A stretch of 64,000 nt of DNA from positions 1-64,000 of the forward strand of contig OMPR01000013.1 in the NCBI GenBank assembly GCA_900313015.1. Direction: 5' to 3'. The DNA is from Rhodobacteraceae bacterium EL53 (GTDB lineage: Bacteria; Pseudomonadota; Alphaproteobacteria; Rhodobacterales; Rhodobacteraceae). The notes below the pieces were generated by a model. That model was not told the origin of the DNA. It made no database searches and saw nothing but the letters and a program-made list of their open reading frames with translations. Of this stretch, positions 1-64,000 are shown in pieces (the first letter of the stretch is position 1; each line of letters opens with the position of its first letter). The position numbers and the translations under genes were made by a program.

Positions 1-153
1 GACAGGATAACCGCTGAAGGCATCTAAGCGGGAAGCCCCCCTCAAAACAAGGTATCCCTGAGAGCCGAGGTAGACCACCTCGTCGATAGGCCAGAGATGT
101 AAGTGCAGTAATGCATTCAGTTGACTGGTACTAATGGCTCGATAGGCTTGATT
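1..153 (+). rRNA. rrl: 23S ribosomal RNA, 3' end (partial)
   Basis: This is the last stretch of domain VI of 23S rRNA, cut by the window edge. The conserved 3' terminal text with GACTGGTACTAATGGCTCGA and the sarcin-ricin-distal 3' arm is visible, and a 5S gene follows in the same orientation. The exact mature 3' end is estimated by similarity to other bacterial 23S genes. Confidence 0.95.
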
Positions 154-238
154 TGATCCAGTAAAAGCAAGACTTTTACGGACAAACAAAAGCATACATC
201 ACAACACTGAAATACATGACAAACAGACAACGTTGATA

Positions 239-265
239 TTTTCCCTGCGATAAAATCGCAGGAAA
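239..265 (+). other. Hairpin in the 23S-5S spacer
   Basis: CCTGCGAT and ATCGCAGG pair around an AAA loop, extended by TTT/AAA past one bulged C. It sits just before the long 5S precursor stem. It is likely an RNA processing or spacing element of the rrn transcript; no protein or tRNA is encoded in the spacer. Confidence 0.6.
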
Positions 266-280
266 TGAGGTATTTATTCG

Positions 281-397
281 GTTTGGTGGCCATAGCACAA
301 GTGAAACACCCGGTCCCATCCCGAACCCGGAAGTTAAGCACTGTCGCGCCGATGGTACTGCGTCTTAAGACGTGGGAGAGTAGGTCACCGCCAAACC
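281..397 (+). rRNA. rrf: 5S ribosomal RNA
   Basis: The terminal helix pairs GTTTGGTGGC at the 5' end with GCCAAAC at the 3' end. The internal conserved text CCATCCCGAACCCGGAAGTTAAG and GTGGGAGAGTAGGTC is typical of bacterial 5S. A perfect 14 bp inverted repeat (265-278 and 399-412) extends the terminal helix and would form the precursor stem. No tRNA follows the 5S gene before the next protein gene. Confidence 0.97.
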
Positions 398-524
398 TAA
401 TAAATACCTCATAATCTCTAAGCGATCACCTCCTCCATTTATCCAATTCTTGTTCCTGTCGCGACGTCGCGCTTGTAAGGGACTGATGTCTTTGCCACTC
501 TTTCCTAACTTGGAGGCGAGATGC

Positions 525-1796
525 ATGTGGCAAAATTGGGCTGGAAACCAACAATCGTCTCTGACAGCAAGTGTACCTAGAACTCTTGATGAATTGCGAC
601 GTGATTTACAGAGCGGCAACATCTTGCGGGCCGTTGGATCCGGCCATTCCTTTACACCCTTGATCGCCGGAGCTGATGGTATTCTCGATCTGAGTGGTTT
701 GGATGAGAGGGTTGTTTTGCAGCCGTTTGAATCCTCTGCTTGGGTCAATATGAATGCTTCGCTTCGACAGTTGTCACCAGCACTCGGGGAACATGGCCTG
801 GCGTTTCGGAATCTGGGAGACATCAACACGCAAACTCTAGCGGGGGCGGTTTCGACGGCGACACACGGGACAGGGGCGACGTTGCCTTGCCTGTCTGCAG
901 AGTTGCTTGCGGCCCGTTTCATGACTGTTGCGGGCGATGTTGTTGAGACGGGCTCACATGAAACGCCGGGCCTTTTGGAAGCCGTGCAAGTCTCGCTTGG
1001 AACGATTGGTCTTTTGCTAGAGGCCCATGTCTCTCTTGTTCCAAAATACAATCTGCACAGGCAAGTCAGGCTTGCATCGGTGACGGACACATTGAACGGC
1101 ATGATGCAGCATTGGAAGGACAATCGGAACTTTGAATTCTTCTACATACCACACACGGGCAAAGCGGTTGAGATTCTTCATAACTTAAGTGATCTGGCAG
1201 AAACCAAACCCCCTATAGATTTGGACAACTTAGCTGTCAAAGCATTGCGTCTTGCGCGTTCACTGGGGCGATTGCATCCTTCGCTACGTTCCCTGCTGCT
1301 TAAGCTACTGACACTGGCGCAATCGGACGAAGACTATGTCGGAGAAAGTTGGAAGGTGTTGTGCAGCCAGCGTGATGTTCGCTTTATTGAGATGGAATAC
1401 CATCTTCCTACTGAAGTTGCGCAAGACGCGCTGAACGAAGTCATCTCGAGGACCGAGGCCAAGTATCCAGACATCTTTTTCCCAATTGAGATCCGCCGTT
1501 CTGCAGGGGACAGGGCATATCTGTCTCCTTTTCAAGGCGAGGGTCGCATCTCGATCGCTATTCACTCTGTCCCAGAGGAGCCGCAAGAGGCCTTTTTTGA
1601 GGACATAGAAACGATCTTCAAAGCCGCTGGGGGACGTCCACACTGGGGGAAGCTGCATTCGCTTACCCAAAATGATCTGGTAGATCTTTACCCAGATTTT
1701 GAGAAATTTACACACATTCGCCAGACGTTTGATCCAACCGGCAGGTTGCTATCTCCTGCTATGGCGCGACTCTTGGATGGAACGGCGGGCGCATGA
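525..1796 (+). CDS. FAD-dependent D-arabinono-1,4-lactone oxidase family protein
   Basis: A 423-residue flavin-dependent sugar-lactone/alditol oxidase of the VAO type. The N-terminal FAD domain shows RAVGSGHSFTP (residues 35-45), where the His is the usual covalent flavin attachment site, and the second FAD segment LAGAVSTATHGTG (105-117). The C-terminal HWGK motif (373-376) is the hallmark of the ALO/gulonolactone oxidase catalytic domain. ATG at 525 was preferred to upstream starts because GGAGG lies 8 nt before it and the family normally begins near WxNWAG. The stop overlaps the next gene by 4 nt, so the two are translationally coupled. The true substrate is unknown in bacteria of this group. 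Confidence 0.85.
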   Translation: MWQNWAGNQQSSLTASVPRTLDELRRDLQSGNILRAVGSGHSFTPLIAGADGILDLSGLDERVVLQPFESSAWVNMNASLRQLSPALGEHGLAFRNLGDINTQTLAGAVSTATHGTGATLPCLSAELLAARFMTVAGDVVETGSHETPGLLEAVQVSLGTIGLLLEAHVSLVPKYNLHRQVRLASVTDTLNGMMQHWKDNRNFEFFYIPHTGKAVEILHNLSDLAETKPPIDLDNLAVKALRLARSLGRLHPSLRSLLLKLLTLAQSDEDYVGESWKVLCSQRDVRFIEMEYHLPTEVAQDALNEVISRTEAKYPDIFFPIEIRRSAGDRAYLSPFQGEGRISIAIHSVPEEPQEAFFEDIETIFKAAGGRPHWGKLHSLTQNDLVDLYPDFEKFTHIRQTFDPTGRLLSPAMARLLDGTAGA

Positions 1797-2914
1797 CACA
1801 CGATCCCTTTCTAAGCCAGCTTTCAGAGGGTCTTAAATCCCAAGGAGTCGATGCTGCAACTGTGGTTGTGGATCTGGATAGGCTTGATGCCAATATCGAA
1901 GCCATTCGGAGACATGCCGACCCCGCATTAAACTGGCGTTTGGTGGCAAAATCGCTGCCTTGCTTTCCATTGCTCCAGTACGTGCAGCGGGCCTTGTCGA
2001 TCAACAGCTATATGACGTTTTCCGAACCGATGATAGCTGCATTGCTACGCTCGGATGTTGAGGCGGACCATTTGGTGGGCCGCCCTTTTTTGGTGTCAGC
2101 AGCACGGCGTATCCTGTCGGAGTTTATCGCGGACGCACCTCGCATTCAGTGGTTGGTGGACAGTGAAACGCGTGTGGCGGAGTATTCCGCCCTTGCGCAA
2201 GAGTTCGGTGTGCGTTTGCGTCTTTCGTTCGAGGTGGATGTCGGGCTCCATCGGGGTGGTTTTGATCCTGCGTCTGTGCACGAAGCTATGGAGCAGGCGC
2301 GGTCCCTACCGGGTTTAGAGGTGAGTGGCGTGATGTGTTATGAGGCGCATCTCCCCAAACTGCCGTCGGTAATGAAAGCACGTGCTTCAGCGGCTTGTGA
2401 TTCAAGAATTACCCGTGCCGCGTCTTTTGTTAGGGATGGGTGCGTTAACGCAGGCGGGAGTTTGACCTTTGACCGGTATCGTGCGGGTGGGGACGTCAAC
2501 GATATCTCGTTCGGTTCGATTTTGATGCAACCAACAGACTTTATGTCGAAAAATCTCGATGATTTTAAACCCGCGTTGTTCATCGCAACACCGGTGCTGA
2601 AAGTTATGCACAAAAATCCGATTCCGGGTTTAGAGGTTTTACCCGACAGGTGGTCTAAGACTTTCGATCTTGCGATCCAAGGCGGGTATTACAAAGGACG
2701 CCCGGTATTCCCGCCTCATGCAACTTATTCCAAGATTTTTGGTCGCTCCTCTAACCAAGAGGTATGGTCCTGCCCCTCTGGATGGGATGTGGTGGCGGGC
2801 GACATCGCCCTATTACATCCCAGTCAAAGCGAAGCCGTTTTGTCGCAATTCGGCACTGTTACGGCTGTTCGCGAGGGACAAATCGTGGATGTTTGGCCCT
2901 GTCTACCGGGCTAA
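1793..2914 (+). CDS. Alanine-racemase-fold PLP enzyme (D-threonine aldolase / D-serine dehydratase-like)
   Basis: A 373-residue fold-type III PLP protein: N-terminal TIM barrel with the probable Schiff-base Lys53 in RLVAKSLPC, and a C-terminal beta domain ending in a His/Cys-containing tail (LLHPSQ near 341-346, DVWPCLPG at the end), the region that binds the metal in D-threonine aldolases and DSD1 dehydratases. It starts inside the stop codon of the lactone oxidase gene (ATGA overlap), so both act in one operon. Genes of this type are often auto-annotated as amino acid deaminase/aldolase; the substrate is not known. Convergent to the SGNH-like gene downstream. Confidence 0.75.
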   Translation: MTHDPFLSQLSEGLKSQGVDAATVVVDLDRLDANIEAIRRHADPALNWRLVAKSLPCFPLLQYVQRALSINSYMTFSEPMIAALLRSDVEADHLVGRPFLVSAARRILSEFIADAPRIQWLVDSETRVAEYSALAQEFGVRLRLSFEVDVGLHRGGFDPASVHEAMEQARSLPGLEVSGVMCYEAHLPKLPSVMKARASAACDSRITRAASFVRDGCVNAGGSLTFDRYRAGGDVNDISFGSILMQPTDFMSKNLDDFKPALFIATPVLKVMHKNPIPGLEVLPDRWSKTFDLAIQGGYYKGRPVFPPHATYSKIFGRSSNQEVWSCPSGWDVVAGDIALLHPSQSEAVLSQFGTVTAVREGQIVDVWPCLPG

Positions 2915-2922
2915 AGGGGCGA

Positions 2923-3663
2923 TCAAGGGACAAGCAGGTCAGACAGGGTTTCCAAAGCATAACTCGCATTCATATGTGTGAAGTCGGACGCCTCAGGCTT
3001 TGTACAAAGATCATTCGCCCTAGCGAATTGAGCAAGAGATAAAAATGGGGCTGCAATCATCCGGGACGGGACCGGAGCATAGTTAAGATTTGATTGCTTC
3101 AACTCTTTGGACACAATCGTGTTGAACAGTGCCATCAGGCGATCCGCGTCAGGTTGCTGAGCTGTGCCCGCAATATCTGGTATATTCTGTACAGATTGCT
3201 GCGCGGGAAATGGCATTTGAACGACCACAAATCGGCTGTCGGGGTTGTAGAACTGTTGCATTTTCTTGCGGTAAGCCGTGGTGCGCAGTCGCATAGCCTT
3301 GGTCAAAGCTCCAAGCGATATGGATTTCGAATGGCCTGCCGTTGTGAGGCCGAGAACATCATGTGTTGCTAAGATGGAATAGTATGAAGGCAGGTAGAAA
3401 CCATGCGACGCAAGTAAGACACGATCAAACGCGCTTAGGTCTAATTCCACCGGACCTTTGATATCAATCATTCCACCGGATTGCGCATCTTCTTGGGATC
3501 GCACCCGCAACGGGTTAGAATGACCTAGGGATTTGGCGTGAAAGTCCGCATTGTTCACGCCGTAAAGGGTCACGTCCGCATCAGGAAACTTACTTTTGAT
3601 CAGCGGCAGCGCAGCTTTATAGGCGGCAATGTGAGAGTTTCCCAAAATTGCGATACGGGTCAT
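2923..3663 (-). CDS. SGNH-like hypothetical protein
   Basis: A 246-residue protein that starts MTRIAILGNSHIAAYKAAL, where GNSH is in the place of the block I of SGNH hydrolases but with Asn before Ser. A DFTHMN segment near the C-terminus could supply the Asp-His pair. The ATG at 3663 overlaps the stop of the GSCFA gene upstream by 4 nt, so the two are coupled; this is also the start that puts the GNSH strand at the N-terminus. No signal peptide is seen. Function is unknown; esterase action on a cell-surface glycan is one possibility. Confidence 0.65.
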   Translation of the reverse strand: MTRIAILGNSHIAAYKAALPLIKSKFPDADVTLYGVNNADFHAKSLGHSNPLRVRSQEDAQSGGMIDIKGPVELDLSAFDRVLLASHGFYLPSYYSILATHDVLGLTTAGHSKSISLGALTKAMRLRTTAYRKKMQQFYNPDSRFVVVQMPFPAQQSVQNIPDIAGTAQQPDADRLMALFNTIVSKELKQSNLNYAPVPSRMIAAPFLSLAQFARANDLCTKPEASDFTHMNASYALETLSDLLVP

Positions 3664-4715
3664 TTTCGGAATGTCTCCAGCAGGATCTCTTCGCATTGGA
3701 CATCCTCGGAAGATTTCTGCTGTTCTGGCACTGCTTTTGATTGAACTAAAGGTGGGTCTGCCCCTTCGTAGGCCAGGGAAAATACCCCGAAAACAGTATC
3801 TACCCCCTCGGATGAGGGGTCCCTTAGATTGCGGGCAAAGAACGGCCCTCCTACAACCGGTGTTGTGATGATTTCGTACGAGGGGAAATAGTCAAAATCA
3901 GGGTCGCTGTCTTGTAGGGTACCACAGACAGCACGCAGTACGGATTTTGAGTATGTAGAAGCAGGCCCGACATGATGTCCGGACGCCGTGGCCACCAGTG
4001 GAACCGGAGAAACCGTGAGCAAGATTTGAATGTCCAAGTTCTGATGCTTTAGGATGCTCTGGGTTTGTTTTAGATCTTCCAGAATTTCGGGGTAAGAAAA
4101 GTTGTGAAAGGTCGCCGGGTTGGTCTCTATGGTGCCAGCTATGGTTCCGGGTGCCGTCGGCAATGCGCGGCCCGTGGCATTGTCCAGCCATGCCTCGGTC
4201 AACCCGAGAGTGAACACCATGACCTTGGTTTGGTTGAGTAATCCTCGTACCGACTGCAGGTGATCCTGACGGCTACGTTTGAGATCGGATGCGAATTTCA
4301 AACCATCTGGTTCGACTGTTGGTCGCAAGGCATCAAAAAAACGACCTTCATGTTCCCAAATCAAAGGCTCAGAAGGGGTGTCCGCAAAGGCATCCGCGAT
4401 TAACTCTCTGAGCTGTCGCGCAGTATAGATATTCCCGTATCGCGCGGAAAACTGATCATAGCCGTATTGTTGACGCACTGACTTAGGGATTTGATCTGGT
4501 AAGCGCTCAACTTGCAGTACATTCCAACCAGACTTGGTTAAGCGCCGATGGATATGTTGTGCAAAGCAACTGCCGGCCGTCATGATAGCCGTGTCTGGCG
4601 ACAGGGCAAATTTAGGTTTGTGCAAGTGATCCAAAGTTTCTGGTCGTTGTTCGACAACGGCGCTGCGCCAGAAACCGTGAGCGGGAATGTCTTGATATGG
4701 GGACAATCGAGCCAT
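3660..4715 (-). CDS. GSCFA-domain protein
   Basis: A 351-residue protein with the eponymous TAGSCFAQHI motif (residues 46-55), a YGNIYTARQL stretch and an LGLTEAW segment typical of the GSCFA family, which is related to SGNH esterases and often found with glycan or capsule genes. It is the first gene of a two-gene operon with the SGNH-like gene (4 nt overlap). The start at 4715 is chosen because MARLSPYQDIPAHGFWRS matches the usual N-terminus; an upstream GTG at 4775 is possible. Biochemical function is not established. Confidence 0.75.
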   Translation of the reverse strand: MARLSPYQDIPAHGFWRSAVVEQRPETLDHLHKPKFALSPDTAIMTAGSCFAQHIHRRLTKSGWNVLQVERLPDQIPKSVRQQYGYDQFSARYGNIYTARQLRELIADAFADTPSEPLIWEHEGRFFDALRPTVEPDGLKFASDLKRSRQDHLQSVRGLLNQTKVMVFTLGLTEAWLDNATGRALPTAPGTIAGTIETNPATFHNFSYPEILEDLKQTQSILKHQNLDIQILLTVSPVPLVATASGHHVGPASTYSKSVLRAVCGTLQDSDPDFDYFPSYEIITTPVVGGPFFARNLRDPSSEGVDTVFGVFSLAYEGADPPLVQSKAVPEQQKSSEDVQCEEILLETFRK

Positions 4716-5018
4716 GGATCTGAAATACCTCGTTGGGTGACTGCTGGAAACGGGTGTCTGGGGGAACTGAACCACAGCTGGGGACTGCGGTGCGAGGTAA
4801 ATCTGTTCGAAGTCTGTATTGAAGGCAGGGCTTTGGTGCGAAAGCTACACTTTGTGCTGAATTTCCAGATCAGTTGCTGCGCGAGATCTAATACAAGCCA
4901 CAAACTTAGATGGCTGAGCCAAGAGGCCTAAAAATGTAGTCCTAAACCTTAAGGAACAAGATTGACTTTGAAGCGCTTGGATTGCCTGTTGCTTAGGCAG
5001 ATAAAGAGGATCCGAACG
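4716..5018. other. Divergent intergenic region
   Basis: About 300 bp between the GSCFA gene and the Ldh-type gene. It must hold two divergent promoters. I see no RNA gene, no long dyad and no convincing small ORF in it. A Shine-Dalgarno AGAGGA at 5005-5010 serves the gene at 5019. Confidence 0.5.
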
Positions 5019-6032
5019 ATGGCTGACATTTCAACAAAAACCCTCTCGCTGGATGAGATCCGGAATTTGGCCAAGACGGTTCTGGTTTCGGCAGGGATGG
5101 ATGGCGCGGGCAGTGACATCTTGGCGGATCTTGTCATGCAATCTGAACGGGATGGGCCGCGTAGTCATGGGTTGGCTATGTTGCCGCGCTATGTGCAGAG
5201 CTTTCAATCGGGATATGCCAACGGTGCTGCAAAGCCCAAAATCGAACGTCTTGCTGCTGGGGTGCTGCGCGGCGATGGGGACAATGGATTTTTTCAGATC
5301 GCATCAGAGCTGGCCCGTCCTCAACTGATTGAAATGGCCCGCGACGCGGGGATTGCGGGGTTCACCTGCGCCAATACGCATCATCTCGCCGCATTGCGGT
5401 TTGAAACCGAAGCCTTGGCGCGCGAAGGGCTTATTGCGATTTGCGTGGTAAATTCATTGGCCTTGATAGTCCCGCATGGGGGGAAGACACCTGTTTTTGG
5501 TACAAACCCAATGTCCTTTGCCTGTCCACGTGAGGGGGCTGAACCGATTGTCTGGGATCAGGCGTCATCCGTTGTTGCGTTAATGGACATTAAATTGGCA
5601 GCCGCTGAAGGGCATGATTTACCTTATCCGGGGGGCTTGGATCGAGCAGGAAACGTGACAACGGATGCCTCAGAAATCAATGAAACGCTGAGTTTGTTGC
5701 CCTTTGCCGAACATAAAGGCACTGGAATCGCATTGATGGTCGAAATTCTGGCAGCCGCTCTGGCGGGGGGGTGTTTGTCCGTTGAAACCGAAGAAAAACA
5801 ATCGTTTGGAGCGCTGAATATCAAGCCAGGTGTCACACTCATTGCGATTGACCCCGCCAAATGGGGCAACCCCAGTTTTCTGGCGCAGGTATGCCAAATC
5901 GTTGGACAGATTGATGCGGAGCCGGGCGCACGCGTGCCAGGTGATGGGCGTCTGAAGATGCGAGCCAAGGCGCAATCCGAAGGGGTGGCTGTTAACCTGG
6001 CGCTTCTGGAAGAACTCGAGCGCAGCGACTAA
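5019..6032 (+). CDS. Ldh-family NAD(P)-dependent oxidoreductase (malate/L-lactate dehydrogenase type)
   Basis: A 337-residue member of the Ldh_2 family, whose members reduce or oxidise 2-keto/hydroxy acids or cyclic imino acids (for example delta1-piperideine-2-carboxylate reductase). Family landmarks are DGPRSHGLAMLPRYVQSF near the N-terminus, THHLAALRFETEALAREG, the GTNPMSFACP nucleotide-site segment and HKGTGIALMVEILAAALAGG. ATG at 5019 has AGAGGA 8 nt upstream; an earlier start at 4962 lacks this. It stands alone before the TPP riboswitch. The precise substrate cannot be told from sequence. Confidence 0.85.
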   Translation: MADISTKTLSLDEIRNLAKTVLVSAGMDGAGSDILADLVMQSERDGPRSHGLAMLPRYVQSFQSGYANGAAKPKIERLAAGVLRGDGDNGFFQIASELARPQLIEMARDAGIAGFTCANTHHLAALRFETEALAREGLIAICVVNSLALIVPHGGKTPVFGTNPMSFACPREGAEPIVWDQASSVVALMDIKLAAAEGHDLPYPGGLDRAGNVTTDASEINETLSLLPFAEHKGTGIALMVEILAAALAGGCLSVETEEKQSFGALNIKPGVTLIAIDPAKWGNPSFLAQVCQIVGQIDAEPGARVPGDGRLKMRAKAQSEGVAVNLALLEELERSD

Positions 6033-6177
6033 GACCGACACTCAAGAGTGTGGCGGAACGCACTCCTTTCAAACTGAACAGAACCGAGAGCTCTGAACGA
6101 GGATTTGCAATCTGTGCCTCGGCTGTTTTGGGGTGGAACCCCCTTGTTTTAAGCGTTTACGTGAATTATAGCGGCAG

Positions 6178-6259
6178 AACCTCGGGGTGCCTGCTTGGCT
6201 GAGATGCGTCTTGTGAACCCGTTGAACCTGAACCGGCTAGAACCGGCGGAGGGAAGGTC
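6178..6259 (+). promoter_or_regulatory. TPP (THI-box) riboswitch
   Basis: The leader of thiBPQ carries the diagnostic THI-box parts in order: GGGGTGC, GGCTGAGA, then AACCCGTTGAACCTGA, a variable CCGG hairpin, and GGCGGAGGGAA. The aptamer ends about 50 nt before the thiB start. In Proteobacteria such aptamers usually mask the ribosome site or terminate transcription when thiamine pyrophosphate is plentiful; here no strong U-tract follows, which favours control of translation (inference). Confidence 0.95.
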
Positions 6260-6308
6260 TGCATCGCGTTCGGTGCGCCAACTCCGCCCACAACCTATGG
6301 AGATCGCC

Positions 6309-7289
6309 ATGAAGGCCCTTCCTTTTGTTGCGGGTCTGATGCTTGCCAGTGCGGCAGCGGCAGAGACACCCGTCCTGACAGTTTATGCACCTGACTATTT
6401 TGCCTCTGAGTGGGGCCCTGGTCCCGGCATCGAGGCAGCGTTTGAAGAACGCTGTGGCTGCGATCTGGAATACAAAACCGGCGAGTTGTTGCCACGTTTG
6501 TTGCTAGAGGGCGCCAATACCGAAGCGGACGTCGCCATTGGCTTTAACTCGGACATCACCAAAAAGGCCCGTGAGAGCGGACTGTTTGCCCCGCACGGCT
6601 TGGACACTTCGGCTTTGACTTTGCCGATTGAGTGGAACGACGACACCTTTGTGCCGTTCAACTACAGCCACACCGCATTCATCTATGACAACACCAAGAT
6701 CACAGATGCTCCGACTAGTTTTGATGCTCTACTGAATGCACCCGACGATTTGCGTCTGGTGCTTCAGGATCCACGCAGCTCGATCTCGGGCTTGGCGTTG
6801 GTTCTGTGGGTCCAGCAAGTGTATGGCGAGAAATCGGAAGAGGCATGGGCCAAATTGGCACCCAAGATCGTCACAGTGACCAAAGGCTGGTCGGAAAGCT
6901 ATGGCATGTTCACCGATGGTGAGGCGGACATGGTGCTTAGCTATACGACTTCTCCAGCGTACCACATCATCGCAGAAGAGGACCTGACCAAATCGGCAGC
7001 GATCTTTGATGAAGGTCACTATTTCATGGTGGAATCTGCGGCAAAATTGAAAAATTCGGAGCAATCCGATCTGGCGGACCAGTTCATGGCGTTCATTCTG
7101 AGCGAAGAGTTCCAGACCATGATCCCTACATCAAACTGGTCTTTCCCAGCGGCTTTGGCCGACGACAAATGGCCCGAAGGGTTCAAAGCGCTGCCAGTGC
7201 CGGAAAAGGTTCTGTTCTACAGCGAAGACGAAGCCGCAGCAGTTCGCAATGAGGCGATCGAGGCATGGCGTCGCGCGCTGTCTCAGTAA
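6309..7289 (+). CDS. thiB: Thiamine ABC transporter, periplasmic substrate-binding protein
   Basis: A 326-residue ThiB. Signal peptide MKALPFVAGLMLASAAAAE is cleaved near residue 18, and the mature part has VLTVYAPDYFASEWGPGPGIE and the tyrosine/tryptophan-rich ligand site seen in thiamine binding proteins (VTKGWSESYGMF). The ATG at 6309 follows GGAG (6299-6302) and starts the signal peptide exactly; in-frame starts upstream lie inside the riboswitch. First gene of thiBPQ; it overlaps thiP by 25 nt. It binds thiamine, TMP or TPP in the periplasm and delivers it to ThiPQ. Confidence 0.95.
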   Translation: MKALPFVAGLMLASAAAAETPVLTVYAPDYFASEWGPGPGIEAAFEERCGCDLEYKTGELLPRLLLEGANTEADVAIGFNSDITKKARESGLFAPHGLDTSALTLPIEWNDDTFVPFNYSHTAFIYDNTKITDAPTSFDALLNAPDDLRLVLQDPRSSISGLALVLWVQQVYGEKSEEAWAKLAPKIVTVTKGWSESYGMFTDGEADMVLSYTTSPAYHIIAEEDLTKSAAIFDEGHYFMVESAAKLKNSEQSDLADQFMAFILSEEFQTMIPTSNWSFPAALADDKWPEGFKALPVPEKVLFYSEDEAAAVRNEAIEAWRRALSQ

Positions 7290-8773
7290 GCGCGGCACTG
7301 GTTGTTGCGGGGATGGTTCTGGTCCCCGTTACGGCTGTGCTCTGGCGTGGGGGCGGTTTCGGGGGGCTTGGTCCTGCTGATTGGGCCGCCCTGCGCTTTA
7401 CGCTTTGGCAGGCGGCTTTGTCTGCGTTGCTAAGCGTGGTTCTCGCTATTCCGGTTGCGCGTGCGCTGGCGCGTCGCGCTTTTCCCGGACGCAGTGCCCT
7501 GATTGCGCTGATGGGCGCACCTTTTATTCTGCCTGTGATCGTTGCCATCCTTGGTCTGTTGTCGGTGTTCGGTGGCAAGGGGGTGATCAATCAACTGATT
7601 GTGCCACTGGGTCTGACCCGCTTGGATATCTACGGATATCATGGGGTGATACTGGCGCACGTCTTTTTCAATCTGCCTCTTGCTGTGCGGCTTTTGCTGC
7701 AAGGGTGGTTGTCGATACCCGCAGAGCGGTTTCGTCTTGCGGCGACCCTGAATGCCCCAGTTTGGCAGGTGTTAGAATGGCCCATGCTGCGCAGGCTATG
7801 CCCCGGTGCGTTTGTGGTGATCTTTGTGATTTGCCTTGGGTCGTTTGCGGTGGCTCTGACCCTAGGGGGCGGACCACGTGCGACGACTGTCGAGCTGGCT
7901 ATATATCAAGCGTTCCGATTTGATTTTGATCTTGGTAAGGCCGCAACGCTTGCCATGATGCAGCTGCTCCTTGGGTTGGCTGCCGGACTGGTTGCCTTGC
8001 GACTTGCCCCGCGTGACGGGTTCGGCGCGGGGTTGGATCGGCAAGTGGCCCGTTGGGATGGCATATCCCGCTCGGCAAAGGTCGCAGACACGGTTTGGAT
8101 TACTCTGGCTGCTGGCTTTTTGTTGCTGCCGTTGGCCTCCGTCGCTTGGGCCGGGGTTCCTGGGTTATTCACATTGCCGCCGGAGGTTTGGCTTGCCGCT
8201 GGTCGGTCAGTTCTGTTGGCACTTGGCGCGACGGCATTAACGTTGACCTTGGCGCTACCGTTGCTGTCCCGAGCAGGAGAGGCGGCCGCATTGTTGGGCG
8301 TCTCTGTGTCGGGGCTGGTATTGGGCACAGGCTTCTTTTTGTTGCTGCAACCGTTTGTGCGCCCGGCGAGCGTGGCCTTGGTCGTGACGATGTTGGTCAA
8401 TGCGCTGATGGCGTTGCCGTTTGTTCTGCGCATCCTCAGACCGGGGTTGGACGGGGCTAAAGCAGATTTTGCGCGCCTCAGCGCCTCTCTGGGGCTGTCT
8501 GGCTGGGCGCTGTGGCGTATTGTGTATCTACCGCGTCTCAGACGCCCCTTGGGGTTTGCAGCTGGCCTGACGGCGGCGCTTTCCATGGGTGATCTTGGTG
8601 TTATCACACTGTTTGCCGATGGCGACACCGCCACACTGCCTTTGCAGATCTATAGGTTGATGGGCAGCTATCAGATGGAGTCCGCAAGAGGGGCTGCTTT
8701 GCTGCTGTTGGCCCTGAGCCTTGGGGCATTCTGGCTGTTTGATAAAGGAGGGCGAGTGAATGCTGACACTTGA
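7265..8773 (+). CDS. thiP: Thiamine ABC transporter permease
   Basis: A 502-residue inner-membrane permease with two repeats of the binding-protein-dependent transport domain, about 12 hydrophobic segments in all. Each half has an EAA-like cytoplasmic loop (AATLNAPVWQVLEWPMLRRLCPG region and SASLGLSGWALWRIVYLPRLRRP region) that contacts ThiQ. It begins within the 3' end of thiB and ends 14 nt inside thiQ, so the three genes are tightly coupled under the TPP riboswitch. Confidence 0.95.
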   Translation: MASRAVSVSAALVVAGMVLVPVTAVLWRGGGFGGLGPADWAALRFTLWQAALSALLSVVLAIPVARALARRAFPGRSALIALMGAPFILPVIVAILGLLSVFGGKGVINQLIVPLGLTRLDIYGYHGVILAHVFFNLPLAVRLLLQGWLSIPAERFRLAATLNAPVWQVLEWPMLRRLCPGAFVVIFVICLGSFAVALTLGGGPRATTVELAIYQAFRFDFDLGKAATLAMMQLLLGLAAGLVALRLAPRDGFGAGLDRQVARWDGISRSAKVADTVWITLAAGFLLLPLASVAWAGVPGLFTLPPEVWLAAGRSVLLALGATALTLTLALPLLSRAGEAAALLGVSVSGLVLGTGFFLLLQPFVRPASVALVVTMLVNALMALPFVLRILRPGLDGAKADFARLSASLGLSGWALWRIVYLPRLRRPLGFAAGLTAALSMGDLGVITLFADGDTATLPLQIYRLMGSYQMESARGAALLLLALSLGAFWLFDKGGRVNADT

Positions 8774-9461
8774 CCAGATCACGTTGGCACAAGGCCCCTT
8801 TTCTTTGGCGGCTGATGTGTCTTTTAATGACCCTATCACGGCATTGATCGGGCCATCGGGGGCTGGCAAATCCACCCTGTTGAACCTGATCGCAGGGTTC
8901 GTCGCACCGTCGCAGGGACGTGTTTTGTGGAACGGGCGCGATATTTCAAAACTGCCCCCATCACAACGCCCGGTGAGCATGCTGTTTCAGGACAATAACC
9001 TGTTCCCACACTTGGCAGTGTGGGAGAATCTGGCGCTGGCGTTGACGCACCGGCGGCCAAATGCCAAGCAAAGCGCGCAGATGAAACAGGCTTTGTCGCG
9101 AGTTGGTTTGGTTGGATACGAAACGCGCAAACCCGGCGCTTTGTCTGGGGGCCAACAGAGCCGGGTGGCCTTGGCGCGGGTCTTGTTGCAAGCGCGTCCG
9201 TTGATGCTGTTGGATGAGCCTTTTGCAGCCCTTGGCCCTGCCTTGAAACAAGAAATGTTGGACTTGGTTGCCGAGATTAGCGCCGAAACGGGAATGCATG
9301 TGGTGATGGTCAGTCATGACCCCCAAGACGCCGCACGTATCGCGACTGGGACCGCTGTTGTGGACGAGGGGCGAGTGAGCGCCCCGATGCCCACACGGGC
9401 GCTGTTGGAGAACCCACCCGCCGGGCTAAAGGCATATTTGGGCGCGACACAGGCGCCCTGA
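8760..9461 (+). CDS. thiQ: Thiamine ABC transporter ATP-binding protein
   Basis: A 233-residue ABC ATPase. Walker A is GPSGAGKST (about residues 32-40), the Q-loop is in MLFQDNNLFPHL, the signature is SGGQQSRVALAR and Walker B is LMLLDEPFAAL, followed by the switch His in VSHDP. It powers thiamine import through ThiP. Last gene of the operon; no strong terminator is visible after it. Confidence 0.95.
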   Translation: MLTLDQITLAQGPFSLAADVSFNDPITALIGPSGAGKSTLLNLIAGFVAPSQGRVLWNGRDISKLPPSQRPVSMLFQDNNLFPHLAVWENLALALTHRRPNAKQSAQMKQALSRVGLVGYETRKPGALSGGQQSRVALARVLLQARPLMLLDEPFAALGPALKQEMLDLVAEISAETGMHVVMVSHDPQDAARIATGTAVVDEGRVSAPMPTRALLENPPAGLKAYLGATQAP

Positions 9462-9574
9462 CGGGGAGGGCGGACAGGCCTATGCGATTGCAAAAACTCC
9501 AACACTCGAATGCTTTGGGCAATCGTGTTCGTAGATCACAAGCACATATGAAATTCATAAGAGTGGAGGTGGTT

Positions 9575-9650
<76 letters not shown>

Positions 9651-9821
9651 TAAACCAGAGTACCGCGTCTGCGGTGAGCGGACATTTATGAAACGCCGCG
9701 CTAGATGGCAAGCCAAAAAGTTTGTTCAAATGAAAAATCTTTTTGGGCATCCATTCCCTTACAAATCTCTTTGCAAGGCAGTGGTTCCGAGAGCAGTTTT
9801 CAGGCCGCTCTCGGAGCAATC

Positions 9822-10151
9822 TTAGGAATCGTCATCTTCCGATGCGACGTCAGCAATTTCTTCCAAAGGAACGGTATCGCTGTCATCATCGTCGTCCAGA
9901 ACATCATCGCCCAGATCGACGTCAACGGTGTCATCGTCATCATCCAGCACGACGTCATCTTCGTCGATGTTCTGTTTTGCTTTCAGCGTTGCGGCATCCT
10001 CTGCGTCAGCAGCGATCATCCGGCTCTTGCCGAGATTCATTTCCACGATCTCGCCGGTATAGGGGCTGACGATCGGGTCTTTGTTCAGGTCGTAAAAACG
10101 CTTGCCGGTGGTGGGGCAAACGCGCTTTACACCCCATTCTTCCTTGGGCAT
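9822..10151 (-). CDS. TIGR02300 family acidic protein
   Basis: A 109-residue protein. The N-terminal third has the family motif KRVCPTTGKRFYDLNKDP followed by IVSPYTGE; the C-terminal half is almost pure Asp/Glu/Val (from about residue 62). The family is found mainly in Alphaproteobacteria and has no known function; the N-terminus looks like a degenerate zinc ribbon with only one Cys left. It stands alone just upstream (on the minus strand) of the tRNA-Ala gene. Confidence 0.85.
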   Translation of the reverse strand: MPKEEWGVKRVCPTTGKRFYDLNKDPIVSPYTGEIVEMNLGKSRMIAADAEDAATLKAKQNIDEDDVVLDDDDDTVDVDLGDDVLDDDDDSDTVPLEEIADVASEDDDS

Positions 10152-10252
10152 GTGAAACCCCCTTGATATCTGGTGAGTCGTATCGACGATTCAGGTCACG
10201 TGCCATATGACGTGGGAACTGTCAAAGCCTTTAGCGTAAAGGAGCCGTAAAG

Positions 10253-10936
10253 ATGGGGCAATACGACCTACCAGGGCAACCTTCGGTGCCTTTGACGCTG
10301 CGACGCTCCGCGCGCGCGTTACGGATCAGTTTGCGTGTGTCGCAGCTGGATGGGCGCGTAACCCTGACCGTGCCCAAAGGAGTCTCTGAAAGCGAAGCCC
10401 TGAAATTTGCGCATGAGAAAGCGGATTGGATCAGATCGCATTTGCAGAATCAGGTTAGCAGCTCTGTTGTGGCACTTGGGAGCGAGATTCCGATTGAAGG
10501 GCATCTGCGCCATGTTGTTCCGGCGCAGGGGCGGCGGGTTGTTTTAGATGTGGACGAGGTTGCCGTTCCCGAAGATGCCGTTGCGCGCCGTCTCGAACGG
10601 TTCCTGAAAGAGCGCGCCAGAGATCGTCTTGTAGATGCAGCGGATCATTACGCTGATGTGTTAGGCAAATCATACACCAAGGTCACTCTGCGCGATACCA
10701 GATCCCGGTGGGGGTCCTGTTCATCGCAAGGTGGGCTGATGTTTTCCTGGCGGTTGATCCTCGCACCGCCAGGGGTGTTGCAGTATGTGGCCGCGCATGA
10801 GGTCGCGCATCTGGCCGAAATGAACCATTCTGAGAAATTTTGGGCACAGGTTGAGCGGATCCACGGCCCGTATTCTGGTCCAAGACACTGGTTACGAAGT
10901 CAGGGCAGTACGTTGCATCAGTACAGGTTCGAATAA
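10253..10936 (+). CDS. YgjP-like (DUF45) metallopeptidase
   Basis: A 227-residue soluble protein of the YgjP/M48-like family. The zinc motif HEVAH lies at residues 182-186, followed by a probable third ligand in the NHSEKFW segment, and RSRWGSCS at about 160-167 is the other conserved block. There is no signal peptide, so it is cytoplasmic. The family is widespread and the substrate is unknown. Confidence 0.85.
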   Translation: MGQYDLPGQPSVPLTLRRSARALRISLRVSQLDGRVTLTVPKGVSESEALKFAHEKADWIRSHLQNQVSSSVVALGSEIPIEGHLRHVVPAQGRRVVLDVDEVAVPEDAVARRLERFLKERARDRLVDAADHYADVLGKSYTKVTLRDTRSRWGSCSSQGGLMFSWRLILAPPGVLQYVAAHEVAHLAEMNHSEKFWAQVERIHGPYSGPRHWLRSQGSTLHQYRFE

Positions 10937-10960
10937 AGGGTCTGTTGACGGCTTCCCTTT

Positions 10961-10972
10961 TTGTGATCACAA
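10961..10972. promoter_or_regulatory. Palindrome TTGTGATCACAA before the GntR gene
   Basis: A perfect 12 bp palindrome 6 nt before the GntR start, touching its Shine-Dalgarno AAGGAAG. It is placed to let the regulator repress its own gene. A TTGACG hexamer at 10945 could be the -35 element. A half site TGTGATAC occurs at about 11716, before the ABC transporter gene. Confidence 0.5.
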
Positions 10973-10978
10973 GGAAGT

Positions 10979-11626
10979 ATGCTCAATTCTCGCTCAGCAG
11001 ATCAAACCACAGCAGCCCATGATCGGGTGTATCGCACTCTTCGAACTCGGATCATGCATGGTGAAATTGCACCGGGGGCCGCGCTAACGTTACGCGGGAT
11101 TGGTAAAGAATTTGACGTCTCGATGACCCCTGCGCGCGAAGCCGTGCGCCGTTTGGTTGCCGAAGGGGCGCTGTTTCTATCCTCGTCCGGGCGGGTTTCG
11201 ACGCCAGAGTTGTCCAATGACCGGATCGAAGAGCTGGCTGCTTTGCGCGCGTTGCTTGAGGTCGAACTATCCAGCCGGGCTTTGCCACGGGCCCATATGG
11301 CCTTGATCGACAGGCTGCAAACGATCAACATGAACGTGGCTGAAATGGTGACTAAGCGGGACGCAGTGGGATACATTCGTACAAATCTCGAATTCCATCG
11401 TACACTTTACCTGAGGGCCCAAGCCCCGGCGATGTTGGCCATGGCGGAAACGGTTTGGTTGCAATTGGGCCCGACCATGCGTGCCCTTTACGGGCGCTTG
11501 CGCCGGACGGAACCGCCGCATTACCACAAGTTGATTATTGCCGCGCTCAAGGCCGGTGATGAGCCGGGGCTGCGGCTGGCAGTGCGCTCGGATGTGACAC
11601 AGGGTTTGCGGTTGTTGGTAAGCTAG
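10979..11626 (+). CDS. GntR-family transcriptional regulator (FadR/FCD type)
   Basis: A 215-residue regulator. The N-terminal winged helix-turn-helix includes RVYRTLRTRIMHGEIAPGAALTLRGIGKEFDVSMTPAREAVRRL motifs in short (GEIAPG, VSMTPAREA), and the C-terminal all-helical FCD part has the metal-type His residues in EFHRTLY and further on. It is directly upstream of, and co-oriented with, a three-gene ABC importer at 11746-14315, which it most likely controls. The inducer is unknown. Confidence 0.9.
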   Translation: MLNSRSADQTTAAHDRVYRTLRTRIMHGEIAPGAALTLRGIGKEFDVSMTPAREAVRRLVAEGALFLSSSGRVSTPELSNDRIEELAALRALLEVELSSRALPRAHMALIDRLQTINMNVAEMVTKRDAVGYIRTNLEFHRTLYLRAQAPAMLAMAETVWLQLGPTMRALYGRLRRTEPPHYHKLIIAALKAGDEPGLRLAVRSDVTQGLRLLVS

Positions 11627-11745
11627 GGGATCGAAGCCCTGAGGCCGCACAAAGCGGGGGCGAACGCTTAAACGCCAATTCCGGCATTGCGTCGGGAAAA
11701 AACAAAGTCTTAATGTGATACGGAAATTTGACGGGGAGAGATATC

Positions 11746-12759
11746 ATGAACACCTTTACACGACGCGGCGCGTTGGGACTGGTTGGCGGCGCAGCAGCAT
11801 TACCGATGTTGGGCTCGCCTGCATTGGCCAATGAAAAGATGACAGTGGGTGCGTTGCGGTTCACAAGCCACGCCGCATCCTTTGTGGCGTTTGAGCGCGG
11901 GTATTTCGCAGCCGAAGGGTTGGATGTTGAATTTAAGTTTTTCCAAGCCGCCCAACCGATGGCTGTTGCGATCGCATCGGGTGATGCAGATTATGCAGTC
12001 ACCGCGATATCGGGCGGGCTGGTTAGCTTGGCCGAAAAGGGTGCCACTAAAGTAATCGGCGGTGCGCTGAGCGAAGAGAAAGGCATTGATGGCCAAAAAA
12101 TTCTCGCCTCGAACGCTGCTTATGAAGCTGGCCTGACAAGCCCAGCGGCCCTGGCGGGGAAAAACTTTGCCGTCACGCAGGTTGGGTCGTCGTTCCATTA
12201 CATGGGCGCAAAGATTGCCGAAGCCGAAGGCGTCGCAGTCAAGTACAAGCCGCTGCAAAAAGTGGGTGCGATTATCGGCGCGTTGAAATCCGGGCAAGTG
12301 GATGCTTGGTCGATTGTCCCCCATATTGCCAAAGGTTTGGCAGGGGCTGGTGCGGTTCAGATCATCGGTAATGTTGCGGACTACATCCCGAACTATCAGG
12401 TCACCACAGTCTTTACCTCGGCGGCCAATGCCGCCAACGAACGTGCCAAAACCGAAGCTTTCCTACGGGCCTTTTCCAAAGGTGCCGATGATTTCAATTC
12501 GGCACTGGTGGACAAAACAGCCGGGGATGACGGTGCGACCGAGATGGTTAAGCTGATCCACAAATACGTTTATGCAGACAGGCCATACGAAAAGGCCGAG
12601 AAATCCATTCGCAATGGCGCGATGCGGATCAACAAGAATGCTGGCCTCAACATGGAGTCGGTCCAAGATCAGCTGGGCTGGATGAAGTCAGAGGGTTTGA
12701 TCAAGGACAGCATTACCAGCGATGTTCTGGTCGATCCATCTTATGCGCCGGTGATCTAG
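11746..12759 (+). CDS. ABC transporter substrate-binding protein (NMT1/SsuA/TauA-like)
   Basis: A 337-residue periplasmic protein. The N-terminus MNTFTRRGALGLVGGAAALPML has a twin-arginine pattern and a cleavage site near ALANE, so export by Tat is likely. The mature protein begins with VGALRFTSHAASFVAFERGYFAAEGLDVE in the NMT1/THI5 pattern of importers for sulfonates, nitrate, pyrimidine precursors and related small molecules. The ATG at 11746 follows GGGGAGAG. The ATPase and permease follow at once. The ligand is not predictable from sequence. Confidence 0.85.
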   Translation: MNTFTRRGALGLVGGAAALPMLGSPALANEKMTVGALRFTSHAASFVAFERGYFAAEGLDVEFKFFQAAQPMAVAIASGDADYAVTAISGGLVSLAEKGATKVIGGALSEEKGIDGQKILASNAAYEAGLTSPAALAGKNFAVTQVGSSFHYMGAKIAEAEGVAVKYKPLQKVGAIIGALKSGQVDAWSIVPHIAKGLAGAGAVQIIGNVADYIPNYQVTTVFTSAANAANERAKTEAFLRAFSKGADDFNSALVDKTAGDDGATEMVKLIHKYVYADRPYEKAEKSIRNGAMRINKNAGLNMESVQDQLGWMKSEGLIKDSITSDVLVDPSYAPVI

Positions 12760-12766
12760 GTCACCT

Positions 12767-13534
12767 ATGGACCTGTCTCTTAATAAAATCACGCACCGGT
12801 ATGGCGACATGCTGGTGCTGGATGATATTTCTTTGAACATTCCTGACGGAGAGATCCTCTGCGTGATCGGGCCGTCAGGATGCGGAAAATCGACCCTATT
12901 GCGGATGATCGGCGGGTTGGAACGCCCGGATCAGGGCCAGGTCACGCAGGTTGGCGAGGTGCCCCAAGGGTGCCTCAACCCGCTGACGTTTGTCTTTCAG
13001 GATTTCGCATTGTTGCCATGGCGGACCGTCGCGGGAAATATCTCGCTGGTGCTCGAAGATCATGGGCTCAAGGGCAGTGAAATTGACCGTATCATAAGTG
13101 ATGTACTGGCGCGGACAAAGCTGAGTGACTTTCGCGATGCTTTGCCACGGCAACTGTCAGGCGGGATGAAACAGCGGGTTGCCATCGCGCGGGCTTTAGC
13201 GGTGAACCCGGCGGTAATGTTGTTGGATGAACCCTTGTCGGCATTAGATGCGCAAACGCGCGAATTGCTGATGGATGACTTGGTTGGGCTATGGGCGCGC
13301 CAGCCCTTTACTGGAGTCTACGTTACCCACAATTTGGCCGAGGCTGTGCGGTTGGGGCATCGGATCGCGGTTCTGTCTCGTCGTCCGGGTTGCATTCGAG
13401 AGGTCATTGAAATTGGTCGCCCACTTACAGAACGCCGCACCGGAGATCCCGAACTGGAGGCCTTGCAAAAACGCCTATGGGATCTGATGCGCGAGGAGGC
13501 CTTGGCCGCAGATCAGGAGCTGTTGAATGTCTGA
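12767..13534 (+). CDS. ABC transporter ATP-binding protein (SsuB/TauB-like)
   Basis: A 255-residue ABC ATPase with Walker A GPSGCGKST (about residues 35-43), signature LSGGMKQRVAIARAL, Walker B VMLLDEPLSALD and switch His in VTHNLAEA. It lies 7 nt after the binding protein gene and overlaps the permease gene by 8 nt. It energises the importer of unknown substrate. Confidence 0.92.
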   Translation: MDLSLNKITHRYGDMLVLDDISLNIPDGEILCVIGPSGCGKSTLLRMIGGLERPDQGQVTQVGEVPQGCLNPLTFVFQDFALLPWRTVAGNISLVLEDHGLKGSEIDRIISDVLARTKLSDFRDALPRQLSGGMKQRVAIARALAVNPAVMLLDEPLSALDAQTRELLMDDLVGLWARQPFTGVYVTHNLAEAVRLGHRIAVLSRRPGCIREVIEIGRPLTERRTGDPELEALQKRLWDLMREEALAADQELLNV

Positions 13535-14315
13535 GCAACTGGTCCGGTTTCGAGGAGGCGGATTCAGACCCGAGGCCAAGCGTGGCGCGGGGCTGGTGGT
13601 GTTCGTGTTGCTGTTGCTCGTTATTGAGTGGGGCACGCGGGCTGGGTGGATATCTAACCTGACGTTGCCGCGGCCGTCTGATGTGGGGGCGACACTGGCT
13701 GGCTTAGCTCAGTCTGGGATGTTGTGGACCCATTTGGTTCCGTCGCTGACCCGGCTTGTTGTCGGTGCAGCGCTAGGAATAAGCGTTGGTATAGGCGTTG
13801 GGGTCATGATCGGCCTGTTTTCATACGTGCGCGCAGGATTGGTTCCGTTAGTCGCTGCTATGTTCCCGATCCCCAAAATTGCATTGCTACCTTTGTTCGT
13901 GATCTGGTTTGGGATCGATGAAGGGTCGAAATATGCCCTGATCGCGCTTGGCACCTTTACGCCGACGGTTGTGTCAACCTATGGCGCTGTGGACAATGTG
14001 GATCGTGGATTGATCCGTATGGGGCAGAGCTTTAACCTCAGTTGGTGGTCGATCGTGCGAAAGATTGTGCTGCCTGGAGCCTTGCCCGGTATCTTGTCTG
14101 GTCTGCGTGTGTCGTTGGCAATCGGTATCATCTTGTTGGTCGCTGCTGAGATGCTGGGGGCGGAATACGGGATTGGGGCATACATCCTGCAGGCGGGATC
14201 TCTGTATGATCTTGAGCGGTTGTTTGCCGGTGTTGTGATCTTATCCGCCTTGGGCGTGCTGATCAGCTGGATCGTGGGGCAAATGGAGAAACGTCTTCTG
14301 GTTTGGCGCGGCTGA
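13527..14315 (+). CDS. ABC transporter permease (SsuC/TauC-like)
   Basis: A 262-residue permease with about six membrane helices and the EAA loop IVRKIVLPGALPGILSGLRV-like segment near residue 175. The length is normal for the family (unlike the long TauC at 57025). Last gene of the GntR-linked importer operon. The next gene, a transglycosylase, has its own start region 43 nt later. Confidence 0.9.
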   Translation: MSEQLVRFRGGGFRPEAKRGAGLVVFVLLLLVIEWGTRAGWISNLTLPRPSDVGATLAGLAQSGMLWTHLVPSLTRLVVGAALGISVGIGVGVMIGLFSYVRAGLVPLVAAMFPIPKIALLPLFVIWFGIDEGSKYALIALGTFTPTVVSTYGAVDNVDRGLIRMGQSFNLSWWSIVRKIVLPGALPGILSGLRVSLAIGIILLVAAEMLGAEYGIGAYILQAGSLYDLERLFAGVVILSALGVLISWIVGQMEKRLLVWRG

Positions 14316-14358
14316 TCACTGTATCCTACCTGCAAAACAATGAGCAGGTGATTTCGTT

Positions 14359-15495
14359 ATGATTGACAGACGTGGATTTTCAGTCGGGCTAAGTGCATTG
14401 ATGTTGTCGGCCTGTGGCGGAGGCAGCACCCCCGTATCAGCGCCCAAGCCGCGCGCGCAGGCCGTACCCAATTCCGGGTGGGATACTTGGGTTGCAGGGT
14501 TCAAAACACGTGCCGTTGGGCAGGGGATTTCGCAGTCCACGATTGACCGCGCCTTTCGCGGGGCAGGGTATCTGCCGATCGTCATCAAGCGGGACGGTAA
14601 TCAGACCGAATTCAAACGCACGCTCGAAGACTACCTTGCGATTGCCGCGTCGGATGAGCGGATCGCGACGGGCAAGCAAATGCTGCAGAAACACGGCTCT
14701 CTGTTGTCGCGGATCGAAGCGGAATACGGGGTTCCAAAGCAGATCGTCTTGGCCATCTGGGGTTTGGAAAGCCGATATGGCGCGCGGCGTGGGGATATTC
14801 CGGTGATGTCTGCCCTCTCGACACTTGCGTATGACGGGCGGCGCGGCGCGTTTTTTGAGAAACAGCTGATTGCAGCGCTGAAGATTTTGCAAAACGGGGA
14901 TACCACACCGGCGAACATGACCGGCAGTTGGGCCGGGGCGATGGGGCACACCCAGTTTATTCCGACTTCGTATCTGGCTTATGCAGTCGATTTCACGGGC
15001 GATGGACGGCGTGATATCTGGTCTGATGATCCAACGGATGCATTGGCGTCGGCAGCCGCATATTTGAAGCGGTCCGGCTGGGTGCGAGGACAAAAATGGG
15101 GCGGCGAGGTCGGGTCGGCCGCAGCAAGCTCTGCAACGCCTGTTTCGGTTCTTCAACCACAGGTGCCAGGACCAAAGTTTGCTGTGTTCCGTAATTTCCA
15201 GGTGATTAAGCGGTACAATAACTCAGACAGCTATGCGCTGGGCGTCGGGCATTTGGCGGATCGTATCGCAGGTGGCGGGCCGCTCAAAACGCCCTTTGGC
15301 CCCGACAAAAATGGCCTGACGCTGAATGATCGCAAGGAATTGCAAGAGCGGCTGACCAAAGCAGGGTTTGATACCGGTGGAGCAGACGGTGTTATTGGCC
15401 CCAAGTCCATCGGTGCAATCAGCGGGTATGAGCGCAGCCAAGGTTTGCCGGTAACCGGCACGCCATCACAAGCTTTGTTACAGCGCTTGCGGTGA
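14359..15495 (+). CDS. Lytic murein transglycosylase, MltB family, with PG-binding domain
   Basis: A 378-residue lipoprotein. The signal sequence ends in lipobox LSAC (Cys at about residue 20). The SLT_2/MltB domain runs from about 30 to 260, with the catalytic Glu in IWGLESRYG, GAMGHTQFIPTSY and FTGDGRRDIWSDDPTDALAS. A peptidoglycan_binding_1 domain occupies the C-terminus (GFDTGGADGVIGPKS). It cleaves the MurNAc-GlcNAc bond of peptidoglycan to form anhydro-muropeptides at the outer membrane. A strong bidirectional terminator follows. Confidence 0.92.
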   Translation: MIDRRGFSVGLSALMLSACGGGSTPVSAPKPRAQAVPNSGWDTWVAGFKTRAVGQGISQSTIDRAFRGAGYLPIVIKRDGNQTEFKRTLEDYLAIAASDERIATGKQMLQKHGSLLSRIEAEYGVPKQIVLAIWGLESRYGARRGDIPVMSALSTLAYDGRRGAFFEKQLIAALKILQNGDTTPANMTGSWAGAMGHTQFIPTSYLAYAVDFTGDGRRDIWSDDPTDALASAAAYLKRSGWVRGQKWGGEVGSAAASSATPVSVLQPQVPGPKFAVFRNFQVIKRYNNSDSYALGVGHLADRIAGGGPLKTPFGPDKNGLTLNDRKELQERLTKAGFDTGGADGVIGPKSIGAISGYERSQGLPVTGTPSQALLQRLR

Positions 15496-15512
15496 TGTAG
15501 AGGTTTGGAGAG

Positions 15513-15538
15513 CGGGGCGTGAAAACACGCCCCGTTTT
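15513..15538. terminator. Bidirectional Rho-independent terminator
   Basis: CGGGGCGTG and CACGCCCCG pair around AAAA and are followed by TTTTCG. It lies between the convergent transglycosylase and accA genes and can serve both. Confidence 0.85.
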
Positions 15539-15542
15539 CGTA

Positions 15543-16505
15543 TTAGGCCGTCAGACCCTTGGTGCCGAGATCCAGAAATTTCTGACGCCGGTCATTGATT
15601 AGACCTTTGGAATCGAGATCTTTCAGGTCATCCAGCATTTCTGCGAACGCTTTGCCGACTGATGCAATGGTTGCCTCAGTGTCCCGGTGGGCGCCGCCCT
15701 TGGGTTCTGGGATAACACGATCTACGACGCCCAGTTTGTGAACATCTTGGGCCGTCAGGCGCAGTGCTTCGGCGGCTTCGCGCATTTTTCCTGAATCTTT
15801 CCACAGGATCGAAGCGCAGCCTTCGGGAGAGATCACGGAATAAACCGAATGTTCCAGCATTGCGATCCGGTTGGAGGATGCAAAGGCCACAGCCCCACCA
15901 GATCCGCCTTCGCCGATGATCACCGACACGACTGGCACGCCAATCTGCAGGGACATTTCTGTGGACCGGGCGATTGCTTCGGATTGACCGCGCTCTTCGG
16001 CACCTTTGCCGGCATAAGCGCCAGTGGTGTCCACAATGGTCAGAACGGGCAGGCCAAAACGGCCGGCCATTTCCATCAGGCGTACGCCTTTGCGGTACCC
16101 TTCGGGGCGCGCCATGCCGAAATTATGGCGGATGCGCGATTTTGTATCGCTACCTTTTTCATGCCCAATCACCATGACAGGTTCACCGTTGAACCTCGCC
16201 AAACCGCCCATGACGGCCAGATCGTCAGCAAAGTTCCGATCCCCGGCGAGCGGGGTGTATTCGGTGAACAACGCCTTGATGTAATCTTTGCAATGTGGAC
16301 GCTCTGGGTGCCGGGCAATCTGGCATTTTTGCCAAGGGGTCAGGTCTTTGTAGAGATCGTCCAGCAGAGTTGCTGCCTTGGCATCAAGAGCGGCGGCTTC
16401 ATCAGCCACATCCATCTCTTCGTTGGCCCGCGCCAGTGCGCGCAGCTCTTCTGCCTTGCCTTCAATCTCGGCCAGCGGTTTTTCGAAATCCAAATACTGA
16501 GTCAT
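15543..16505 (-). CDS. accA: Acetyl-CoA carboxylase carboxyltransferase subunit alpha
   Basis: A 320-residue AccA, which with AccD moves the carboxyl group from biotin to acetyl-CoA in the first step of fatty acid synthesis. Family landmarks are [20 protein letters not shown] at the start, [39 protein letters not shown] and [16 protein letters not shown]. The ATG at 16505 fits the family N-terminus. It stands alone, with the terminator after it. Confidence 0.97.
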
Positions 16506-16630
16506 GACGCCTCTCAAAGCGGTGTTTGGGGGTTATATGACCTCAGGTCGCGCCAGATGCAACTCAGCAAGATTTGTGCATTGTGTTCATGCCATCTCTG
16601 AAGGTGTGAAATTGACAGGGTTACAGACCG

Positions 16631-17464
16631 ATGACCACCAATTACGAAGACCGTCTTTTGCGTGTACTGAGTTACATTCACGACAACCCGGCTGGGGATT
16701 TGTCGCTGGATCGGCTTGCGGATGAGGCGGCGATGTCCCGATTCCATTGGCACCGGGTGTTTCGGGCGATGACAGGGGAAACCTGCGCCCAAACAGTGCG
16801 TCGCATGCGTTTGAACCGTGCTGCGGTGTGGTTGGTTCAAACGAATTGGCCACTGGACGAAGTCGCCCGTAAGTGTGGGTATCCCAATGTTGGCAGTTTT
16901 TCCCGCGCCTTTGGCGAAGGGTATGGCCAACGCCCTGATCCGTTTCGCAAAGCTGGGCGCCTGCGTGCGCCTTTACTCAAACCTGATCCAGAGAGTTTTC
17001 CGATGCACCCCATTGAAGTTAGAATTGAACCCAAACGAAGCCTTGCCGTGCTGCGCCACAAGGGGCCGTATTATGAAATTGGCCAGAGTTTTGAAAAATT
17101 CGGGGCTATGTGCCAATCCCGCGGGTTGTGGCCCCAAGTGGGGAATGTGATCGGAGTGTATCTCGATAACCCCGAAGTGACCCCCGAAGCCGATTTGACC
17201 AGTTTCGCCGGCGCAGAATGGCGTGGGGAACAGATTCCCGAAGGAATGGACCTGTTCGAGATCGAAGGGGGGCGGACCGCCGTTCTGACCTACAAAGGCC
17301 CCTATGCTGGTATCGCGGCCGCCTATGGAACTTTGTTTGGTCAGTGGCTGCCCGCGTCGGGGGAGGAGCCAGCAGACAGGCCATGTTACGAAATCAGTCT
17401 GAACAACCCTCGTGATACGGCACCTGATGAATTGATCACTGAGCTCTGCTTGCCTTTGGCCTAA
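16631..17464 (+). CDS. AraC-family regulator with GyrI-like effector domain
   Basis: A 277-residue protein. The N-terminal double helix-turn-helix of AraC type covers about residues 1-105 (LSLDRLADEAAMSRFHWHRVF, VARKCGYPNVGSFSRAFG). The C-terminal GyrI/SbmC-like domain runs from about 115 to 277 and normally binds small lipophilic ligands. This is the Rob/SoxS-GyrI layout of multidrug and antibiotic sensors. The target is unknown; it is convergent with the LysE gene downstream. Confidence 0.9.
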   Translation: MTTNYEDRLLRVLSYIHDNPAGDLSLDRLADEAAMSRFHWHRVFRAMTGETCAQTVRRMRLNRAAVWLVQTNWPLDEVARKCGYPNVGSFSRAFGEGYGQRPDPFRKAGRLRAPLLKPDPESFPMHPIEVRIEPKRSLAVLRHKGPYYEIGQSFEKFGAMCQSRGLWPQVGNVIGVYLDNPEVTPEADLTSFAGAEWRGEQIPEGMDLFEIEGGRTAVLTYKGPYAGIAAAYGTLFGQWLPASGEEPADRPCYEISLNNPRDTAPDELITELCLPLA

Positions 17465-17478
17465 GGTGTGTCTCTGAT

Positions 17479-18075
17479 CTATTTCGGCCAGAGAACGGGA
17501 TAGAGAGACAGGACCAAAAGTGTTGCCATGGTCCAATTGAACAGAACCATGCGGCGCGGGTTCGTGAGGATCCGCGCCATTTGCTGCCCCAGTACCGTCC
17601 AAACGCTGACTGAGGGCAAATTCACAGCACCAAACACCAAGGCAACAAGCAAAATGCCTGAATAGCTTTGGTTTGGCGCATAAGCCGAGATAGCTGTCAG
17701 CGCCATCGTCCAGGCCTTTGGGTTCACCCATTGGAACGCTGCCGCCTGCAAAAAGGTCATCGGGGTGCCTGTGGCATCCTGGTCGTGAACGGGGGCTGCG
17801 TTGGCAATTTTCCAGGCCAGATACAGCAAGTAGACCACAGATGCGGTTTTTAGTGCGGTGTAGGTGATGGGGAAGGCGTTGAAAATCTGGATAAGCCCGG
17901 CACCTACCACCAGCGCCATGAAAGTGAAGCCCAGTCCGATTCCCAACATATGCGGAACGGTCCGGCGAAAGCCGAAATTGGCGCCCGAAGCCATAAGCAT
18001 CAGGTTATTCGGCCCCGGCGTGATCGAGGACACAAAGGCGAAAGTTATGAGGGCGGGTAAGGTGCTTAGTATCAT
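17479..18075 (-). CDS. LysE/RhtB-family amino acid exporter
   Basis: A 198-residue membrane protein with about six hydrophobic segments and the family motif ITPGPNNLMLMASG in the first loop. The start at 18075 places the first helix at the N-terminus; the longer reading frame upstream runs across the regulator's promoter. It is divergent from an Lrp/AsnC regulator 73 bp away, the standard layout for an amino acid efflux gene induced by its substrate. Confidence 0.9.
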   Translation of the reverse strand: MILSTLPALITFAFVSSITPGPNNLMLMASGANFGFRRTVPHMLGIGLGFTFMALVVGAGLIQIFNAFPITYTALKTASVVYLLYLAWKIANAAPVHDQDATGTPMTFLQAAAFQWVNPKAWTMALTAISAYAPNQSYSGILLVALVFGAVNLPSVSVWTVLGQQMARILTNPRRMVLFNWTMATLLVLSLYPVLWPK

Positions 18076-18110
18076 GATGTTATAAATCGTTGTCTGAGCA
18101 CCAAATGAAA

Positions 18111-18126
18111 TTGCATTTTTTTGCAA
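18111..18126. promoter_or_regulatory. Candidate Lrp operator between LysE and Lrp genes
   Basis: TTGCA, six T residues and TGCAA form an inverted repeat in the middle of the 73 bp divergent spacer. It is AT-rich, as expected for Lrp-type binding, and covers the only space available for both promoters. Confidence 0.5.
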
Positions 18127-18148
18127 AATAGATATTTTCCTGCAATAT

Positions 18149-18601
18149 ATGGCGAAGATGGATGAAATAAACCGCCGGATATTGCGCGAGTTAACCCGTG
18201 ATGGCCGGATCAGCAATTTGGACCTTGCCGAACGGGTGGGTCTGTCCCCCTCGGCCTGTTTGCGTCGGGTTCAGGAATTAGAACGCAACGGAGTGATCAG
18301 TGGCTATCGGGCTGTGTTGGACCCCGTCGCAAATGGGGTTGGATTTGTAGCCTATCTTGGGGTTGGGCTGGGGGAACACAGCAAGGCGGCGCAGGAGGGG
18401 TTTGAACGGGCATTGCAGCAATCTTCGGAGGTTGTGGAGTGTCACAACACCACGGGGACCATCGAATACCTGCTGCGGGTCGAATGTGCGGATCTTCAAA
18501 GTTATAAGATTTTTCACACCGAAGTGTTGGGGACATTGCCGCATGTCAACTCGATCACGTCGTATGTTGTGCTGGGTTCGCCAAAGGATTTACGGGCGTA
18601 A
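18149..18601 (+). CDS. Lrp/AsnC-family transcriptional regulator
   Basis: A 150-residue regulator with N-terminal helix-turn-helix (NRRILRELTRDGRISNLDLAERVGLSPSACLRRVQELE pattern, residues 7-50) and C-terminal AsnC/RAM ligand domain (CHNTTGTIEYLLRVEC). Divergent from a LysE-type exporter, which it probably activates when an amino acid accumulates. Confidence 0.93.
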   Translation: MAKMDEINRRILRELTRDGRISNLDLAERVGLSPSACLRRVQELERNGVISGYRAVLDPVANGVGFVAYLGVGLGEHSKAAQEGFERALQQSSEVVECHNTTGTIEYLLRVECADLQSYKIFHTEVLGTLPHVNSITSYVVLGSPKDLRA

Positions 18602-18721
18602 CAGAGAAAAAGTGAACGTCTTGACCCTTGTAGCATAGAGTTTTGCTGCCTAAGCTTGTCGCGATTTCGTCGCAAAAGATTGGCACAAGCCGACAGTGAC
18701 GCCAAAAACAGGGAGATAAAG

Positions 18722-19303
18722 ATGAAAGCCATCTGGACTGGAGCGCTTGTCGGTTTGTCGTTGTTGTGTGCAACGGCGGTGGCGGCTGCACCGTTGAAAT
18801 TGAAACCGGCCAGCCCGCAACCTTCGAGCCCCAAAGCGGGCCTGTCGGTTAAATATGCATGGGGCGGTGAGCCGCCTGCCAAAATTCAATCGCTTGATTC
18901 AGCCAAGCAGATGTTGTCTGGCACCAAGCGAGGCAAGCCGTTGCGCGGGCTTGATTATCGGGAAACGGATAAGGGCCAGCCTGTGTTGACCTATCCAAAG
19001 CCCTATAATGTGGTTGCGGACATTCGCGGGTATATCCGGTTTGATCAAGCTGGGGTTTATCAGATCGAAACCTGGTCGAACGATGGCATTGATGCCCGGA
19101 TTAGCGGACAGTCTGTCGGCTATTTTACGGGGCGCCAAGGGTGTGACGCCAACCAACGGATCGAGGTCGAAGTGCCCAAAGCAGGCTGGTATGATCTGAA
19201 AATGGTCTATTTCCAAAAATATGGTGGCTCTTGTCTGATGATGAAGGTTGGCAAAAAAGGGTCCAAGCTAAGATGGGCGCCGAACAACATTTTTGGTCAC
19301 TAA
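18722..19303 (+). CDS. Secreted PA14-like domain protein
   Basis: A 193-residue exported protein. Signal peptide MKAIWTGALVGLSLLCATAVAAAP ends near residue 23. The mature part includes IRGYIRFDQAGVYQIETWSNDGIDARISG, which fits the core strands of a PA14-like beta sandwich (a fold often binding glycans), then paired Cys residues at about 144 and 178. ATG at 18722 was chosen because it starts the signal peptide after AGGGAG. It stands alone with a terminator; the partner is unknown. Confidence 0.7.
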   Translation: MKAIWTGALVGLSLLCATAVAAAPLKLKPASPQPSSPKAGLSVKYAWGGEPPAKIQSLDSAKQMLSGTKRGKPLRGLDYRETDKGQPVLTYPKPYNVVADIRGYIRFDQAGVYQIETWSNDGIDARISGQSVGYFTGRQGCDANQRIEVEVPKAGWYDLKMVYFQKYGGSCLMMKVGKKGSKLRWAPNNIFGH

Positions 19304-19316
19304 CTGATGTGAAAGA

Positions 19317-19340
19317 CGGGGCCGCGAGGCCCCGCTTTTA
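19317..19340. terminator. Rho-independent terminator
   Basis: CGGGGCC and GGCCCCG pair around GCGA and are followed by CTTTTA. It ends the PA14-like gene and overlaps the stop of the convergent gene at 19338. Confidence 0.8.
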
Positions 19341-19961
19341 TTTGAGCGGCAGGCCTAGCCCCGCGCGCAAGGCCAGTTCCGGCGAAGATAGAACCCCAAC
19401 ATTGGCTGTTGTGTGTTGCGCCGCAGCGGCCATTGATGCTTGAGCCAGTACCACACAGGTAATAGTGGGGTGCTGCTCAACCGCTGCGTCTATCCGCTGG
19501 GCAATCTGCTGTGCAAACTGATCCGTTTGACCCGAAGCAAAAAGCGGCCAAAGGTTCGTCAGGGGCAGCGGCTGGATTGCTGCGGGTTTGCCCACCGCTG
19601 TGAAGGCCTGGGTCAACAAAGCGCGGGACGGCTCTAACGTGCTATCCAAACAATAGGCCATCAGGACGGGCCCGCCGGTGCTTGCCGCCAAATCCATCAT
19701 TGGCTGATCAATGCGCAGGGCACCGGCCAATGCGGCCTCTTCCCCAATGGTCGTGCAGCTGCAAAGCGCGTTGGGGGATTGTGCGATAAGGCGCTGAATT
19801 TCGGTGGACAACGTTGCATCTATTCCGCCTTGCGCGCGCTCTAACCAATCAGGGCGCACAACATGTGTGAGCTGCACCCCCGGAGCGATGCGGGCAGCGA
19901 TTTTAGTGAATGTGGTGCGATGCACGGATGCGGTGTGAAACAAAGTCAAATCATCAGTCAT
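19338..19961 (-). CDS. Asp/Glu racemase-superfamily-like protein
   Basis: A 207-residue protein of the aspartate/glutamate/hydantoin racemase fold. The first catalytic-type block is ALCSCTTIGEEA (Cys67/Cys69). The second catalytic Cys block, normally near residue 170-180, reads CVVLAQASMAAAA, so the usual Cys is replaced or displaced. It is likely a diverged binding protein or a lyase-like relative rather than a standard racemase. It follows the malyl-CoA lyase gene on the same strand, but a terminator hairpin lies between them. Confidence 0.55.
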   Translation of the reverse strand: MTDDLTLFHTASVHRTTFTKIAARIAPGVQLTHVVRPDWLERAQGGIDATLSTEIQRLIAQSPNALCSCTTIGEEAALAGALRIDQPMMDLAASTGGPVLMAYCLDSTLEPSRALLTQAFTAVGKPAAIQPLPLTNLWPLFASGQTDQFAQQIAQRIDAAVEQHPTITCVVLAQASMAAAAQHTTANVGVLSSPELALRAGLGLPLK

Positions 19962-19978
19962 GAGATACCTATAACGCA

Positions 19979-20005
19979 AAAGGGGCGCCCGATGGACGCC
20001 CCTTT
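19979..20005. terminator. Terminator hairpin after malyl-CoA lyase
   Basis: AAAGGGGCG and CGCCCCTTT form a 9 bp stem around CCCGATGGA. Read on the minus strand the stem ends in TTT. It lies between the lyase stop and the racemase-like start. Confidence 0.75.
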
Positions 20006-20027
20006 GTTTTGAAATATGTTAGGGGCG

Positions 20028-20987
20028 TTAGCCCGCAGCGATCAGTTCAGATTGCGCGACGATGACTTCGGCTTGTTTGATCGATGCGATGTCGACCAGG
20101 CGGCCTTTGTAAACAGTTGCACCTTCGCCGTTGGCTTTGGCAGTTTCCATCGCCGCAAGGATTTCACGCGCTTCGGCTACGGCCTCTTCGGAAGGGGTGA
20201 AAACTGTGTTTGCCAGCGCGATCTGCTTGGGGTGGATGGCCCATTTGCCGACCATGCCCAATGTCGCAGAGCGCTTGGCTTGTGCGATGTAGCCTTCGTC
20301 ATCAGAGAAGTCGCCAAAAGGACCATCAACGGGCAGAACGCCGTGAGTCCGGCACGCTGCCACGATTGCAGCTTGAGCCCAATGCCATGGGTCGGACCAG
20401 TGCTTTTCACCGTCGCGCAGCATGTAGTAGTTTTCCTGCGTGCCGCCGATGCCGGTGGTTTGCATACCCATTGAGGCTGCAAAGTCAGCCGCACCCAAGC
20501 TCATGGCCTGCATGCGGGGCGATGATGCTGCGATTTCTTCGACATGCGCCAACCCGGCTGCGGATTCGATGATGACTTCGAACGAGATCGGCTTGGTGCG
20601 GCCTTTGGCGCGCTCAATTGCGGTGACAAGCGCGTCAACGGCATAGACATCCGCGGCACAGCCAACTTTTGGGATCATGATCTGGTCAATGCGGTCACCC
20701 GCCTGCTCAAGAACATCAACAACGTCGCGGTACCAGTAAGGGGTATCCAGTCCGTTGATCCGGACAGACATGTATTTATTGCCCCAGTCGATGGTGTTTA
20801 GCGCCTCGATGATATTGGCACGCGCGCTGTCTTTGTCCGAAGGTGCGACAGAGTCTTCAAGATCAAGGTTGATCACATCCGCTGCAGAAGCCGCCATTTT
20901 CGGGAACAGTTTTGTGTTCGATCCTGGGCCAAACAATTGGCAGCGGTTGGGACGGGCCGGGGCGGCGGGCTGGATACGAAAGCTCAT
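20028..20987 (-). CDS. mcl1: L-malyl-CoA / beta-methylmalyl-CoA lyase (HpcH/HpaI-CitE family)
   Basis: A 319-residue CitE-like lyase closely matching the Rhodobacter type, which splits malyl-CoA to acetyl-CoA and glyoxylate and beta-methylmalyl-CoA to propionyl-CoA and glyoxylate in the ethylmalonyl-CoA pathway. Landmarks are RCQLFGPGSNTKLFPKMAASAADVINLDLEDSV in two short blocks, the metal Glu in FEVIIESAAGL, and GKWAIHPKQI. The ATG at 20987 fits the family start. It is divergent from dgcN across 299 bp. Confidence 0.9.
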   Translation of the reverse strand: MSFRIQPAAPARPNRCQLFGPGSNTKLFPKMAASAADVINLDLEDSVAPSDKDSARANIIEALNTIDWGNKYMSVRINGLDTPYWYRDVVDVLEQAGDRIDQIMIPKVGCAADVYAVDALVTAIERAKGRTKPISFEVIIESAAGLAHVEEIAASSPRMQAMSLGAADFAASMGMQTTGIGGTQENYYMLRDGEKHWSDPWHWAQAAIVAACRTHGVLPVDGPFGDFSDDEGYIAQAKRSATLGMVGKWAIHPKQIALANTVFTPSEEAVAEAREILAAMETAKANGEGATVYKGRLVDIASIKQAEVIVAQSELIAAG

Positions 20988-21286
20988 GCGGGCACCTTTC
21001 AAGGGTAATGAAATTGCGATTTTCCTAGGGAATGAGGTATTAAATTACGCGCGCCAGCGCAAGGTGGATTTGCACATGCAGCATTGCCGGTGCAGCATTT
21101 TCGGCAAGTCCACCTGTTCACGCAAAGAACCACGAACTTGAGGGGAATGCCGGGAAAAATTTGCGTCAAGTTACCAATTTTCAGTGATTTCTTGTGTCGC
21201 GTGATGATTCTTGAGCTGAAAATGAGAAACGCTCGTCTTGATGCTGCAATAATGTACGCCGGAATCAAGTATAGGAGTGCATTGCT
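20988..21286. promoter_or_regulatory. Divergent promoter region mcl1 / dgcN
   Basis: 299 bp without a gene. It holds a repeated GCAGCATT (about 21078 and 21093) and a TTTGCACATGCAG segment near 21070, in the area where a carbon-control regulator of the RamB or ScfR kind could bind. AGGAG at 21272-21276 is the dgcN ribosome site. No RNA gene is visible. Confidence 0.4.
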
Positions 21287-22288
21287 ATGATCGAGACACC
21301 GTATCTGTTGTTCCTGGGCGATGCGCCCGACCAACTCGCAGCCAAAGTGGCACAGGGCATCAAAGACTGGCGTCCAGAAAATGCCGTGGGCCAGTTCCGC
21401 ATGGACAATTGCAAGGCCGATCTGGGTCTTAAGGACATGGGATTGGTTGAAGCGCGTGAAGCTGGTGCAAAAACGCTGGTGATTGGCGTTGCCAACCGTG
21501 GCGGCGTGATCAGTCAAGAGTGGAAGAAAGTGCTCGTGATGGCATTGGAAGAAGGTTTTGACCTAGCTTCTGGTCTGCACAATCTGCTGCGCGATGAGCC
21601 CGATCTGGTTGCTGTGGCCGAAGCCACTGGGCAGAAACTGCACGATGTGCGTGTCCCCGAAGTTGACTACCCGATCGCCAATGGCGTTAAGCGCAAAGGC
21701 AAGCGGTGCTTGGCTGTTGGAACCGACTGTTCGGTGGGCAAGATGTATACTGCATTGGCCATGGACGCAGAGATGCGGGATCGCGGAATGAAGTCGACCT
21801 TCCGTGCGACGGGTCAAACCGGCATCCTGATCACCGGCGATGGTGTGCCTCTGGATGCGGTAATTGCGGACTTCATGGCGGGTTCGGTCGAATGGCTGAC
21901 ACCTGACAATGACGAAGATCACTGGGACTTGATCGAAGGTCAGGGCTCGTTGTTCCATGTGTCGTATTCCGGTGTGACCATGGCGCTGATTCACGGCGGG
22001 CAGCCGGATGCGCTGATCCTGAGCCATGAACCCACGCGCGACCATATGCGTGGCCTGCCGGGTTATCAGCAGCCTTCGCTTGAAGCGCTGCGCGATACCG
22101 CACTGAATCTGGCCAAAGTTGCAAACCCTGCGTGTCAGGTGGTTGGTGTATCGGTGAATACACAGCACATGGGCGAAGACGAAGCCAAGGCCTACTTGGC
22201 TAAAGTCGAGGCGGACATGGGTCTGCCTGCAACTGATCCGTTCCGGTTTGGCTCGGCCAAGCTGGTGGATGCGCTGGCCGCAATGTGA
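21287..22288 (+). CDS. dgcN: D-glutamate N-acetyltransferase (DUF1611)
   Basis: A 333-residue DUF1611 protein. The P-loop-like GTDCSVGKM (residues 145-153) is the conserved nucleotide/CoA-binding turn, preceded by an N-terminal Rossmann-like domain (residues 1-125). In marine bacteria this protein acetylates D-glutamate with acetyl-CoA as the first step of D-glutamate breakdown. The next gene encodes its epimerase partner DgcA, which supports the call. Confidence 0.88.
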   Translation: MIETPYLLFLGDAPDQLAAKVAQGIKDWRPENAVGQFRMDNCKADLGLKDMGLVEAREAGAKTLVIGVANRGGVISQEWKKVLVMALEEGFDLASGLHNLLRDEPDLVAVAEATGQKLHDVRVPEVDYPIANGVKRKGKRCLAVGTDCSVGKMYTALAMDAEMRDRGMKSTFRATGQTGILITGDGVPLDAVIADFMAGSVEWLTPDNDEDHWDLIEGQGSLFHVSYSGVTMALIHGGQPDALILSHEPTRDHMRGLPGYQQPSLEALRDTALNLAKVANPACQVVGVSVNTQHMGEDEAKAYLAKVEADMGLPATDPFRFGSAKLVDALAAM

Positions 22289-22352
22289 TCTAAGCGGCAC
22301 GCCGAAGGAGGGTTATCCCACCTTCGGCGGCCGTAACTGTGATAAGAAAAGG

Positions 22353-23327
22353 ATGGGGCGCGTGCAGGTAGAAGTCACTCGGGATGTTTTTAAACTGGCG
22401 CAGGTGTTCACCATCTCGCGCGGATCGCGGACCGAAGCCAAAGTGCTGACGGTGCGGATTACGGATGGCGAATATCAGGGGTGGGGCGAATGTGTGCCCT
22501 ATGCGCGGTACAATGAAACGCTCGAGTCGGTTGAGGCAGAAATCAATGCTCTGCCCGAGGCTTTTGATCGTGATACATTGATGGATTTGCTGCCTGCAGG
22601 GGCAGCCCGCAATGCCGTGGATTGTGCATTGTGGGATCTAGAGGCCAAGCGAGCCGGCAAATCAGTCTGGGAGCTGGCCAGGCTGGACGCACCGGGGCCG
22701 GAAATCACCGCTTATACCCTGTCACTGGATACACCGGAAAAGATGCAGGCGCAGGCCGCGGAAAACGCATTTCGACCCTTGTTGAAAATTAAACTGGGTA
22801 CGGCGGATGATATGCCCCGGCTTGAGGCCGTGCGTGCAGGTGCACCAGATTCAACCATCATCGTAGACGCAAACGAGGGGTGGTCCGCGGCGGTTTACGC
22901 CGATCTGGCGCCGCATCTGGTGCGTCTGGGTGTGACGTTGGTGGAACAACCCCTGCCTGCGGGCGAGGACGAAGCTTTGCTGGGGATGGATCGCCCAGTG
23001 CCTGTCTGCGCCGACGAAAGTTGCCATGACCGCACCAGCTTGCCCAAGCTCAAAGGTAAATACGATGTGGTCAATATCAAGCTGGACAAAACGGGTGGCT
23101 TGACCGAGGCGCTGCGCCTGCGGGATGCGGCCCTGGCCGAAGGTTATGACGTGATGGTCGGTTGCATGGTCGGGTCGTCTTTGGCGATGGCCCCCGCGAC
23201 TTTGGTGGCGCAGGGTGCGTCGGTGGTGGATCTTGACGGGCCGCTGTTGTTGGCCGAAGACCGCGACAACGCTTTGACATTTGATGACAAGGGTGTGCAT
23301 CCGCCGGTTGCAGCCCTTTGGGGATAG
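22353..23327 (+). CDS. dgcA: N-acetyl-D-glutamate racemase (enolase superfamily)
   Basis: A 324-residue member of the dipeptide epimerase/MLE group. The acid/base Lys pair is in LLKIKLG (K145, K147) and NIKLDKTGG (K243); metal ligands are D172 (VDANEGW), E198 (VEQP) and D221 (CADES). It converts N-acetyl-D-glutamate to N-acetyl-L-glutamate. The ATG at 22353 follows AAAAGG; a GTG at 22362 is an alternative. Operon: dgcN, dgcA, D-amino-acid aminotransferase. Confidence 0.88.
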   Translation: MGRVQVEVTRDVFKLAQVFTISRGSRTEAKVLTVRITDGEYQGWGECVPYARYNETLESVEAEINALPEAFDRDTLMDLLPAGAARNAVDCALWDLEAKRAGKSVWELARLDAPGPEITAYTLSLDTPEKMQAQAAENAFRPLLKIKLGTADDMPRLEAVRAGAPDSTIIVDANEGWSAAVYADLAPHLVRLGVTLVEQPLPAGEDEALLGMDRPVPVCADESCHDRTSLPKLKGKYDVVNIKLDKTGGLTEALRLRDAALAEGYDVMVGCMVGSSLAMAPATLVAQGASVVDLDGPLLLAEDRDNALTFDDKGVHPPVAALWG

Positions 23328-23337
23328 GAGACGCACA

Positions 23338-24198
23338 ATGCGCACAGTTTATGTAAACGGCCAATATCTGCCGGAAACCGAAGCCACCGTTTCGATCTTT
23401 GACCGTGGGTTTCTGATGGCCGACGGCGTCTACGAAGTGACCTCGGTACTGGACGGCAAGCTGATTGATTTTGATGGCCACGCCGTTCGTCTGGAGCGCT
23501 CGTTGAACGAGTTGGACATGCGTGCCGCCTGCACCAAGGAAGAGTTGCTTGATATCCACCGCGAATTGGTGCGTGTGAACGAGATTACAGAAGGTTTGAT
23601 TTATCTTCAGATCACACGCGGGTCCGATGGCGACCGTGATTTCATCTTCCCGGACCCTGAGACCACCAAGCCGACCATCGTGATGTTCACTCAGAACAAG
23701 CCGGGCTTGGCTGATAGTCCCGCCGCGAAAAAGGGCGCCAAGATCATCTCGATCGAGGACATTCGCTGGGGTCGTCGCGACATCAAAACGGTGCAGCTGC
23801 TTTATCCATCCATGGGCAAGATGATGGCCAAGGCGGCCGGAGCAGATGATGCGTGGTTGATCGAAGATGGTCACGTGACCGAAGGCACCAGCAACAATGC
23901 CTATTTCGTCAAGAACGGAAAAATCGTCACCCGCCCACTGTCCACCGATATTCTGCATGGCATCACCCGTAAGGCGGTTTTGCGCATGGCGGAAGAGGCG
24001 CAGATGGAAGTTGAAGAGCGCCTGTTCACAATTGATGAAGCCAAAGAGGCAGACGAAGCCTTTACCACTTCGGCGTCTGCCTTTGTGATGCCAGTGGTGG
24101 AAATTGATGGCGTTGTCCTGGGCGATGGTACGCCGGGCCCAATTGCCACGCGTCTGCGCGAAATTTATCTGGATGAAAGCCTCAAGGCTGCCATCTAA
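23338..24198 (+). CDS. dat: D-amino-acid aminotransferase (class IV)
   Basis: A 286-residue fold-type IV PLP enzyme. It opens with VYVNGQYLPETEATVSIFDRGF, has the Schiff-base K150 in WGRRDIKTVQLL, and EGTSNNAYFV near the phosphate site. It moves the amino group of D-amino acids (such as D-Ala) to 2-oxoglutarate, giving D-glutamate, which DgcN and DgcA can then process. It starts 10 nt after dgcA and ends the operon. Confidence 0.9.
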   Translation: MRTVYVNGQYLPETEATVSIFDRGFLMADGVYEVTSVLDGKLIDFDGHAVRLERSLNELDMRAACTKEELLDIHRELVRVNEITEGLIYLQITRGSDGDRDFIFPDPETTKPTIVMFTQNKPGLADSPAAKKGAKIISIEDIRWGRRDIKTVQLLYPSMGKMMAKAAGADDAWLIEDGHVTEGTSNNAYFVKNGKIVTRPLSTDILHGITRKAVLRMAEEAQMEVEERLFTIDEAKEADEAFTTSASAFVMPVVEIDGVVLGDGTPGPIATRLREIYLDESLKAAI

Positions 24199-24222
24199 AT
24201 CATACTTATGATTTTCATGACG

Positions 24223-24255
24223 TGGGGCGTGCCGTTTGGCGCGCCCCATGTTTTT
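24223..24255 (+). terminator. Rho-independent terminator of the dgc operon
   Basis: TGGGGCGTGCC and GGCGCGCCCCA pair around GTTT and are followed by TGTTTTT. It lies 24 nt after the aminotransferase stop. Confidence 0.88.
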
Positions 24256-24313
24256 CTGGCACTGCTGCGATGTAGTTTCGCCGGAAATTCCAACCCAACA
24301 AAACCGACCTCAG

Positions 24314-24330
24314 TTTGACGATATCAAACC
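24314..24330. promoter_or_regulatory. Palindromic operator candidate before the CaiB gene
   Basis: GTTTGA, CGATA, TCAAAC: a 17 bp inverted repeat with 6 bp arms, 47 bp before the start codon at 24378. It is in the right place for a repressor or activator of the CoA-transferase gene. No regulator gene lies beside it. Confidence 0.45.
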
Positions 24331-24377
24331 ATCACACTTGGCCTGCATGAATAGAATTCCCTGAGGGAGGACGTTTC

Positions 24378-25568
24378 ATGCAACCATTTGAAGGCTTGCG
24401 GGTCTTAGATCTAACTCATGTTTTTGCCGGTCCGTTTTGTGCGTATCAGCTTGGCGTGCTTGGGGCTGAAGTGATCAAAATAGAACCTGTGGATCGCCCT
24501 GATATGACACGCATTGAGGGCGCCGATGCAGACCTGAATGCGGCTGGCATGGGCTTGTCTTTTCAAGCTCAGGGGGGTGGAAAAAAGACACTCGCATTGG
24601 ATCTGAAATCCGAAGAGGGCCGTGACTTGTTTGACCGGCTCATCGCTACGGCGGATGTGTTGGTTCAAAATTATACCGCGCAGGCGGTCGAGGCATTGGG
24701 TCTGGGTTATGAACGGCTTTCTGCTTTGAAGCCCGATCTGATTTATTGTGCCATCAGCGGGTTTGGTCAGGTAAGCCCTAAAGCCGCGCATCCTGCCTAT
24801 GACAACGTTATTCAAGCCTTTAGTGGGATTATGTCGACCAATGGGGATGTGGGGCAGGGTCCGCTCCGGATTGGGCCTGCGGTCATTGATTATGGCACAG
24901 GTGTTCAGGCTGCGCTGGCAATCTCGGCAGCCTTGTTTGGGCGGGCTCAGACGGGGTTGGGGCGGCGCGTTGATGTGGCAATGGCCGATGCGGCTTTGAT
25001 GCTGATGAATTCGTACACCGCTGCGACCCTCGCGACAGGGGACGTGCCAAGACCGGATGGTAACCATGATTTGGAATTGGCAGGATATCGCACATTTGAG
25101 ACATCAGATGGTCAACTAATGATCGGCGCGTTCACCAATGCACAGATGGCGAACTTGATGACTGCCGTGGGGGACGACGCGACCGCCGCAGAGATTCTGG
25201 CAACACCGCGCGCGGAAGTTGGTTCGCGGAGAATGGCTGATGCTGCACGTTTGGAGCGCGTTATGCTGAACCGCACCGCTGCAGAATGGGAGGACCACCT
25301 GAACGCGCATCATGTACCGGCTGCGCGTGTGCGAGGCATAGATGAGGCACTGCAAGAGCCGCATTATCAAGCGCGCAAGGTGGTTCAGACCGTTGGTGAG
25401 GGGCGGTTTGCGGTGGCCGGGTTCACCTATGATCATGGTGGGCCAGAGTTGAAAACGCTACCGCGGGCGCATGGGGCTGACAGCCGATCTGTACTGGCGG
25501 AATTGGGTGTGGATGCGGCCAAATTTGCAAATCTGGCCGCCAAAGGCGTGGTGTTCAGCCCTTCTTAG
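24378..25568 (+). CDS. CaiB/BaiF-family CoA-transferase
   Basis: A 396-residue family III CoA-transferase. It opens with the family N-terminus (LRVLDLTHVFAGPFCAYQLG) and has the active-site region RRVDVAMADAALMLMN, with the catalytic Asp expected there. Such enzymes move CoA between carboxylic acids (formyl/oxalyl, carnitine, mesaconyl). With malyl-CoA lyase 3.4 kb away a role in C4/C5 CoA-ester metabolism is possible, but not shown. The 3' end overlaps the convergent DUF1244 gene by 14 nt. Confidence 0.85.
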   Translation: MQPFEGLRVLDLTHVFAGPFCAYQLGVLGAEVIKIEPVDRPDMTRIEGADADLNAAGMGLSFQAQGGGKKTLALDLKSEEGRDLFDRLIATADVLVQNYTAQAVEALGLGYERLSALKPDLIYCAISGFGQVSPKAAHPAYDNVIQAFSGIMSTNGDVGQGPLRIGPAVIDYGTGVQAALAISAALFGRAQTGLGRRVDVAMADAALMLMNSYTAATLATGDVPRPDGNHDLELAGYRTFETSDGQLMIGAFTNAQMANLMTAVGDDATAAEILATPRAEVGSRRMADAARLERVMLNRTAAEWEDHLNAHHVPAARVRGIDEALQEPHYQARKVVQTVGEGRFAVAGFTYDHGGPELKTLPRAHGADSRSVLAELGVDAAKFANLAAKGVVFSPS

Positions 25569-25869
25569 TCACGTTTTCCTCAAAAGCGACCTTGAAGGCG
25601 GCTTGTTTTTCCGGGCTTGCATCGGTTTGATAGTTTGCCTTCCACTCATCCATGGTCATGCCATAATAGGCTTCGCGAGCTTGGTTTTTGTCCATCTCAA
25701 TGCCGCGCTCGTTTGCGGCCTCTTGATACCAGCGGGCCAGACAGTTCCGGCAAAACCCGGCCAAGTTCATCATGTCAATGTTCTGTGCGTCTGTGCGATC
25801 TTCCATCAGGTGCTTTTGCAAGCGGCGAAAAGCGGCGGCCTGAATTTCGATTTCGGTTAGCTGATCCAT
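25555..25869 (-). CDS. DUF1244 family protein
   Basis: A 104-residue protein with the highly conserved QNIDMMNLAGFCRNCLARWY block (residues 29-48), including a CxxC pair. The family is common in Proteobacteria and has no known function. Its last 14 nt overlap the 3' end of the CaiB gene on the other strand. Confidence 0.9.
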   Translation of the reverse strand: MDQLTEIEIQAAAFRRLQKHLMEDRTDAQNIDMMNLAGFCRNCLARWYQEAANERGIEMDKNQAREAYYGMTMDEWKANYQTDASPEKQAAFKVAFEENVTKKG

Positions 25870-25984
25870 GCGTATGGCTCCGGAAAAAGTGTTATGCGTC
25901 CCTCTCTCTAGGTACCAAGCCCCGCCTGCAGTTACAATGAAACGAGGGAAATTGCGGCTGCGAGGGGCGCATCTTCCTTGGAAG

Positions 25985-26224
25985 CTAGATCAGCTTGAAA
26001 GCCAAATATGGGATCACGGCAAAAACCAAAGTGACGATTTTGTAGTTGGCCAAGAAGCGATAATGTTCTGCCCTCACCGCCTCTGGTTCAAGTTTGAACC
26101 AGTTGGCATGGATGCCAACCACCCAATTCTGCATGAAAAAGAGAACTGCAGTGGCTAGCATTAAGTACCCGAGGTTCAATACCGCCATCCAACCAAAGAC
26201 AGTAGTCAGAGTTTCAACAGTCAT
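25985..26224 (-). CDS. Small two-helix membrane protein (DUF6868-like)
   Basis: A 79-residue protein with two hydrophobic segments (about 12-34 and 57-78) and an acidic/basic loop between (PEAVRAEHYRFLANYK). The layout resembles the small DUF6868 family. A ribosome site AAGGAGC precedes the ATG. Function unknown. Confidence 0.65.
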   Translation of the reverse strand: MTVETLTTVFGWMAVLNLGYLMLATAVLFFMQNWVVGIHANWFKLEPEAVRAEHYRFLANYKIVTLVFAVIPYLAFKLI

Positions 26225-26340
26225 GACATGCTCCTTTCAAGGGTAGGTTTCTGTCATGACTAATATGGGGTTCTGGGCACGTTCCTGCAAGATTTTCGCA
26301 GCGAAACTAAGGGGGTTCAAGACGAAATGCTAAGGTCTTG

Positions 26341-27078
26341 TCAAACACCAGAGGTCGCCAACGCATCTTGCAAATTTGGCGCAAGTCTTTCGGCCCAGGC
26401 CCTTTGTCCGGCGGTGTCCGCGATCAGATCATTGCGGATTTCGATCAAGGCATTTGGGCGTCCGTGGGTGGTGCAATGGGTGTCGATCGCATCCCCCGGC
26501 AGAACGCCTGTATAGGGTTCATTTTCACCCACGCAGAGGTCACTTTCAGCGTTCAGCCGGTCAATCAGGGGGCGGGAAAACCGCTCGTCGGGGGTGAACA
26601 AAATACCAATTTCCCACGGACGCGGGGGGCGCCCCCGAAGTTGCCGTGTGAAGCTGTGCATCGAAATCACCACGGTATGGGGTAACGCGGTCATGCGGGC
26701 CAATTGTTCGTGGTAGGGACGATAGCATTGTTCCAATCGCTTTTCGCTTTCGATCGCATCGGCGGTGCGATTGCCGGGAATGATGGTGCCGTCGTAGAGC
26801 TTCATCAGCAATGTCGGGTCATCTTCGCCCCGGTTCGGATCGATCACAAGGCGCGAAAAGTTGGACGCTACGACGGGCGCATTCAAAACTTCGCCAAGAT
26901 GCTGCGCGACACCATAAGCGCCGACATCGTATGCAATGTGACGTTCCATGTCTTCGCGCGGCAAGCCAAGATCGCCATCGTTCACAAAGGGGGGAACCAT
27001 ATTGGTCGCATGATCACAGGTGATCAGCCAGCGGGCAGGGCGGTTTTCGCCATGAATGAAAAATGGGTTATAAGTCAT
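26341..27078 (-). CDS. N-formylglutamate amidohydrolase family protein
   Basis: A 245-residue zinc-dependent amidohydrolase of the FGase family. The metal site residues are suggested by ITCDHATN near the N-terminus and ISMHSFTR near residue 142; IEIRNDLI follows near the C-terminus. Members hydrolyse N-formyl-L-glutamate in histidine catabolism, but no hut genes are here. It lies 2.1 kb from the dgcN-dgcA-dat operon, so N-acetyl-L-glutamate is a possible substrate (inference). It is divergent from pyruvate kinase. Confidence 0.88.
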   Translation of the reverse strand: MTYNPFFIHGENRPARWLITCDHATNMVPPFVNDGDLGLPREDMERHIAYDVGAYGVAQHLGEVLNAPVVASNFSRLVIDPNRGEDDPTLLMKLYDGTIIPGNRTADAIESEKRLEQCYRPYHEQLARMTALPHTVVISMHSFTRQLRGRPPRPWEIGILFTPDERFSRPLIDRLNAESDLCVGENEPYTGVLPGDAIDTHCTTHGRPNALIEIRNDLIADTAGQRAWAERLAPNLQDALATSGV

Positions 27079-27194
27079 GTGCCTGTCATCTCTTTGTTCA
27101 TAGGTGTAAGGCAGTTATCGAGGAATGGGAATTCCGAGTGTTCGCTCGCGGATCATTTCTAGGTAACAAGAACAAATTTCAGGAGAGCAGAGCC

Positions 27195-28640
27195 ATGCGG
27201 CGTCTTCGCAAAGTCAAGATTGTGGCCACCTTGGGTCCCGCGTCAGAAACCTATGACATGATCCGCGCGTTGCACGAAGCAGGGGCCGATGTCTTCCGGT
27301 TGAATATGAGCCATGGATCGCAGGATGAAATCCGCGAAAAGCACCGTATCATCCGTCAGGTTGAAAAAGATATGGATAGCCCCATCGCCATCCTTGCGGA
27401 TTTGCAGGGGCCAAAGTTGCGGGTCGGGGTCTTTGCCAATGAAGTAGAAGATTTGGTCGAAGGTGCAAAATTTCGGTTGGATTTGGATCCAACCCCCGGA
27501 GATATTGCGCGCGTTTGCCTGCCTCATCCTGAGATTTTTCAGGCTCTAGAGGTTGGCTCACGTCTATTGGTCAATGATGGTAAGATCCGGCTTGAGGTTG
27601 AAGCCTGCGGTGAAGATTTTGCGGAATGCCGTGTGGAAATCGGGGGGGCAATATCCAATCGCAAAGGCGTGAATGTTCCGGATGTTGTTTTGCCTTTGGC
27701 CGCGTTGTCTGAAAAAGACCGTTCGGATCTGGAGTTTGTGTGTCAGTTGGGTGTCGATTGGCTGGCCTTGTCCTTTGTGCAGCGGGCTAAGGATGTCTTT
27801 GAAGCGCGTGCGTTGGCTGACGGGCGTGCGGCGATCTTGTCCAAAATCGAAAAACCTTCGGCGGTTGATGCGTTCGAGGACATTTTGGACGCATCGGATG
27901 GCATTATGGTTGCGCGAGGAGATCTGGGTGTTGAGTTGCCGGTCTCTGCGGTGCCGCCGATCCAAAAGCGGTTGGTACGCAAGTGTCGGGCGGCTGCCAA
28001 GCCTGTTATAGTCGCGACGCAAATGCTCGAGAGCATGATCGAAAGCCCAATGCCGACCCGTGCAGAGGTGTCAGATGTTGCCACCGCGATTTATGAGGGA
28101 ACCGATGCGATCATGCTGAGCGCGGAATCTGCGGCGGGCAGCTACCCTCTGGAAGCCGTGGGAACAATGAATCAGGTTGCGATCGAAGTCGAAGCCGATC
28201 CGACGTATGCCCAGATCATCGCCGCATCGCGCACCGCAAAAGGGACCACAATCGCCGATGGGATCGTCGCAGCCGCACGTGAAATTGCAGAAAAGACAGA
28301 TATCAAAGCGATTTGTTGCTTTACGCAAAGCGGCATCACGGCCCTGTTGACCGCGCGGGAACGTCCGGGGGTGCCGATTATCGCGATGACGTCCTTGACC
28401 GGAACCGCCCGGCGGTTGTGCCTGAGTTGGGGGTGCCATTGTGTGATGACGCCAGAATTAACCCGCTTTAAAGGCGCGGTTGTGAATGCAGCACGCGCTG
28501 CGCGCGCGGATGGCTTCGCCACGGAAACCGATCAGATCGTGATCACCGCAGGTGTACCGTTCAATGTGCCGGGGACGACCAATATCCTGCGGATTGCGCC
28601 TTGTGATGAGCGTTTGATTTATAACACTGATCCGGGATAA
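27195..28640 (+). CDS. pyk: Pyruvate kinase
   Basis: A 481-residue pyruvate kinase, phosphoenolpyruvate plus ADP to pyruvate plus ATP. It opens with RKVKIVATLGPAS (residues 5-17), has the catalytic Lys217 in ILSKIEKP, the phosphoenolpyruvate/Mg site MVARGDLGVE (238-247) and ATQMLESM (274-281), then the C-terminal allosteric domain. ATG at 27195 follows AGGAGAGCAG; the frame is open further upstream but that part runs into the divergent gene. Confidence 0.97.
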   Translation: MRRLRKVKIVATLGPASETYDMIRALHEAGADVFRLNMSHGSQDEIREKHRIIRQVEKDMDSPIAILADLQGPKLRVGVFANEVEDLVEGAKFRLDLDPTPGDIARVCLPHPEIFQALEVGSRLLVNDGKIRLEVEACGEDFAECRVEIGGAISNRKGVNVPDVVLPLAALSEKDRSDLEFVCQLGVDWLALSFVQRAKDVFEARALADGRAAILSKIEKPSAVDAFEDILDASDGIMVARGDLGVELPVSAVPPIQKRLVRKCRAAAKPVIVATQMLESMIESPMPTRAEVSDVATAIYEGTDAIMLSAESAAGSYPLEAVGTMNQVAIEVEADPTYAQIIAASRTAKGTTIADGIVAAAREIAEKTDIKAICCFTQSGITALLTARERPGVPIIAMTSLTGTARRLCLSWGCHCVMTPELTRFKGAVVNAARAARADGFATETDQIVITAGVPFNVPGTTNILRIAPCDERLIYNTDPG

Positions 28641-28671
28641 GCTAATCTCTGACAGATGGGGGTAAGTGGGT

Positions 28672-28896
28672 ATGGATACTGATATCGCTCTGATTGTGGG
28701 GCTTGTTCTGGTCTTGCTATCCATACCTTCTATGCTGGCTGCATTTAGTACTGATCGTGCGCCCAGGGCATCCATTCTTACGCTGTTGATTGCCGGTGGA
28801 TTGATAATTTACGCAGTCCAGACAAACCCCGGTGGGTATCAGTTAGCTGAAGTGCCTGACGTTTTTTTTAACGTTGTGGCACGAATTATTCGCTAA
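28672..28896 (+). CDS. Small two-helix membrane protein
   Basis: A 74-residue protein with helices at about 5-24 and 34-50 and a short polar C-terminus. GGGGGT precedes the start; a GTG at 28666 would add two residues. It lies between pyk and the ribosomal protein operon, co-oriented with both. I do not recognise the family. Confidence 0.6.
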   Translation: MDTDIALIVGLVLVLLSIPSMLAAFSTDRAPRASILTLLIAGGLIIYAVQTNPGGYQLAEVPDVFFNVVARIIR

Positions 28897-29007
28897 CCCC
28901 CTTGCCAGTATTCCCAGTTATGCGTAAACGGCGCTTCTGATTGCGCGACCGGCCGAAGTGGCATGCCGAGTCGCGTCCCGTACCGAACCCGAAATAAGGA
29001 GACGGAA

Positions 29008-29208
29008 ATGCCCAAGATGAAGACAAAATCGAGTGCTAAAAAGCGCTTCAAAATTACTGCGACAGGTAAGGTCCTTGGTGGCCAGGCCGGCAAACGTCAC
29101 GGCATGATTAAACGGACGAAGAAATTCATCCGTGATGCACGTGGAACCACTACCCTTTCCGCCCCCGACGCTAAAATCGTCAAGGGCTTCATGCCCTACG
29201 ATCGTTAA
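29008..29208 (+). CDS. rpmI: 50S ribosomal protein L35
   Basis: A 66-residue basic protein, [20 protein letters not shown], the standard L35 start, after AAGGAGACGG. It precedes rplT by 14 nt as in most bacteria. Confidence 0.98.
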
Positions 29209-29222
29209 GAGGAGATACCAGT

Positions 29223-29588
29223 ATGTCCCGCGTTAAAGGTGGTGTGGTTACCCACGCCCGTCACAAGAAAATCATCAAAGCCGCCAAAGGTTACTACGGC
29301 CGCCGCAAGAGCACCTTCAAGGTCGCGACGCAGGCCGTTGACAAAGCGAACCAGTACGCGACCCGTGACCGGAAGCAGCGTAAGCGGAATTTCCGCGCGT
29401 TGTGGATCCAGCGGATCAACGCTGCTGTGCGTTCGCACGACGAAGCACTGACATACAGCCGTTTCATCAATGGTCTGACCTTGGCCGGTATTGAAGTGGA
29501 CCGTAAGGTTCTGGCTGACCTTGCTGTACACGAGCCCGACGCGTTCGGTGCGATCGTTGCACAGGCACAGGCTGCTCTGGCAGCCTAA
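29223..29588 (+). CDS. rplT: 50S ribosomal protein L20
   Basis: A 121-residue L20, required for early 50S assembly, with [28 protein letters not shown]-type N-terminus in short and the globular C-terminus with [10 protein letters not shown]-like text. It follows rpmI and ends in a strong terminator. In many bacteria L20 represses its own operon; I see no leader large enough to judge this. Confidence 0.98.
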
Positions 29589-29618
29589 GCCCTCTCACCC
29601 GAGAGACAGAGAATAGAG

Positions 29619-29650
29619 AAACCGCTCGGATTTTCCGGGCGGTTTTTTTT
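29619..29650 (+). terminator. Rho-independent terminator after rplT
   Basis: AACCGCTCGG and CCGGGCGGTT pair around ATTTT and run straight into eight T residues. It lies between rplT and the convergent MFS gene. Confidence 0.92.
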
Positions 29651-29655
29651 GTGGA

Positions 29656-30837
29656 TCATCTATCTGTTAGGGGGCGTTGTGAAATAGCACAAACAGCACC
29701 AATCATTAACAAGGCAGAGGCCGCTAGCAGGCTGTTGCCAATATCCCCGGTCCAATCGCCGAACCAACCTGCCCCGATTGGGCCAATGGTCTGTGAAACT
29801 GAAAAAACCACGGTGTAAAAGCTGATGACACTAGTCCAGCTGCTCTGCGGCAAGTTCTGTCGGGTGAAATTTGTGACCGCACCCGGCGCCATGAATACGG
29901 ACAGTCCAAAAATCAGCGCAGAGAGCATCAGGCCAAACGTGTTGGGGATCAAGATAGGCAGGGCAGACCCCGTGGCGATGCCTGTCAGGATCATGGCCAA
30001 AGGCAGGCCAGAGGCAAAGCGGGCAAAGATGTTGCGCCATACAAAGGGAGACACCGTGATGCTGATCCCCAAGGCCACCCAGGTGAGTGAAATCATAGCC
30101 ACGCTTGCATCGCGTTCCTTCATCCAGGCCACAAGGAATGTCAGATACACAATATAGCCCAAGCCAAACCCAGCGTACCCGCCAATTTCCCCAAGCATCC
30201 GAGCAATCGGTGTCCGCGCCTTTGGCGGTGCCTTACCGGTCGGTGGGCGGAGTTGTTCGGCAGCCCAGACGCTTAGTGGGCAAAAGGAGAAACTGACCAG
30301 TCCAATGCCTATCCAAGCCCATGTCCAACTTTGCGGCCCCAAAAGATCCAGCATCATTGGAATCGTTGCGCCGCATAGAATGATACCCAATCCGCCGCCG
30401 GCGCCGAAATAAAATGCAATCGCCAAGGCATTTTGATGCGGGCGATCCTGAAACAACGAGGCCGCCAGTGCTCCGCCCGTGACAAAGGACATCGCACCAA
30501 ACAGCCCCGCCAAAATCCGCCATAGGCTTTGGGCGATCAAGCTTTCGTCCAGGCCTGTTGCAAACAGGCTGATCGATGTTGTCAGAACGCCGATACTGAA
30601 CAGGCGCGAAGGGGATACCCGGCGTATCAACGCCATGGTCATCACGGCACCTGCAACATAGCCAAGGGCGTTGGCCGTGTTTAGCCAGCCGGCTTGGGCA
30701 TAGCTCCAATTTAACGTTTCTTTCATCGCGGGTAGAATTAGCCCGTAAGCAAATCGTGCAAACCCGTTGGTAACGCACACGCCTAACGCCAATCCGATAA
30801 GAACCAACCAGGGGCGCGATGGGGCAGTCGGAGACAT
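29656..30837 (-). CDS. MFS transporter (YbfB/YjiJ type)
   Basis: A 393-residue transporter with about 12 membrane helices. It starts with GLALGVCVTNGFARFAYGLILPAMK, the conserved first helix of the YbfB/YjiJ subfamily, whose substrates are mostly unknown. The ATG at 30837 is chosen because the sequence upstream in the frame is not membrane-like. It interrupts the usual rplT-pheS neighbourhood on the opposite strand. Confidence 0.85.
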   Translation of the reverse strand: MSPTAPSRPWLVLIGLALGVCVTNGFARFAYGLILPAMKETLNWSYAQAGWLNTANALGYVAGAVMTMALIRRVSPSRLFSIGVLTTSISLFATGLDESLIAQSLWRILAGLFGAMSFVTGGALAASLFQDRPHQNALAIAFYFGAGGGLGIILCGATIPMMLDLLGPQSWTWAWIGIGLVSFSFCPLSVWAAEQLRPPTGKAPPKARTPIARMLGEIGGYAGFGLGYIVYLTFLVAWMKERDASVAMISLTWVALGISITVSPFVWRNIFARFASGLPLAMILTGIATGSALPILIPNTFGLMLSALIFGLSVFMAPGAVTNFTRQNLPQSSWTSVISFYTVVFSVSQTIGPIGAGWFGDWTGDIGNSLLAASALLMIGAVCAISQRPLTDR

Positions 30838-31001
30838 TCGCTGATCCTTATGTGTGTCACGCGTGAACCTGCAGCAGGGGGTAAGGGCTTGCAAGCCCTG
30901 TGCCGGCTGATCTGCCTGATTGATGGTCCATCGGTTCCACAATTTGAACATGTTTTAAGGCGACACAGGTCTTCTCAAAACGGTAAGGTTTAGGTGCGTT
31001 T

Positions 31002-32069
31002 ATGGCCCGTATCAGCGAACTTCATTATTCAAATGCTTATGCCAACAGCTCTGGTGTGTCTGAATTCCTTGAGGTGTCTCTGGGGCCATCAGATGACCCG
31101 GCCAATTTCACGGTTTCGTTCTATCAGGCCAATGGCAACGTTGGGATAGAGGTCACGTTGGACCACCCTTGGGTTCAGGTGACTGTTGATCCTGATAATG
31201 GTGAGGTGAATTATGTGATCTCGGCTGATTTTTTTGACATTCGGCTAACAGATCCTGATGGCGGTGGCAGCAATAATTACGAAGCCTATGCATTGACCAA
31301 TACGGCAACCAATACCGTTGAAGATTTCTATGACATTGGCGGTGGGACGCAGAACATCGTTGCGGTAGGTGGAGCCGCCGATGGGGCAACATCAGTCAAC
31401 CTTCCGGTGTTGGTCGGGCCCAATTCGACCACGACAACTCTGCAATTTAATCAACCCAACCCAACCGAACTTACGTATGGAACGGCCTCGCCGGGGGACA
31501 CTGGCGTTGCTTGTTTTACGGCGGGGACCTTGATTGATACCGTTTCAGGTCCGCGCAGAGTCGAAGGTTTATCGCCGGGAGATTTGGTTCTAACTCAAGA
31601 CAATGGACCGCAACCTGTGCGTTGGGTTGGGTCCCGCGCCGTAAAGGGGCGGGGACAGTTCACGCCCGTGCGGATCAACGAAGGAACGCTGGGCGCGCAT
31701 TGCGACCTGCTTGTTTCACCGCTCCATCGCGTTTTGGTTCAAGGGTGGCAGGCTGAGTTGTTGTTCGGAGAGCCAGAAGTGTTGGTTCCGGCCAAATCAC
31801 TTATCAATCATCGCACCATTTGCGCGGCGCCCATGGATACGCTGCGCTATGTGCATGTTCTCTTTGACGCGCATCAGATCGTGCATACCCAAGGGTTGGC
31901 GAGTGAGAGCTTTTACCCCGGGGCAGAAGCGCTGAGCCACATGGAACAAGAAACGGCGGATGAAATACTAGCGCTGTTTCCTGAGTTGTGCCACGCATCG
32001 GGTACCTATGGGGCAGCGGTGCGGCCGGTGTTCGGTGGATATGCAGCCGGGTTGCTGAACGTCGCCTAA
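31002..32069 (+). CDS. Hint-domain (hedgehog/intein-like) protein
   Basis: A 355-residue acidic protein. Residues 1-165 form a beta-rich adhesin-like domain (Ca-poor, Asn/Asp/Thr-rich); the Hint module begins at Cys171 in [11 protein letters not shown], continues with PGDLVLT, and has SPLHRVL as the block B-like His motif, ending near 305. The C-terminal Asn and the following nucleophile for splicing are absent, so N-terminal self-cleavage rather than splicing is expected (family knowledge). No signal peptide is seen; related proteins are often secreted by type I systems. Confidence 0.8.
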
Positions 32070-32181
32070 GAGGCACAATCTGCGGCATAGGTGTCGCGGT
32101 TGGCCTCTGCAATGCGGTGCGCCCCTTGCTTTCGCGTGGCGCTGTGATAGCAGGGCGGGAACACGTGATCAGGGGACCGTC

Positions 32182-33255
32182 ATGGACGATCTTAAGGCAA
32201 AATATCTAGGTCAAATCGCCGATGCAGGCGATGAATCTGCGCTCGAGGCGATCCGCCTTGCAGCCGTGGGCAAAAAGGGTGAGGTCGCGCTGAAAATGCG
32301 GGAACTCGGCAAAATGACCCCCGAAGAGCGGCAGGTTGCCGGTCCGGCGCTGAACGCGCTGAAAGATGAAATCAATTCTGCACTCGTTGCGAAAAAGGCC
32401 GGTCTCGCGGATGCCGCGCTGGATGAGCGTCTGCGCACCGAATGGCTGGATGTCACGCTGCCGTCGCGGCCCAGCCGCCAGGGCTCTCTGCACCCGATCA
32501 GTCAGGCCAGCGAAGAGCTGACCGCGATTTTTGCCGAACTGGGGTTCTCGGTGGCCGAAGGGCCGCGGATTGATACCGATTGGTATAATTTCGACGCGCT
32601 GAACATTCCCGGCCACCACCCCGCACGGGCGGAAATGGACACGTTCTATATGCACCGTGCCGAGGGCGACGATCGTCCGCCGCACGTGCTGCGCACCCAC
32701 ACCTCGCCGGTTCAGATCCGGTCGATGGAGAAGATGGGCGCGCCGATCCGCATTATTTGTCCGGGCGGCGTGTACCGCGCCGACTATGATCAGACCCACA
32801 CGCCGATGTTCCATCAGGTCGAAGGCCTGGCGCTGGACAAGAACATCTCGATGGCGAATCTGAAATGGGTGTTGGAAGAGTTCGTAAAGGCGTTCTTTGA
32901 GGTTGATGATGTTGAGCTGCGCTTCCGCGCCTCGCATTTCCCCTTCACCGAGCCGTCGGCCGAAGTCGACATTCGCTGCTCGTGGGAGGGCGGTACGCTC
33001 AAGATTGGCGAAGGCGACGATTGGCTTGAAATCCTTGGCTCTGGTATGGTGCACCCCAAGGTGATCGCGGCCGGTGGCATTGATCCTGATGTCTATCAGG
33101 GCTTTGCCTTTGGCATCGGCATCGACCGTCTGGCGATGCTGAAATACGGCATCCCCGACCTGCGCGCTTTCTTTGACAGCGACCTGCGCTGGTTGCGTCA
33201 CTACGGGTTCCAATCGCTGGACATGCCGAATCTGCATGGTGGCTTGTCGCGTTGA
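32182..33255 (+). CDS. pheS: Phenylalanine-tRNA ligase alpha subunit
   Basis: A 357-residue class II synthetase subunit. The N-terminal coiled coil is about residues 1-85; the catalytic domain has motif 2 ([26 protein letters not shown]) and motif 3 ([15 protein letters not shown]). It charges tRNA-Phe with PheT. The stop overlaps a TTG start of the next small gene. pheT is 2.1 kb downstream, after three inserted genes. Confidence 0.97.
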
Positions 33256-33689
33256 AGCTTGATGAGAAGAAATTTTTTCAGTTGATGCTGCTTATTGAGG
33301 CTTCGGATGTTTCCGGAGCCTCTTTTGATCGCGTAGTCGATAATTCAAACCCCGTTCCTTCTCCGAAGTCGCAAGACGAGACCGCGACTTCAGAAGAAGA
33401 TGCGACAGATCTTGGAGAACGTGGTTTCCTTTTGAATCTAATGCGGAAGAACGGGTTAGTTGAAGGCGAGTTTACCTACGATGACATCACCCATTTGCAA
33501 TTGACCTATAGCGGCCATGTGTGGCTGCAAGACTACCGAAGAAATACAGCCCCAAGGCGTTTGTATCGCTGGATTGGCCGGCAGTTCGATAAGGTTTTTT
33601 CTTCGATTTTGCTGCCTGTAATAGCTGCGATATTGACCGTTGTTTTGATGAATTTTTTGGGAATTTCCGCAAAGGAATTCGACCAATAA
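33252..33689 (+). CDS. Winged-helix-like protein with C-terminal membrane anchor
   Basis: A 145-residue protein that starts with TTG overlapping the pheS stop (a start at Met12, 33285, is possible). The [14 protein letters not shown] and [18 protein letters not shown] segments resemble the winged-helix domains of DUF2513-type proteins often carried by mobile DNA, and a single hydrophobic helix covers about 115-137. The coding sequence looks AT-richer than pheS. It could be a tail-anchored regulator; function unknown. Confidence 0.55.
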
Positions 33690-33739
33690 AACTGATTGTG
33701 TATCTAGCGAACGGGATCAAACCCGATAGACCGACGCGT

Positions 33740-33867
33740 CATCGCCAGACCGCCCGCACAGGCTGGCGATTTTGATACGGCATATTCTCCATCTCATGAC
33801 AGACTGATTTGGCTTGTATTAGGTGGCCCGCCCGACTGTTGGATCACCATCCCGCGGTCTGGCGATG
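33740..33867. repeat. Long-range inverted repeat with 14 bp arms
   Basis: CATCGCCAGACCGC at 33740-33753 and its exact reverse complement at 33854-33867 enclose about 100 bp. Within the first arm, ATCGCCAG also pairs with CTGGCGAT at 33763-33770, followed by TTTT, as in a weak terminator. It lies between the winged-helix gene and the cupin gene in the pheS-pheT gap. Confidence 0.65.
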
Positions 33868-33918
33868 GTGCGGCTTTGACTGTTGGGGCGCGGCAGGTCA
33901 TCTTTGCGAAAACCGTTT

Positions 33919-34347
33919 ATGTCCAAAGGTCCTACATTGAAACATCTGCTTGCTGCCGCTCTGATTGCCTTCGTTTCCACGGCCCACGCCAAAGACACCT
34001 ATCCCCCGGTAGGTGTCCTGCTGCAAACCAGCACGTCGATCCTTGGCGAGCCGCTGGAATACCCACAAGGCACGCCGCAGATCACAATGGCGATTGTGAC
34101 GATGCAGCCGGGGCAGGTGACGGGATTGCATGAACACGACGTCCCACTGATGGCATATATCCTCGACGGGGAAATCACGGTGGATTACGGCGCGGCGGGT
34201 TCTAAGACCTATCGCAAAGGCGATGCGTTGGTCGAGGCGTTTCGCTCACCCCACAGCGGGACCAACACGGGCGATGGTATCGTACGCATTCTTGCGGTTT
34301 TCGCTGGGGCTGAGGGTGTGATTAACACTGTGATCATTGGAGATTAA
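33919..34347 (+). CDS. Secreted cupin-domain protein
   Basis: A 142-residue exported single cupin. Signal peptide MSKGPTLKHLLAAALIAFVSTAHAK ends near residue 24. Cupin motif 1 includes GLHEHDVPLMAYILDGE and motif 2 is RSPHSGTNTGDG; the His residues would bind a metal. Role in the periplasm unknown. It lies in the pheS-pheT gap. Confidence 0.85.
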   Translation: MSKGPTLKHLLAAALIAFVSTAHAKDTYPPVGVLLQTSTSILGEPLEYPQGTPQITMAIVTMQPGQVTGLHEHDVPLMAYILDGEITVDYGAAGSKTYRKGDALVEAFRSPHSGTNTGDGIVRILAVFAGAEGVINTVIIGD

Positions 34348-34409
34348 CCTCACGCATCCCCACAGGAATGTGAGATGACATCAAGCGTGATGTAGCTAGG
34401 GTCAGGCCC

Positions 34410-35225
34410 ATGATTCAATCTGTGATATCCGTTTTCGTGGCCTTCCTGTGGGCCTCCTCTGTTGCGGCAATGGGGCCGTGGAAATCAGGGAATTGCCATA
34501 ATCAAACCGCGTGTGAGTTGGGCGATCGGTCTTATCATGTACTCGAACCCGATGATTGGGACGGGACAACACCGCTGCCAGTACTGTTGCATTTCCATGG
34601 ATGGGCGCGGCAGGGTGATCTTGTCGTGCGCCACGAGCGGATTGCGGGTGCGTCGCGGTCGCGTGGGGTTCTGTTGGTTGCGCCAAACGGGTTGGGTAAA
34701 AGTTGGAATTTTTGGAGTTCGGACACCGATGATGTGGCCTTTGCCAACGCGGTTTTGGCCGATGTGGCGGCGCGATATCCGATTAATCCGAGCCGCGTCT
34801 TCGTGTCGGGCTATTCGTATGGCGGTGCGATGGCATGGCGGTATGTCTGCGAAAGCGGGCAGCATGTGGCGGCCTTGTTGGCGATCTCTGGCACGTTGCG
34901 GCAATCGGAAAACTGCGCGCAAGCCCCTCGCGAAGTACGCCATGTGCACGGTCTGGATGACACGGTGATGGATTTCCCATTTGGGCCAAGCGGCGACCCG
35001 ACCTATCCGGTTTCCTTGTGGCGTCAGAAATATGGGTGCACTACCGCCAGTCCGCTTGGAGATTGGAGCGTGGTGCCCTTTTTGACGCTGTCCCGTACAG
35101 AATGGACCGGCTGCACACAGGGACAAGTTACCCTTGATACGCATCCGGGTGGCCATTTTATTCCGCATGGTTGGATTGGCTGGCAATTGGATGAGCTCGC
35201 TGGGCGCAAACCGCAGTATCCTTAG
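34410..35225 (+). CDS. Secreted polyhydroxybutyrate depolymerase-like esterase
   Basis: A 271-residue alpha/beta hydrolase of the LpqC/PHB depolymerase group. Signal peptide at about 1-20. The oxyanion strand HFHGWARQG, the nucleophile Ser136 in GYSYGG, an Asp in VHGLDDTVMD and a His in THPGGHFIPHGW complete the site. It is probably a short-chain esterase, as feruloyl esterases share this pattern. Ends 137 bp before pheT. Confidence 0.85.
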   Translation: MIQSVISVFVAFLWASSVAAMGPWKSGNCHNQTACELGDRSYHVLEPDDWDGTTPLPVLLHFHGWARQGDLVVRHERIAGASRSRGVLLVAPNGLGKSWNFWSSDTDDVAFANAVLADVAARYPINPSRVFVSGYSYGGAMAWRYVCESGQHVAALLAISGTLRQSENCAQAPREVRHVHGLDDTVMDFPFGPSGDPTYPVSLWRQKYGCTTASPLGDWSVVPFLTLSRTEWTGCTQGQVTLDTHPGGHFIPHGWIGWQLDELAGRKPQYP

Positions 35226-35362
35226 AGGTGCGGGCGCGCGCGCGTTCCGAGAAGGACACAGAAGCTCGGTATTTCTGCAGCAAAGGGTGAGCGCCCTTTC
35301 CTCGGCGCGCCTGATCCGCTAAAGCCTCCTTTGACCAAAGATCAAGCGGCGGACTTTACGCA

Positions 35363-37759
35363 ATGAAATTCACCCTCTCCTGGCTGAAAGATCACCTCGA
35401 CACTGATGCATCGGTGGATGAGATCGCCGAGACCCTGACCGATCTGGGCCTCGAAGTCGAAGAAATCTCGAACCCGGCTGACCGTCTCAAGGATTTTACC
35501 TTGGGCTATGTCAAGCATGCCGAGAAACACCCCGATGCGGACAAGCTGCGGGTGTGCAAGGTGGACACGGATGAAGGCGAAATGCAGATCATCTGTGGTG
35601 CGCCAAATGCCCGCGAAGGGATCACCGTCGTTGTGTGCAAGCCGGGCATGTATGTTCCTGGACTGGATATCACCATCGGTGTCGGCAAAATTCGGGGCGT
35701 CGAAAGCTATGGCATGATGGCGTCCGAGCGTGAGCTGGAGCTGTCCGAAGAACATGATGGGATCATCGAACTGCCGTCAGGTGAGGTCGGGGATCGGTTT
35801 GTGGACTGGCTGGCGGAAAATGACCCGGCCAAAGTCGACACCATGATTGACATCGCGATCACACCAAATCGCCCTGACGCATTGGGTGTGCAGGGGATCG
35901 CGCGGGATCTGGCCGCCCGGGGTTTGGGGGTTCTCAAAGACCGGGATTACACCCCGGTGCAGGGTGAATTCGAAAGCCCAATCAAAGTGTCGATTGACGA
36001 AGATACGCTTGATGGCTGCCCGCATTTCACGGGTCGTGTGATCCGGGGTGTTCGCAATGGTCCCAGCCCGCAGTGGCTGCAGGATCAGTTGATGGCGATT
36101 GGATTGCGTCCGATTTCTGCCTTGGTGGATATCACCAACTACATGACCTATGACCACAACCGGCCTTTGCATGTGTTTGACGCGGATAAAGTTGCTGGAA
36201 ACCTGCGGGTTCACCGTGCGGCGGGGGGCGAAACCCTGACGGCGTTGGATGACAAAGAATATACTTTGCAGCCCGGCATGATGGTGATCTCGGATGACAG
36301 CGGTGCGGAAAGCATCGCGGGTATCATGGGTGGAACAGACACCGGCTGTACCGAGGAAACGGTCAACGTGTTCCTTGAAAGTGCGTTCTGGGACAATGTT
36401 CAGATCGCGTTCGCCGGCCGTGCGCTCAAGATCAATTCGGATGCGCGCTATCGGTTTGAGCGGGGCGTAGATCCACAATACACGCTTGAAGGGCTTGAAC
36501 AGGCCACTCAGATGATTCTGGACATCTGTGGCGGCGAAGCTTCTGCAGTTGTCGAGGCTGGCAAAGCACCAGACCATGCGCGTGCGTTCAAGTTGGACGC
36601 CGAGCGGGTGCGGTCTTTGGTTGGGATGGATATCCCCGAAAGCGAACAGCGTCAGACACTGACACGCCTTGGCTTCCGTCTGGAAGGGAACATGGCGCAT
36701 GTTCCCAGCTGGCGCCCTGATGTCATGGGCGAAGCCGATCTGGTCGAAGAAGTTGCGCGCATTGCGTCCTTGACCAAACTAGAAGGCAAACCACTGCCGC
36801 GTCTGACGGATGGTATTCCAAAGCCAGTGATGACCCCTCAGCAGCGGCGCCATGTGTCTGCGCGTCGGACCTGTGCCGCGTTGGGTTATAATGAATGCGT
36901 CACGTATTCCTTCATCGATCAGACCAGCGCTGCTTTGTTCGGTGGTGGGGATGACGCGACAATGCTGGCAAACCCGATCAGTTCGGACATGTCACACATG
37001 CGCCCGGCTTTGCTGCCCGGACTGTTGCAGGCTGCGGCCCGGAATCAGGCGCGTGGCTATATGGATCTGGCTCTGTTCGAGGTTGGCCCTGCATTCCACG
37101 GTGGTGAACCCGGTGAGCAGCATAACCTGATCTCGGGCCTGTTGGTCGGTCGGACTGGACCCAAGGATGTGCATGGTGCTTCGCGGCCTGTTGATCTCTA
37201 TGACGCCAAAGCTGATGCCGAGGCCGTTCTAGCGGCGATTGGTGCCCCTGCCAAAGTGCAGATCTTGCGCGGTGCGCAGGATTGGTGGCATCCGGGACGT
37301 CATGGCAAGATCTGCCTTGGCCCAAAAAAGGTAATGGGTGTCTTTGGCGAACTGCACCCCCGCGTGCTGAGCGCAATGGATATCAAAGGCCCGGCTATGG
37401 CCTTTACCATTTGGCCGGACGAGGTTCCTATGCCGCGTAAATCCGGGGCGTCGCGTGGCGCGCTTGAATTGCGTGACTTGCAAGCCGTTGAACGGGATTT
37501 CGCCTTTGTTGTTGATGCGAAGGTCGATGCGTTGACCTTGATCAATGCCGCTGTAGGGGCGGACAAAGCGCTGATTGAGAACGTCCGCGTTTTCGATGAA
37601 TTCATCGGGGGCAGCCTTGGCGAAGACAAGAAATCGCTGGCCATCACCGTACGTCTGCAACCAACGGACAAAACGTTGAAAGAAAAAGACATCGAAGCCG
37701 TTAGCGCAAAGATCGTTGAAAAAGTCGCCAAAGCCACTGGCGGCGTTCTGCGCGGCTAA
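35363..37759 (+). CDS. pheT: Phenylalanine-tRNA ligase beta subunit
   Basis: A 798-residue PheT with, in order, the EMAP-like tRNA-binding domain (about 40-150), the B3/B4 editing domain (about 210-400), the B5 domain, the class II-like core and the C-terminal FDX-ACB anticodon-binding domain (about 705-798). It removes Tyr from tRNA-Phe and contacts the tRNA. The gene is separated from pheS by three non-synthetase genes. Confidence 0.97.
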   Translation: MKFTLSWLKDHLDTDASVDEIAETLTDLGLEVEEISNPADRLKDFTLGYVKHAEKHPDADKLRVCKVDTDEGEMQIICGAPNAREGITVVVCKPGMYVPGLDITIGVGKIRGVESYGMMASERELELSEEHDGIIELPSGEVGDRFVDWLAENDPAKVDTMIDIAITPNRPDALGVQGIARDLAARGLGVLKDRDYTPVQGEFESPIKVSIDEDTLDGCPHFTGRVIRGVRNGPSPQWLQDQLMAIGLRPISALVDITNYMTYDHNRPLHVFDADKVAGNLRVHRAAGGETLTALDDKEYTLQPGMMVISDDSGAESIAGIMGGTDTGCTEETVNVFLESAFWDNVQIAFAGRALKINSDARYRFERGVDPQYTLEGLEQATQMILDICGGEASAVVEAGKAPDHARAFKLDAERVRSLVGMDIPESEQRQTLTRLGFRLEGNMAHVPSWRPDVMGEADLVEEVARIASLTKLEGKPLPRLTDGIPKPVMTPQQRRHVSARRTCAALGYNECVTYSFIDQTSAALFGGGDDATMLANPISSDMSHMRPALLPGLLQAAARNQARGYMDLALFEVGPAFHGGEPGEQHNLISGLLVGRTGPKDVHGASRPVDLYDAKADAEAVLAAIGAPAKVQILRGAQDWWHPGRHGKICLGPKKVMGVFGELHPRVLSAMDIKGPAMAFTIWPDEVPMPRKSGASRGALELRDLQAVERDFAFVVDAKVDALTLINAAVGADKALIENVRVFDEFIGGSLGEDKKSLAITVRLQPTDKTLKEKDIEAVSAKIVEKVAKATGGVLRG

Positions 37760-37763
37760 TGTT

Positions 37764-38213
37764 ATGACTGTGATCCTCCGCCGTGCTGTTTTGGATGACG
37801 CGGCGGGGATCGTTCTCTGTATCGACTCGGCCTATGCCCCGTATCTGAGCGCAGGGTTGAAATTGCCTGCTGTTTCTGAGGGCGTCGGCGATGATATTCA
37901 GGACAATCTTGTTTGGGTTTTGGAATCGAGTCAGCGCATTGTTGGCTGTTTGATTGTTGTTGCTGCAGATGACATTTGGCATTTGGCCAATGTCGCGGTG
38001 CATCCAGATTTCTCAGGGCTAGGTTTGGGCAAGCGTTTGATCGGGACCTGTGTGGACGCTGCAAAGCTTGCTGGCGCGCACCACATTCGACTTGCCACCC
38101 ATGCTGCTATGCCCTCAAATGTGGCGCTTTACACCCGATTGGGGTGGGTCGTGACCCAGCAGGATGATATCCGGATACAAATGTCTCGTCCCATCAGCAT
38201 CACGGATACGTAA
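37764..38213 (+). CDS. GNAT-family N-acetyltransferase
   Basis: A 149-residue acetyltransferase. The acetyl-CoA loop is HPDFSGLGLGKRLIG (Q/RxxGxG/A pattern with GLG), with WHLANVAV before it and ALYTRLGW after it. It starts 4 nt after pheT, so it is coupled with it. Substrate unknown. Confidence 0.87.
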   Translation: MTVILRRAVLDDAAGIVLCIDSAYAPYLSAGLKLPAVSEGVGDDIQDNLVWVLESSQRIVGCLIVVAADDIWHLANVAVHPDFSGLGLGKRLIGTCVDAAKLAGAHHIRLATHAAMPSNVALYTRLGWVVTQQDDIRIQMSRPISITDT

Positions 38214-38228
38214 GAGAGGAAAAGTGCA

Positions 38229-38678
38229 ATGACACTCAAAGTATATCTGTCAGGAGAAATCCACTCAGACTGGCGTGAGCAGATCGTTGAAGGGGCCAAA
38301 GAGTTGGATGTGTCGTTCAACAGCCCGGTTACAGATCATGATGCGAGCGACGATTGCGGAGTGAACATCCTTGGGCAAGAGCCGAACAAATACTGGCATG
38401 ACCACAAAGGGGCGATGGTCAATGCGATCCGTACCCGCAAAGGTTTGACCGATGCGGATGTCGTGGTTGTTCGATTTGGCGAAAAGTACAAGCAGTGGAA
38501 CGCAGCTTTTGATGCGGGATATGCCGCAGCCTTGGGTAAATCAATTATCGTGATGAATCCTCCTGAGCATCAACATGCGCTGAAAGAGGTGCATGCCGCG
38601 GCACTGGCAGTCGCCGAAGAGCCGCGGCAGGTCGTGGAGATCTTGCGATACGTTTTGACTGGCGCGCTTCCGGGTTAA
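38229..38678 (+). CDS. YtoQ family protein
   Basis: A 149-residue protein that matches the YtoQ family, related to nucleoside 2-deoxyribosyltransferase-like folds: VYLSGEIHSDWR at the start, NSPVTDHDASD, and DVVVVRFGEKYKQWNAAFDAGYA. Function unknown. AGAGAGGA precedes the start. The stop overlaps that of the convergent GST gene. Confidence 0.88.
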   Translation: MTLKVYLSGEIHSDWREQIVEGAKELDVSFNSPVTDHDASDDCGVNILGQEPNKYWHDHKGAMVNAIRTRKGLTDADVVVVRFGEKYKQWNAAFDAGYAAALGKSIIVMNPPEHQHALKEVHAAALAVAEEPRQVVEILRYVLTGALPG

Positions 38679-39373
38679 TCGCGCGCTGGAATCGTCAGGC
38701 CACGTTGAACGGCAGGGCGTGCGAGAAAGCGACCAAGATATGCAATGACGTTGGGGCGGTTGTCCCACCCCAGCACATCTTGTGCACCATAGAAGTCGAT
38801 ACCGCGCAGCCAAGGGCCGATGGCAATATCGGCAATGGAATATTCTCCGGCGATCCAGTCACGATCTGCCAGTTGCCCTTCAAGAACAGCGAGCAATCGC
38901 TTTGCTTCGCCAATGTAGCGATCACGCGGGCGGGGGTCTTCGATCTCAGCACCTGCGAATTTGTAAAAGAACCCGAGTTGGCCCAGCATGGGGCCCAATC
39001 CGCCCATTTGGAACATCAACCATTGGGTGATTTCGGTTTTTTCCCGTGCTGTTGTGCCGATCAACTGTCCGGATTTTTCGCCCAAATAGAGCAGAATAGC
39101 ACCACTTTCAAATATCCCGATGGGGGCTCCATCTGGTCCATTGGGGTCGATAATCGCGGGGATCTTATTGTTGGGGTTCAGGGATAGAAATTCGGGACTT
39201 TTCACATCGACATCTGACAGAGTGACCTTGTGGGCCTCATAGGGCAGGCCGATTTCTTCCAGCATGATTGACGCCTTTACTCCATTTGGCGTGGGGAATG
39301 AGTACAGTTGGAGAACGCCGGGGTCGCTTGCGGGCCATCTGCGTGAAATCGGAAATTGTGATAAATCGGTCAT
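38675..39373 (-). CDS. Glutathione S-transferase (YfcG/YghU-like)
   Basis: A 232-residue GST. The thioredoxin-like domain begins LQLYSFPTPNGVKASIMLEEIGL and includes NPNNKIPAIIDP and the ESGAILLYL segment that holds the gamma-glutamyl site; the helical domain follows from about 115. YfcG/YghU relatives act as disulfide-bond reductases. Overlaps the YtoQ stop by 4 nt, convergent. Confidence 0.9.
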   Translation of the reverse strand: MTDLSQFPISRRWPASDPGVLQLYSFPTPNGVKASIMLEEIGLPYEAHKVTLSDVDVKSPEFLSLNPNNKIPAIIDPNGPDGAPIGIFESGAILLYLGEKSGQLIGTTAREKTEITQWLMFQMGGLGPMLGQLGFFYKFAGAEIEDPRPRDRYIGEAKRLLAVLEGQLADRDWIAGEYSIADIAIGPWLRGIDFYGAQDVLGWDNRPNVIAYLGRFLARPAVQRGLTIPARD

Positions 39374-39473
39374 TGCGCGTTCCTTTGATTGGGCTGAACC
39401 CAAGGTAAGGAATTGCTGATCAGTTCATAGGGGGAAGCCTGTGCGTGGTTTAAGCAGGGCCTGTGATCTGATG

Positions 39474-39492
39474 AACAGTTCGGGGAACTGTT
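39474..39492. other. Hairpin upstream of the MscS gene
   Basis: AACAGTTC, GGG, GAACTGTT form a perfect 8 bp stem about 107 bp before the MscS start in the divergent region. It may be an operator or an RNA hairpin; there is no U-tract. Confidence 0.4.
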
Positions 39493-39598
39493 GCGGCACT
39501 AAAACCTAGACCAAAGTGCGGATTTGCACGATGGTTTCGGCTAGGCAGATGCGCTGGCACAGCGCAGCTTACCATTTAGTGTGAAATAGGAGACGCGC

Positions 39599-40405
39599 GT
39601 GGACGAACTTATGATGGAGACTGGAGCAATGGCCCCGGTCTTGATGAACGCAATCAAAGCCTTGGTGGTATTGATTGTTGGTTGGGTCGCTGCAGGCATG
39701 ATTGGTGGATTTGTGCGGCGACGGATCAATGCCACCCCACAGATAGACCCGACGCTGGGGAACTTTTTGGCCAGCATGGTCAAATGGGTTGTCTTGGCGA
39801 TTGTGTTGGTCGCGGTGCTGGGGATTTTCGGAATTCAAGCGACAAGCATCGTGGCAATTCTGGGTGCGGCATCGCTGGCGATTGGTTTGGCGTTACAAGG
39901 TACGCTGAGTGATCTGGCAGCTGGTGTCATGTTGGTTGTCTTCCGCCCGTATAAATTGGGACAATTTGTTGATATTGGCGGCACATCGGGCACGGTAAAG
40001 GATCTCAATCTGTTTACGACTGAACTGGTAACGCCAGACAATGTGCAGATTATTGTCCCCAACGGGCAGTCTTGGGGCTCGATCATCACCAACTATTCTG
40101 CGCATGAAACCCGTCGTGTCGATCTGGTTTTTGGTATTGACTATGGTGACAGCGCGGATGCTGCGATGGCCGTTATTCTGGAGATCGCTGCAGCAGATGA
40201 GCGGGTCCACAAAGACCCGGAACCCTGGGTGCGCGTCACTAATCTTGGTGACAGCTCTGTCGATCTCACCGCACGGCTCTGGTGTGCTGCCGCTGATTAT
40301 TGGGATCTGAAGTTCGAAATGACCAAGGCGGTCAAAGAAGCCTTTGATGCAAAAGGTATTTCGATCCCCTATCCGCATTCGGTGGAAATCCACAAAGAAG
40401 GGTAA
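39599..40405 (+). CDS. Small-conductance mechanosensitive ion channel (MscS)
   Basis: A 268-residue MscS-type channel with three membrane helices (about 15-35, 55-78 and the pore helix 85-110 rich in Gly/Ala: AILGAASLAIGLALQGTL), then the beta domain (VDIGGTSGTVKDLNLFTTEL, IVPNGQSWGSIITNYS) and the C-terminal alpha/beta domain. It opens under membrane tension to release solutes. Start is GTG with AGGAGA upstream. Confidence 0.92.
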   Translation: MDELMMETGAMAPVLMNAIKALVVLIVGWVAAGMIGGFVRRRINATPQIDPTLGNFLASMVKWVVLAIVLVAVLGIFGIQATSIVAILGAASLAIGLALQGTLSDLAAGVMLVVFRPYKLGQFVDIGGTSGTVKDLNLFTTELVTPDNVQIIVPNGQSWGSIITNYSAHETRRVDLVFGIDYGDSADAAMAVILEIAAADERVHKDPEPWVRVTNLGDSSVDLTARLWCAAADYWDLKFEMTKAVKEAFDAKGISIPYPHSVEIHKEG

Positions 40406-40416
40406 GCCTCCCGTCC

Positions 40417-40447
40417 AAAGAGAAAGCACCCAAGGTGCTCTTTCTTT
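40417..40447 (+). terminator. Terminator after the MscS gene
   Basis: AAAGAGAAAGCACC and GGTGCTCTTTCTTT pair around CAA (one mismatch) with a T-rich 3' side. It starts 12 nt after the stop. Confidence 0.7.
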
Positions 40448-40463
40448 CGTTGGGCCAAGCGTC

Positions 40464-40581
40464 GCGCGTTCCGCGCGGCGCTGTTGCGTTCTAGTAGCAA
40501 CGTTTGCGAGATGCGGTGCCGCGCCGCGTGTCCCACGCGGCGCTATGCCCAACACTGATGCACATCCGCGTCGCGGGTGTG
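40464..40581. repeat. Cluster of four GC-rich hairpins
   Basis: In about 120 bp: GCGCG/CGCGC (40464-40476), GTTGC/GCAAC (40483-40501), GCGCCGCGTG/CACGCGGCGC (40521-40543, perfect 10 bp) and CACATCCGC/GCGGGTGTG (40561-40581). The region lies between the convergent MscS and ald genes and encodes no protein. Confidence 0.65.
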
Positions 40582-40610
40582 CGTTCTGGGGCGGGAGGGC
40601 CCTGCTGTAG

Positions 40611-41729
40611 CTATGCGTTTACGAGAGCTTCAGCTGAGACTGTGTCCAGGCCAAGCGCGACACCAACGGCTTTGTAGGTCAATTGGCCGGCATGAACATT
40701 CAGACCAGCAAGCAAATGCGGGTCATCTTGGCAGGCCTTCTTCCACCCTTTGTCAGCCAAAGCCAACAGGAACGGCATGGTGGCATTGCCCAATGCGATG
40801 GTCGACGTGCGCGCAACGGCGCCAGGCATGTTGGCAACACAATAGTGCATGATACCATCTACGTCATAGATCGGGTCCTGGTGTGTGGTGGCGTGCGAGG
40901 TTTCAAAGCAACCACCTTGGTCAATGGCAACATCAACGATTGCAGCGCCGGGCTTCATCGTGGAGAGCTGATCGCGGGTCACCAATTTAGGAGCTGCAGC
41001 ACCAGGGATGAGAACCGCGCCAATAACCATGTCCGCTTCGGCGACCAGTTCGGCTGTGTTCCCGGCACTTGCATAAGATGTTTTGAAAACACTGCCAAAA
41101 ACATCATCCAAATAGCGCATGCGTGGCAGAGAACGGTCCAAAACTGTGACGTCTGCTCCCATACCAGCCGCAACGCGGGCAGCGTGAGTCCCAACGACAC
41201 CGCCGCCAATCACAGCGACCTTGGCTGGAGAAACACCGGGTACACCGCCCATCAGAACGCCGCGGCCACCGTTGGCTTTTTGCAAGGTCCAAGCACCGAC
41301 TTGTGGTGCGAGGCGACCGGCGACTTCGGACATGGGGGCCAGTAGGGGCAGGCCGCCGTTGCGGTCGGTGACGGTTTCATAGGCGATGGCTGTACAGCCG
41401 GAGGCCAGCAGATCGTGGGTTTGATCAGGGTCGGGTGCCAGATGCAAATAGGTGAACAACAGCTGGCCTTCGCGCAGCATTTTACGCTCGCCCGCCTGGG
41501 GTTCTTTGACCTTTACGATCATGTCGGCCGTTGCAAAAACCTCGGCTGCGGTTGCGATGATTTGCGCACCTGCGTCCGTATAAGCGGCGTCGTCGAAGCC
41601 GGATCCTGACCCGGCGTTGGTTTCGATGATGACCTCATGCCCGTGCGCGATCGCTTCGCGCGCGGCGTTGGGGGTCATTCCGACCCGGAATTCCTGGGGT
41701 TTGATTTCCTTGGGGCAACCGATTTTCAT
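40611..41729 (-). CDS. ald: Alanine dehydrogenase
   Basis: A 372-residue NAD-dependent alanine dehydrogenase (L-Ala to pyruvate and ammonia). It opens MKIGCPKEIKPQEFRVGMTP, has the active-site Lys in VKVKEPQ and His in LHLAPDPD, and the Rossmann GGGVVGTHAARVAAGMG. It can recycle the alanine formed by taurine:pyruvate aminotransferase (tpa, 53276). The regulator of the Lrp family is divergent beside it. Confidence 0.95.
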   Translation of the reverse strand: MKIGCPKEIKPQEFRVGMTPNAAREAIAHGHEVIIETNAGSGSGFDDAAYTDAGAQIIATAAEVFATADMIVKVKEPQAGERKMLREGQLLFTYLHLAPDPDQTHDLLASGCTAIAYETVTDRNGGLPLLAPMSEVAGRLAPQVGAWTLQKANGGRGVLMGGVPGVSPAKVAVIGGGVVGTHAARVAAGMGADVTVLDRSLPRMRYLDDVFGSVFKTSYASAGNTAELVAEADMVIGAVLIPGAAAPKLVTRDQLSTMKPGAAIVDVAIDQGGCFETSHATTHQDPIYDVDGIMHYCVANMPGAVARTSTIALGNATMPFLLALADKGWKKACQDDPHLLAGLNVHAGQLTYKAVGVALGLDTVSAEALVNA

Positions 41730-41747
41730 TGCGCGTCCTCCGTTCAC

Positions 41748-41772
41748 AATCTGCCTAAATTATGAGCAGATT
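41748..41772. promoter_or_regulatory. Candidate Lrp/AldR operator
   Basis: AATCTGC and GCAGATT are separated by 11 AT-rich bases, just upstream of the ald start, in the 138 bp spacer shared with the divergent Lrp-type gene. Its position fits activation of ald by alanine-bound regulator. Confidence 0.5.
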
Positions 41773-41867
41773 CTGGTCGCAAATAATGTGAAACCTCCCT
41801 CGCCATTCTGTACTTTGTTGGCATAATATTCGAAGAAATTGAAAATTCTTGCAAAGGATGTGCGCCC

Positions 41868-42326
41868 ATGGCGTTGGATGCAACGGATCGTCGGATATTG
41901 GCTGCCCTGCAAAAAACGGGTCGAATGTCCAATGCGGACCTGTCTGAAAAGGCGAATCTATCACCCTCGGCCTGCCATCGACGGGTGCAGCGATTAGAGG
42001 CGGATGGCTACATTCGCGACTATGTTGCGCTGCTGGATGCGCGCAAGATGGGGGTGCCAACAACGGTGTTTGTTGAGATCACGCTGCAGGGGCAGGCGGA
42101 CGAGGTTTTAGACGCTTTTGAACGTGCAGTGGCGCGGATTCCAGATGTTTTGGAATGCCATCTGATGGCAGGAACCGCCGACTATATTCTGAAGGTAGTC
42201 GCGGAAAACACTGAAGATTTCGCGCGCATTCACAGACAGCATTTGGCGCGGTTGCCGGGGGTGGCGCAGATGCAGAGCTCGTTTGCATTGCGCACCGTTT
42301 TCAAAACCACCGCCCTGCCGGTCTAA
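41868..42326 (+). CDS. Lrp/AsnC-family regulator of alanine dehydrogenase (AldR-like)
   Basis: A 152-residue regulator. Helix-turn-helix in RRILAALQKTGRMSNADLSEKANLSPSACHRRV (residues 8-40) and RAM ligand domain (CHLMAGTADYILKVV). It is divergent from ald, the layout of AldR/BkdR-type activators that respond to alanine. Confidence 0.93.
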   Translation: MALDATDRRILAALQKTGRMSNADLSEKANLSPSACHRRVQRLEADGYIRDYVALLDARKMGVPTTVFVEITLQGQADEVLDAFERAVARIPDVLECHLMAGTADYILKVVAENTEDFARIHRQHLARLPGVAQMQSSFALRTVFKTTALPV

Positions 42327-42375
42327 GGCAAAGGTTAACGCCCGGGGTGAGACCCTCGAAGGATCGTGAAATCTG

Positions 42376-42389
42376 TTGATCAGGGTCAA
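42376..42389. promoter_or_regulatory. FNR/DNR-type box
   Basis: TTGAT-CAGG-GTCAA, a near match to the CRP/FNR family site TTGAT-N4-ATCAA, read on the other strand as TTGAC-CCTG-ATCAA as in alphaproteobacterial Dnr/FnrL sites. It lies about 254 bp before the PPK2 start. The true target could be a short transcript in this gap. Confidence 0.5.
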
Positions 42390-42426
42390 TGTTTTAAGAA
42401 CGCTGGCGTGCGATGAAAAGGCGGTT

Positions 42427-42546
42427 GTGCTGGTGTCGTTTGCGTACCATCATACGTGGTCTCTGGGGCCGCACAGAATGGGTGCGTATTTGAGGTCCGA
42501 GGCAGAAATTGATCTGCCCTATCCGTCGTATTTCGGCGCTGGCTGA
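42427..42546 (+). other. Short ORF, possible small gene or gene remnant
   Basis: A GTG-started frame of 39 codons (open also upstream to 42370) ending at a TGA. Codon use looks coding-like, with text such as FAYHHTWSLG and EIDLPYPSYFG. No ribosome site is clear. It is too short to name; it lies between the FNR-like box and PPK2. The rest of the 316 bp gap holds nothing else I can support. Confidence 0.25.
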
Positions 42547-42642
42547 CCGCCCAAAGCAGATGTCACCTCATTTCAGGCTGACATCAAACGTTTACACAGG
42601 CCCGGTAGCGGGTAGACGCATTTGACGAGAAGGAAAGCGCAC

Positions 42643-43560
42643 TTGACCTATGACTCCGACGCACCGAGCAAAGATTGGCTGGAAGCCGAACTGGAAGACA
42701 CGCTGGACGAGGATTTCGAGATTGAGTTCAGCGAGCCGATGCTGTCGATGGAGATCCGCAAGATCTATCGCGGGCAGCACCCCGAAATGTTGGATCGCAA
42801 GGTCTATTTCCGCAATTTGCTGCGGCTGCAGGCCGAGCTGATCAAGCTACAGGATTGGGTGCAGCACACCGGCCAAAAGGTCGTGATCCTGATGGAGGGG
42901 CGCGATTCAGCGGGCAAGGGTGGCGTGATCAAACGGATCACCCAGCGGCTCAATCCCCGGATTGCGCGTGTGGTTGCCCTGCCAGCACCATCGCGGCGGG
43001 AGCAGAGCCAGTGGTATTTTCAACGCTATGTGCCTTACCTTCCTGCGGGGGGGGAAATCGTTTTGTTTGATCGGTCTTGGTACAACCGCGCCGGAGTTGA
43101 GCGGGTGATGGGTTTTGCGACCGAGGATCAGGTTGAATCGTTTTTCCGAGATGTGCCGGAATTTGAGCGGATGCTGGTGCGCTCGGGCACGATCGTTTTG
43201 AAATACTGGTTCTCGATCACTGACGAAGAGCAGCAGTTGCGATTCCTGATGCGTATTCACGATCCGATGAAGCAGTGGAAGCTGTCACCGATGGATCTGG
43301 AGAGCCGCATTCGCTGGGAGCAGTACACCAAAGCCAAGGAAGAGATGTTTGCGCGCACCAACATCCCTGAGGCCCCGTGGTATATTGTTGAGGGTAACGA
43401 CAAGAAACGCGAGCGGTTGAATTGCATCGAACACTTGTTGTCGCAAATCCCGTATGAGGACGTGCCCAGCGAGAAGGTTTCGTTGCCTGATCGGAATTAT
43501 AACCCCGAGTACGAGCGTCAGGTTCTGCCCGATGAGCTGTATGTGCCCAAGATCTATTGA
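42643..43560 (+). CDS. ppk2: Polyphosphate kinase 2
   Basis: A 305-residue PPK2 class I enzyme, which uses polyphosphate to make nucleoside triphosphate (or reverse). Walker A is EGRDSAGKGG (residues 85-94), the lid has the basic APSRREQSQWYFQRYVPYLP segment, and Walker B is LFDRSWYNR. TTG at 42643 is favoured because AAGGA lies 8 nt before it; a TTG at 42622 would add seven residues but has no ribosome site. Its end overlaps the convergent MarR gene by 7 nt. Confidence 0.93.
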   Translation: MTYDSDAPSKDWLEAELEDTLDEDFEIEFSEPMLSMEIRKIYRGQHPEMLDRKVYFRNLLRLQAELIKLQDWVQHTGQKVVILMEGRDSAGKGGVIKRITQRLNPRIARVVALPAPSRREQSQWYFQRYVPYLPAGGEIVLFDRSWYNRAGVERVMGFATEDQVESFFRDVPEFERMLVRSGTIVLKYWFSITDEEQQLRFLMRIHDPMKQWKLSPMDLESRIRWEQYTKAKEEMFARTNIPEAPWYIVEGNDKKRERLNCIEHLLSQIPYEDVPSEKVSLPDRNYNPEYERQVLPDELYVPKIY

Positions 43561-44069
43561 TCTGAGGCATTGAGCGTTTCCAGGTTTTCAAGGAACCGGC
43601 GCAGGTAGCCGGTAAAGGCTTCGACCTCGGATGGGTCGAAGCCCGACAACAAGTGGCGTTGGCGCTCCAATGCCCGCTCAAGGATGCGGGCGTGCAGGTC
43701 ATGACCGAAGGGTGTCAGCGTCCAATCCTTGCGCCGGTCATCTTTCAGCAGGGTTTCGGATGTGACCAACCCGGCCTTTTCCATGCGTTGCAAGGCACGG
43801 CTGACTGCGGCCTTGTCTATGCCCATGGTTTGAGCCGCGTGCGAGACCGAGCTGCCGGGTTCGCGGGTCAGCATGACCAGCACACGCCAGTCCATTACAC
43901 CGATCCCGAACTTTTCCAGATAATCCTTGGTCGCGCTGCGGGTGAAGCGGTTGCCGGCAAAGGTCAGCAGAACCGTGGGCGTGCGAGTAAAGTCGAGCGT
44001 GGGTGCCGCGGGGCTGGTGGTGCTGTCGTCGGGATGGATCAGGAACAGGTCATCGGTGAGGTCGGTCAT
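43554..44069 (-). CDS. MarR-family transcriptional regulator
   Basis: A 171-residue MarR protein. The winged helix spans about residues 45-130 (FGIGVMDWRVLVMLTREPGSSVSHAAQTMGIDKAAVSRAL, KDDRRKDWTLT). It is divergent from the P450 gene, and two matching inverted repeats lie between them, so it very probably represses the P450 gene and itself. Confidence 0.93.
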   Translation of the reverse strand: MTDLTDDLFLIHPDDSTTSPAAPTLDFTRTPTVLLTFAGNRFTRSATKDYLEKFGIGVMDWRVLVMLTREPGSSVSHAAQTMGIDKAAVSRALQRMEKAGLVTSETLLKDDRRKDWTLTPFGHDLHARILERALERQRHLLSGFDPSEVEAFTGYLRRFLENLETLNASDQ

Positions 44070-44110
44070 GGGGAGCCTCTGGCGCAGGTTTGGTACAGCG
44101 TAACTGCAGT

Positions 44111-44159
44111 GTGTTGACATGACAACACGGCTTGTGATTACGTGTTGTCATGTCAACAC
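44111..44159. promoter_or_regulatory. Paired MarR operator palindromes
   Basis: GTGTTGACATGACAACAC (44111-44128) and GTGTTGTCATGTCAACAC (44142-44159) are exact reverse complements of each other, centres 31 bp (three turns) apart. Each is itself a palindrome with GTGTTG/CAACAC arms. They fill the promoter space of the divergent MarR and P450 genes. Confidence 0.8.
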
Positions 44160-44174
44160 GTAAGGAGGCATGAA

Positions 44175-45335
44175 ATGTCGGATGCCATGGTTTACGAGAT
44201 CGACCCACAGGTGTTCTGGCGCGATCCCTACCCTGATCTCAAGCGGATGCGGGCGATGGCGCCGGTGGTGTTTGTGCCGCAATTGGGGGCGACCCTGATT
44301 GTGCGGCGGCAGGATATTTTTGAGCAGGAAAAGAAGACCGAGGTGTTTTCCTCGGACCAGCCCGGTGGGTTGATGACCGTGTTGATGGGGCAGAACATGA
44401 TGCGCAAAGATGGCGCGGACCATCTGGCTGAGCGTAAGGCGATCTTTCCCACCGTGTCGCCGAAGACGGTGCAGCGGGTTTGGACGGACCAGTTTCGCGC
44501 CGCGACGGAGCAGGTGTTGGCGGGGCTCATTGGGCAGGGCCGTTGCGATCTGGTGCGGGACTATGCGTTGCCGGTGTCGGCTGAGGCATTGAAGGCGATG
44601 ACGGGTTTGACGCAGATGTCGGCGGTAGAAATGGATCGGGTCAGTCAGGGTATGATTGATGGCTGTGCGAATTACGCGGGTGATCCTGAGGTCGAAGCCC
44701 GTTGTCATGATTGTACCGCGTCGATTGATCGTCACATCGATGAGATGATCCCGTTGGTGGATGCGGCGCCGGACCAGTCGTTGTTGTCGGTGCAGCGGCA
44801 GGCGGGCATGGAAGACGCGCAGGTGCGGGCAAATATTAAGCTGGCGATTTCGGGCGGGCAGAATGAGCCGCGAGACGCGATTGCCGGAACGGTCTGGGCC
44901 TTGTTGCAAAATCCGGATCAATTGGAGTTGGTGCGGGCTGGGCAGGCCGCATGGCGACAAGCGTTTGAGGAATATGCGCGTTGGATGTCGCCCATTGGGA
45001 TGTCACCGCGACGGGTGGCGCAACAGTATGAGTTGCACGGCGTTACGTTGAAACCTGAGGAGCGGGTGTTTCTGATGTTCGGGTCGGGCAATCGGGATGA
45101 AGCGGTGTTTGCGCGCCCCGATGCCTTTGATCTGACGCAGGATATTACGGCGGCGATTTCCTTTGGCGCTGGGCCGCATTTCTGTGCGGGGGCGTGGGCG
45201 GCCAAGGCATTGATCGGGGATGTGGCGTTGCCGATGTTGTTTGAGCGGTTTCCTGATTTGCGGCTGGATGGCGCGGCTGAATTTGGCGGTTGGGCGTTCC
45301 GGGGTCCGCTGCAGATGCCGGTGCGTTGGGATTAA
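44175..45335 (+). CDS. Cytochrome P450
   Basis: A 386-residue soluble bacterial P450 (start after AAGGAGG). The heme Cys337 is in SFGAGPHFCAGAWAAK and the K-helix ExxR is E266-YA-R269. The I-helix reads AISGGQNEPRD (224-234), so the usual AGxDT oxygen-activating Thr is missing and Glu-Pro lies near it, which may mean peroxygenase or unusual chemistry. A MarR regulator and its operators are directly upstream. Redox partners are not adjacent. Confidence 0.92.
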   Translation: MSDAMVYEIDPQVFWRDPYPDLKRMRAMAPVVFVPQLGATLIVRRQDIFEQEKKTEVFSSDQPGGLMTVLMGQNMMRKDGADHLAERKAIFPTVSPKTVQRVWTDQFRAATEQVLAGLIGQGRCDLVRDYALPVSAEALKAMTGLTQMSAVEMDRVSQGMIDGCANYAGDPEVEARCHDCTASIDRHIDEMIPLVDAAPDQSLLSVQRQAGMEDAQVRANIKLAISGGQNEPRDAIAGTVWALLQNPDQLELVRAGQAAWRQAFEEYARWMSPIGMSPRRVAQQYELHGVTLKPEERVFLMFGSGNRDEAVFARPDAFDLTQDITAAISFGAGPHFCAGAWAAKALIGDVALPMLFERFPDLRLDGAAEFGGWAFRGPLQMPVRWD

Positions 45336-45913
45336 TCCTCTGAATTGAGGAGTAACACGCGCTGGGCGCATGTGATCAGCGCCGAGGCGGCGGTGCGGGG
45401 GTCCTCAGTGCTGCGCCCAGAGAGCCATGCGCGGCAATAGATTTGTGCGGGGCCGATAAGTTGAGCGAAAAACATAGGGCCGGACATGGGGTGCAGGTCG
45501 CCCGCTGCGATCAGGGGGGCGCGCCATGTTTCGATGTGCTGGGCCAGTTTGGCGTTTTCGGCCTCTTGTTCTGTACGGATGGTGCTGAGCCATTCGGAGC
45601 GCGCGTGTTCAAACAGGAACCGCCCTTGGGCGCCTGAGGTCGTGACCCAATCCAAATGTGCAGTGAGTAGGGCGGCGAGGCCCTCAGCAGCCGTATCGGG
45701 CAGGCGGTGCAATAGGGCGGCGTGATAACTGTGCAGGCTAGTCAGGAAGAGATCGGCACAGAGGGCATCGCGGTTTTTGTAGGCGTGAAAGAAGCTGCCG
45801 TTTGACACCCCCGCCTGGGTCCTGATTTGCGCCACGGACGTGCTGCTAACCCCGTTTTCATCAAATAACGTCAGGGCAGTCTGTCTGATGAGGTCCTTGG
45901 TGGTCGCGGTCAT
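45332..45913 (-). CDS. TetR-family transcriptional regulator
   Basis: A 193-residue TetR protein. The N-terminal helix-turn-helix is TLFDENGVSSTSVAQIRTQAGVSNGSFFHAYKNRDALCADLF in pattern (residues 15-55). It overlaps the P450 gene end by 4 nt (convergent) and is divergent from the amidohydrolase gene at 46002, which it probably controls through the palindromes at 45939-45968. Confidence 0.92.
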   Translation of the reverse strand: MTATTKDLIRQTALTLFDENGVSSTSVAQIRTQAGVSNGSFFHAYKNRDALCADLFLTSLHSYHAALLHRLPDTAAEGLAALLTAHLDWVTTSGAQGRFLFEHARSEWLSTIRTEQEAENAKLAQHIETWRAPLIAAGDLHPMSGPMFFAQLIGPAQIYCRAWLSGRSTEDPRTAASALITCAQRVLLLNSED

Positions 45914-45938
45914 GGCTAGGCGTCCTGACATTTTGAAT

Positions 45939-45968
45939 CTAGAGTAATGCTCTAGAGTTAATCTCTAG
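45939..45968. promoter_or_regulatory. Overlapping TetR operator palindromes
   Basis: CTAGAG-TAATG-CTCTAG (45939-45955) and CTAGAG-TTAAT-CTCTAG (45952-45968) are two 17 bp inverted repeats that share four bases, 13 bp apart. They cover the 88 bp spacer between the divergent TetR and amidohydrolase genes. Confidence 0.75.
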
Positions 45969-46001
45969 CGTGTTTTATGCCATCAGGAGCCCGCCGTTAC
46001 C

Positions 46002-46808
46002 ATGATTATTGATGCTTGGGGTCAACACCCCACTTTGCGCCATGCCCAAGACCCGATGTTTGACTCGTTGCGCAGTTGGACCAAAACACCGGCCCCGACC
46101 GAAGATTTGCCTGTATCGACCACGGTGACGTTGATGGATCAGGCAGGCGTGGACAAAATGCTGATCAGCGCGTGGGAAGCGCCGCGCAATTCGATGATCT
46201 CAAATGCTGAGGTTGAGGGCTTTGTCGCCGAGGCGCCGGATCGGTTTGTTGGGGTAGGGTCCGTAGACATATCCAAACCGATGGAGGCGGTGCGCGAGGT
46301 GCGGCGGTGTGTTCAAGACCGCGGTTTCAAAGCAATCCGGGTGTTGCCGTGGTTGTGGGAGGTGCCGCCGACGGATCGCCGGTTCTATCCGGTGTTTACC
46401 GCTTGTGTTGAGGAAGGCGTGCCGTTTTGCACCCAGATCGGCCATACCGGTCCGTTGATGCCATCCGAGGTGGGCCGGCCCCTGTATCTGGATCAAGTGG
46501 CGTTGGATTTCCCCGAACTGGTGATTGTGGGCGGGCATATTGGCTATCCGTGGACCGAAGAGGCGGTGGCCGTCGCGACCAAACACGAGAACGTCCATAT
46601 CGATACCTCGGCTTATACGGCAGGGCGGTATCCGCCAGAGTTGGTCCGGTTCATGAAGGGGCACGGCGCGGCCAAGGTGCTGTTTGGCACCAACTATCCA
46701 ATGATGCCGCCTGCACAGGCGCTGAAGGGGTTGGATAAGTTGGAGTTGGCCGAGGACAAACAAGCGCTGTTTCTTGGCGGCAATGCGCAGCGGGTGTTTG
46801 GGCTGTAG
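46002..46808 (+). CDS. Amidohydrolase-2 family protein
   Basis: A 268-residue TIM-barrel metal enzyme of the amidohydrolase 2 (decarboxylase/lactonase) group. The strand-1 motif is IDAWGQHP, so the usual HxH is changed, but other blocks are kept: HTGPLMP and the C-terminal FGTNYPMMPPAQ (usual Asp changed to Asn) and NAQRVFG. Activity uncertain; possibly a decarboxylase-like fold. Divergent from the TetR gene. Confidence 0.8.
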   Translation: MIIDAWGQHPTLRHAQDPMFDSLRSWTKTPAPTEDLPVSTTVTLMDQAGVDKMLISAWEAPRNSMISNAEVEGFVAEAPDRFVGVGSVDISKPMEAVREVRRCVQDRGFKAIRVLPWLWEVPPTDRRFYPVFTACVEEGVPFCTQIGHTGPLMPSEVGRPLYLDQVALDFPELVIVGGHIGYPWTEEAVAVATKHENVHIDTSAYTAGRYPPELVRFMKGHGAAKVLFGTNYPMMPPAQALKGLDKLELAEDKQALFLGGNAQRVFGL

Positions 46809-46872
46809 CAATCGGGAGAGAGGCCAAGCGCGAGGGCGCGCTTGGCTGATGGTGTGTGAGTGGAGTTGTGGC

Positions 46873-47772
46873 TTAGAAACAGAACGCTTCGAACGTGGTG
46901 TCTTGGAGGGGTTGGCAGATAAACATGTCGTCCAGTGCGGCGGTGTCGACCCATTCGGCTGGGGTCGCAGGGGCGGTATCCTGTGGCCCACGAGCATTCT
47001 GGAAGAAGACGGCGAAATCAGTAGGGGATGACCAAGGATTGGTGTTTTGATCCGTTGAGACGTTGCTGGTCCATTCAAAGGTGAATTGTTCGTCCTCCCA
47101 ACAGGTAAAGAGGTCTTGAATGCTAGGGCCTGTCGTTGGGGTCTCTTCGGGTGTTGGATCTGGCTCTGGTGTTGCTGTGTTATCGGCCGGTTGGGGGGCG
47201 ACGACAGGTGTTACGGCTGGTGTTTCCGGTGGCGTGGTATCGGGCGTTTCCGGCGGGGTGGAGTTGTCGGTTGTTTCAGGCGGCTCTGTTGGGGCGGTTG
47301 GCGGTGTCGCGCCTTGATCCAATTGCAGGGGCGCGCTAGTGCGGGCAAAGTTTTGCGTGACCATCACCGCCTCGTACCCTTGGTAATCGCCGGTTTCAAT
47401 GCCGATCCCAATCACGGTGACATCGGGGTTGAGAATGTTGGCCCGGTGGCCGGGGCTGTCCATCAACCCGTTGTGCAGGTCGATTACATCATCCTCAAGA
47501 CCCGGCGCGCCGCGTTCGCTTTGCCATGCGATGTTTTCGGCCCAAGTTGCATTGCCCGAAAACTCAAACTGGGCTTGCTCTATCCGCTCGCCGGGGTTTG
47601 ATCCGTTTTCACCGGTGTGAGAGAACACATCCTGTTGCAGCATCCATTGGCTGTGATCCTCGGACGCGTCGTTCAATCGCAATTCCAATTGGACCGGTTC
47701 AAGACCCCGTGATGTGCGTTCATTGTTAATTAATTCAAGCATTTGCTGTTCGAGTGCGCTGGCTTGTGACAT
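46873..47772 (-). CDS. CAP-domain (SCP/PR1) protein with Pro/Thr linker
   Basis: A 299-residue acidic protein. The CAP domain (about 5-145) has the metal-type residues in SHTGENGSNPGERI, AENIAWQ and SPGHRANILNPDV. A linker rich in Pro, Thr and Glu (about 150-215) follows, then a short C-terminal domain with three Cys residues. No signal peptide is seen at the chosen start (47772); export by type I secretion is possible. Upstream starts in the frame cross GC-rich DNA and lack a signal too. Confidence 0.8.
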   Translation of the reverse strand: MSQASALEQQMLELINNERTSRGLEPVQLELRLNDASEDHSQWMLQQDVFSHTGENGSNPGERIEQAQFEFSGNATWAENIAWQSERGAPGLEDDVIDLHNGLMDSPGHRANILNPDVTVIGIGIETGDYQGYEAVMVTQNFARTSAPLQLDQGATPPTAPTEPPETTDNSTPPETPDTTPPETPAVTPVVAPQPADNTATPEPDPTPEETPTTGPSIQDLFTCWEDEQFTFEWTSNVSTDQNTNPWSSPTDFAVFFQNARGPQDTAPATPAEWVDTAALDDMFICQPLQDTTFEAFCF

Positions 47773-48105
47773 GTGCGTCTCCTGTATGATGAGCGGTTGG
47801 AAAAATCCGTTCGTTCGGCATAGAGGGGGCGGGGGGACAACGAAAATAGCGCGTATGTTTAGGCGTGTATTCGGGCAGGCCGACGCCTGTTGGTTGCGTT
47901 TGCGTAAGCGGGAATCAGTACCGGAAAACGGCGAACCTGCCACGTGGCTGGAAAGAGCCGAGCGGCATTGGGCAAATCAGCAAGATCTGTCCGGGTGGCG
48001 ATATCAGGACGGTGAGTTGGGAATCGGGAGGCCCCAGAAACGACAAACCCCCGCGGCTGGGCCTCGGGGGTCGTCAAATAGTGTCTGAAAACAGCTTCGG
48101 TGTGC
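47773..48105. other. Intergenic region between CAP and rpsU genes
   Basis: About 330 bp. It holds the rpsU terminator near its right end (48047-48072) and promoter space for the CAP gene. An ATG frame at 47855-48088 on the plus strand (77 codons) runs across the terminator and has no ribosome site, so I do not call it a gene. Confidence 0.5.
48047..48072 (-). terminator. Terminator of rpsU
   Basis: On the minus strand CCCCCGAGGC pairs with GCCGCGGGGG (one mismatch) around CCA and is followed by TTTGTCGTTT. It lies 34 nt after the rpsU stop. Confidence 0.8.
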
Positions 48106-48312
48106 TTAGAGCATACCTTCGCGCTGTGCTTTCTTACGTGCGAGCTTACGGGCACGACGGATCGCTTCAGCTTTCTCACGCGCTTTTTTCTCGGACGGCT
48201 TCTCGAAATGTTGCTTGAGCTTCATTTCGCGGAACACGCCTTCGCGCTGCAGCTTTTTCTTCAGGGCACGGAGCGCCTGATCGACATTGTTGTCACGAAC
48301 ACTAACCTGCAT
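48106..48312 (-). CDS. rpsU: 30S ribosomal protein S21
   Basis: A 68-residue basic protein, [26 protein letters not shown]-type start in short ([18 protein letters not shown]), an S21 that helps position mRNA near the 3' end of 16S rRNA. Promoter elements TAGACA and TATATG lie upstream at 48365-48393. Confidence 0.96.
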
Positions 48313-48364
48313 GTGGTTTTCACCACCTTTCTAGATAGAGTTGCAAGGATTTGCAGGAAGTGGC

Positions 48365-48393
48365 CATATAGCAAAGCGTCTGGAACTTGTCTA
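48365..48393 (-). promoter_or_regulatory. Sigma-70-like promoter for rpsU
   Basis: On the minus strand TAGACA (-35) and TATATG (-10) are 17 nt apart and lie about 50 nt before the rpsU start. The spacing and place fit a housekeeping promoter. Confidence 0.55.
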
Positions 48394-48424
48394 GTACAGG
48401 ACAGAGCAGTCGGGAGTAGAGAAA

Positions 48425-49114
48425 ATGACCCAAGGATTCATGGATGCAAAGGCGCAGTTGGTCGAGGCGGCGTGTCTGCATGTGCCCTTTGATGGCTGGT
48501 CTGAGGCGACGTTTGACGCAGCGGTAGCTGATTCTGGGCTCGACCCGGTGATGGCGCGGGCGATCTGTCCGCGCGGTGGGGTGGATCTGGCGTTGGCTTA
48601 TCATCTGGCGGGGAATCAAAAGATGTTGGACCGGTTGGCGGATACGGATTTGAGTGCGCTGCGCTATAGCGAGCGAATCGCAGCGGCGGTGCGGTTCCGG
48701 CTGGAGGTGATTGAGGACAAAGAATTGGTGCGGCGGGGCACAACCTTGTTTGCGTTGCCAACCTATGCGGCGGATGGGGCCAAAGCGATCTGGGACACGT
48801 GTGATGCCATCTGGGAGGCACTGGGCGATACGTCGCGCGATGGCAATTGGTATTCCAAGCGGGCGACCTTGGCCGGGGTGTATTCCTCAACCGTGCTGTA
48901 TTGGTTGGGCGATGACAGCCCGGATCATGCGGCGACGTGGGAGTTTCTGGACCGGCGTATTGAAAACGTGATGGCGTTTGAGAAGTTTAAAGCGCAGGCG
49001 CGTGAGAACCCTTTGCTGAAGCCGTTGATGGCCGGGCCTGCGTTCCTGATGGAGCGGCTCAAGGCACCCGAGCGGCGGTCTGACATGCCGGGGTCGTTTG
49101 GCACGCGGCGCTAA
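48425..49114 (+). CDS. COQ9 family protein
   Basis: A 229-residue protein of the COQ9 family, which in mitochondria binds lipids and presents the ubiquinone intermediate to COQ7. Family text includes LRYSERIAAAVRFRLE, YAADGAKAIWDTCDAIWEALGDTSRDGNWYSKRATLAGVYSSTVLYWL in short blocks. All-helical, TetR-like fold. Divergent from rpsU and co-oriented with the quinone oxidoreductase gene. Confidence 0.92.
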   Translation: MTQGFMDAKAQLVEAACLHVPFDGWSEATFDAAVADSGLDPVMARAICPRGGVDLALAYHLAGNQKMLDRLADTDLSALRYSERIAAAVRFRLEVIEDKELVRRGTTLFALPTYAADGAKAIWDTCDAIWEALGDTSRDGNWYSKRATLAGVYSSTVLYWLGDDSPDHAATWEFLDRRIENVMAFEKFKAQARENPLLKPLMAGPAFLMERLKAPERRSDMPGSFGTRR

Positions 49115-49169
49115 CGTTTTACATAGTTTAATAGGGCCGCTGGGCGGCTGAATGATCTGGAGAATCCTG

Positions 49170-50156
49170 ATGAGTGAAATGATGCGCGCTGTAGAGATCA
49201 GTGAGCCGGGTGGCCCCGAGGTTTTGCGCCTGTGTGAGCGCCCTGTTCCACAGGCGGGACATGGTCAGGTCGTGCTGAAGGTGGCCTATGCCGGGGTGAA
49301 TCGTCCGGATGCGTTACAGCGTGCCGGGGCTTATGATCCGCCCCCCGGTGCCAGCGATCTGCCGGGGTTGGAATGCTCGGGCGAGGTTGTGGCGATTGGC
49401 GCGGGTGTCGATAATCTGGCCGTGGGCGACAAGGTCTGTGCTTTGTTGCCGGGTGGGGGATATGCGGATTACGTAATGACCCCTGCGGCGCATTGCTTGC
49501 CGGTGCCTGCGGGCATTGGGATGAAAGAAGCGGCCTGCTTGCCAGAGACGTTCTTTACGGTCTGGTCGAATGTGTTCACGCGCGGTGGGTTGAAAGCGGG
49601 CGAGCGGTTCCTGATCCATGGAGGATCTAGTGGGATTGGGACGACAGCGATTCAACTTGCGCATGCTTTTGGGGCGCGGGTGTTTGTGACCGCTGGGTCG
49701 GACGAGAAGTGCCAAGCCTGTCTGGACTTAGGGGCCGAGCGCGCGATCAATTACCGGGACGAGGATTTCGTTAAGGTGATGAAGGGCGAAGGCGGGGCCG
49801 ATCTTATCCTGGATATGGTGGGTGGGGATTACATTCCGCGCAACATCAAGACCCTGAATTTGGATGGGCGACTGGTGCAAATCGCGTTCCTGCAGGGGCC
49901 GATGGTCGAGGTGAACTTTGCCATGATGATGGTCAAGCGGTTAACCCTGACGGGCAGCACGCTGCGTCCGCAGAGTGATCTGGCAAAAGCGGCGATTGCG
50001 CAGGATTTGCTTGAGGCGGTCTGGCCCTTGGTTGAAGCGGGCAAGGTTACGCCAGTGATGGACAGTGAGTTTGATCTGTTTGAGGCGGCAGCAGCGCACG
50101 CACGGATGGAAAGCTCGGGCCATATTGGCAAGATTGTGATGAAGGTGAACGGCTAA
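49170..50156 (+). CDS. NAD(P)H-quinone oxidoreductase (PIG3 type)
   Basis: A 328-residue zinc-free MDR protein. The GroES-like N-terminus (MRAVEISEPGGPEVLRLCER) lacks the zinc Cys, the nucleotide site is IHGGSSGIGTTAIQLAHAFGARVFVTAG, and GADLILDMVGGDYI follows. It reduces quinones with NADPH in the cytoplasm. ATG at 49170 follows GGAG. It lies 56 nt after COQ9, a likely co-transcribed pair. Confidence 0.92.
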   Translation: MSEMMRAVEISEPGGPEVLRLCERPVPQAGHGQVVLKVAYAGVNRPDALQRAGAYDPPPGASDLPGLECSGEVVAIGAGVDNLAVGDKVCALLPGGGYADYVMTPAAHCLPVPAGIGMKEAACLPETFFTVWSNVFTRGGLKAGERFLIHGGSSGIGTTAIQLAHAFGARVFVTAGSDEKCQACLDLGAERAINYRDEDFVKVMKGEGGADLILDMVGGDYIPRNIKTLNLDGRLVQIAFLQGPMVEVNFAMMMVKRLTLTGSTLRPQSDLAKAAIAQDLLEAVWPLVEAGKVTPVMDSEFDLFEAAAAHARMESSGHIGKIVMKVNG

Positions 50157-50166
50157 TTCAGATCGC

Positions 50167-50203
50167 AGGCGCGCGCCGGCCCCTACAGGGCCGACGCGCG
50201 CGG
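50167..50203. other. GC-rich hairpin between convergent genes
   Basis: GCGCGCCGGCCC and GGGCCGACGCGCGC pair around CTACA with one bulged A. There is no U-tract, so it may act as a weak or factor-dependent stop between the quinone oxidoreductase and DUF2189 genes. Confidence 0.55.
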
Positions 50204-50223
50204 GCGTGGCAAGAGCCAAAGGG

Positions 50224-51081
50224 CTACGCGATCGCGCGACGGTAGAGGTGCCAAGTTGCGTGACCAAGCACCGGCATCACAACGATGAGACCGAGCAGCA
50301 TGGGAATGGCCCCGAGAACAAGCAGTCCGGCGACCATGGCCCCCCATGTCAGAATGACCATCGGGTTGTGACGCAGGACGCGGATCGATGTGACCACTGC
50401 GACGGGCACACCGACCTGTCTATCCAATAGAAGTGGGAAGCTGACCACGCTGATGGCCAGTGCGATCAGGGCAAACAGCCCGCCCACAGCCGTGCCGACA
50501 ATGATCATTGTCCAGCCTTCGGGGGTGGTCAGAGTTTGGGTGACGAAGCTGCTGAAAGACGCTGGCGTTTTGGGCCCAAGGGTCTGCATGAACAGATTGT
50601 GCGCGGTCATCATCCACACAAGGAACAGCGCTGTCAGATAGAACCCAAGGGCGAGGATCGCGCCGAACGATGGCGCGCGGAAGACGCCGAAAGCGTGCAG
50701 CCAGTGGACGTCTTGCCCTCGTTCGAGGCGGCGGCTGATCTCATATAGCCCCACCGCGGCAACTGGGCCAATGAGGGCAAAGCCCATCATCAGAGGGGCC
50801 AGCAGGGGGACCATCTCCATCCGGCTGCCAAGGCTGAATAGGACAAGGCCAGCGATGGGGTAGATCAAGGCGATAAAGATCGCATCGGCGCGCGAGGCCA
50901 GAAAGTCCTGATACCCGGCGCGCAGGGCGGCGAACAGGTCATCGATCGTGAGCGTTTGAATGTGTGGAAGCTCTCGGACGGTGTCGCTGCCCAGATGCGT
51001 CACGGACTCGCTGATGTGGTCGCTGGAGGCCTCGATATTCTGGGCGACCCAGCTGAGCGGATTTCCGATCGTTTTTGCCAT
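50224..51081 (-). CDS. DUF2189 family membrane protein
   Basis: A 285-residue inner-membrane protein with about six helices after an 80-residue polar N-terminus (residue 1 at 51081, MAKTIGNPLSWVAQNIE). The RKLERGQ-like segment (SRRLERGQDVHWLHAF) is characteristic of DUF2189, a family found beside cytochrome oxidase genes in some bacteria but of unknown function. Confidence 0.88.
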   Translation of the reverse strand: MAKTIGNPLSWVAQNIEASSDHISESVTHLGSDTVRELPHIQTLTIDDLFAALRAGYQDFLASRADAIFIALIYPIAGLVLFSLGSRMEMVPLLAPLMMGFALIGPVAAVGLYEISRRLERGQDVHWLHAFGVFRAPSFGAILALGFYLTALFLVWMMTAHNLFMQTLGPKTPASFSSFVTQTLTTPEGWTMIIVGTAVGGLFALIALAISVVSFPLLLDRQVGVPVAVVTSIRVLRHNPMVILTWGAMVAGLLVLGAIPMLLGLIVVMPVLGHATWHLYRRAIA

Positions 51082-51229
51082 GTCTTTCCCCTTCGCTGAC
51101 GGCTGTGTGCGTCGCAGGTCGGGGTCCGGCGAGGGGGTGTGCGGCCAGACCGGCCTGCAACACATGTATAAGTATAGCACAAAATGTCGGTTTTCGGGAT
51201 CACAGCTTTGCGATGACCCCGAATAGGGG

Positions 51230-51820
51230 TTAGCCCCGCGGCTTTTCTAGCTGCCATTGCAGGTTGGCCTGCACGGTTGGCCATTCGCTGGCAATGATGG
51301 AATAGACGGCTGTATCGCGAATGGTGCCATTGCCCATGATCATGTGCGATCGCAGGACACCATCGAGTTTTGCACCCAGACGTTCAATAGCCCTACGGCT
51401 TTGGTGGTTGATGAAATGGGTGCGGAATTCAACAGAAATCGCATCTAGAGTTTCAAAGGCATGGCGCAGCAACAGCAGTTTGCATTCGGTGTTGAGGGGC
51501 GTGCGTTGTGCTGATTTTCCGTACCAAGTGGAGCCAATCTCCAACCGGCGGTTGGCGTGGTCTATGTTCATATATGTGGTCATACCAACCGGGCGCCCGG
51601 AGGCGTCGCAAGCGGTAAAGGGAATCATGCTGCCGGTTTCTTGCAGTGACAGGCGCCGATCGATTTCGGCTTCGACCTGATCAGGGGCTGGGATGCTTGT
51701 GTACCAGAGGCGGTGCAAATCACCGCTGGCAGAGGCCGCGCTCAAGCCATCAGCATGATTGTGCGAGAGGGGCAAGAGAGAGCAATGTTGCCCAGACAGG
51801 GAAACGGGAGTGGCCCACAT
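51230..51820 (-). CDS. GNAT-family N-acetyltransferase (RimJ/RimL-like)
   Basis: A 196-residue acetyltransferase. Text such as IEIGSTWYGKSAQRTPLNTECKLLLLRHAFETL in short blocks (LEIGSTWYGK, TECKLLLL) and FRTHFINHQSRRAIERLGAK is typical of the RimJ/RimL group that acetylates protein N-termini or amino-acid-like substrates. Stands alone. Confidence 0.88.
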   Translation of the reverse strand: MWATPVSLSGQHCSLLPLSHNHADGLSAASASGDLHRLWYTSIPAPDQVEAEIDRRLSLQETGSMIPFTACDASGRPVGMTTYMNIDHANRRLEIGSTWYGKSAQRTPLNTECKLLLLRHAFETLDAISVEFRTHFINHQSRRAIERLGAKLDGVLRSHMIMGNGTIRDTAVYSIIASEWPTVQANLQWQLEKPRG

Positions 51821-51983
51821 TGGTTGGTCCTTTCGGTTCGATGTTTTACCCGGTTGTCGGCGAGAATTTGAACCTCATAAAGGCCCGGTTTTTATCTTTT
51901 TGAACAGTCCAATCTGACCGCACCGTCCGCTGTAAGAGGCATTCAAACAGTGCGGTTCAATGATTGAGGGGCCTAGCCTTTGA

Positions 51984-52703
51984 TTATTTAAGTCTTTCAC
52001 GAAACGGGCAGACATCTTTTTGGAAGGGAACATATCTGCGTCGGAATGAAGTACCTTCGACCATTTCAGGGAGGCTGATCCGATCCATTCGAAAGTGTCG
52101 AAAATCATCGCGTGCTGGATCCCAGGCAACTAAATACCAAAGGGGGGACAGGATCAGCATGGCCTGAGGTTCGATCTGACGGCTAGTTTGTGCGCCTTTC
52201 GCGTCGCGGTATTGAAACCGCAGGTGGTGCTGTTGCAAGAATGCGGTTTCGTATGCAGGCAGGAGGGCCGGATCAATCGGTCCGAGATCTGAAATGTCCT
52301 GATGTGGTGAGAGTTGCCCAATGTGCAGGCAATCAAGGAAGCGGCGCAGGTCCCGTACTTTGTCTGAGGGCAACGCCTTTTCAATCTTGGCCAGCCCGGC
52401 GTCTGCGAGATCAGAAAAGGGGAGGTTCAGGGCTGCGCGCATGGCGGACACGCTGATCAGAAGGGCAAACACCTCGGCCACGGACAAGCGTGCCGTGGTT
52501 TGGACCGATTGGGGATCAAGATGCAGGCCGCCGCCGCGTCCGCTTTCTGAGTGGATCACAAACCCCTGATCACGTAGAGCGCTGATATCGCGCAGGATTG
52601 TGCGTCTGGATACGCCGGCCTCTTGGGCGAGCTCATCAATTGTGGACGTTCCATTGCGGCGCAGGGTGCGTACGATGGCATCATGACGGAGACGAATATT
52701 CAT
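51984..52703 (-). CDS. HTH-WYL domain transcriptional regulator
   Basis: A 239-residue YafY-type regulator. The N-terminal HTH_11 domain covers about 1-60 (LAQEAGVSRRTILRDISALRDQGF), and the WYL-type ligand domain about 140-225 (LSPLWYLVAWDPARDDFRHFRMDRI). Divergent from the RidA gene, with a clear palindrome between them, so it likely represses it. Confidence 0.9.
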   Translation of the reverse strand: MNIRLRHDAIVRTLRRNGTSTIDELAQEAGVSRRTILRDISALRDQGFVIHSESGRGGGLHLDPQSVQTTARLSVAEVFALLISVSAMRAALNLPFSDLADAGLAKIEKALPSDKVRDLRRFLDCLHIGQLSPHQDISDLGPIDPALLPAYETAFLQQHHLRFQYRDAKGAQTSRQIEPQAMLILSPLWYLVAWDPARDDFRHFRMDRISLPEMVEGTSFRRRYVPFQKDVCPFRERLK

Positions 52704-52723
52704 CTGTTCAGCGTAGCATATAC

Positions 52724-52742
52724 GGTGCCATATTTTGGCACC
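52724..52742. promoter_or_regulatory. Palindromic operator between WYL and RidA genes
   Basis: GGTGCCA-TATTT-TGGCACC, a perfect 7 bp-arm inverted repeat, 48 bp before the RidA start and 21 bp from the WYL start. The location fits an operator for the regulator. Confidence 0.65.
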
Positions 52743-52789
52743 TTTTTAAGTTAAGCGGTCTGTAGCTATCTCAACAAGGAGGCGAGACA

Positions 52790-53185
52790 ATGCAACGTAC
52801 AGCCGTAAACCCATGGGATTGGTCCCAGAAACTTGGCTATAATCAGGCTGAAATCATCGAGGGGGCGACGCGGCAATTGATCTGTGCGGGTCAAACCGCG
52901 GTTGATGGGAAAGGGCTTCCGCAGCATCCCGGTGATATGCGCGCCCAGATCTGCCTTGCCCTTGATAATCTGGAGGCCGTGCTGGCAGGCGCGGACATGA
53001 CACTGCGCAATGTTATCCGGCTTGGGGTCTATGTGACCGATGTGGATGAGGCGCTGAAACACTTTGATGTGCTTGGAATGCGGTTCGGGCCGTTTCAAGC
53101 AGCGCCTCCAATGACTTTGCTGGGTGTGGACCGATTGGCGATTCCCGGGTTGTTGTTCGAAATCGAAGCCACCGCAGCGATGTGA
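52790..53185 (+). CDS. RidA-family enamine/imine deaminase
   Basis: A 131-residue Rid protein. RidA hydrolyses the reactive imines made by PLP enzymes. The text RQLICAGQTAVDGKGLPQHPGDMRAQICLALDNLEAVL fits in short blocks, but the normal catalytic Arg region near the end reads PPMTLLGVDRLAIPG, lacking the usual PARS. It may have other specificity. Regulated by the divergent WYL gene. Confidence 0.85.
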   Translation: MQRTAVNPWDWSQKLGYNQAEIIEGATRQLICAGQTAVDGKGLPQHPGDMRAQICLALDNLEAVLAGADMTLRNVIRLGVYVTDVDEALKHFDVLGMRFGPFQAAPPMTLLGVDRLAIPGLLFEIEATAAM

Positions 53186-53197
53186 TTTAGAACAAAA

Positions 53198-53226
53198 AAG
53201 ACCGGCGCGGTGGGCGCGCCGGTCTT
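53198..53226. terminator. Bidirectional terminator between RidA and tpa
   Basis: AAGACCGGCGCG and CGCGCCGGTCTT form a perfect 12 bp stem around GTGGG. The left side AAAAAA gives a U-tract for the minus strand. It ends both convergent genes. Confidence 0.9.
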
Positions 53227-53275
53227 GAGTATACACCCACCTTGCCGGGGAGAGGCAGAGGGTGGGCGTAATCGG

Positions 53276-54673
53276 TTAGCCGAACACGCGACCCAGCGCA
53301 CCATCAACAGCATCGGTGATCTGGTCGATGTCGTCTGCGGTGGCGATCAGAGCGGGCGAGAAACACAGGGTGTTGTTCTTGCCCGGAATCGACCGGTTGG
53401 TCACACCAATAATGACGCCCTGGTTCATACAGTCGGCAACAACCGCCTGCGCCAGTTTTTCGTCAACGGGTTCTTTGGTGGACCGGTCTGCGACCAGTTC
53501 GGCACCGAGGAACAAGCCTTTGCCGCGCACATCGCCGACAACTTTGTGCTTTTCCATCAGCGCGTGGAGGTTGCCCATCATGTGCTCGCCCATGGCGTTA
53601 CAGTTATCAAGCAGGTTTTCGTCCTGAATGATGCGCATGTTCTCGATCGCAGCAGCAGGACCTGCGGTACAACCACCAAAGGTCGAGATGTCGCGGAAGT
53701 AGTTCAGCGGGTCATCGGTGTTGTCTTTGAACAGGTCAAAGACCGCATCGGTGGTGACCATGCAGGCAATCGCGGCATACCCAGAGGCTACACCTTTGGC
53801 CATGGTCACGAAATCCGGCTTGATGCCGTACTGCTGATAGCCAAACCAAGTGCCGGTGCGGCCAACGCCACAAACAACTTCGTCGATGTGCAGCAGGACG
53901 TCGTACTTTTTGCAGATTTCCTGAACACGTTCCCAATAGCCGGTGGGGGCTTCGATCACACCACCGCCTGCGGTGACCGGTTCGAGGCACAGCGCGCCAA
54001 CGGTTTCCGGACCTTCGCGCAGAATCACCTCTTCGATTGCGTCTGCAGCAGCGTGACCAAAGGCTTCTCCGGACAGATCTTCGTGACCCAGTTCGTGCTT
54101 GCGGTATTCCATGCAGTGCGGAACGCGGATGAATCCGGGCGCAAAGGGACCGTATTGTGCGTTCCGCTCGTCCTGACCACCGGCTGACATGGTTGCCAGT
54201 GTCGAGCCGTGATAATCGCGATCCCGATATAGGATCTTGGTTTTCTTGCCGCCATAGCGCTTATGCGCGATCTGACGAACCAGTTTGAACACCTTCTCGT
54301 TCGCCTCGGACCCAGAGTTGGTGTAATAGACGCGGTTCATGCCCGGCATCTTGTCGATCAGCATTTCCGCAAAGATCGAGCCGGGGATCGAGCCCGCCGA
54401 CTGAGCGAAATAGTTCATTTTGATCAGCTGGTTATAGACCGCCTTGGCGATTGATTCGCGGCCGTAGCCAACGTTAACGGTCCAGACACCGCCGGACACA
54501 GCATCCAGGTGCTCTTTGCCCTTTTGGTCCCAGACGCGCATGCCTTTGCCTTCGACGATGATGCGGGGATCATTGGCTTCAAGGGGCTTATGCTGCAGCA
54601 GGTGGTGCCAGATATGGGCGCGGTCTGCTTCGACTACGCGTGAGATATCATTTTCATTGAACGTGCCGTCCAT
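53276..54673 (-). CDS. tpa: Taurine:pyruvate aminotransferase
   Basis: A 465-residue class III PLP aminotransferase. Key blocks: NSGSEANEKVFKLVRQ, YHGSTLATMSAGGQDERN, VICDEV-like LLHIDEVVCGVGRTG, and the Schiff-base Lys in TMAKGVASGYA. The taurine enzyme of the Roseobacter/Paracoccus group converts taurine and pyruvate to sulfoacetaldehyde and alanine. It is divergent from tauA. Sulfoacetaldehyde acetyltransferase (xsc) is not in the window, so it is encoded elsewhere if present. Confidence 0.88.
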   Translation of the reverse strand: MDGTFNENDISRVVEADRAHIWHHLLQHKPLEANDPRIIVEGKGMRVWDQKGKEHLDAVSGGVWTVNVGYGRESIAKAVYNQLIKMNYFAQSAGSIPGSIFAEMLIDKMPGMNRVYYTNSGSEANEKVFKLVRQIAHKRYGGKKTKILYRDRDYHGSTLATMSAGGQDERNAQYGPFAPGFIRVPHCMEYRKHELGHEDLSGEAFGHAAADAIEEVILREGPETVGALCLEPVTAGGGVIEAPTGYWERVQEICKKYDVLLHIDEVVCGVGRTGTWFGYQQYGIKPDFVTMAKGVASGYAAIACMVTTDAVFDLFKDNTDDPLNYFRDISTFGGCTAGPAAAIENMRIIQDENLLDNCNAMGEHMMGNLHALMEKHKVVGDVRGKGLFLGAELVADRSTKEPVDEKLAQAVVADCMNQGVIIGVTNRSIPGKNNTLCFSPALIATADDIDQITDAVDGALGRVFG

Positions 54674-55086
54674 GACAGGTCCTTTCTGGTTGGAATGGGG
54701 CGCTTTGGCTCGGATTGCACATACCTCAACCTGAACCTGCTTCTAATGTCCAGAAGGGCTGAAAAATAGTGCACTCGGATAGGGCCAGTTATGGATCGAC
54801 ATATAGCCAGAGATAATATGAGCAAATTCTGCAACGGGTCCTTTGAAGCATTATTTGCCTGAAAAACCTCGGAAAAGTAATGTTTGGGTTTTTGAAAGAT
54901 TCAGTTCACCATCTTCAAGTTTTGGCGAAAGTGAAGAAAAACCGTTGATTGATAAGGGAATATCGGCTCGGATCAGAGTCGGGCGCTGACTCCTCACGGC
55001 GGCGCTTGCGAAAATCATACCAGAGGCGGACGACCGCCCAATACATCCGATCCGCTGAAAACCGGCGGGCAACAGGGAGACTACGA
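54674..55086. promoter_or_regulatory. Divergent tpa / tauA promoter region
   Basis: About 410 bp without a gene. It holds the promoters of two divergent genes of taurine use. On the minus strand near 54741-54757 is CTTCTGGACATTAGAAG, which includes CTGGAC, a core of sites reported for TauR regulators as I recall; no tauR gene is in the window. Otherwise I see no RNA gene or ORF I would support. GGGAG at 55075 is the tauA ribosome site. Confidence 0.45.
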
Positions 55087-56091
55087 ATGACAATTAAATC
55101 AAAGCTGATGGGTGCCGTCGCTGGCGTGGCCATGATCGCGGGCGCTGCGCCGGCAATGGCTGCGGATGGCGAAATCACCGTTGCCTATTTCCTCGAATGG
55201 CCGATGCCATTTGAATACGCAAAGGTAAAAGGCACGTATGACAAGGAAATGGGCGTCAAGGTGAACTGGGTCAGCTTTGACACCGGCACAGCCATGAGCG
55301 CGGCGATGGCGTCGGGCGATGTTCATATTTCCGTCAGCCAGGGCATTCCACCGTTTGTTGTTGCGGCAAGTGCCGGACAGGACATTCAAGTGGTTGATGT
55401 CGCTGTGAGCTATTCCGAGAACGACAACTGCGTTGTTAGCAGCGCGCTGGAAATCGACAAAGAATCAGCCGGTGAACTGGCGGGTAAAAAGGTCGCTGTT
55501 CCGCTGGGTACAGCGGCGCATTACGGTTTTCTGGGTCAGATGGCGCATTTCGGTGTAGATCTGGGTAGCTTGGAAATCGTTGACATGGCACCAGCCGAAA
55601 GTGCCGCGGCACTGGCGCAGGGCTCCATCGATATGGCCTGTGGCTGGGGTGGCGCACTGCGTCGCATGAAAGAGCACGGCAACATCCTGTTGACTGGCGC
55701 AGAAAAAGAAGAGCTGGGTCTGCTGGTGTTTGATGCCACAACAGCCCCTGCTGCGTTTGTCGCTGAAGAAGGCGAATTGCTGGCGAAGTTCCTGAAAGTT
55801 ACCGCAGACGCAAATGCGATGTGGAATAGTGGCGACCACATGGACGAAATGCTGCCGGTTATTGCCAAAGACGCTGGTATGGATCTGGAAGATGCCAAAG
55901 CCACGATCGCGACCTTTGGGTTCCCAAGCATTGATGAGCAGCTGTCGGCCAAATGGCTCGGCGGTGGTACGCAGGGCTTCATGAAAGGTGTTGCGGATGT
56001 GTTTGTCGAAGCGGGCAGCATCGACTCTGCACTGGACAGCTATGAAAATGCAGTAAGCACCGCGCCGCTCATGGCCGCCAAAGGTATGTAA
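55087..56091 (+). CDS. tauA: Taurine ABC transporter substrate-binding protein
   Basis: A 334-residue periplasmic protein. Signal peptide MTIKSKLMGAVAGVAMIAGAAP ends near AMA-AD (residue 27). The mature protein begins GEITVAYFLEWPMPFEYAK, with the Trp/Glu pocket that TauA uses for sulfonates; ASGDVHISVSQGI and CGWGGALRRM follow. It delivers taurine to TauBC. The ATG at 55087 begins the signal peptide after GGGAG. Two hairpins lie after the gene. Confidence 0.9.
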   Translation: MTIKSKLMGAVAGVAMIAGAAPAMAADGEITVAYFLEWPMPFEYAKVKGTYDKEMGVKVNWVSFDTGTAMSAAMASGDVHISVSQGIPPFVVAASAGQDIQVVDVAVSYSENDNCVVSSALEIDKESAGELAGKKVAVPLGTAAHYGFLGQMAHFGVDLGSLEIVDMAPAESAAALAQGSIDMACGWGGALRRMKEHGNILLTGAEKEELGLLVFDATTAPAAFVAEEGELLAKFLKVTADANAMWNSGDHMDEMLPVIAKDAGMDLEDAKATIATFGFPSIDEQLSAKWLGGGTQGFMKGVADVFVEAGSIDSALDSYENAVSTAPLMAAKGM

Positions 56092-56110
56092 GCTAAGACT
56101 GAAACTCAGC

Positions 56111-56134
56111 GGCGGGCAGATGAAACTGCCCGCC
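56111..56134. other. Stem-loop in the tauA-tauB spacer
   Basis: GGCGGGCAG, ATGAAA, CTGCCCGCC: a perfect 9 bp stem 20 nt after the tauA stop. No U-tract follows, so it probably protects the 3' end of the tauA part of the mRNA, as REP-like hairpins do for binding-protein genes. Confidence 0.6.
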
Positions 56135-56150
56135 ACGCATTCTGCTCTCC

Positions 56151-56173
56151 AGCCCCAAAATGGGGCTGTTTTT
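56151..56173 (+). terminator. Internal (leaky) terminator between tauA and tauB
   Basis: AGCCCCA, AAA, TGGGGCT followed by GTTTTTG. It lies 48 nt before tauB and would lower read-through, giving more TauA than TauBC. Confidence 0.75.
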
Positions 56174-56221
56174 GCCCGGTAGAGGCAAAACGAAAAGCAG
56201 GACCTTTCTGGAAGGGGAACC

Positions 56222-57028
56222 ATGTCCGGACTATCAATCGAAAGCATCTCAATGCGCTTTGACCTGCCAAATGGTGGATCAGTTCAAGCGTTGAAAGATG
56301 TGTCACTGCACCTGAAAGAAGGTGAGCTGTTGAGCGTGCTGGGGCCTTCGGGCTGCGGGAAAACCACGCTTTTGAATATTTTGGCAGGCTTTTTGGCCCC
56401 GACTGAGGGTCAGATTGTCATGAACGGGCACACGGTTCAGGGGCCGGATGCGGAACGCGGGATGGTGTTCCAGCAAGGCGCCTTGTTCGAGTGGATGAGC
56501 GTGCGTGACAACGTCGGGTTCGGCCCCAAGATGAAAGGGATGCCAAACGCGGAAAAAGCCGAGATCGTCGACCATCTTTTAGATGTTGTCGGTTTGCAGG
56601 ATTTTAAGGAAAAGGCGGTTTATGAGCTGTCGGGCGGGATGCAGCAGCGTGTTGCGCTGGCGCGGTGTCTGGCCAATGACCCGGACGTCATCTTGATGGA
56701 TGAGCCGTTGGGGGCCTTGGACGCGCTGACCCGTGAAAAGATGCAATCTCTGGTGCTGAAGCTGTGGAAAGAGACGGGTAAGACCATCATCTTGATCACA
56801 CACTCGGTCGAAGAAGCATTGTTGTTGGGCGAACGCCTGATCGTTATGGCGCCCCGTCCGGGCCGCATTCACAAAGAATACCGACTGCCGTTCGCGGACA
56901 TGGGCGTTGGCGCAGATCTGCGTGAGGTCAAGAAACACCCTGATTATGCTCCGACCCGTGAAGAGATCCTGAACATGATCTGGAACATGGAAGAAGAGAT
57001 CATGGGCCGCACGGAGGACGCATCATGA
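56222..57028 (+). CDS. tauB: Taurine ABC transporter ATP-binding protein
   Basis: A 268-residue ABC ATPase. Walker A is GPSGCGKTT (about 42-50), signature LSGGMQQRVALARCLAN, Walker B VILMDEPLGALD and switch His in ITHSVEEA. Its stop overlaps tauC by 4 nt. AAGGGG precedes the start. Confidence 0.95.
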   Translation: MSGLSIESISMRFDLPNGGSVQALKDVSLHLKEGELLSVLGPSGCGKTTLLNILAGFLAPTEGQIVMNGHTVQGPDAERGMVFQQGALFEWMSVRDNVGFGPKMKGMPNAEKAEIVDHLLDVVGLQDFKEKAVYELSGGMQQRVALARCLANDPDVILMDEPLGALDALTREKMQSLVLKLWKETGKTIILITHSVEEALLLGERLIVMAPRPGRIHKEYRLPFADMGVGADLREVKKHPDYAPTREEILNMIWNMEEEIMGRTEDAS

Positions 57029-58302
57029 CCAGCCTGATCCCATTTTTCGTATATATCGCGATCTTTGTCGGCGCCTTTTATACAGTGCGATTCATCGCGC
57101 AAAAGACGGCGGTTCAGGACTATACATCGCTCAAGACGGTGACGTTCGGCGACGAAAGTGCGGTTCAGTCGAACCGGGCGGCGTCAATCGTTTCGATTGT
57201 CACTATTTTTGTTCTGTGGGGGGCCTTTACCGGGTCCAGCCTGATGCCAAGCTTCATGCACGCGCCGGGGCCGTTTATCGGAGACACCACGTTCACCTAC
57301 ACTGCGCAGGCGCCGGATGGCACCAAGGATGACGCCACGGTGCACGTGCGTGTGCATCCCGCAGATGAGAAACCGGATGCGATCGAGGCCGCGTCGGGTG
57401 ACGGATTTGCCAAAGACGATGCGCTGAACATGATAGCGTGGCGCAGTAAGTTGATCCCTGTCGACAAGAACGACGAAATCACCAAAAAAGACGGCGCTAA
57501 AATCGTTGCGATTGACGGTCAGCCGATTGCGCCGGGTGATTCTGTTTCGGTTGGCGATGGCAAGGTGACTTTGTCCGACAAAGGGACGCCAAACTTTGTG
57601 CCAAACAAAGGCTGGCAGATGGAGCCGATCTGGTTGCCGTCTCCCGAAGCGGTGGTCAAGCGGACCATTGAAATTGCCAATCAAGGTTATCAGGGGTCGA
57701 CCCTGTGGGAACACCTTGGTTACTCGCTTATGCGTGTGATTGTCGGGTTCTTCTTTGGTGCGCTGGTGGGTATTCCACTGGGCTATGCCATGGGCTTGAG
57801 CGACTGGGCACGCGGCTGGTTTGATCCGATCGTGGAATTCATGCGTCCTGTACCGCCACTTGCTTTGATCCCGCTGGTGATCATTTGGGCCGGTATCGGT
57901 GAAAGCGGCAAGATCATCCTGCTGTTCCTTGCGGCGCTCTGGATTATGGCGATTGCCTCTCGGTCAGGGGTGTCGGGTGTCAAGATCTCGAAGGTGCACG
58001 CGGCCTATTCATTGGGCGCGAACAAGCGCCAGATCATGCGGTATGTCATTGTGCCGAACTCACTGCCCGAGATCTTTACCGGTGCACGTGTTGCGATGGG
58101 CGTCTGTTGGGGCACGGTTGTGGCTGCGGAACTTGTGGCGGCTGAAAAGGGCGCTGGTAAGATGATCGTAACGGCCTCCAAGTTCCAGAACACGGATATC
58201 GTGATCATGGGGATCATCCTGATTGGGATCATTGGCTTTAGCATCGACATGCTGATGCGCTGGGCTGAAAAATTCCTGGTGCCATGGAAAGGCAAAGGTT
58301 GA
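57025..58302 (+). CDS. tauC: Taurine ABC transporter permease with an N-terminal insert domain
   Basis: A 425-residue permease, well above the about 275 residues usual for TauC. Helix 1 is about 4-22, a linker follows, helix 2 about 54-71. Residues about 76-205 form a polar, beta-rich stretch (TFTYTAQAPDGTKDDATVHVRV) between helix 2 and the LPSPEAVVK block that begins the normal core. The core has the EAA loop SLPEIFTGARVAMGVCWG. The extra domain probably faces the periplasm near the binding protein. Confidence 0.9.
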   Translation: MTSLIPFFVYIAIFVGAFYTVRFIAQKTAVQDYTSLKTVTFGDESAVQSNRAASIVSIVTIFVLWGAFTGSSLMPSFMHAPGPFIGDTTFTYTAQAPDGTKDDATVHVRVHPADEKPDAIEAASGDGFAKDDALNMIAWRSKLIPVDKNDEITKKDGAKIVAIDGQPIAPGDSVSVGDGKVTLSDKGTPNFVPNKGWQMEPIWLPSPEAVVKRTIEIANQGYQGSTLWEHLGYSLMRVIVGFFFGALVGIPLGYAMGLSDWARGWFDPIVEFMRPVPPLALIPLVIIWAGIGESGKIILLFLAALWIMAIASRSGVSGVKISKVHAAYSLGANKRQIMRYVIVPNSLPEIFTGARVAMGVCWGTVVAAELVAAEKGAGKMIVTASKFQNTDIVIMGIILIGIIGFSIDMLMRWAEKFLVPWKGKG

Positions 58303-58344
58303 TCCAGACATAAGATAAAAAGACCACCACTCACGAAAGACTTG

Positions 58345-58371
58345 CCGGGGCGTTCGCGTCCCGGTTTTTTT
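58345..58371 (+). terminator. Rho-independent terminator after tauC
   Basis: CCGGGGCG and CGTCCCGG with a UUCG tetraloop, then seven T residues. An outer stem of CACCAC/GTGGTG flanks it. It separates tauABC from the phosphoesterase gene. Confidence 0.9.
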
Positions 58372-58564
58372 GTGGTGAGATGTGTGTTTGGGGCTGAATT
58401 GTCCCTTTTGGGTGCTGGACATTGCCTTTGACCTTGGAGGGCTGCTAAGGCACGGTTCCAAATGCGCCCCTCTCAAGAGACCTAGGGCATTGGTGCAGAG
58501 TACGCGGCGTTTCAGCTGATGTGCTGATGGCGCAATGTTGGGGCACGGACAGGGGGCAATTGTC

Positions 58565-60289
58565 GTGAGCGAACCGCTTTTTACTTTGGCTGTGATTGCA
58601 GACACGCATATGCGCGCGCCTGACGGGGATCTGTCTTCGCCGTATTCTGTGAATGCAAAAGCCAATGATCGGGCTGCGGTTGCGGTTGATCTGATACATG
58701 CGCAAAACCCAGTTTTGACGATCCATCTGGGCGACATGGTGCATGCGTTGCCGCATATGGAAGAGTATGACGCTGCCTGTGAAGAGGCGCAGCGGATCTT
58801 GTCGGGGTTGCATCCTACGTTACATTTTGTTCCCGGAAATCACGATATTGGCGACAAACCGTTAGAGGCCTCGCCTGCCAACGTGGTGACGCAGCAAACT
58901 GCGGCGCGGTATTCGGACCACTTTGGTGCCCAGTGGCATCATGTGGATCATGGCGACTGCCGGTTTGTGATGATCAACGCGTCGATCGTGAATTCGGGTT
59001 TGCCGGCCGAAGAAGAACAGCTCGCATGGTTGGAAAAGATCGTGCAGACTGAACAGCGCGTTTTTCTGTTCACCCATTACCCGCCGTTCATTGATACGCC
59101 GGATGAAGACGAACATTACGACAATTATGGCGAACCGGGGCGGTCGCGGGTGATTGAAATTGCACGCAAACATAAGATCGAAGCGGTGCTGTCCGGGCAC
59201 GTGCATCAGTTCTTTTTCAACCGGGTGGAAGATACGAAATATTACTGCCTGCCCTCGACCAGCTTTGTGCGACAGGACTACTCAGAGCTTTATAACGTTG
59301 CACCGGACACGGATTTCGGACGCAATGATCTGGGCAAATTCGGCGTCACGTTGATTGATGTTTACGAGGATGGGCACAAGCTGCGGTTTTTACCCACGGG
59401 CGGGGCGGAATCAACTGCGGTTGTTGATTTGAGCCTGCGCAAGCCTGCAGCCAAAACCGAGCTGACGCCGTTTATGCGCCATGCTTGGTATCAGAGCCGG
59501 GATTTGCCCTATACCGGGGCGAAAGAGGAATTTGGGCGCAAGCGGGCGCGTAACGATTATCCGTTGTTGCGGTTGTGGCAGATGGGGATTGAGACCGTGC
59601 GCACGCCCTTGGTCGATCTGGCCCATGCGGAAAGCCGCCGCCGGGTGCAGGATTTTGCCAGCACGGGCATTCGGTTCCATATGTTCACCACCTCGATGCC
59701 CTCGGCGGCAGTACTGCAGCTGATTGCAGACAATGCGCATGTGTTGTCGGCGCTTGAGATTGTTCAAGTGGACGAGGACCTGACCCGCGTCAAAGCCATC
59801 GCCAAGGCGTTTCTAAAGGTTACGGATGTGCCGATTTATGTCAGCCGTCCCGGATCGTCGGCGGATGAGGTGATTGTGGGGCGGATGTTCTCGCACAATG
59901 TTTGGACCGGCTATCGCTATGCCAATCGCGCTGAAGTACTGGATGCGCTTGCGGATACCGCCTTGCCGTTGCGACCCATTTTTGCGGTGGCGTGGCGGGC
60001 AGACTGGGTAGGCAAAATTAGCGGAATGCAGGCTGAATTTGCCAAGCGCGGTATTCAGGGCGCGGCGGCTGTTCAATTGATGACGGGCAACCCTGAAACC
60101 GCCAATTTTGATGAGGAATACATCGAAGAGGGCGTGCTAGAATTGATGCGCAACCGAGATGCGTTTCCATTGGTTTCGTTGATGTTGGACACCTTTGAGA
60201 CCTTTGACCGGGGTTTCAACCCGCGAGCGGGATTGATTGATCGGGTTGGGAATCTGACAGCGGCGGGGCGAGCGCTGACAAAACTTTAG
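58565..60289 (+). CDS. Metallophosphoesterase with unassigned C-terminal domain
   Basis: A 574-residue protein from GTG 58565 (AGGGGG upstream; ATG 58535 adds ten residues). Residues 1-270 are a calcineurin-type metallophosphoesterase: ADTHMR, IHLGDMVHA, VPGNHDIGD, FTHYPP and GHVHQFFF hold the expected Asp, His and Asn ligands. Residues about 290-574 are a separate domain, perhaps a TIM-barrel by its alternating pattern (FAVAWRADWVGKISGM, ISGMQAEFAKRGIQG), that I do not recognise. It follows tauABC but has a terminator in front. Confidence 0.85.
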   Translation: MSEPLFTLAVIADTHMRAPDGDLSSPYSVNAKANDRAAVAVDLIHAQNPVLTIHLGDMVHALPHMEEYDAACEEAQRILSGLHPTLHFVPGNHDIGDKPLEASPANVVTQQTAARYSDHFGAQWHHVDHGDCRFVMINASIVNSGLPAEEEQLAWLEKIVQTEQRVFLFTHYPPFIDTPDEDEHYDNYGEPGRSRVIEIARKHKIEAVLSGHVHQFFFNRVEDTKYYCLPSTSFVRQDYSELYNVAPDTDFGRNDLGKFGVTLIDVYEDGHKLRFLPTGGAESTAVVDLSLRKPAAKTELTPFMRHAWYQSRDLPYTGAKEEFGRKRARNDYPLLRLWQMGIETVRTPLVDLAHAESRRRVQDFASTGIRFHMFTTSMPSAAVLQLIADNAHVLSALEIVQVDEDLTRVKAIAKAFLKVTDVPIYVSRPGSSADEVIVGRMFSHNVWTGYRYANRAEVLDALADTALPLRPIFAVAWRADWVGKISGMQAEFAKRGIQGAAAVQLMTGNPETANFDEEYIEEGVLELMRNRDAFPLVSLMLDTFETFDRGFNPRAGLIDRVGNLTAAGRALTKL

Positions 60290-60396
60290 GTGCTTGAGGC
60301 CGGGGGTGCGATAATTGCGCCGGACATCATCTTTGTCTTTTCTCGGCGTTTGGTTCTGGCCATTATCCCCGTCAACGTGACAGAAAAGGGATAGCG

Positions 60397-62025
60397 ATGA
60401 CAACGCCGGGAATCTACGAACAGCATCTCGACCAGACACGAGCCAATCATACCGCGCTGTCACCGCTCAGCTATCTTGAACGGGCGGCTGCGGTTTATCC
60501 CGACTACCCTTCGGTGGTGTATGGCGCGCGCCGGTATACATGGGGTGAAACCTATGCGCGATGCCGTCAGTTAGCGAGTGCGCTGGCGGGACATGGTGTG
60601 GGGCGGGGCGATACCGTGTCGATCATCGCGGCCAATATTCCCGAACTCTACGAGGCCCACTTTGGGATTCCGATGCTTGGTGCGGTGCTGAACGCGATAA
60701 ACACCCGGCTGGATGCGCCGATCATTGCCTTTATTCTGCAGCATGCCGAAGCCAAGGTTTTGTTGGTAGATCCTGAGTTTTCCAGCGTTGTGCGCGAGGC
60801 GCTGACACAGGTGGATCGCCCGGACTTGTTGGTGATCGACATTGTCGATCCCAGTTTTGATGGCGGGGATCCGGTGGGGTCGCTGACTTATGACGCCCTG
60901 CTAGAGGCGGGGGATCCTGACTATCATTGGTCACTGCCCGTTGATGAGTGGGATGCGATTACACTGAACTATACCTCGGGGACGACAGGGAATCCCAAGG
61001 GGGTGGTGTATCACCATCGGGGGGCGGCCTTGAATGCGACCTCGAATATCCTGACATGGGGGATGCCGCAGCATTCCACCTATCTGTGGACCTTGCCGAT
61101 GTTCCATTGCAACGGCTGGTGTTTCCCTTGGGCCATGGCTGCGAATGCGGGGGTGTCGGTGTGTTTGCGTGCGGTACGGGCCGAACCGATTTATCAGGCG
61201 TTTCGCGACGAGAAGGTCACCCATTTTTGTGGCGCCCCGATTGTGTTGAACATGTTGGCCAATGCGCCTGATAAGCTGAAGGATTTTGATCACGAAATCA
61301 AGGTCATGACCGCGGGTGCACCGCCTCCGGCTGCGGTGATCGAGAATATGGAATCTATGGGGATCGAGGTCACGCATGTCTATGGGTTGACCGAAACTTA
61401 TGGTCCCTCGGTTGTCTGTGCGTGGAAGGATGAGTGGAACGACAAAGGGCCCGAAGATCGAGCGGCGCTGAAGGTGCGCCAGGGTGTGAAATACGTGGCC
61501 CTGTCCGGTCTGATGGTCGCCGATCCTGAAACGTTAGAGCCTGTTCCGTCTGATGGCGAAACCATGGGCGAGATTTTCATGCAGGGCAATATCGTGATGA
61601 AGGGGTATCTGAAAAATCCCGAAGCCACGGATAAGGCGTTTAAGGGCGGATGGTTTGCCAGTGGTGATTTGGGGGTTATGCACCCGGATGGCTATATCGC
61701 GCTCAAGGATCGATCCAAGGATATCATCATTTCGGGGGGTGAGAATATCTCGTCTGTTGAGATCGAAGATGTCCTGTACAAGCACCCCTCCGTGATGGAG
61801 GCGGCGGTTGTAGCGCGCCCGGATGACAAATGGGGCGAAACACCTTGTGCCTTTGTCGAACTAAAGCCGGGCAAAGACGCGACCGAGGCAGAGATGATTG
61901 CGTTTTGCCGCGATCACATGGCCCATTTCAAGGCACCCAGAACGGTTGTGTTTGGCAGCCTCCCCAAGACATCGACCGGCAAGATCCAGAAGTTTGTTCT
62001 GCGCGATCAGGCACGCGCACTTTAA
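60397..62025 (+). CDS. AMP-dependent acyl-CoA synthetase (ANL family)
   Basis: A 542-residue acyl-CoA ligase. The P-loop motif is YTSGTTGNPKG (192-202), the A5 motif YGLTETYGP, the A8 hinge GDLGVMHPDGYIALKDRSKD and the C-terminal catalytic Lys in PKTSTGKIQKF. It activates a carboxylic acid to its AMP ester and then to the CoA thioester. Similar proteins act on medium-chain or methylthiopropionate-type acids in Roseobacters; the substrate is not predictable here. Confidence 0.92.
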   Translation: MTTPGIYEQHLDQTRANHTALSPLSYLERAAAVYPDYPSVVYGARRYTWGETYARCRQLASALAGHGVGRGDTVSIIAANIPELYEAHFGIPMLGAVLNAINTRLDAPIIAFILQHAEAKVLLVDPEFSSVVREALTQVDRPDLLVIDIVDPSFDGGDPVGSLTYDALLEAGDPDYHWSLPVDEWDAITLNYTSGTTGNPKGVVYHHRGAALNATSNILTWGMPQHSTYLWTLPMFHCNGWCFPWAMAANAGVSVCLRAVRAEPIYQAFRDEKVTHFCGAPIVLNMLANAPDKLKDFDHEIKVMTAGAPPPAAVIENMESMGIEVTHVYGLTETYGPSVVCAWKDEWNDKGPEDRAALKVRQGVKYVALSGLMVADPETLEPVPSDGETMGEIFMQGNIVMKGYLKNPEATDKAFKGGWFASGDLGVMHPDGYIALKDRSKDIIISGGENISSVEIEDVLYKHPSVMEAAVVARPDDKWGETPCAFVELKPGKDATEAEMIAFCRDHMAHFKAPRTVVFGSLPKTSTGKIQKFVLRDQARAL

Positions 62026-62069
62026 TCGGCACATGGCCCCGCTGTGGGGTGGGGCCATGACGCTTGGGG

Positions 62070-63362
62070 TTATGGGGACACACGATCCAGGACGGCGATG
62101 ACCTCGATCTTGATCACCAGACCTTTGCGTTCCAGGTGGGGGACGGGGATGCCTGTCGTCGCAGGACCGGGCGCGGTATAGGAGTTTGAGCGCACCAGCA
62201 GGTTTTCATGCAAGGACTCGGCCGACGCGTTCCCTTGGTAAAAGGTTGTGACCTTGACCACGTCATCCAGCGTTGCATCGTATTGGGCAAGGATTTGCGC
62301 AACGTTGGCCATCGCGGTGCGGGTCTGTGCCACCATATCATCGGGTGTTAAAACTTTGGATGTTTCGCTGCGAGCCACCTGACCGCCAATATGGATTACA
62401 TCGCCGGTGCAGGTGCCATGGGCATAGGGCATGGATTGCGACCACGTCCAATGGCCATCCGGGCTGGTATGGCGCGCGGGTTCTGACCCTAATATGGCGG
62501 TGGCTGCGAGTTTGGTTGCTTGACCGGGCGCTGGGCTTTGGGCCAATGGTAGGTCGGTCACCACAGGGCTGTTGCGTGCAAAGCGGTCGGCGCGCAGGGC
62601 GGCGGCCGTTGCCCAGTCCTTGGTTGTTTCATCGCCGGTGGTGAAGGTCGTCAGTTTCACCACATCATCAAGTCCAGCGCCGGAGAGTGCGAGAACCTGT
62701 TCCAGCCGATCCATCGTAAGCTGAGTTTGGGCGGCAGGATCGTTGGGATGGGCCACGGTGCCATCTGAATTGCGCGCTGAGATATCGCTGGTAAAGATCA
62801 TATCTCCAGCTTGAACCAGATGCGAAAACGCGGCTGGCAGCGGGGGCAGGTCGGGTAGGGTGTGGCACTGTCTTTCGACGACGTCCCCGTTGGAGGATCG
62901 CACGGCGACGCCTTCGATTTCGGTTAGCATGTCGGGATAGCAGAGCTCAGGCATCGGGATCATATTGATCACCGGGCGGGTCGTGGGGCCGATGATCTGG
63001 GCCAGCAGATCCAACAGAAAGGCCTCGTCTTGCGCATCCCCAACGAAATAGACCACCAGACGCACAAGATCGTTGAAATCAACGCCGAGATCATCGAACA
63101 GCCGCTCCATATAGAACATGGAATTTCGGCATTGGGTTTCGAGATCCCCGATGTTGCGCACGGTGCCCTTTGGATCAAGATCCACCTGACCGCCGGTGAA
63201 GATCAGGTTGCCTGCGCGCACGGCATGGTGATGGGTAAGTTTGACGGGCCAATCCCAGTGGTTGTTGGGAAAGCTGTACTGTCTGGCCAAGGCGTGGTCT
63301 CCGATCCTGAAAGGCAGCGTTTGGCGTAGGTTAGGCACAGTATTTTCTGTGTGCCAACGCAA
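62070..63362 (-). CDS. Triple Rid-domain (YjgF/RidA) protein
   Basis: A 430-residue protein made of three tandem Rid domains at about 40-155, 175-290 and 308-427. Each has the repeated strand (LIFTGGQVDLD, MIFTSDISARN, VIHIGGQVARS) and the helix with DLVRLVVYFV, DVVKLTTFTT and DVVKVTTFYQ. Only domain 1 keeps an Arg (TTRPVINM) at the position of the RidA catalytic Arg. The TTG start at 63362 is uncertain; GTG 63338 is possible. It lies beside an acyl-CoA synthetase and a DOPA-dioxygenase-like gene. Confidence 0.8.
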   Translation of the reverse strand: MRWHTENTVPNLRQTLPFRIGDHALARQYSFPNNHWDWPVKLTHHHAVRAGNLIFTGGQVDLDPKGTVRNIGDLETQCRNSMFYMERLFDDLGVDFNDLVRLVVYFVGDAQDEAFLLDLLAQIIGPTTRPVINMIPMPELCYPDMLTEIEGVAVRSSNGDVVERQCHTLPDLPPLPAAFSHLVQAGDMIFTSDISARNSDGTVAHPNDPAAQTQLTMDRLEQVLALSGAGLDDVVKLTTFTTGDETTKDWATAAALRADRFARNSPVVTDLPLAQSPAPGQATKLAATAILGSEPARHTSPDGHWTWSQSMPYAHGTCTGDVIHIGGQVARSETSKVLTPDDMVAQTRTAMANVAQILAQYDATLDDVVKVTTFYQGNASAESLHENLLVRSNSYTAPGPATTGIPVPHLERKGLVIKIEVIAVLDRVSP

Positions 63363-63397
63363 CCTGCGACATCAGGGTCGGAATTTGACCGGGGAGG

Positions 63398-63733
63398 TTA
63401 GGCGTCGTTGAAAATGGACAGCTCAAGTTCTAACAGCTCACCCATCCATAGCGCGCGATCCCGATGATCTTGCAGGTGTTCGCCGGTGTCGGGATGGGTA
63501 AAGATGGTAAGCCCCTGACGGTTCATCATCAGCCATGGGATCACTTGGTCAAAGACCTCGGGGGCGAAACCCAACTGGCAGCTCCACCTTGGATGGGGAC
63601 CGACATTGCGTTCGTGGACGCGCCCCATTGTGACATCGAACAGACGCGCGGACTCGGCGCAAACTATACGGGCGGTTTCAACGGTTTCGGCATTAAAATA
63701 AACATGGGCGTGATAGCCGCGGATCTCGGGCAT
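63398..63733 (-). CDS. DOPA 4,5-dioxygenase family protein
   Basis: A 111-residue small protein. The family HxHVYF motif is at residues 8-13 (YHAHVYF), with a second His region GPHPRWSCQLGF (residues 45-56) and FTHPDTG near the end. In plants the related enzyme opens DOPA; in bacteria the role is unknown. The stop is 35 bp downstream of the triple-Rid start; same strand. Confidence 0.88.
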   Translation of the reverse strand: MPEIRGYHAHVYFNAETVETARIVCAESARLFDVTMGRVHERNVGPHPRWSCQLGFAPEVFDQVIPWLMMNRQGLTIFTHPDTGEHLQDHRDRALWMGELLELELSIFNDA

Positions 63734-63886
63734 TTGGCTCTCCTGTCTTCTGGGAAGCAGGGTAGGGCAGCGCGATGACGGACAAAAGACGTACCGACAA
63801 ACACAGGGTGTGCGTTTCTGGAAAAAAGTCGCGGCGGCGAGCTGGTTTTGATGAAGTGAAATTTGTCTGGTGTCGCATGTCGCGTT

Positions 63887-63905
63887 ACTCTACGTTAAGT
63901 AGAGT
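63887..63905. promoter_or_regulatory. Palindromic operator before the lipoprotein gene
   Basis: ACTCTAC-GTTAA-GTAGAGT, a perfect inverted repeat with 7 bp arms, 20 bp before the start codon at 63926. Its place between likely promoter and ribosome site fits a repressor site. The regulator is not identified. Confidence 0.5.
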
Positions 63906-63925
63906 TAATTTGCGGAGATGCAGTT

Positions 63926-64000
63926 ATGAGAGGAATGGCAGTGATGCTCGCTGGGGCAGCGTTGATCTTGGTCAACGCGTGTTCGGGCAGTAGCGATATT
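63926..64000 (+). CDS. Lipoprotein, N-terminal part (cut by window edge)
   Basis: The first 25 codons are a lipoprotein signal: MRGMAVMLAGAALILVNAC then SGSSDI, with lipobox LVNAC at Cys19. GGAG lies 8 nt before the start. The rest of the gene is beyond the window, so its function cannot be judged. Confidence 0.7.
   Translation, partial: MRGMAVMLAGAALILVNACSGSSDI

Follow-up and report, generated by a model that had tools for sequence, protein, structure and literature searches.

The 64,000-nucleotide stretch of Rhodobacteraceae bacterium EL53 DNA analysed here (the window; contig OMPR01000013.1) encodes a protein in which three Rid domains follow one another in a single chain, none of them with the arginine on which RidA-type catalysis depends. 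The domains differ from one another at cleft positions, and the same differences recur across an arginine-free family of such triple-Rids in Alphaproteobacteria. The reading that we favour, with somewhat more confidence than doubt, is a one-chain and probably pseudo-trimeric Rid protein with unequal clefts that would not work as a RidA-type imine hydrolase.

Three Rid domains in one chain

The gene and its domains, whose extents come from a home-made domain HMM, lie as follows.

62070..63362, minus strand: triple-Rid protein, 430 aa, TTG start, PF01042 in three stretches
62898..63263, minus strand: Rid domain 1 (D1, residues 34-155), from the domain HMM, a structure model and fold matches
62493..62843, minus strand: Rid domain 2 (D2, residues 174-290), from the domain HMM
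62088..62462, minus strand: Rid domain 3 (D3, residues 301-425), from the domain HMM

A later start is possible at a GTG (63336-63338, codon 9). PF01042 matches the open reading frame in three stretches with E 8.5e-43 and 145.6 bits against a gathering cut-off of 27.3. TIGR00004 also finds three stretches, with a whole-protein score (95.1) below its cut-off of 106.25. The three PF01042 stretches and the domain HMM bear out the first-pass annotation in its view that one chain holds three Rid domains. A structure model of D1, built from eight alignment rows, has the Rid fold (pLDDT 86, pTM 0.81). Its PDB matches include RutC (3v4d, Z 16.9), AmnE (6izh, Z 16.5), YabJ (Z 16.0) and RidA and TdcF (Z 15-16), and the 50 PDB matches listed, those from Foldseek included, all belong to the Rid family, judged by title or fold class. 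No chain of more than 165 residues is among the PDB matches listed for sequence comparisons. The Rid fold is thus assigned to D1 by the predicted model and to D2 and D3 by profile match.

The residues at the positions discussed below are, for D1, H44 (Tyr17 position), R101 (interface Lys), I132 (Arg105), E148 (Glu120) and E150 (Glu122). The corresponding residues are F179, K236, V268, K284 and A286 in D2, and Y313, K370, T402, K418 and E420 in D3.

The triple-Rid family

Relatives occur in 4/295 genomes of the window's taxonomic family, its own included (the other three are 61%, 36% and 35% identical), and in 18/385 genomes of its class, again with its own. A phylum-wide draw of 398 genomes at E 1e-30 gave the window's own genome as the sole match. 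All five genomes in the order of G407 carry triple-Rids, with 24 matches that each extend across nearly the whole profile; G407, G509, G598, G673 and G1023 of that order have an expanded set of four or five triple-Rid genes apiece. Plasmid records name Sinorhizobium, Bradyrhizobium, Rhizobium and Mesorhizobium, and the named carriers are all Alphaproteobacteria. In the phylum of the Clostridia genome G1024 there are matches in 39/299 genomes, those listed being about one domain long. Scans of viral contigs with A2, L007, D3 and L066 found no relative, and a genome-contig scan returned one single-domain Rid. Of the four triple-Rids with a name in their plasmid records, three bear the annotation 'RidA family protein' and one is a 'hypothetical protein'. 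The former label implies an imine-hydrolase function, and the missing arginine speaks against it.

The comparisons below rest on 52 non-identical triple-Rids, that is, 61 open reading frames with exactly three stretches minus nine identical ones; two frames with two stretches were excluded. The main type comprises the 40 proteins outside nine locus ids of three divergent lineages. The domain tree described below placed 12 of the main type together with L030 and L031, which are labelled 'far' in it yet group with the main type. The assignment of the rest, L042 and L103 among them, was made without the tree, and L021, L022 and L023 are counted as divergent and are absent from it.

The position of the catalytic arginine

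The RidA arginine (105 in TdcF) binds the carboxylate of the substrate, and its change to alanine nearly abolishes activity; it is kept in the subfamilies Rid1-3 and absent from Rid4-7, and an arginine-less Rid7 tested inactive (as given in the portion of PMC4433059 used here). Two codons of D1 matter for this position.

62976..62978, minus strand: codon of R129, the only arginine near the D1 site
62967..62969, minus strand: codon of I132, at the Arg105 position of D1

I132 lies opposite the catalytic arginine in all five listed alignments of D1 with PDB chains (PH0854, TdcF and three of YabJ), where R129 falls three residues earlier, opposite the K of K-P-A-R in YabJ and PH0854 and a Y in TdcF. 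A phmmer comparison of the whole chain with PH0854 puts I132 at the arginine position, and both a MAFFT alignment with L007, the sole row there that has the arginine, and the HMM alignment do the same. The residue distances in the columns based on L007 (15, 17 and 30) fit those of Arabidopsis RidA (15 and 17 from R165 to E180 and E182, 29 from K136 to R165; the part of PMC4960622 used here). The Arg105 position is therefore occupied by I132, V268 and T402, and none of the three domains has the arginine. The first-pass annotation had credited one domain with it, presumably through R129, a placement off by three residues in every alignment. Complete sites in all three domains, the outcome it had set against its own reading, are the opposite of what is found, the key residue being absent from all three.

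R129 is nevertheless a genuine arginine near the site, and its position in D1 of the main type holds Arg in 8/40 and Lys in 2/40. If it were catalytic, the protein would be an asymmetric RidA-type imine deaminase with one of three clefts active. We find this hardly credible: besides the offset of three residues, R129 lies outside the strand of the D1 model (model residues 105-110, equal to 131-136) that bears the Arg105 position, and 30/40 main-type proteins have neither Arg nor Lys there. On the PH0854, MAFFT and PDB alignments, with I132 at the arginine site, R129 is rejected as the catalytic residue.

The same absence extends through the family. Arginine occupies none of the 153 readable Arg105 positions in the 52 proteins, a figure that is no census of all triple-Rids and is partly a product of the search, because every homologue search began from an arginine-free query. 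The residues found are Ala (34), Ser (31), Ile (25), Thr (19), Val (17), Met (9), Gly (7), Trp (6), Leu (3), Pro (1) and Phe (1), with three further positions gapped; Trp is confined to the divergent lineage L019/L020/L021. Since across the family D1 mostly has Ile/Val at this position, D2 mostly Ala/Gly and D3 mostly Ser/Thr, we infer from the alignments that the window protein would not hydrolyse 2-aminoacrylate or 2-iminopropanoate in the manner of RidA. As all three domains lack an arginine essential to ordinary Rid enzymes, the triple-Rid protein probably does another metabolic job.

Fixed differences between the domains

The domains of the main type differ in a conserved way at the positions of Arg105, Tyr17 and Glu120. 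Position 105 is Ile, Val, Met or Leu in 37 of the 40 D1, Ala or Gly in 35 D2 and Ser or Thr in 30 D3. Position 17 is His in 25/39 readable D1 and Tyr or Phe in 27/29 readable D2 and 39/40 D3. The foremost difference concerns position 120, which is Glu in 26/40 D1 (Gln in 11/40) and 35/40 D3 and is Lys or Arg in 35/40 D2. A basic residue occurs there in 0/40 D1 and 1/40 D3, the single case being the window's own K418. The D2 residue of the window protein is encoded here:

62511..62513, minus strand: codon of K284, the basic residue at the Glu120 position of D2

None of the nine readable D2 of the divergent lineages has Lys or Arg at this position, and the basic residue may reflect a single event in one clade. 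The asymmetry that the first-pass annotation had proposed holds in that the domains differ and the differences are conserved; its basis, the loss of the arginine from two domains, does not, none of the three having one.

In Arabidopsis RidA the glutamate is contributed by the adjacent subunit, at a distance of 3.26 A from the carbonyl of the ligand (PMC4960622, in the portion used here). Because this glutamate reaches the ligand across subunits, the D2 Lys or Arg would be expected to enter the cleft opposite the 105 site of another domain. An imine or enamine deaminase is thereby conceivable in which Arg105 has been replaced and the acidic group of the substrate is held by the basic residue of D2 (K284) or a similar one. 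Its frequency in D2, the short distance in Arabidopsis RidA and the aminotransferases and amino-acid transporters near some triple-Rids speak for such an enzyme. We consider it improbable, given that RidA with Arg105 changed to alanine is nearly inactive and that the arginine-less Rid7 is inactive as well (both from the same portion of PMC4433059). An exchange at position 120 may be of little consequence, because alanine in place of the Glu120 equivalent of Salmonella RidA, like alanine in place of its Tyr17 equivalent, had little effect (PMC4433059, likewise in part).

Contacts between the domains

K136 and E182 are interface residues of Arabidopsis RidA (PMC4960622, in the part used here). 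In the main type the interface Lys position is Lys or Arg in 37, 40 and 29 of 40 proteins (D1, D2 and D3) and the interface Glu position is Glu or Asp in 29, 35 and 28 of 40. The contact is not universal: the basic residue is missing from D3 of L030-like rows, the main source of the D3 exceptions, and D2 of the window protein has A286. In the window protein the contact pairs are R101/E150, K236/A286 and K370/E420, with the charge kept in five of the six residues. The divergent lineages have a basic residue at the Lys position in only 2, 7 and 9 of 12 proteins (D1, D2 and D3). The kept residues favour a trimer-like packing in the main type and make a one-chain pseudo-trimer plausible on the evidence of the alignments; a structure model of the full chain from one sequence is unreliable (pLDDT 31) and lends the packing no support. 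In such a molecule the three Rid domains would close into the usual barrel through the Lys and Glu contacts that RidA trimers use.

Origin of the triplication

A tree was made from 70 domains (21 triple-Rids and seven single Rids; 136 columns), in which 17/67 inner branches are open. D1, D2 and D3 of the main group are on separate branches, with D1 nearer to D3 (94/81, not starred). Outside the main group, domains cluster within their lineage: those of L017/L018/L024 with 99/96, those of L019/L020 with 100/98 and those of L025 and its neighbour with 99/97. A single triplication with a fixed domain order for all triple-Rids is rejected by the test of an all-D2 clade (p-AU 1.0e-6), and a clade uniting the main D1 with the D1 of L017/L018/L024 is rejected too (p-AU 9.3e-6); the clades were named post hoc, with the tree already seen, which weakens these tests. 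Perhaps triplication took place more than once, or copies were homogenised within chains. One triplication with later homogenisation is possible, since a clade of all triple-Rid domains against the single Rids is not rejected (p-AU 0.43).

Some loci recall a change of domain order. The tree joins D1 of L017 to D2 of L018 and L024 (99/90, starred), the only part of the pattern that it resolves, and this resembles a cyclic shift; in a closed ring a shift of this kind between L017 and L018/L024 would be neutral. L022, L023 and L025 each have two adjoining triple-Rid genes on the same strand, and against the A1 profile one member of the pair in L023 and in L025 follows the order D3-D1-D2. The L025 copies group D1 with D1, D2 with D2 and D3 with D3 in the tree, a pattern at odds with a cyclic shift between the two.

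Gene surroundings

The triple-Rid gene has these direct neighbours in the window.

63398..63733, minus strand: PF08883 DOPA-dioxygenase-like protein, 111 aa, 35 bases upstream of the triple-Rid gene
60397..62025, plus strand: PRK08162-type acyl-CoA synthetase, convergent with the triple-Rid gene

The first of these may form a two-gene operon with the triple-Rid gene, and the second lies outside it because it is convergent. The first-pass annotation, which had tied the function of the protein to these two genes, was right that both adjoin it, but the acyl-CoA synthetase does not share its operon. The functional link is weak: of 24 other triple-Rid loci, several of which end at contig edges and some of which come from one genome, none has a relative of the DOPA-dioxygenase-like gene and three have weak matches to the acyl-CoA synthetase. 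A conserved operon with the DOPA-dioxygenase-like gene is rejected on the same count. The aminotransferase to the left of the triple-Rid gene, where a taurine-type ABC transporter and another Rid, of a single domain, are also encoded, has two relatives at these loci. The TauC-like permease (57025-58302, 425 aa) is matched by the TauC model only from residue 199, and its extra N-terminal part has a weak match, below cut-off, to the bacterial Ig-like PF17963 (E 0.0026).

To the right of the window, at 66163-72882 in window numbering on contig C11, lies a homogentisate-type cluster on one strand: hmgA, fumarylacetoacetase, an MBL-fold protein, a PRK08132-type FAD oxidoreductase, a 66-aa protein without a match and a VOC-like protein. 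It is near the triple-Rid gene, 7-8 kb off, with a gap and other genes between and the linkage unproven. A further gene of 179 aa by the cluster looks RibD-like by eye and has no NCBIfam match at 1e-20.

Catabolic-type neighbours are also found elsewhere, namely Amidohydro_2 proteins (2 loci), an amidase, a tautomerase, a luciferase-like monooxygenase, a class IV aminotransferase, a polysaccharide deacetylase and AAT. An ectoine-hydrolase/Xaa-Pro-type peptidase and Urt/Liv-type ABC transporters are near triple-Rids as well, and the plasmid loci have an annotated aminotransferase and amino-acid ABC transporters. These neighbours fit catabolism of amines, amides or ring/aromatic compounds. Those of L049, L050 and L054 do not fit a catabolic role. 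In L049 (G552:C1) rlmN (36 bases away) and argG (86 bases away) enclose the triple-Rid gene and share its strand, L050 (G628:C166) has rlmN close by together with a relative of the argG-like gene, and in L054 a PRC-barrel protein adjoins. argG may still hint at a role, because Rid genes have been linked to arginine and carbamoyl-phosphate genes (PMC4433059, in the portion used here). Across the triple-Rid loci no conserved neighbour is common enough to name a pathway.

At L056 (G673:C42) a pair of inverted, mutually related genes of about 200 aa stands between two triple-Rid genes, and a relative adjoins the triple-Rid gene of L055. The window also encodes, at 51984-53185, a divergent pair of a WYL/HTH regulator and an arginine-less single Rid with an N-terminal PWDWS motif. 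Five close copies of this Rid (83-86% identity) are on five IMG/VR contigs (L078-L082), and in the three checked by eye (L078, L079, L082) a relative of the regulator is beside it. For the window's regulator phrog_13105 is a full-length match (E 1.8e-80); the Rid of L082 has no PHROG match, and a protein nearby, queried with a hand-typed approximate sequence, matches phrog_6367 (function unknown). The pair may travel as phage cargo.

Possible modes of action

The loss of all three Arg105 positions and the divergence of D2 would also suit a catalytically dead protein that uses the Rid fold for binding or regulation, as a ligand sensor or scaffold, and so would neighbours that include housekeeping genes and conserve no pathway. 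This is possible, if on the doubtful side. Against it, the cleft residues are kept across distant copies, as a working pocket would lead one to expect, with His or Tyr/Phe at position 17, Glu120 in most D1 and D3, and W305 and W307 invariant in 23 proteins.

Under the favoured reading of a pseudo-trimer with unequal clefts, the fusion of three copies would have left each cleft free to diverge. For the main family this would mean that Lys or Arg, and not Glu, reaches the cleft into which the position-120 residue of D2 points, presumably to bind an anionic group of the substrate. The protein's likely task would be to hydrolyse, tautomerise or protectively bind a reactive intermediate formed in nitrogen or aromatic metabolism. 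A bolder form of this reading, which we hold to be rather doubtful, has arginine-free Rids triplicated several times independently in Alphaproteobacteria to give single-chain hetero-trimers. Their largest lineage would have shifted the positive charge of position 105 to position 120 of the middle domain, which faces it, turning one of the three clefts into a new active site with a chemistry unseen in homotrimeric Rids. A single chain with three separately mutable clefts makes it possible to ask which cleft works, a question that a homotrimer cannot answer.

Comparison with known Rid systems

The 3x-RidA proteins (e.g., EF_0115 of Enterococcus faecalis; Niehaus et al. 2015) have three tandem Rid domains in one chain, like the window protein, and are presumed to be linked trimers (PMC4433059, in the portion used here). 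They are described as a subset of RidA, whereas the window's family is arginine-free with fixed domain differences. The open-access literature searched held no relevant account of 3x-RidA beyond this source and no description of arginine-free triple-Rids with fixed domain differences.

Rid4-Rid7 resemble the triple-Rid family in having lost the catalytic arginine and mostly kept the Glu and Tyr/Phe, and their function is said to 'remain mysterious'; the same portion of PMC4433059 makes no mention of a triple-domain form among them. Rid4 and Rid7 carry Trp at the arginine position, which among triple-Rids is seen in L019/L020/L021 only; the window protein has Ile, Val and Thr instead. Rid5 and Rid6 are marked by a variable arginine position and a kept Glu; the arginine position of the triple-Rids is variable, and the Glu120 position of the window protein is Glu in D1 only.

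RidA, TdcF and YabJ share the fold of D1 and the interface Lys and Glu but are single-domain homotrimers with Arg105 or its equivalent. AmnE, a 2-aminomuconate deaminase of aromatic catabolism and the analogue suggested by the first-pass annotation, also has the fold of D1, but it is a homohexamer that keeps Arg117, a conserved cleft residue (PMC6742747, in the part used here), which the triple-Rid lacks. Presumed linked Rid trimers (3x-RidA, 2015) and arginine-less Rid subfamilies were thus already known; what is new, to judge from the literature searched, is an arginine-free triple-Rid with fixed asymmetry, perhaps the product of repeated triplication.
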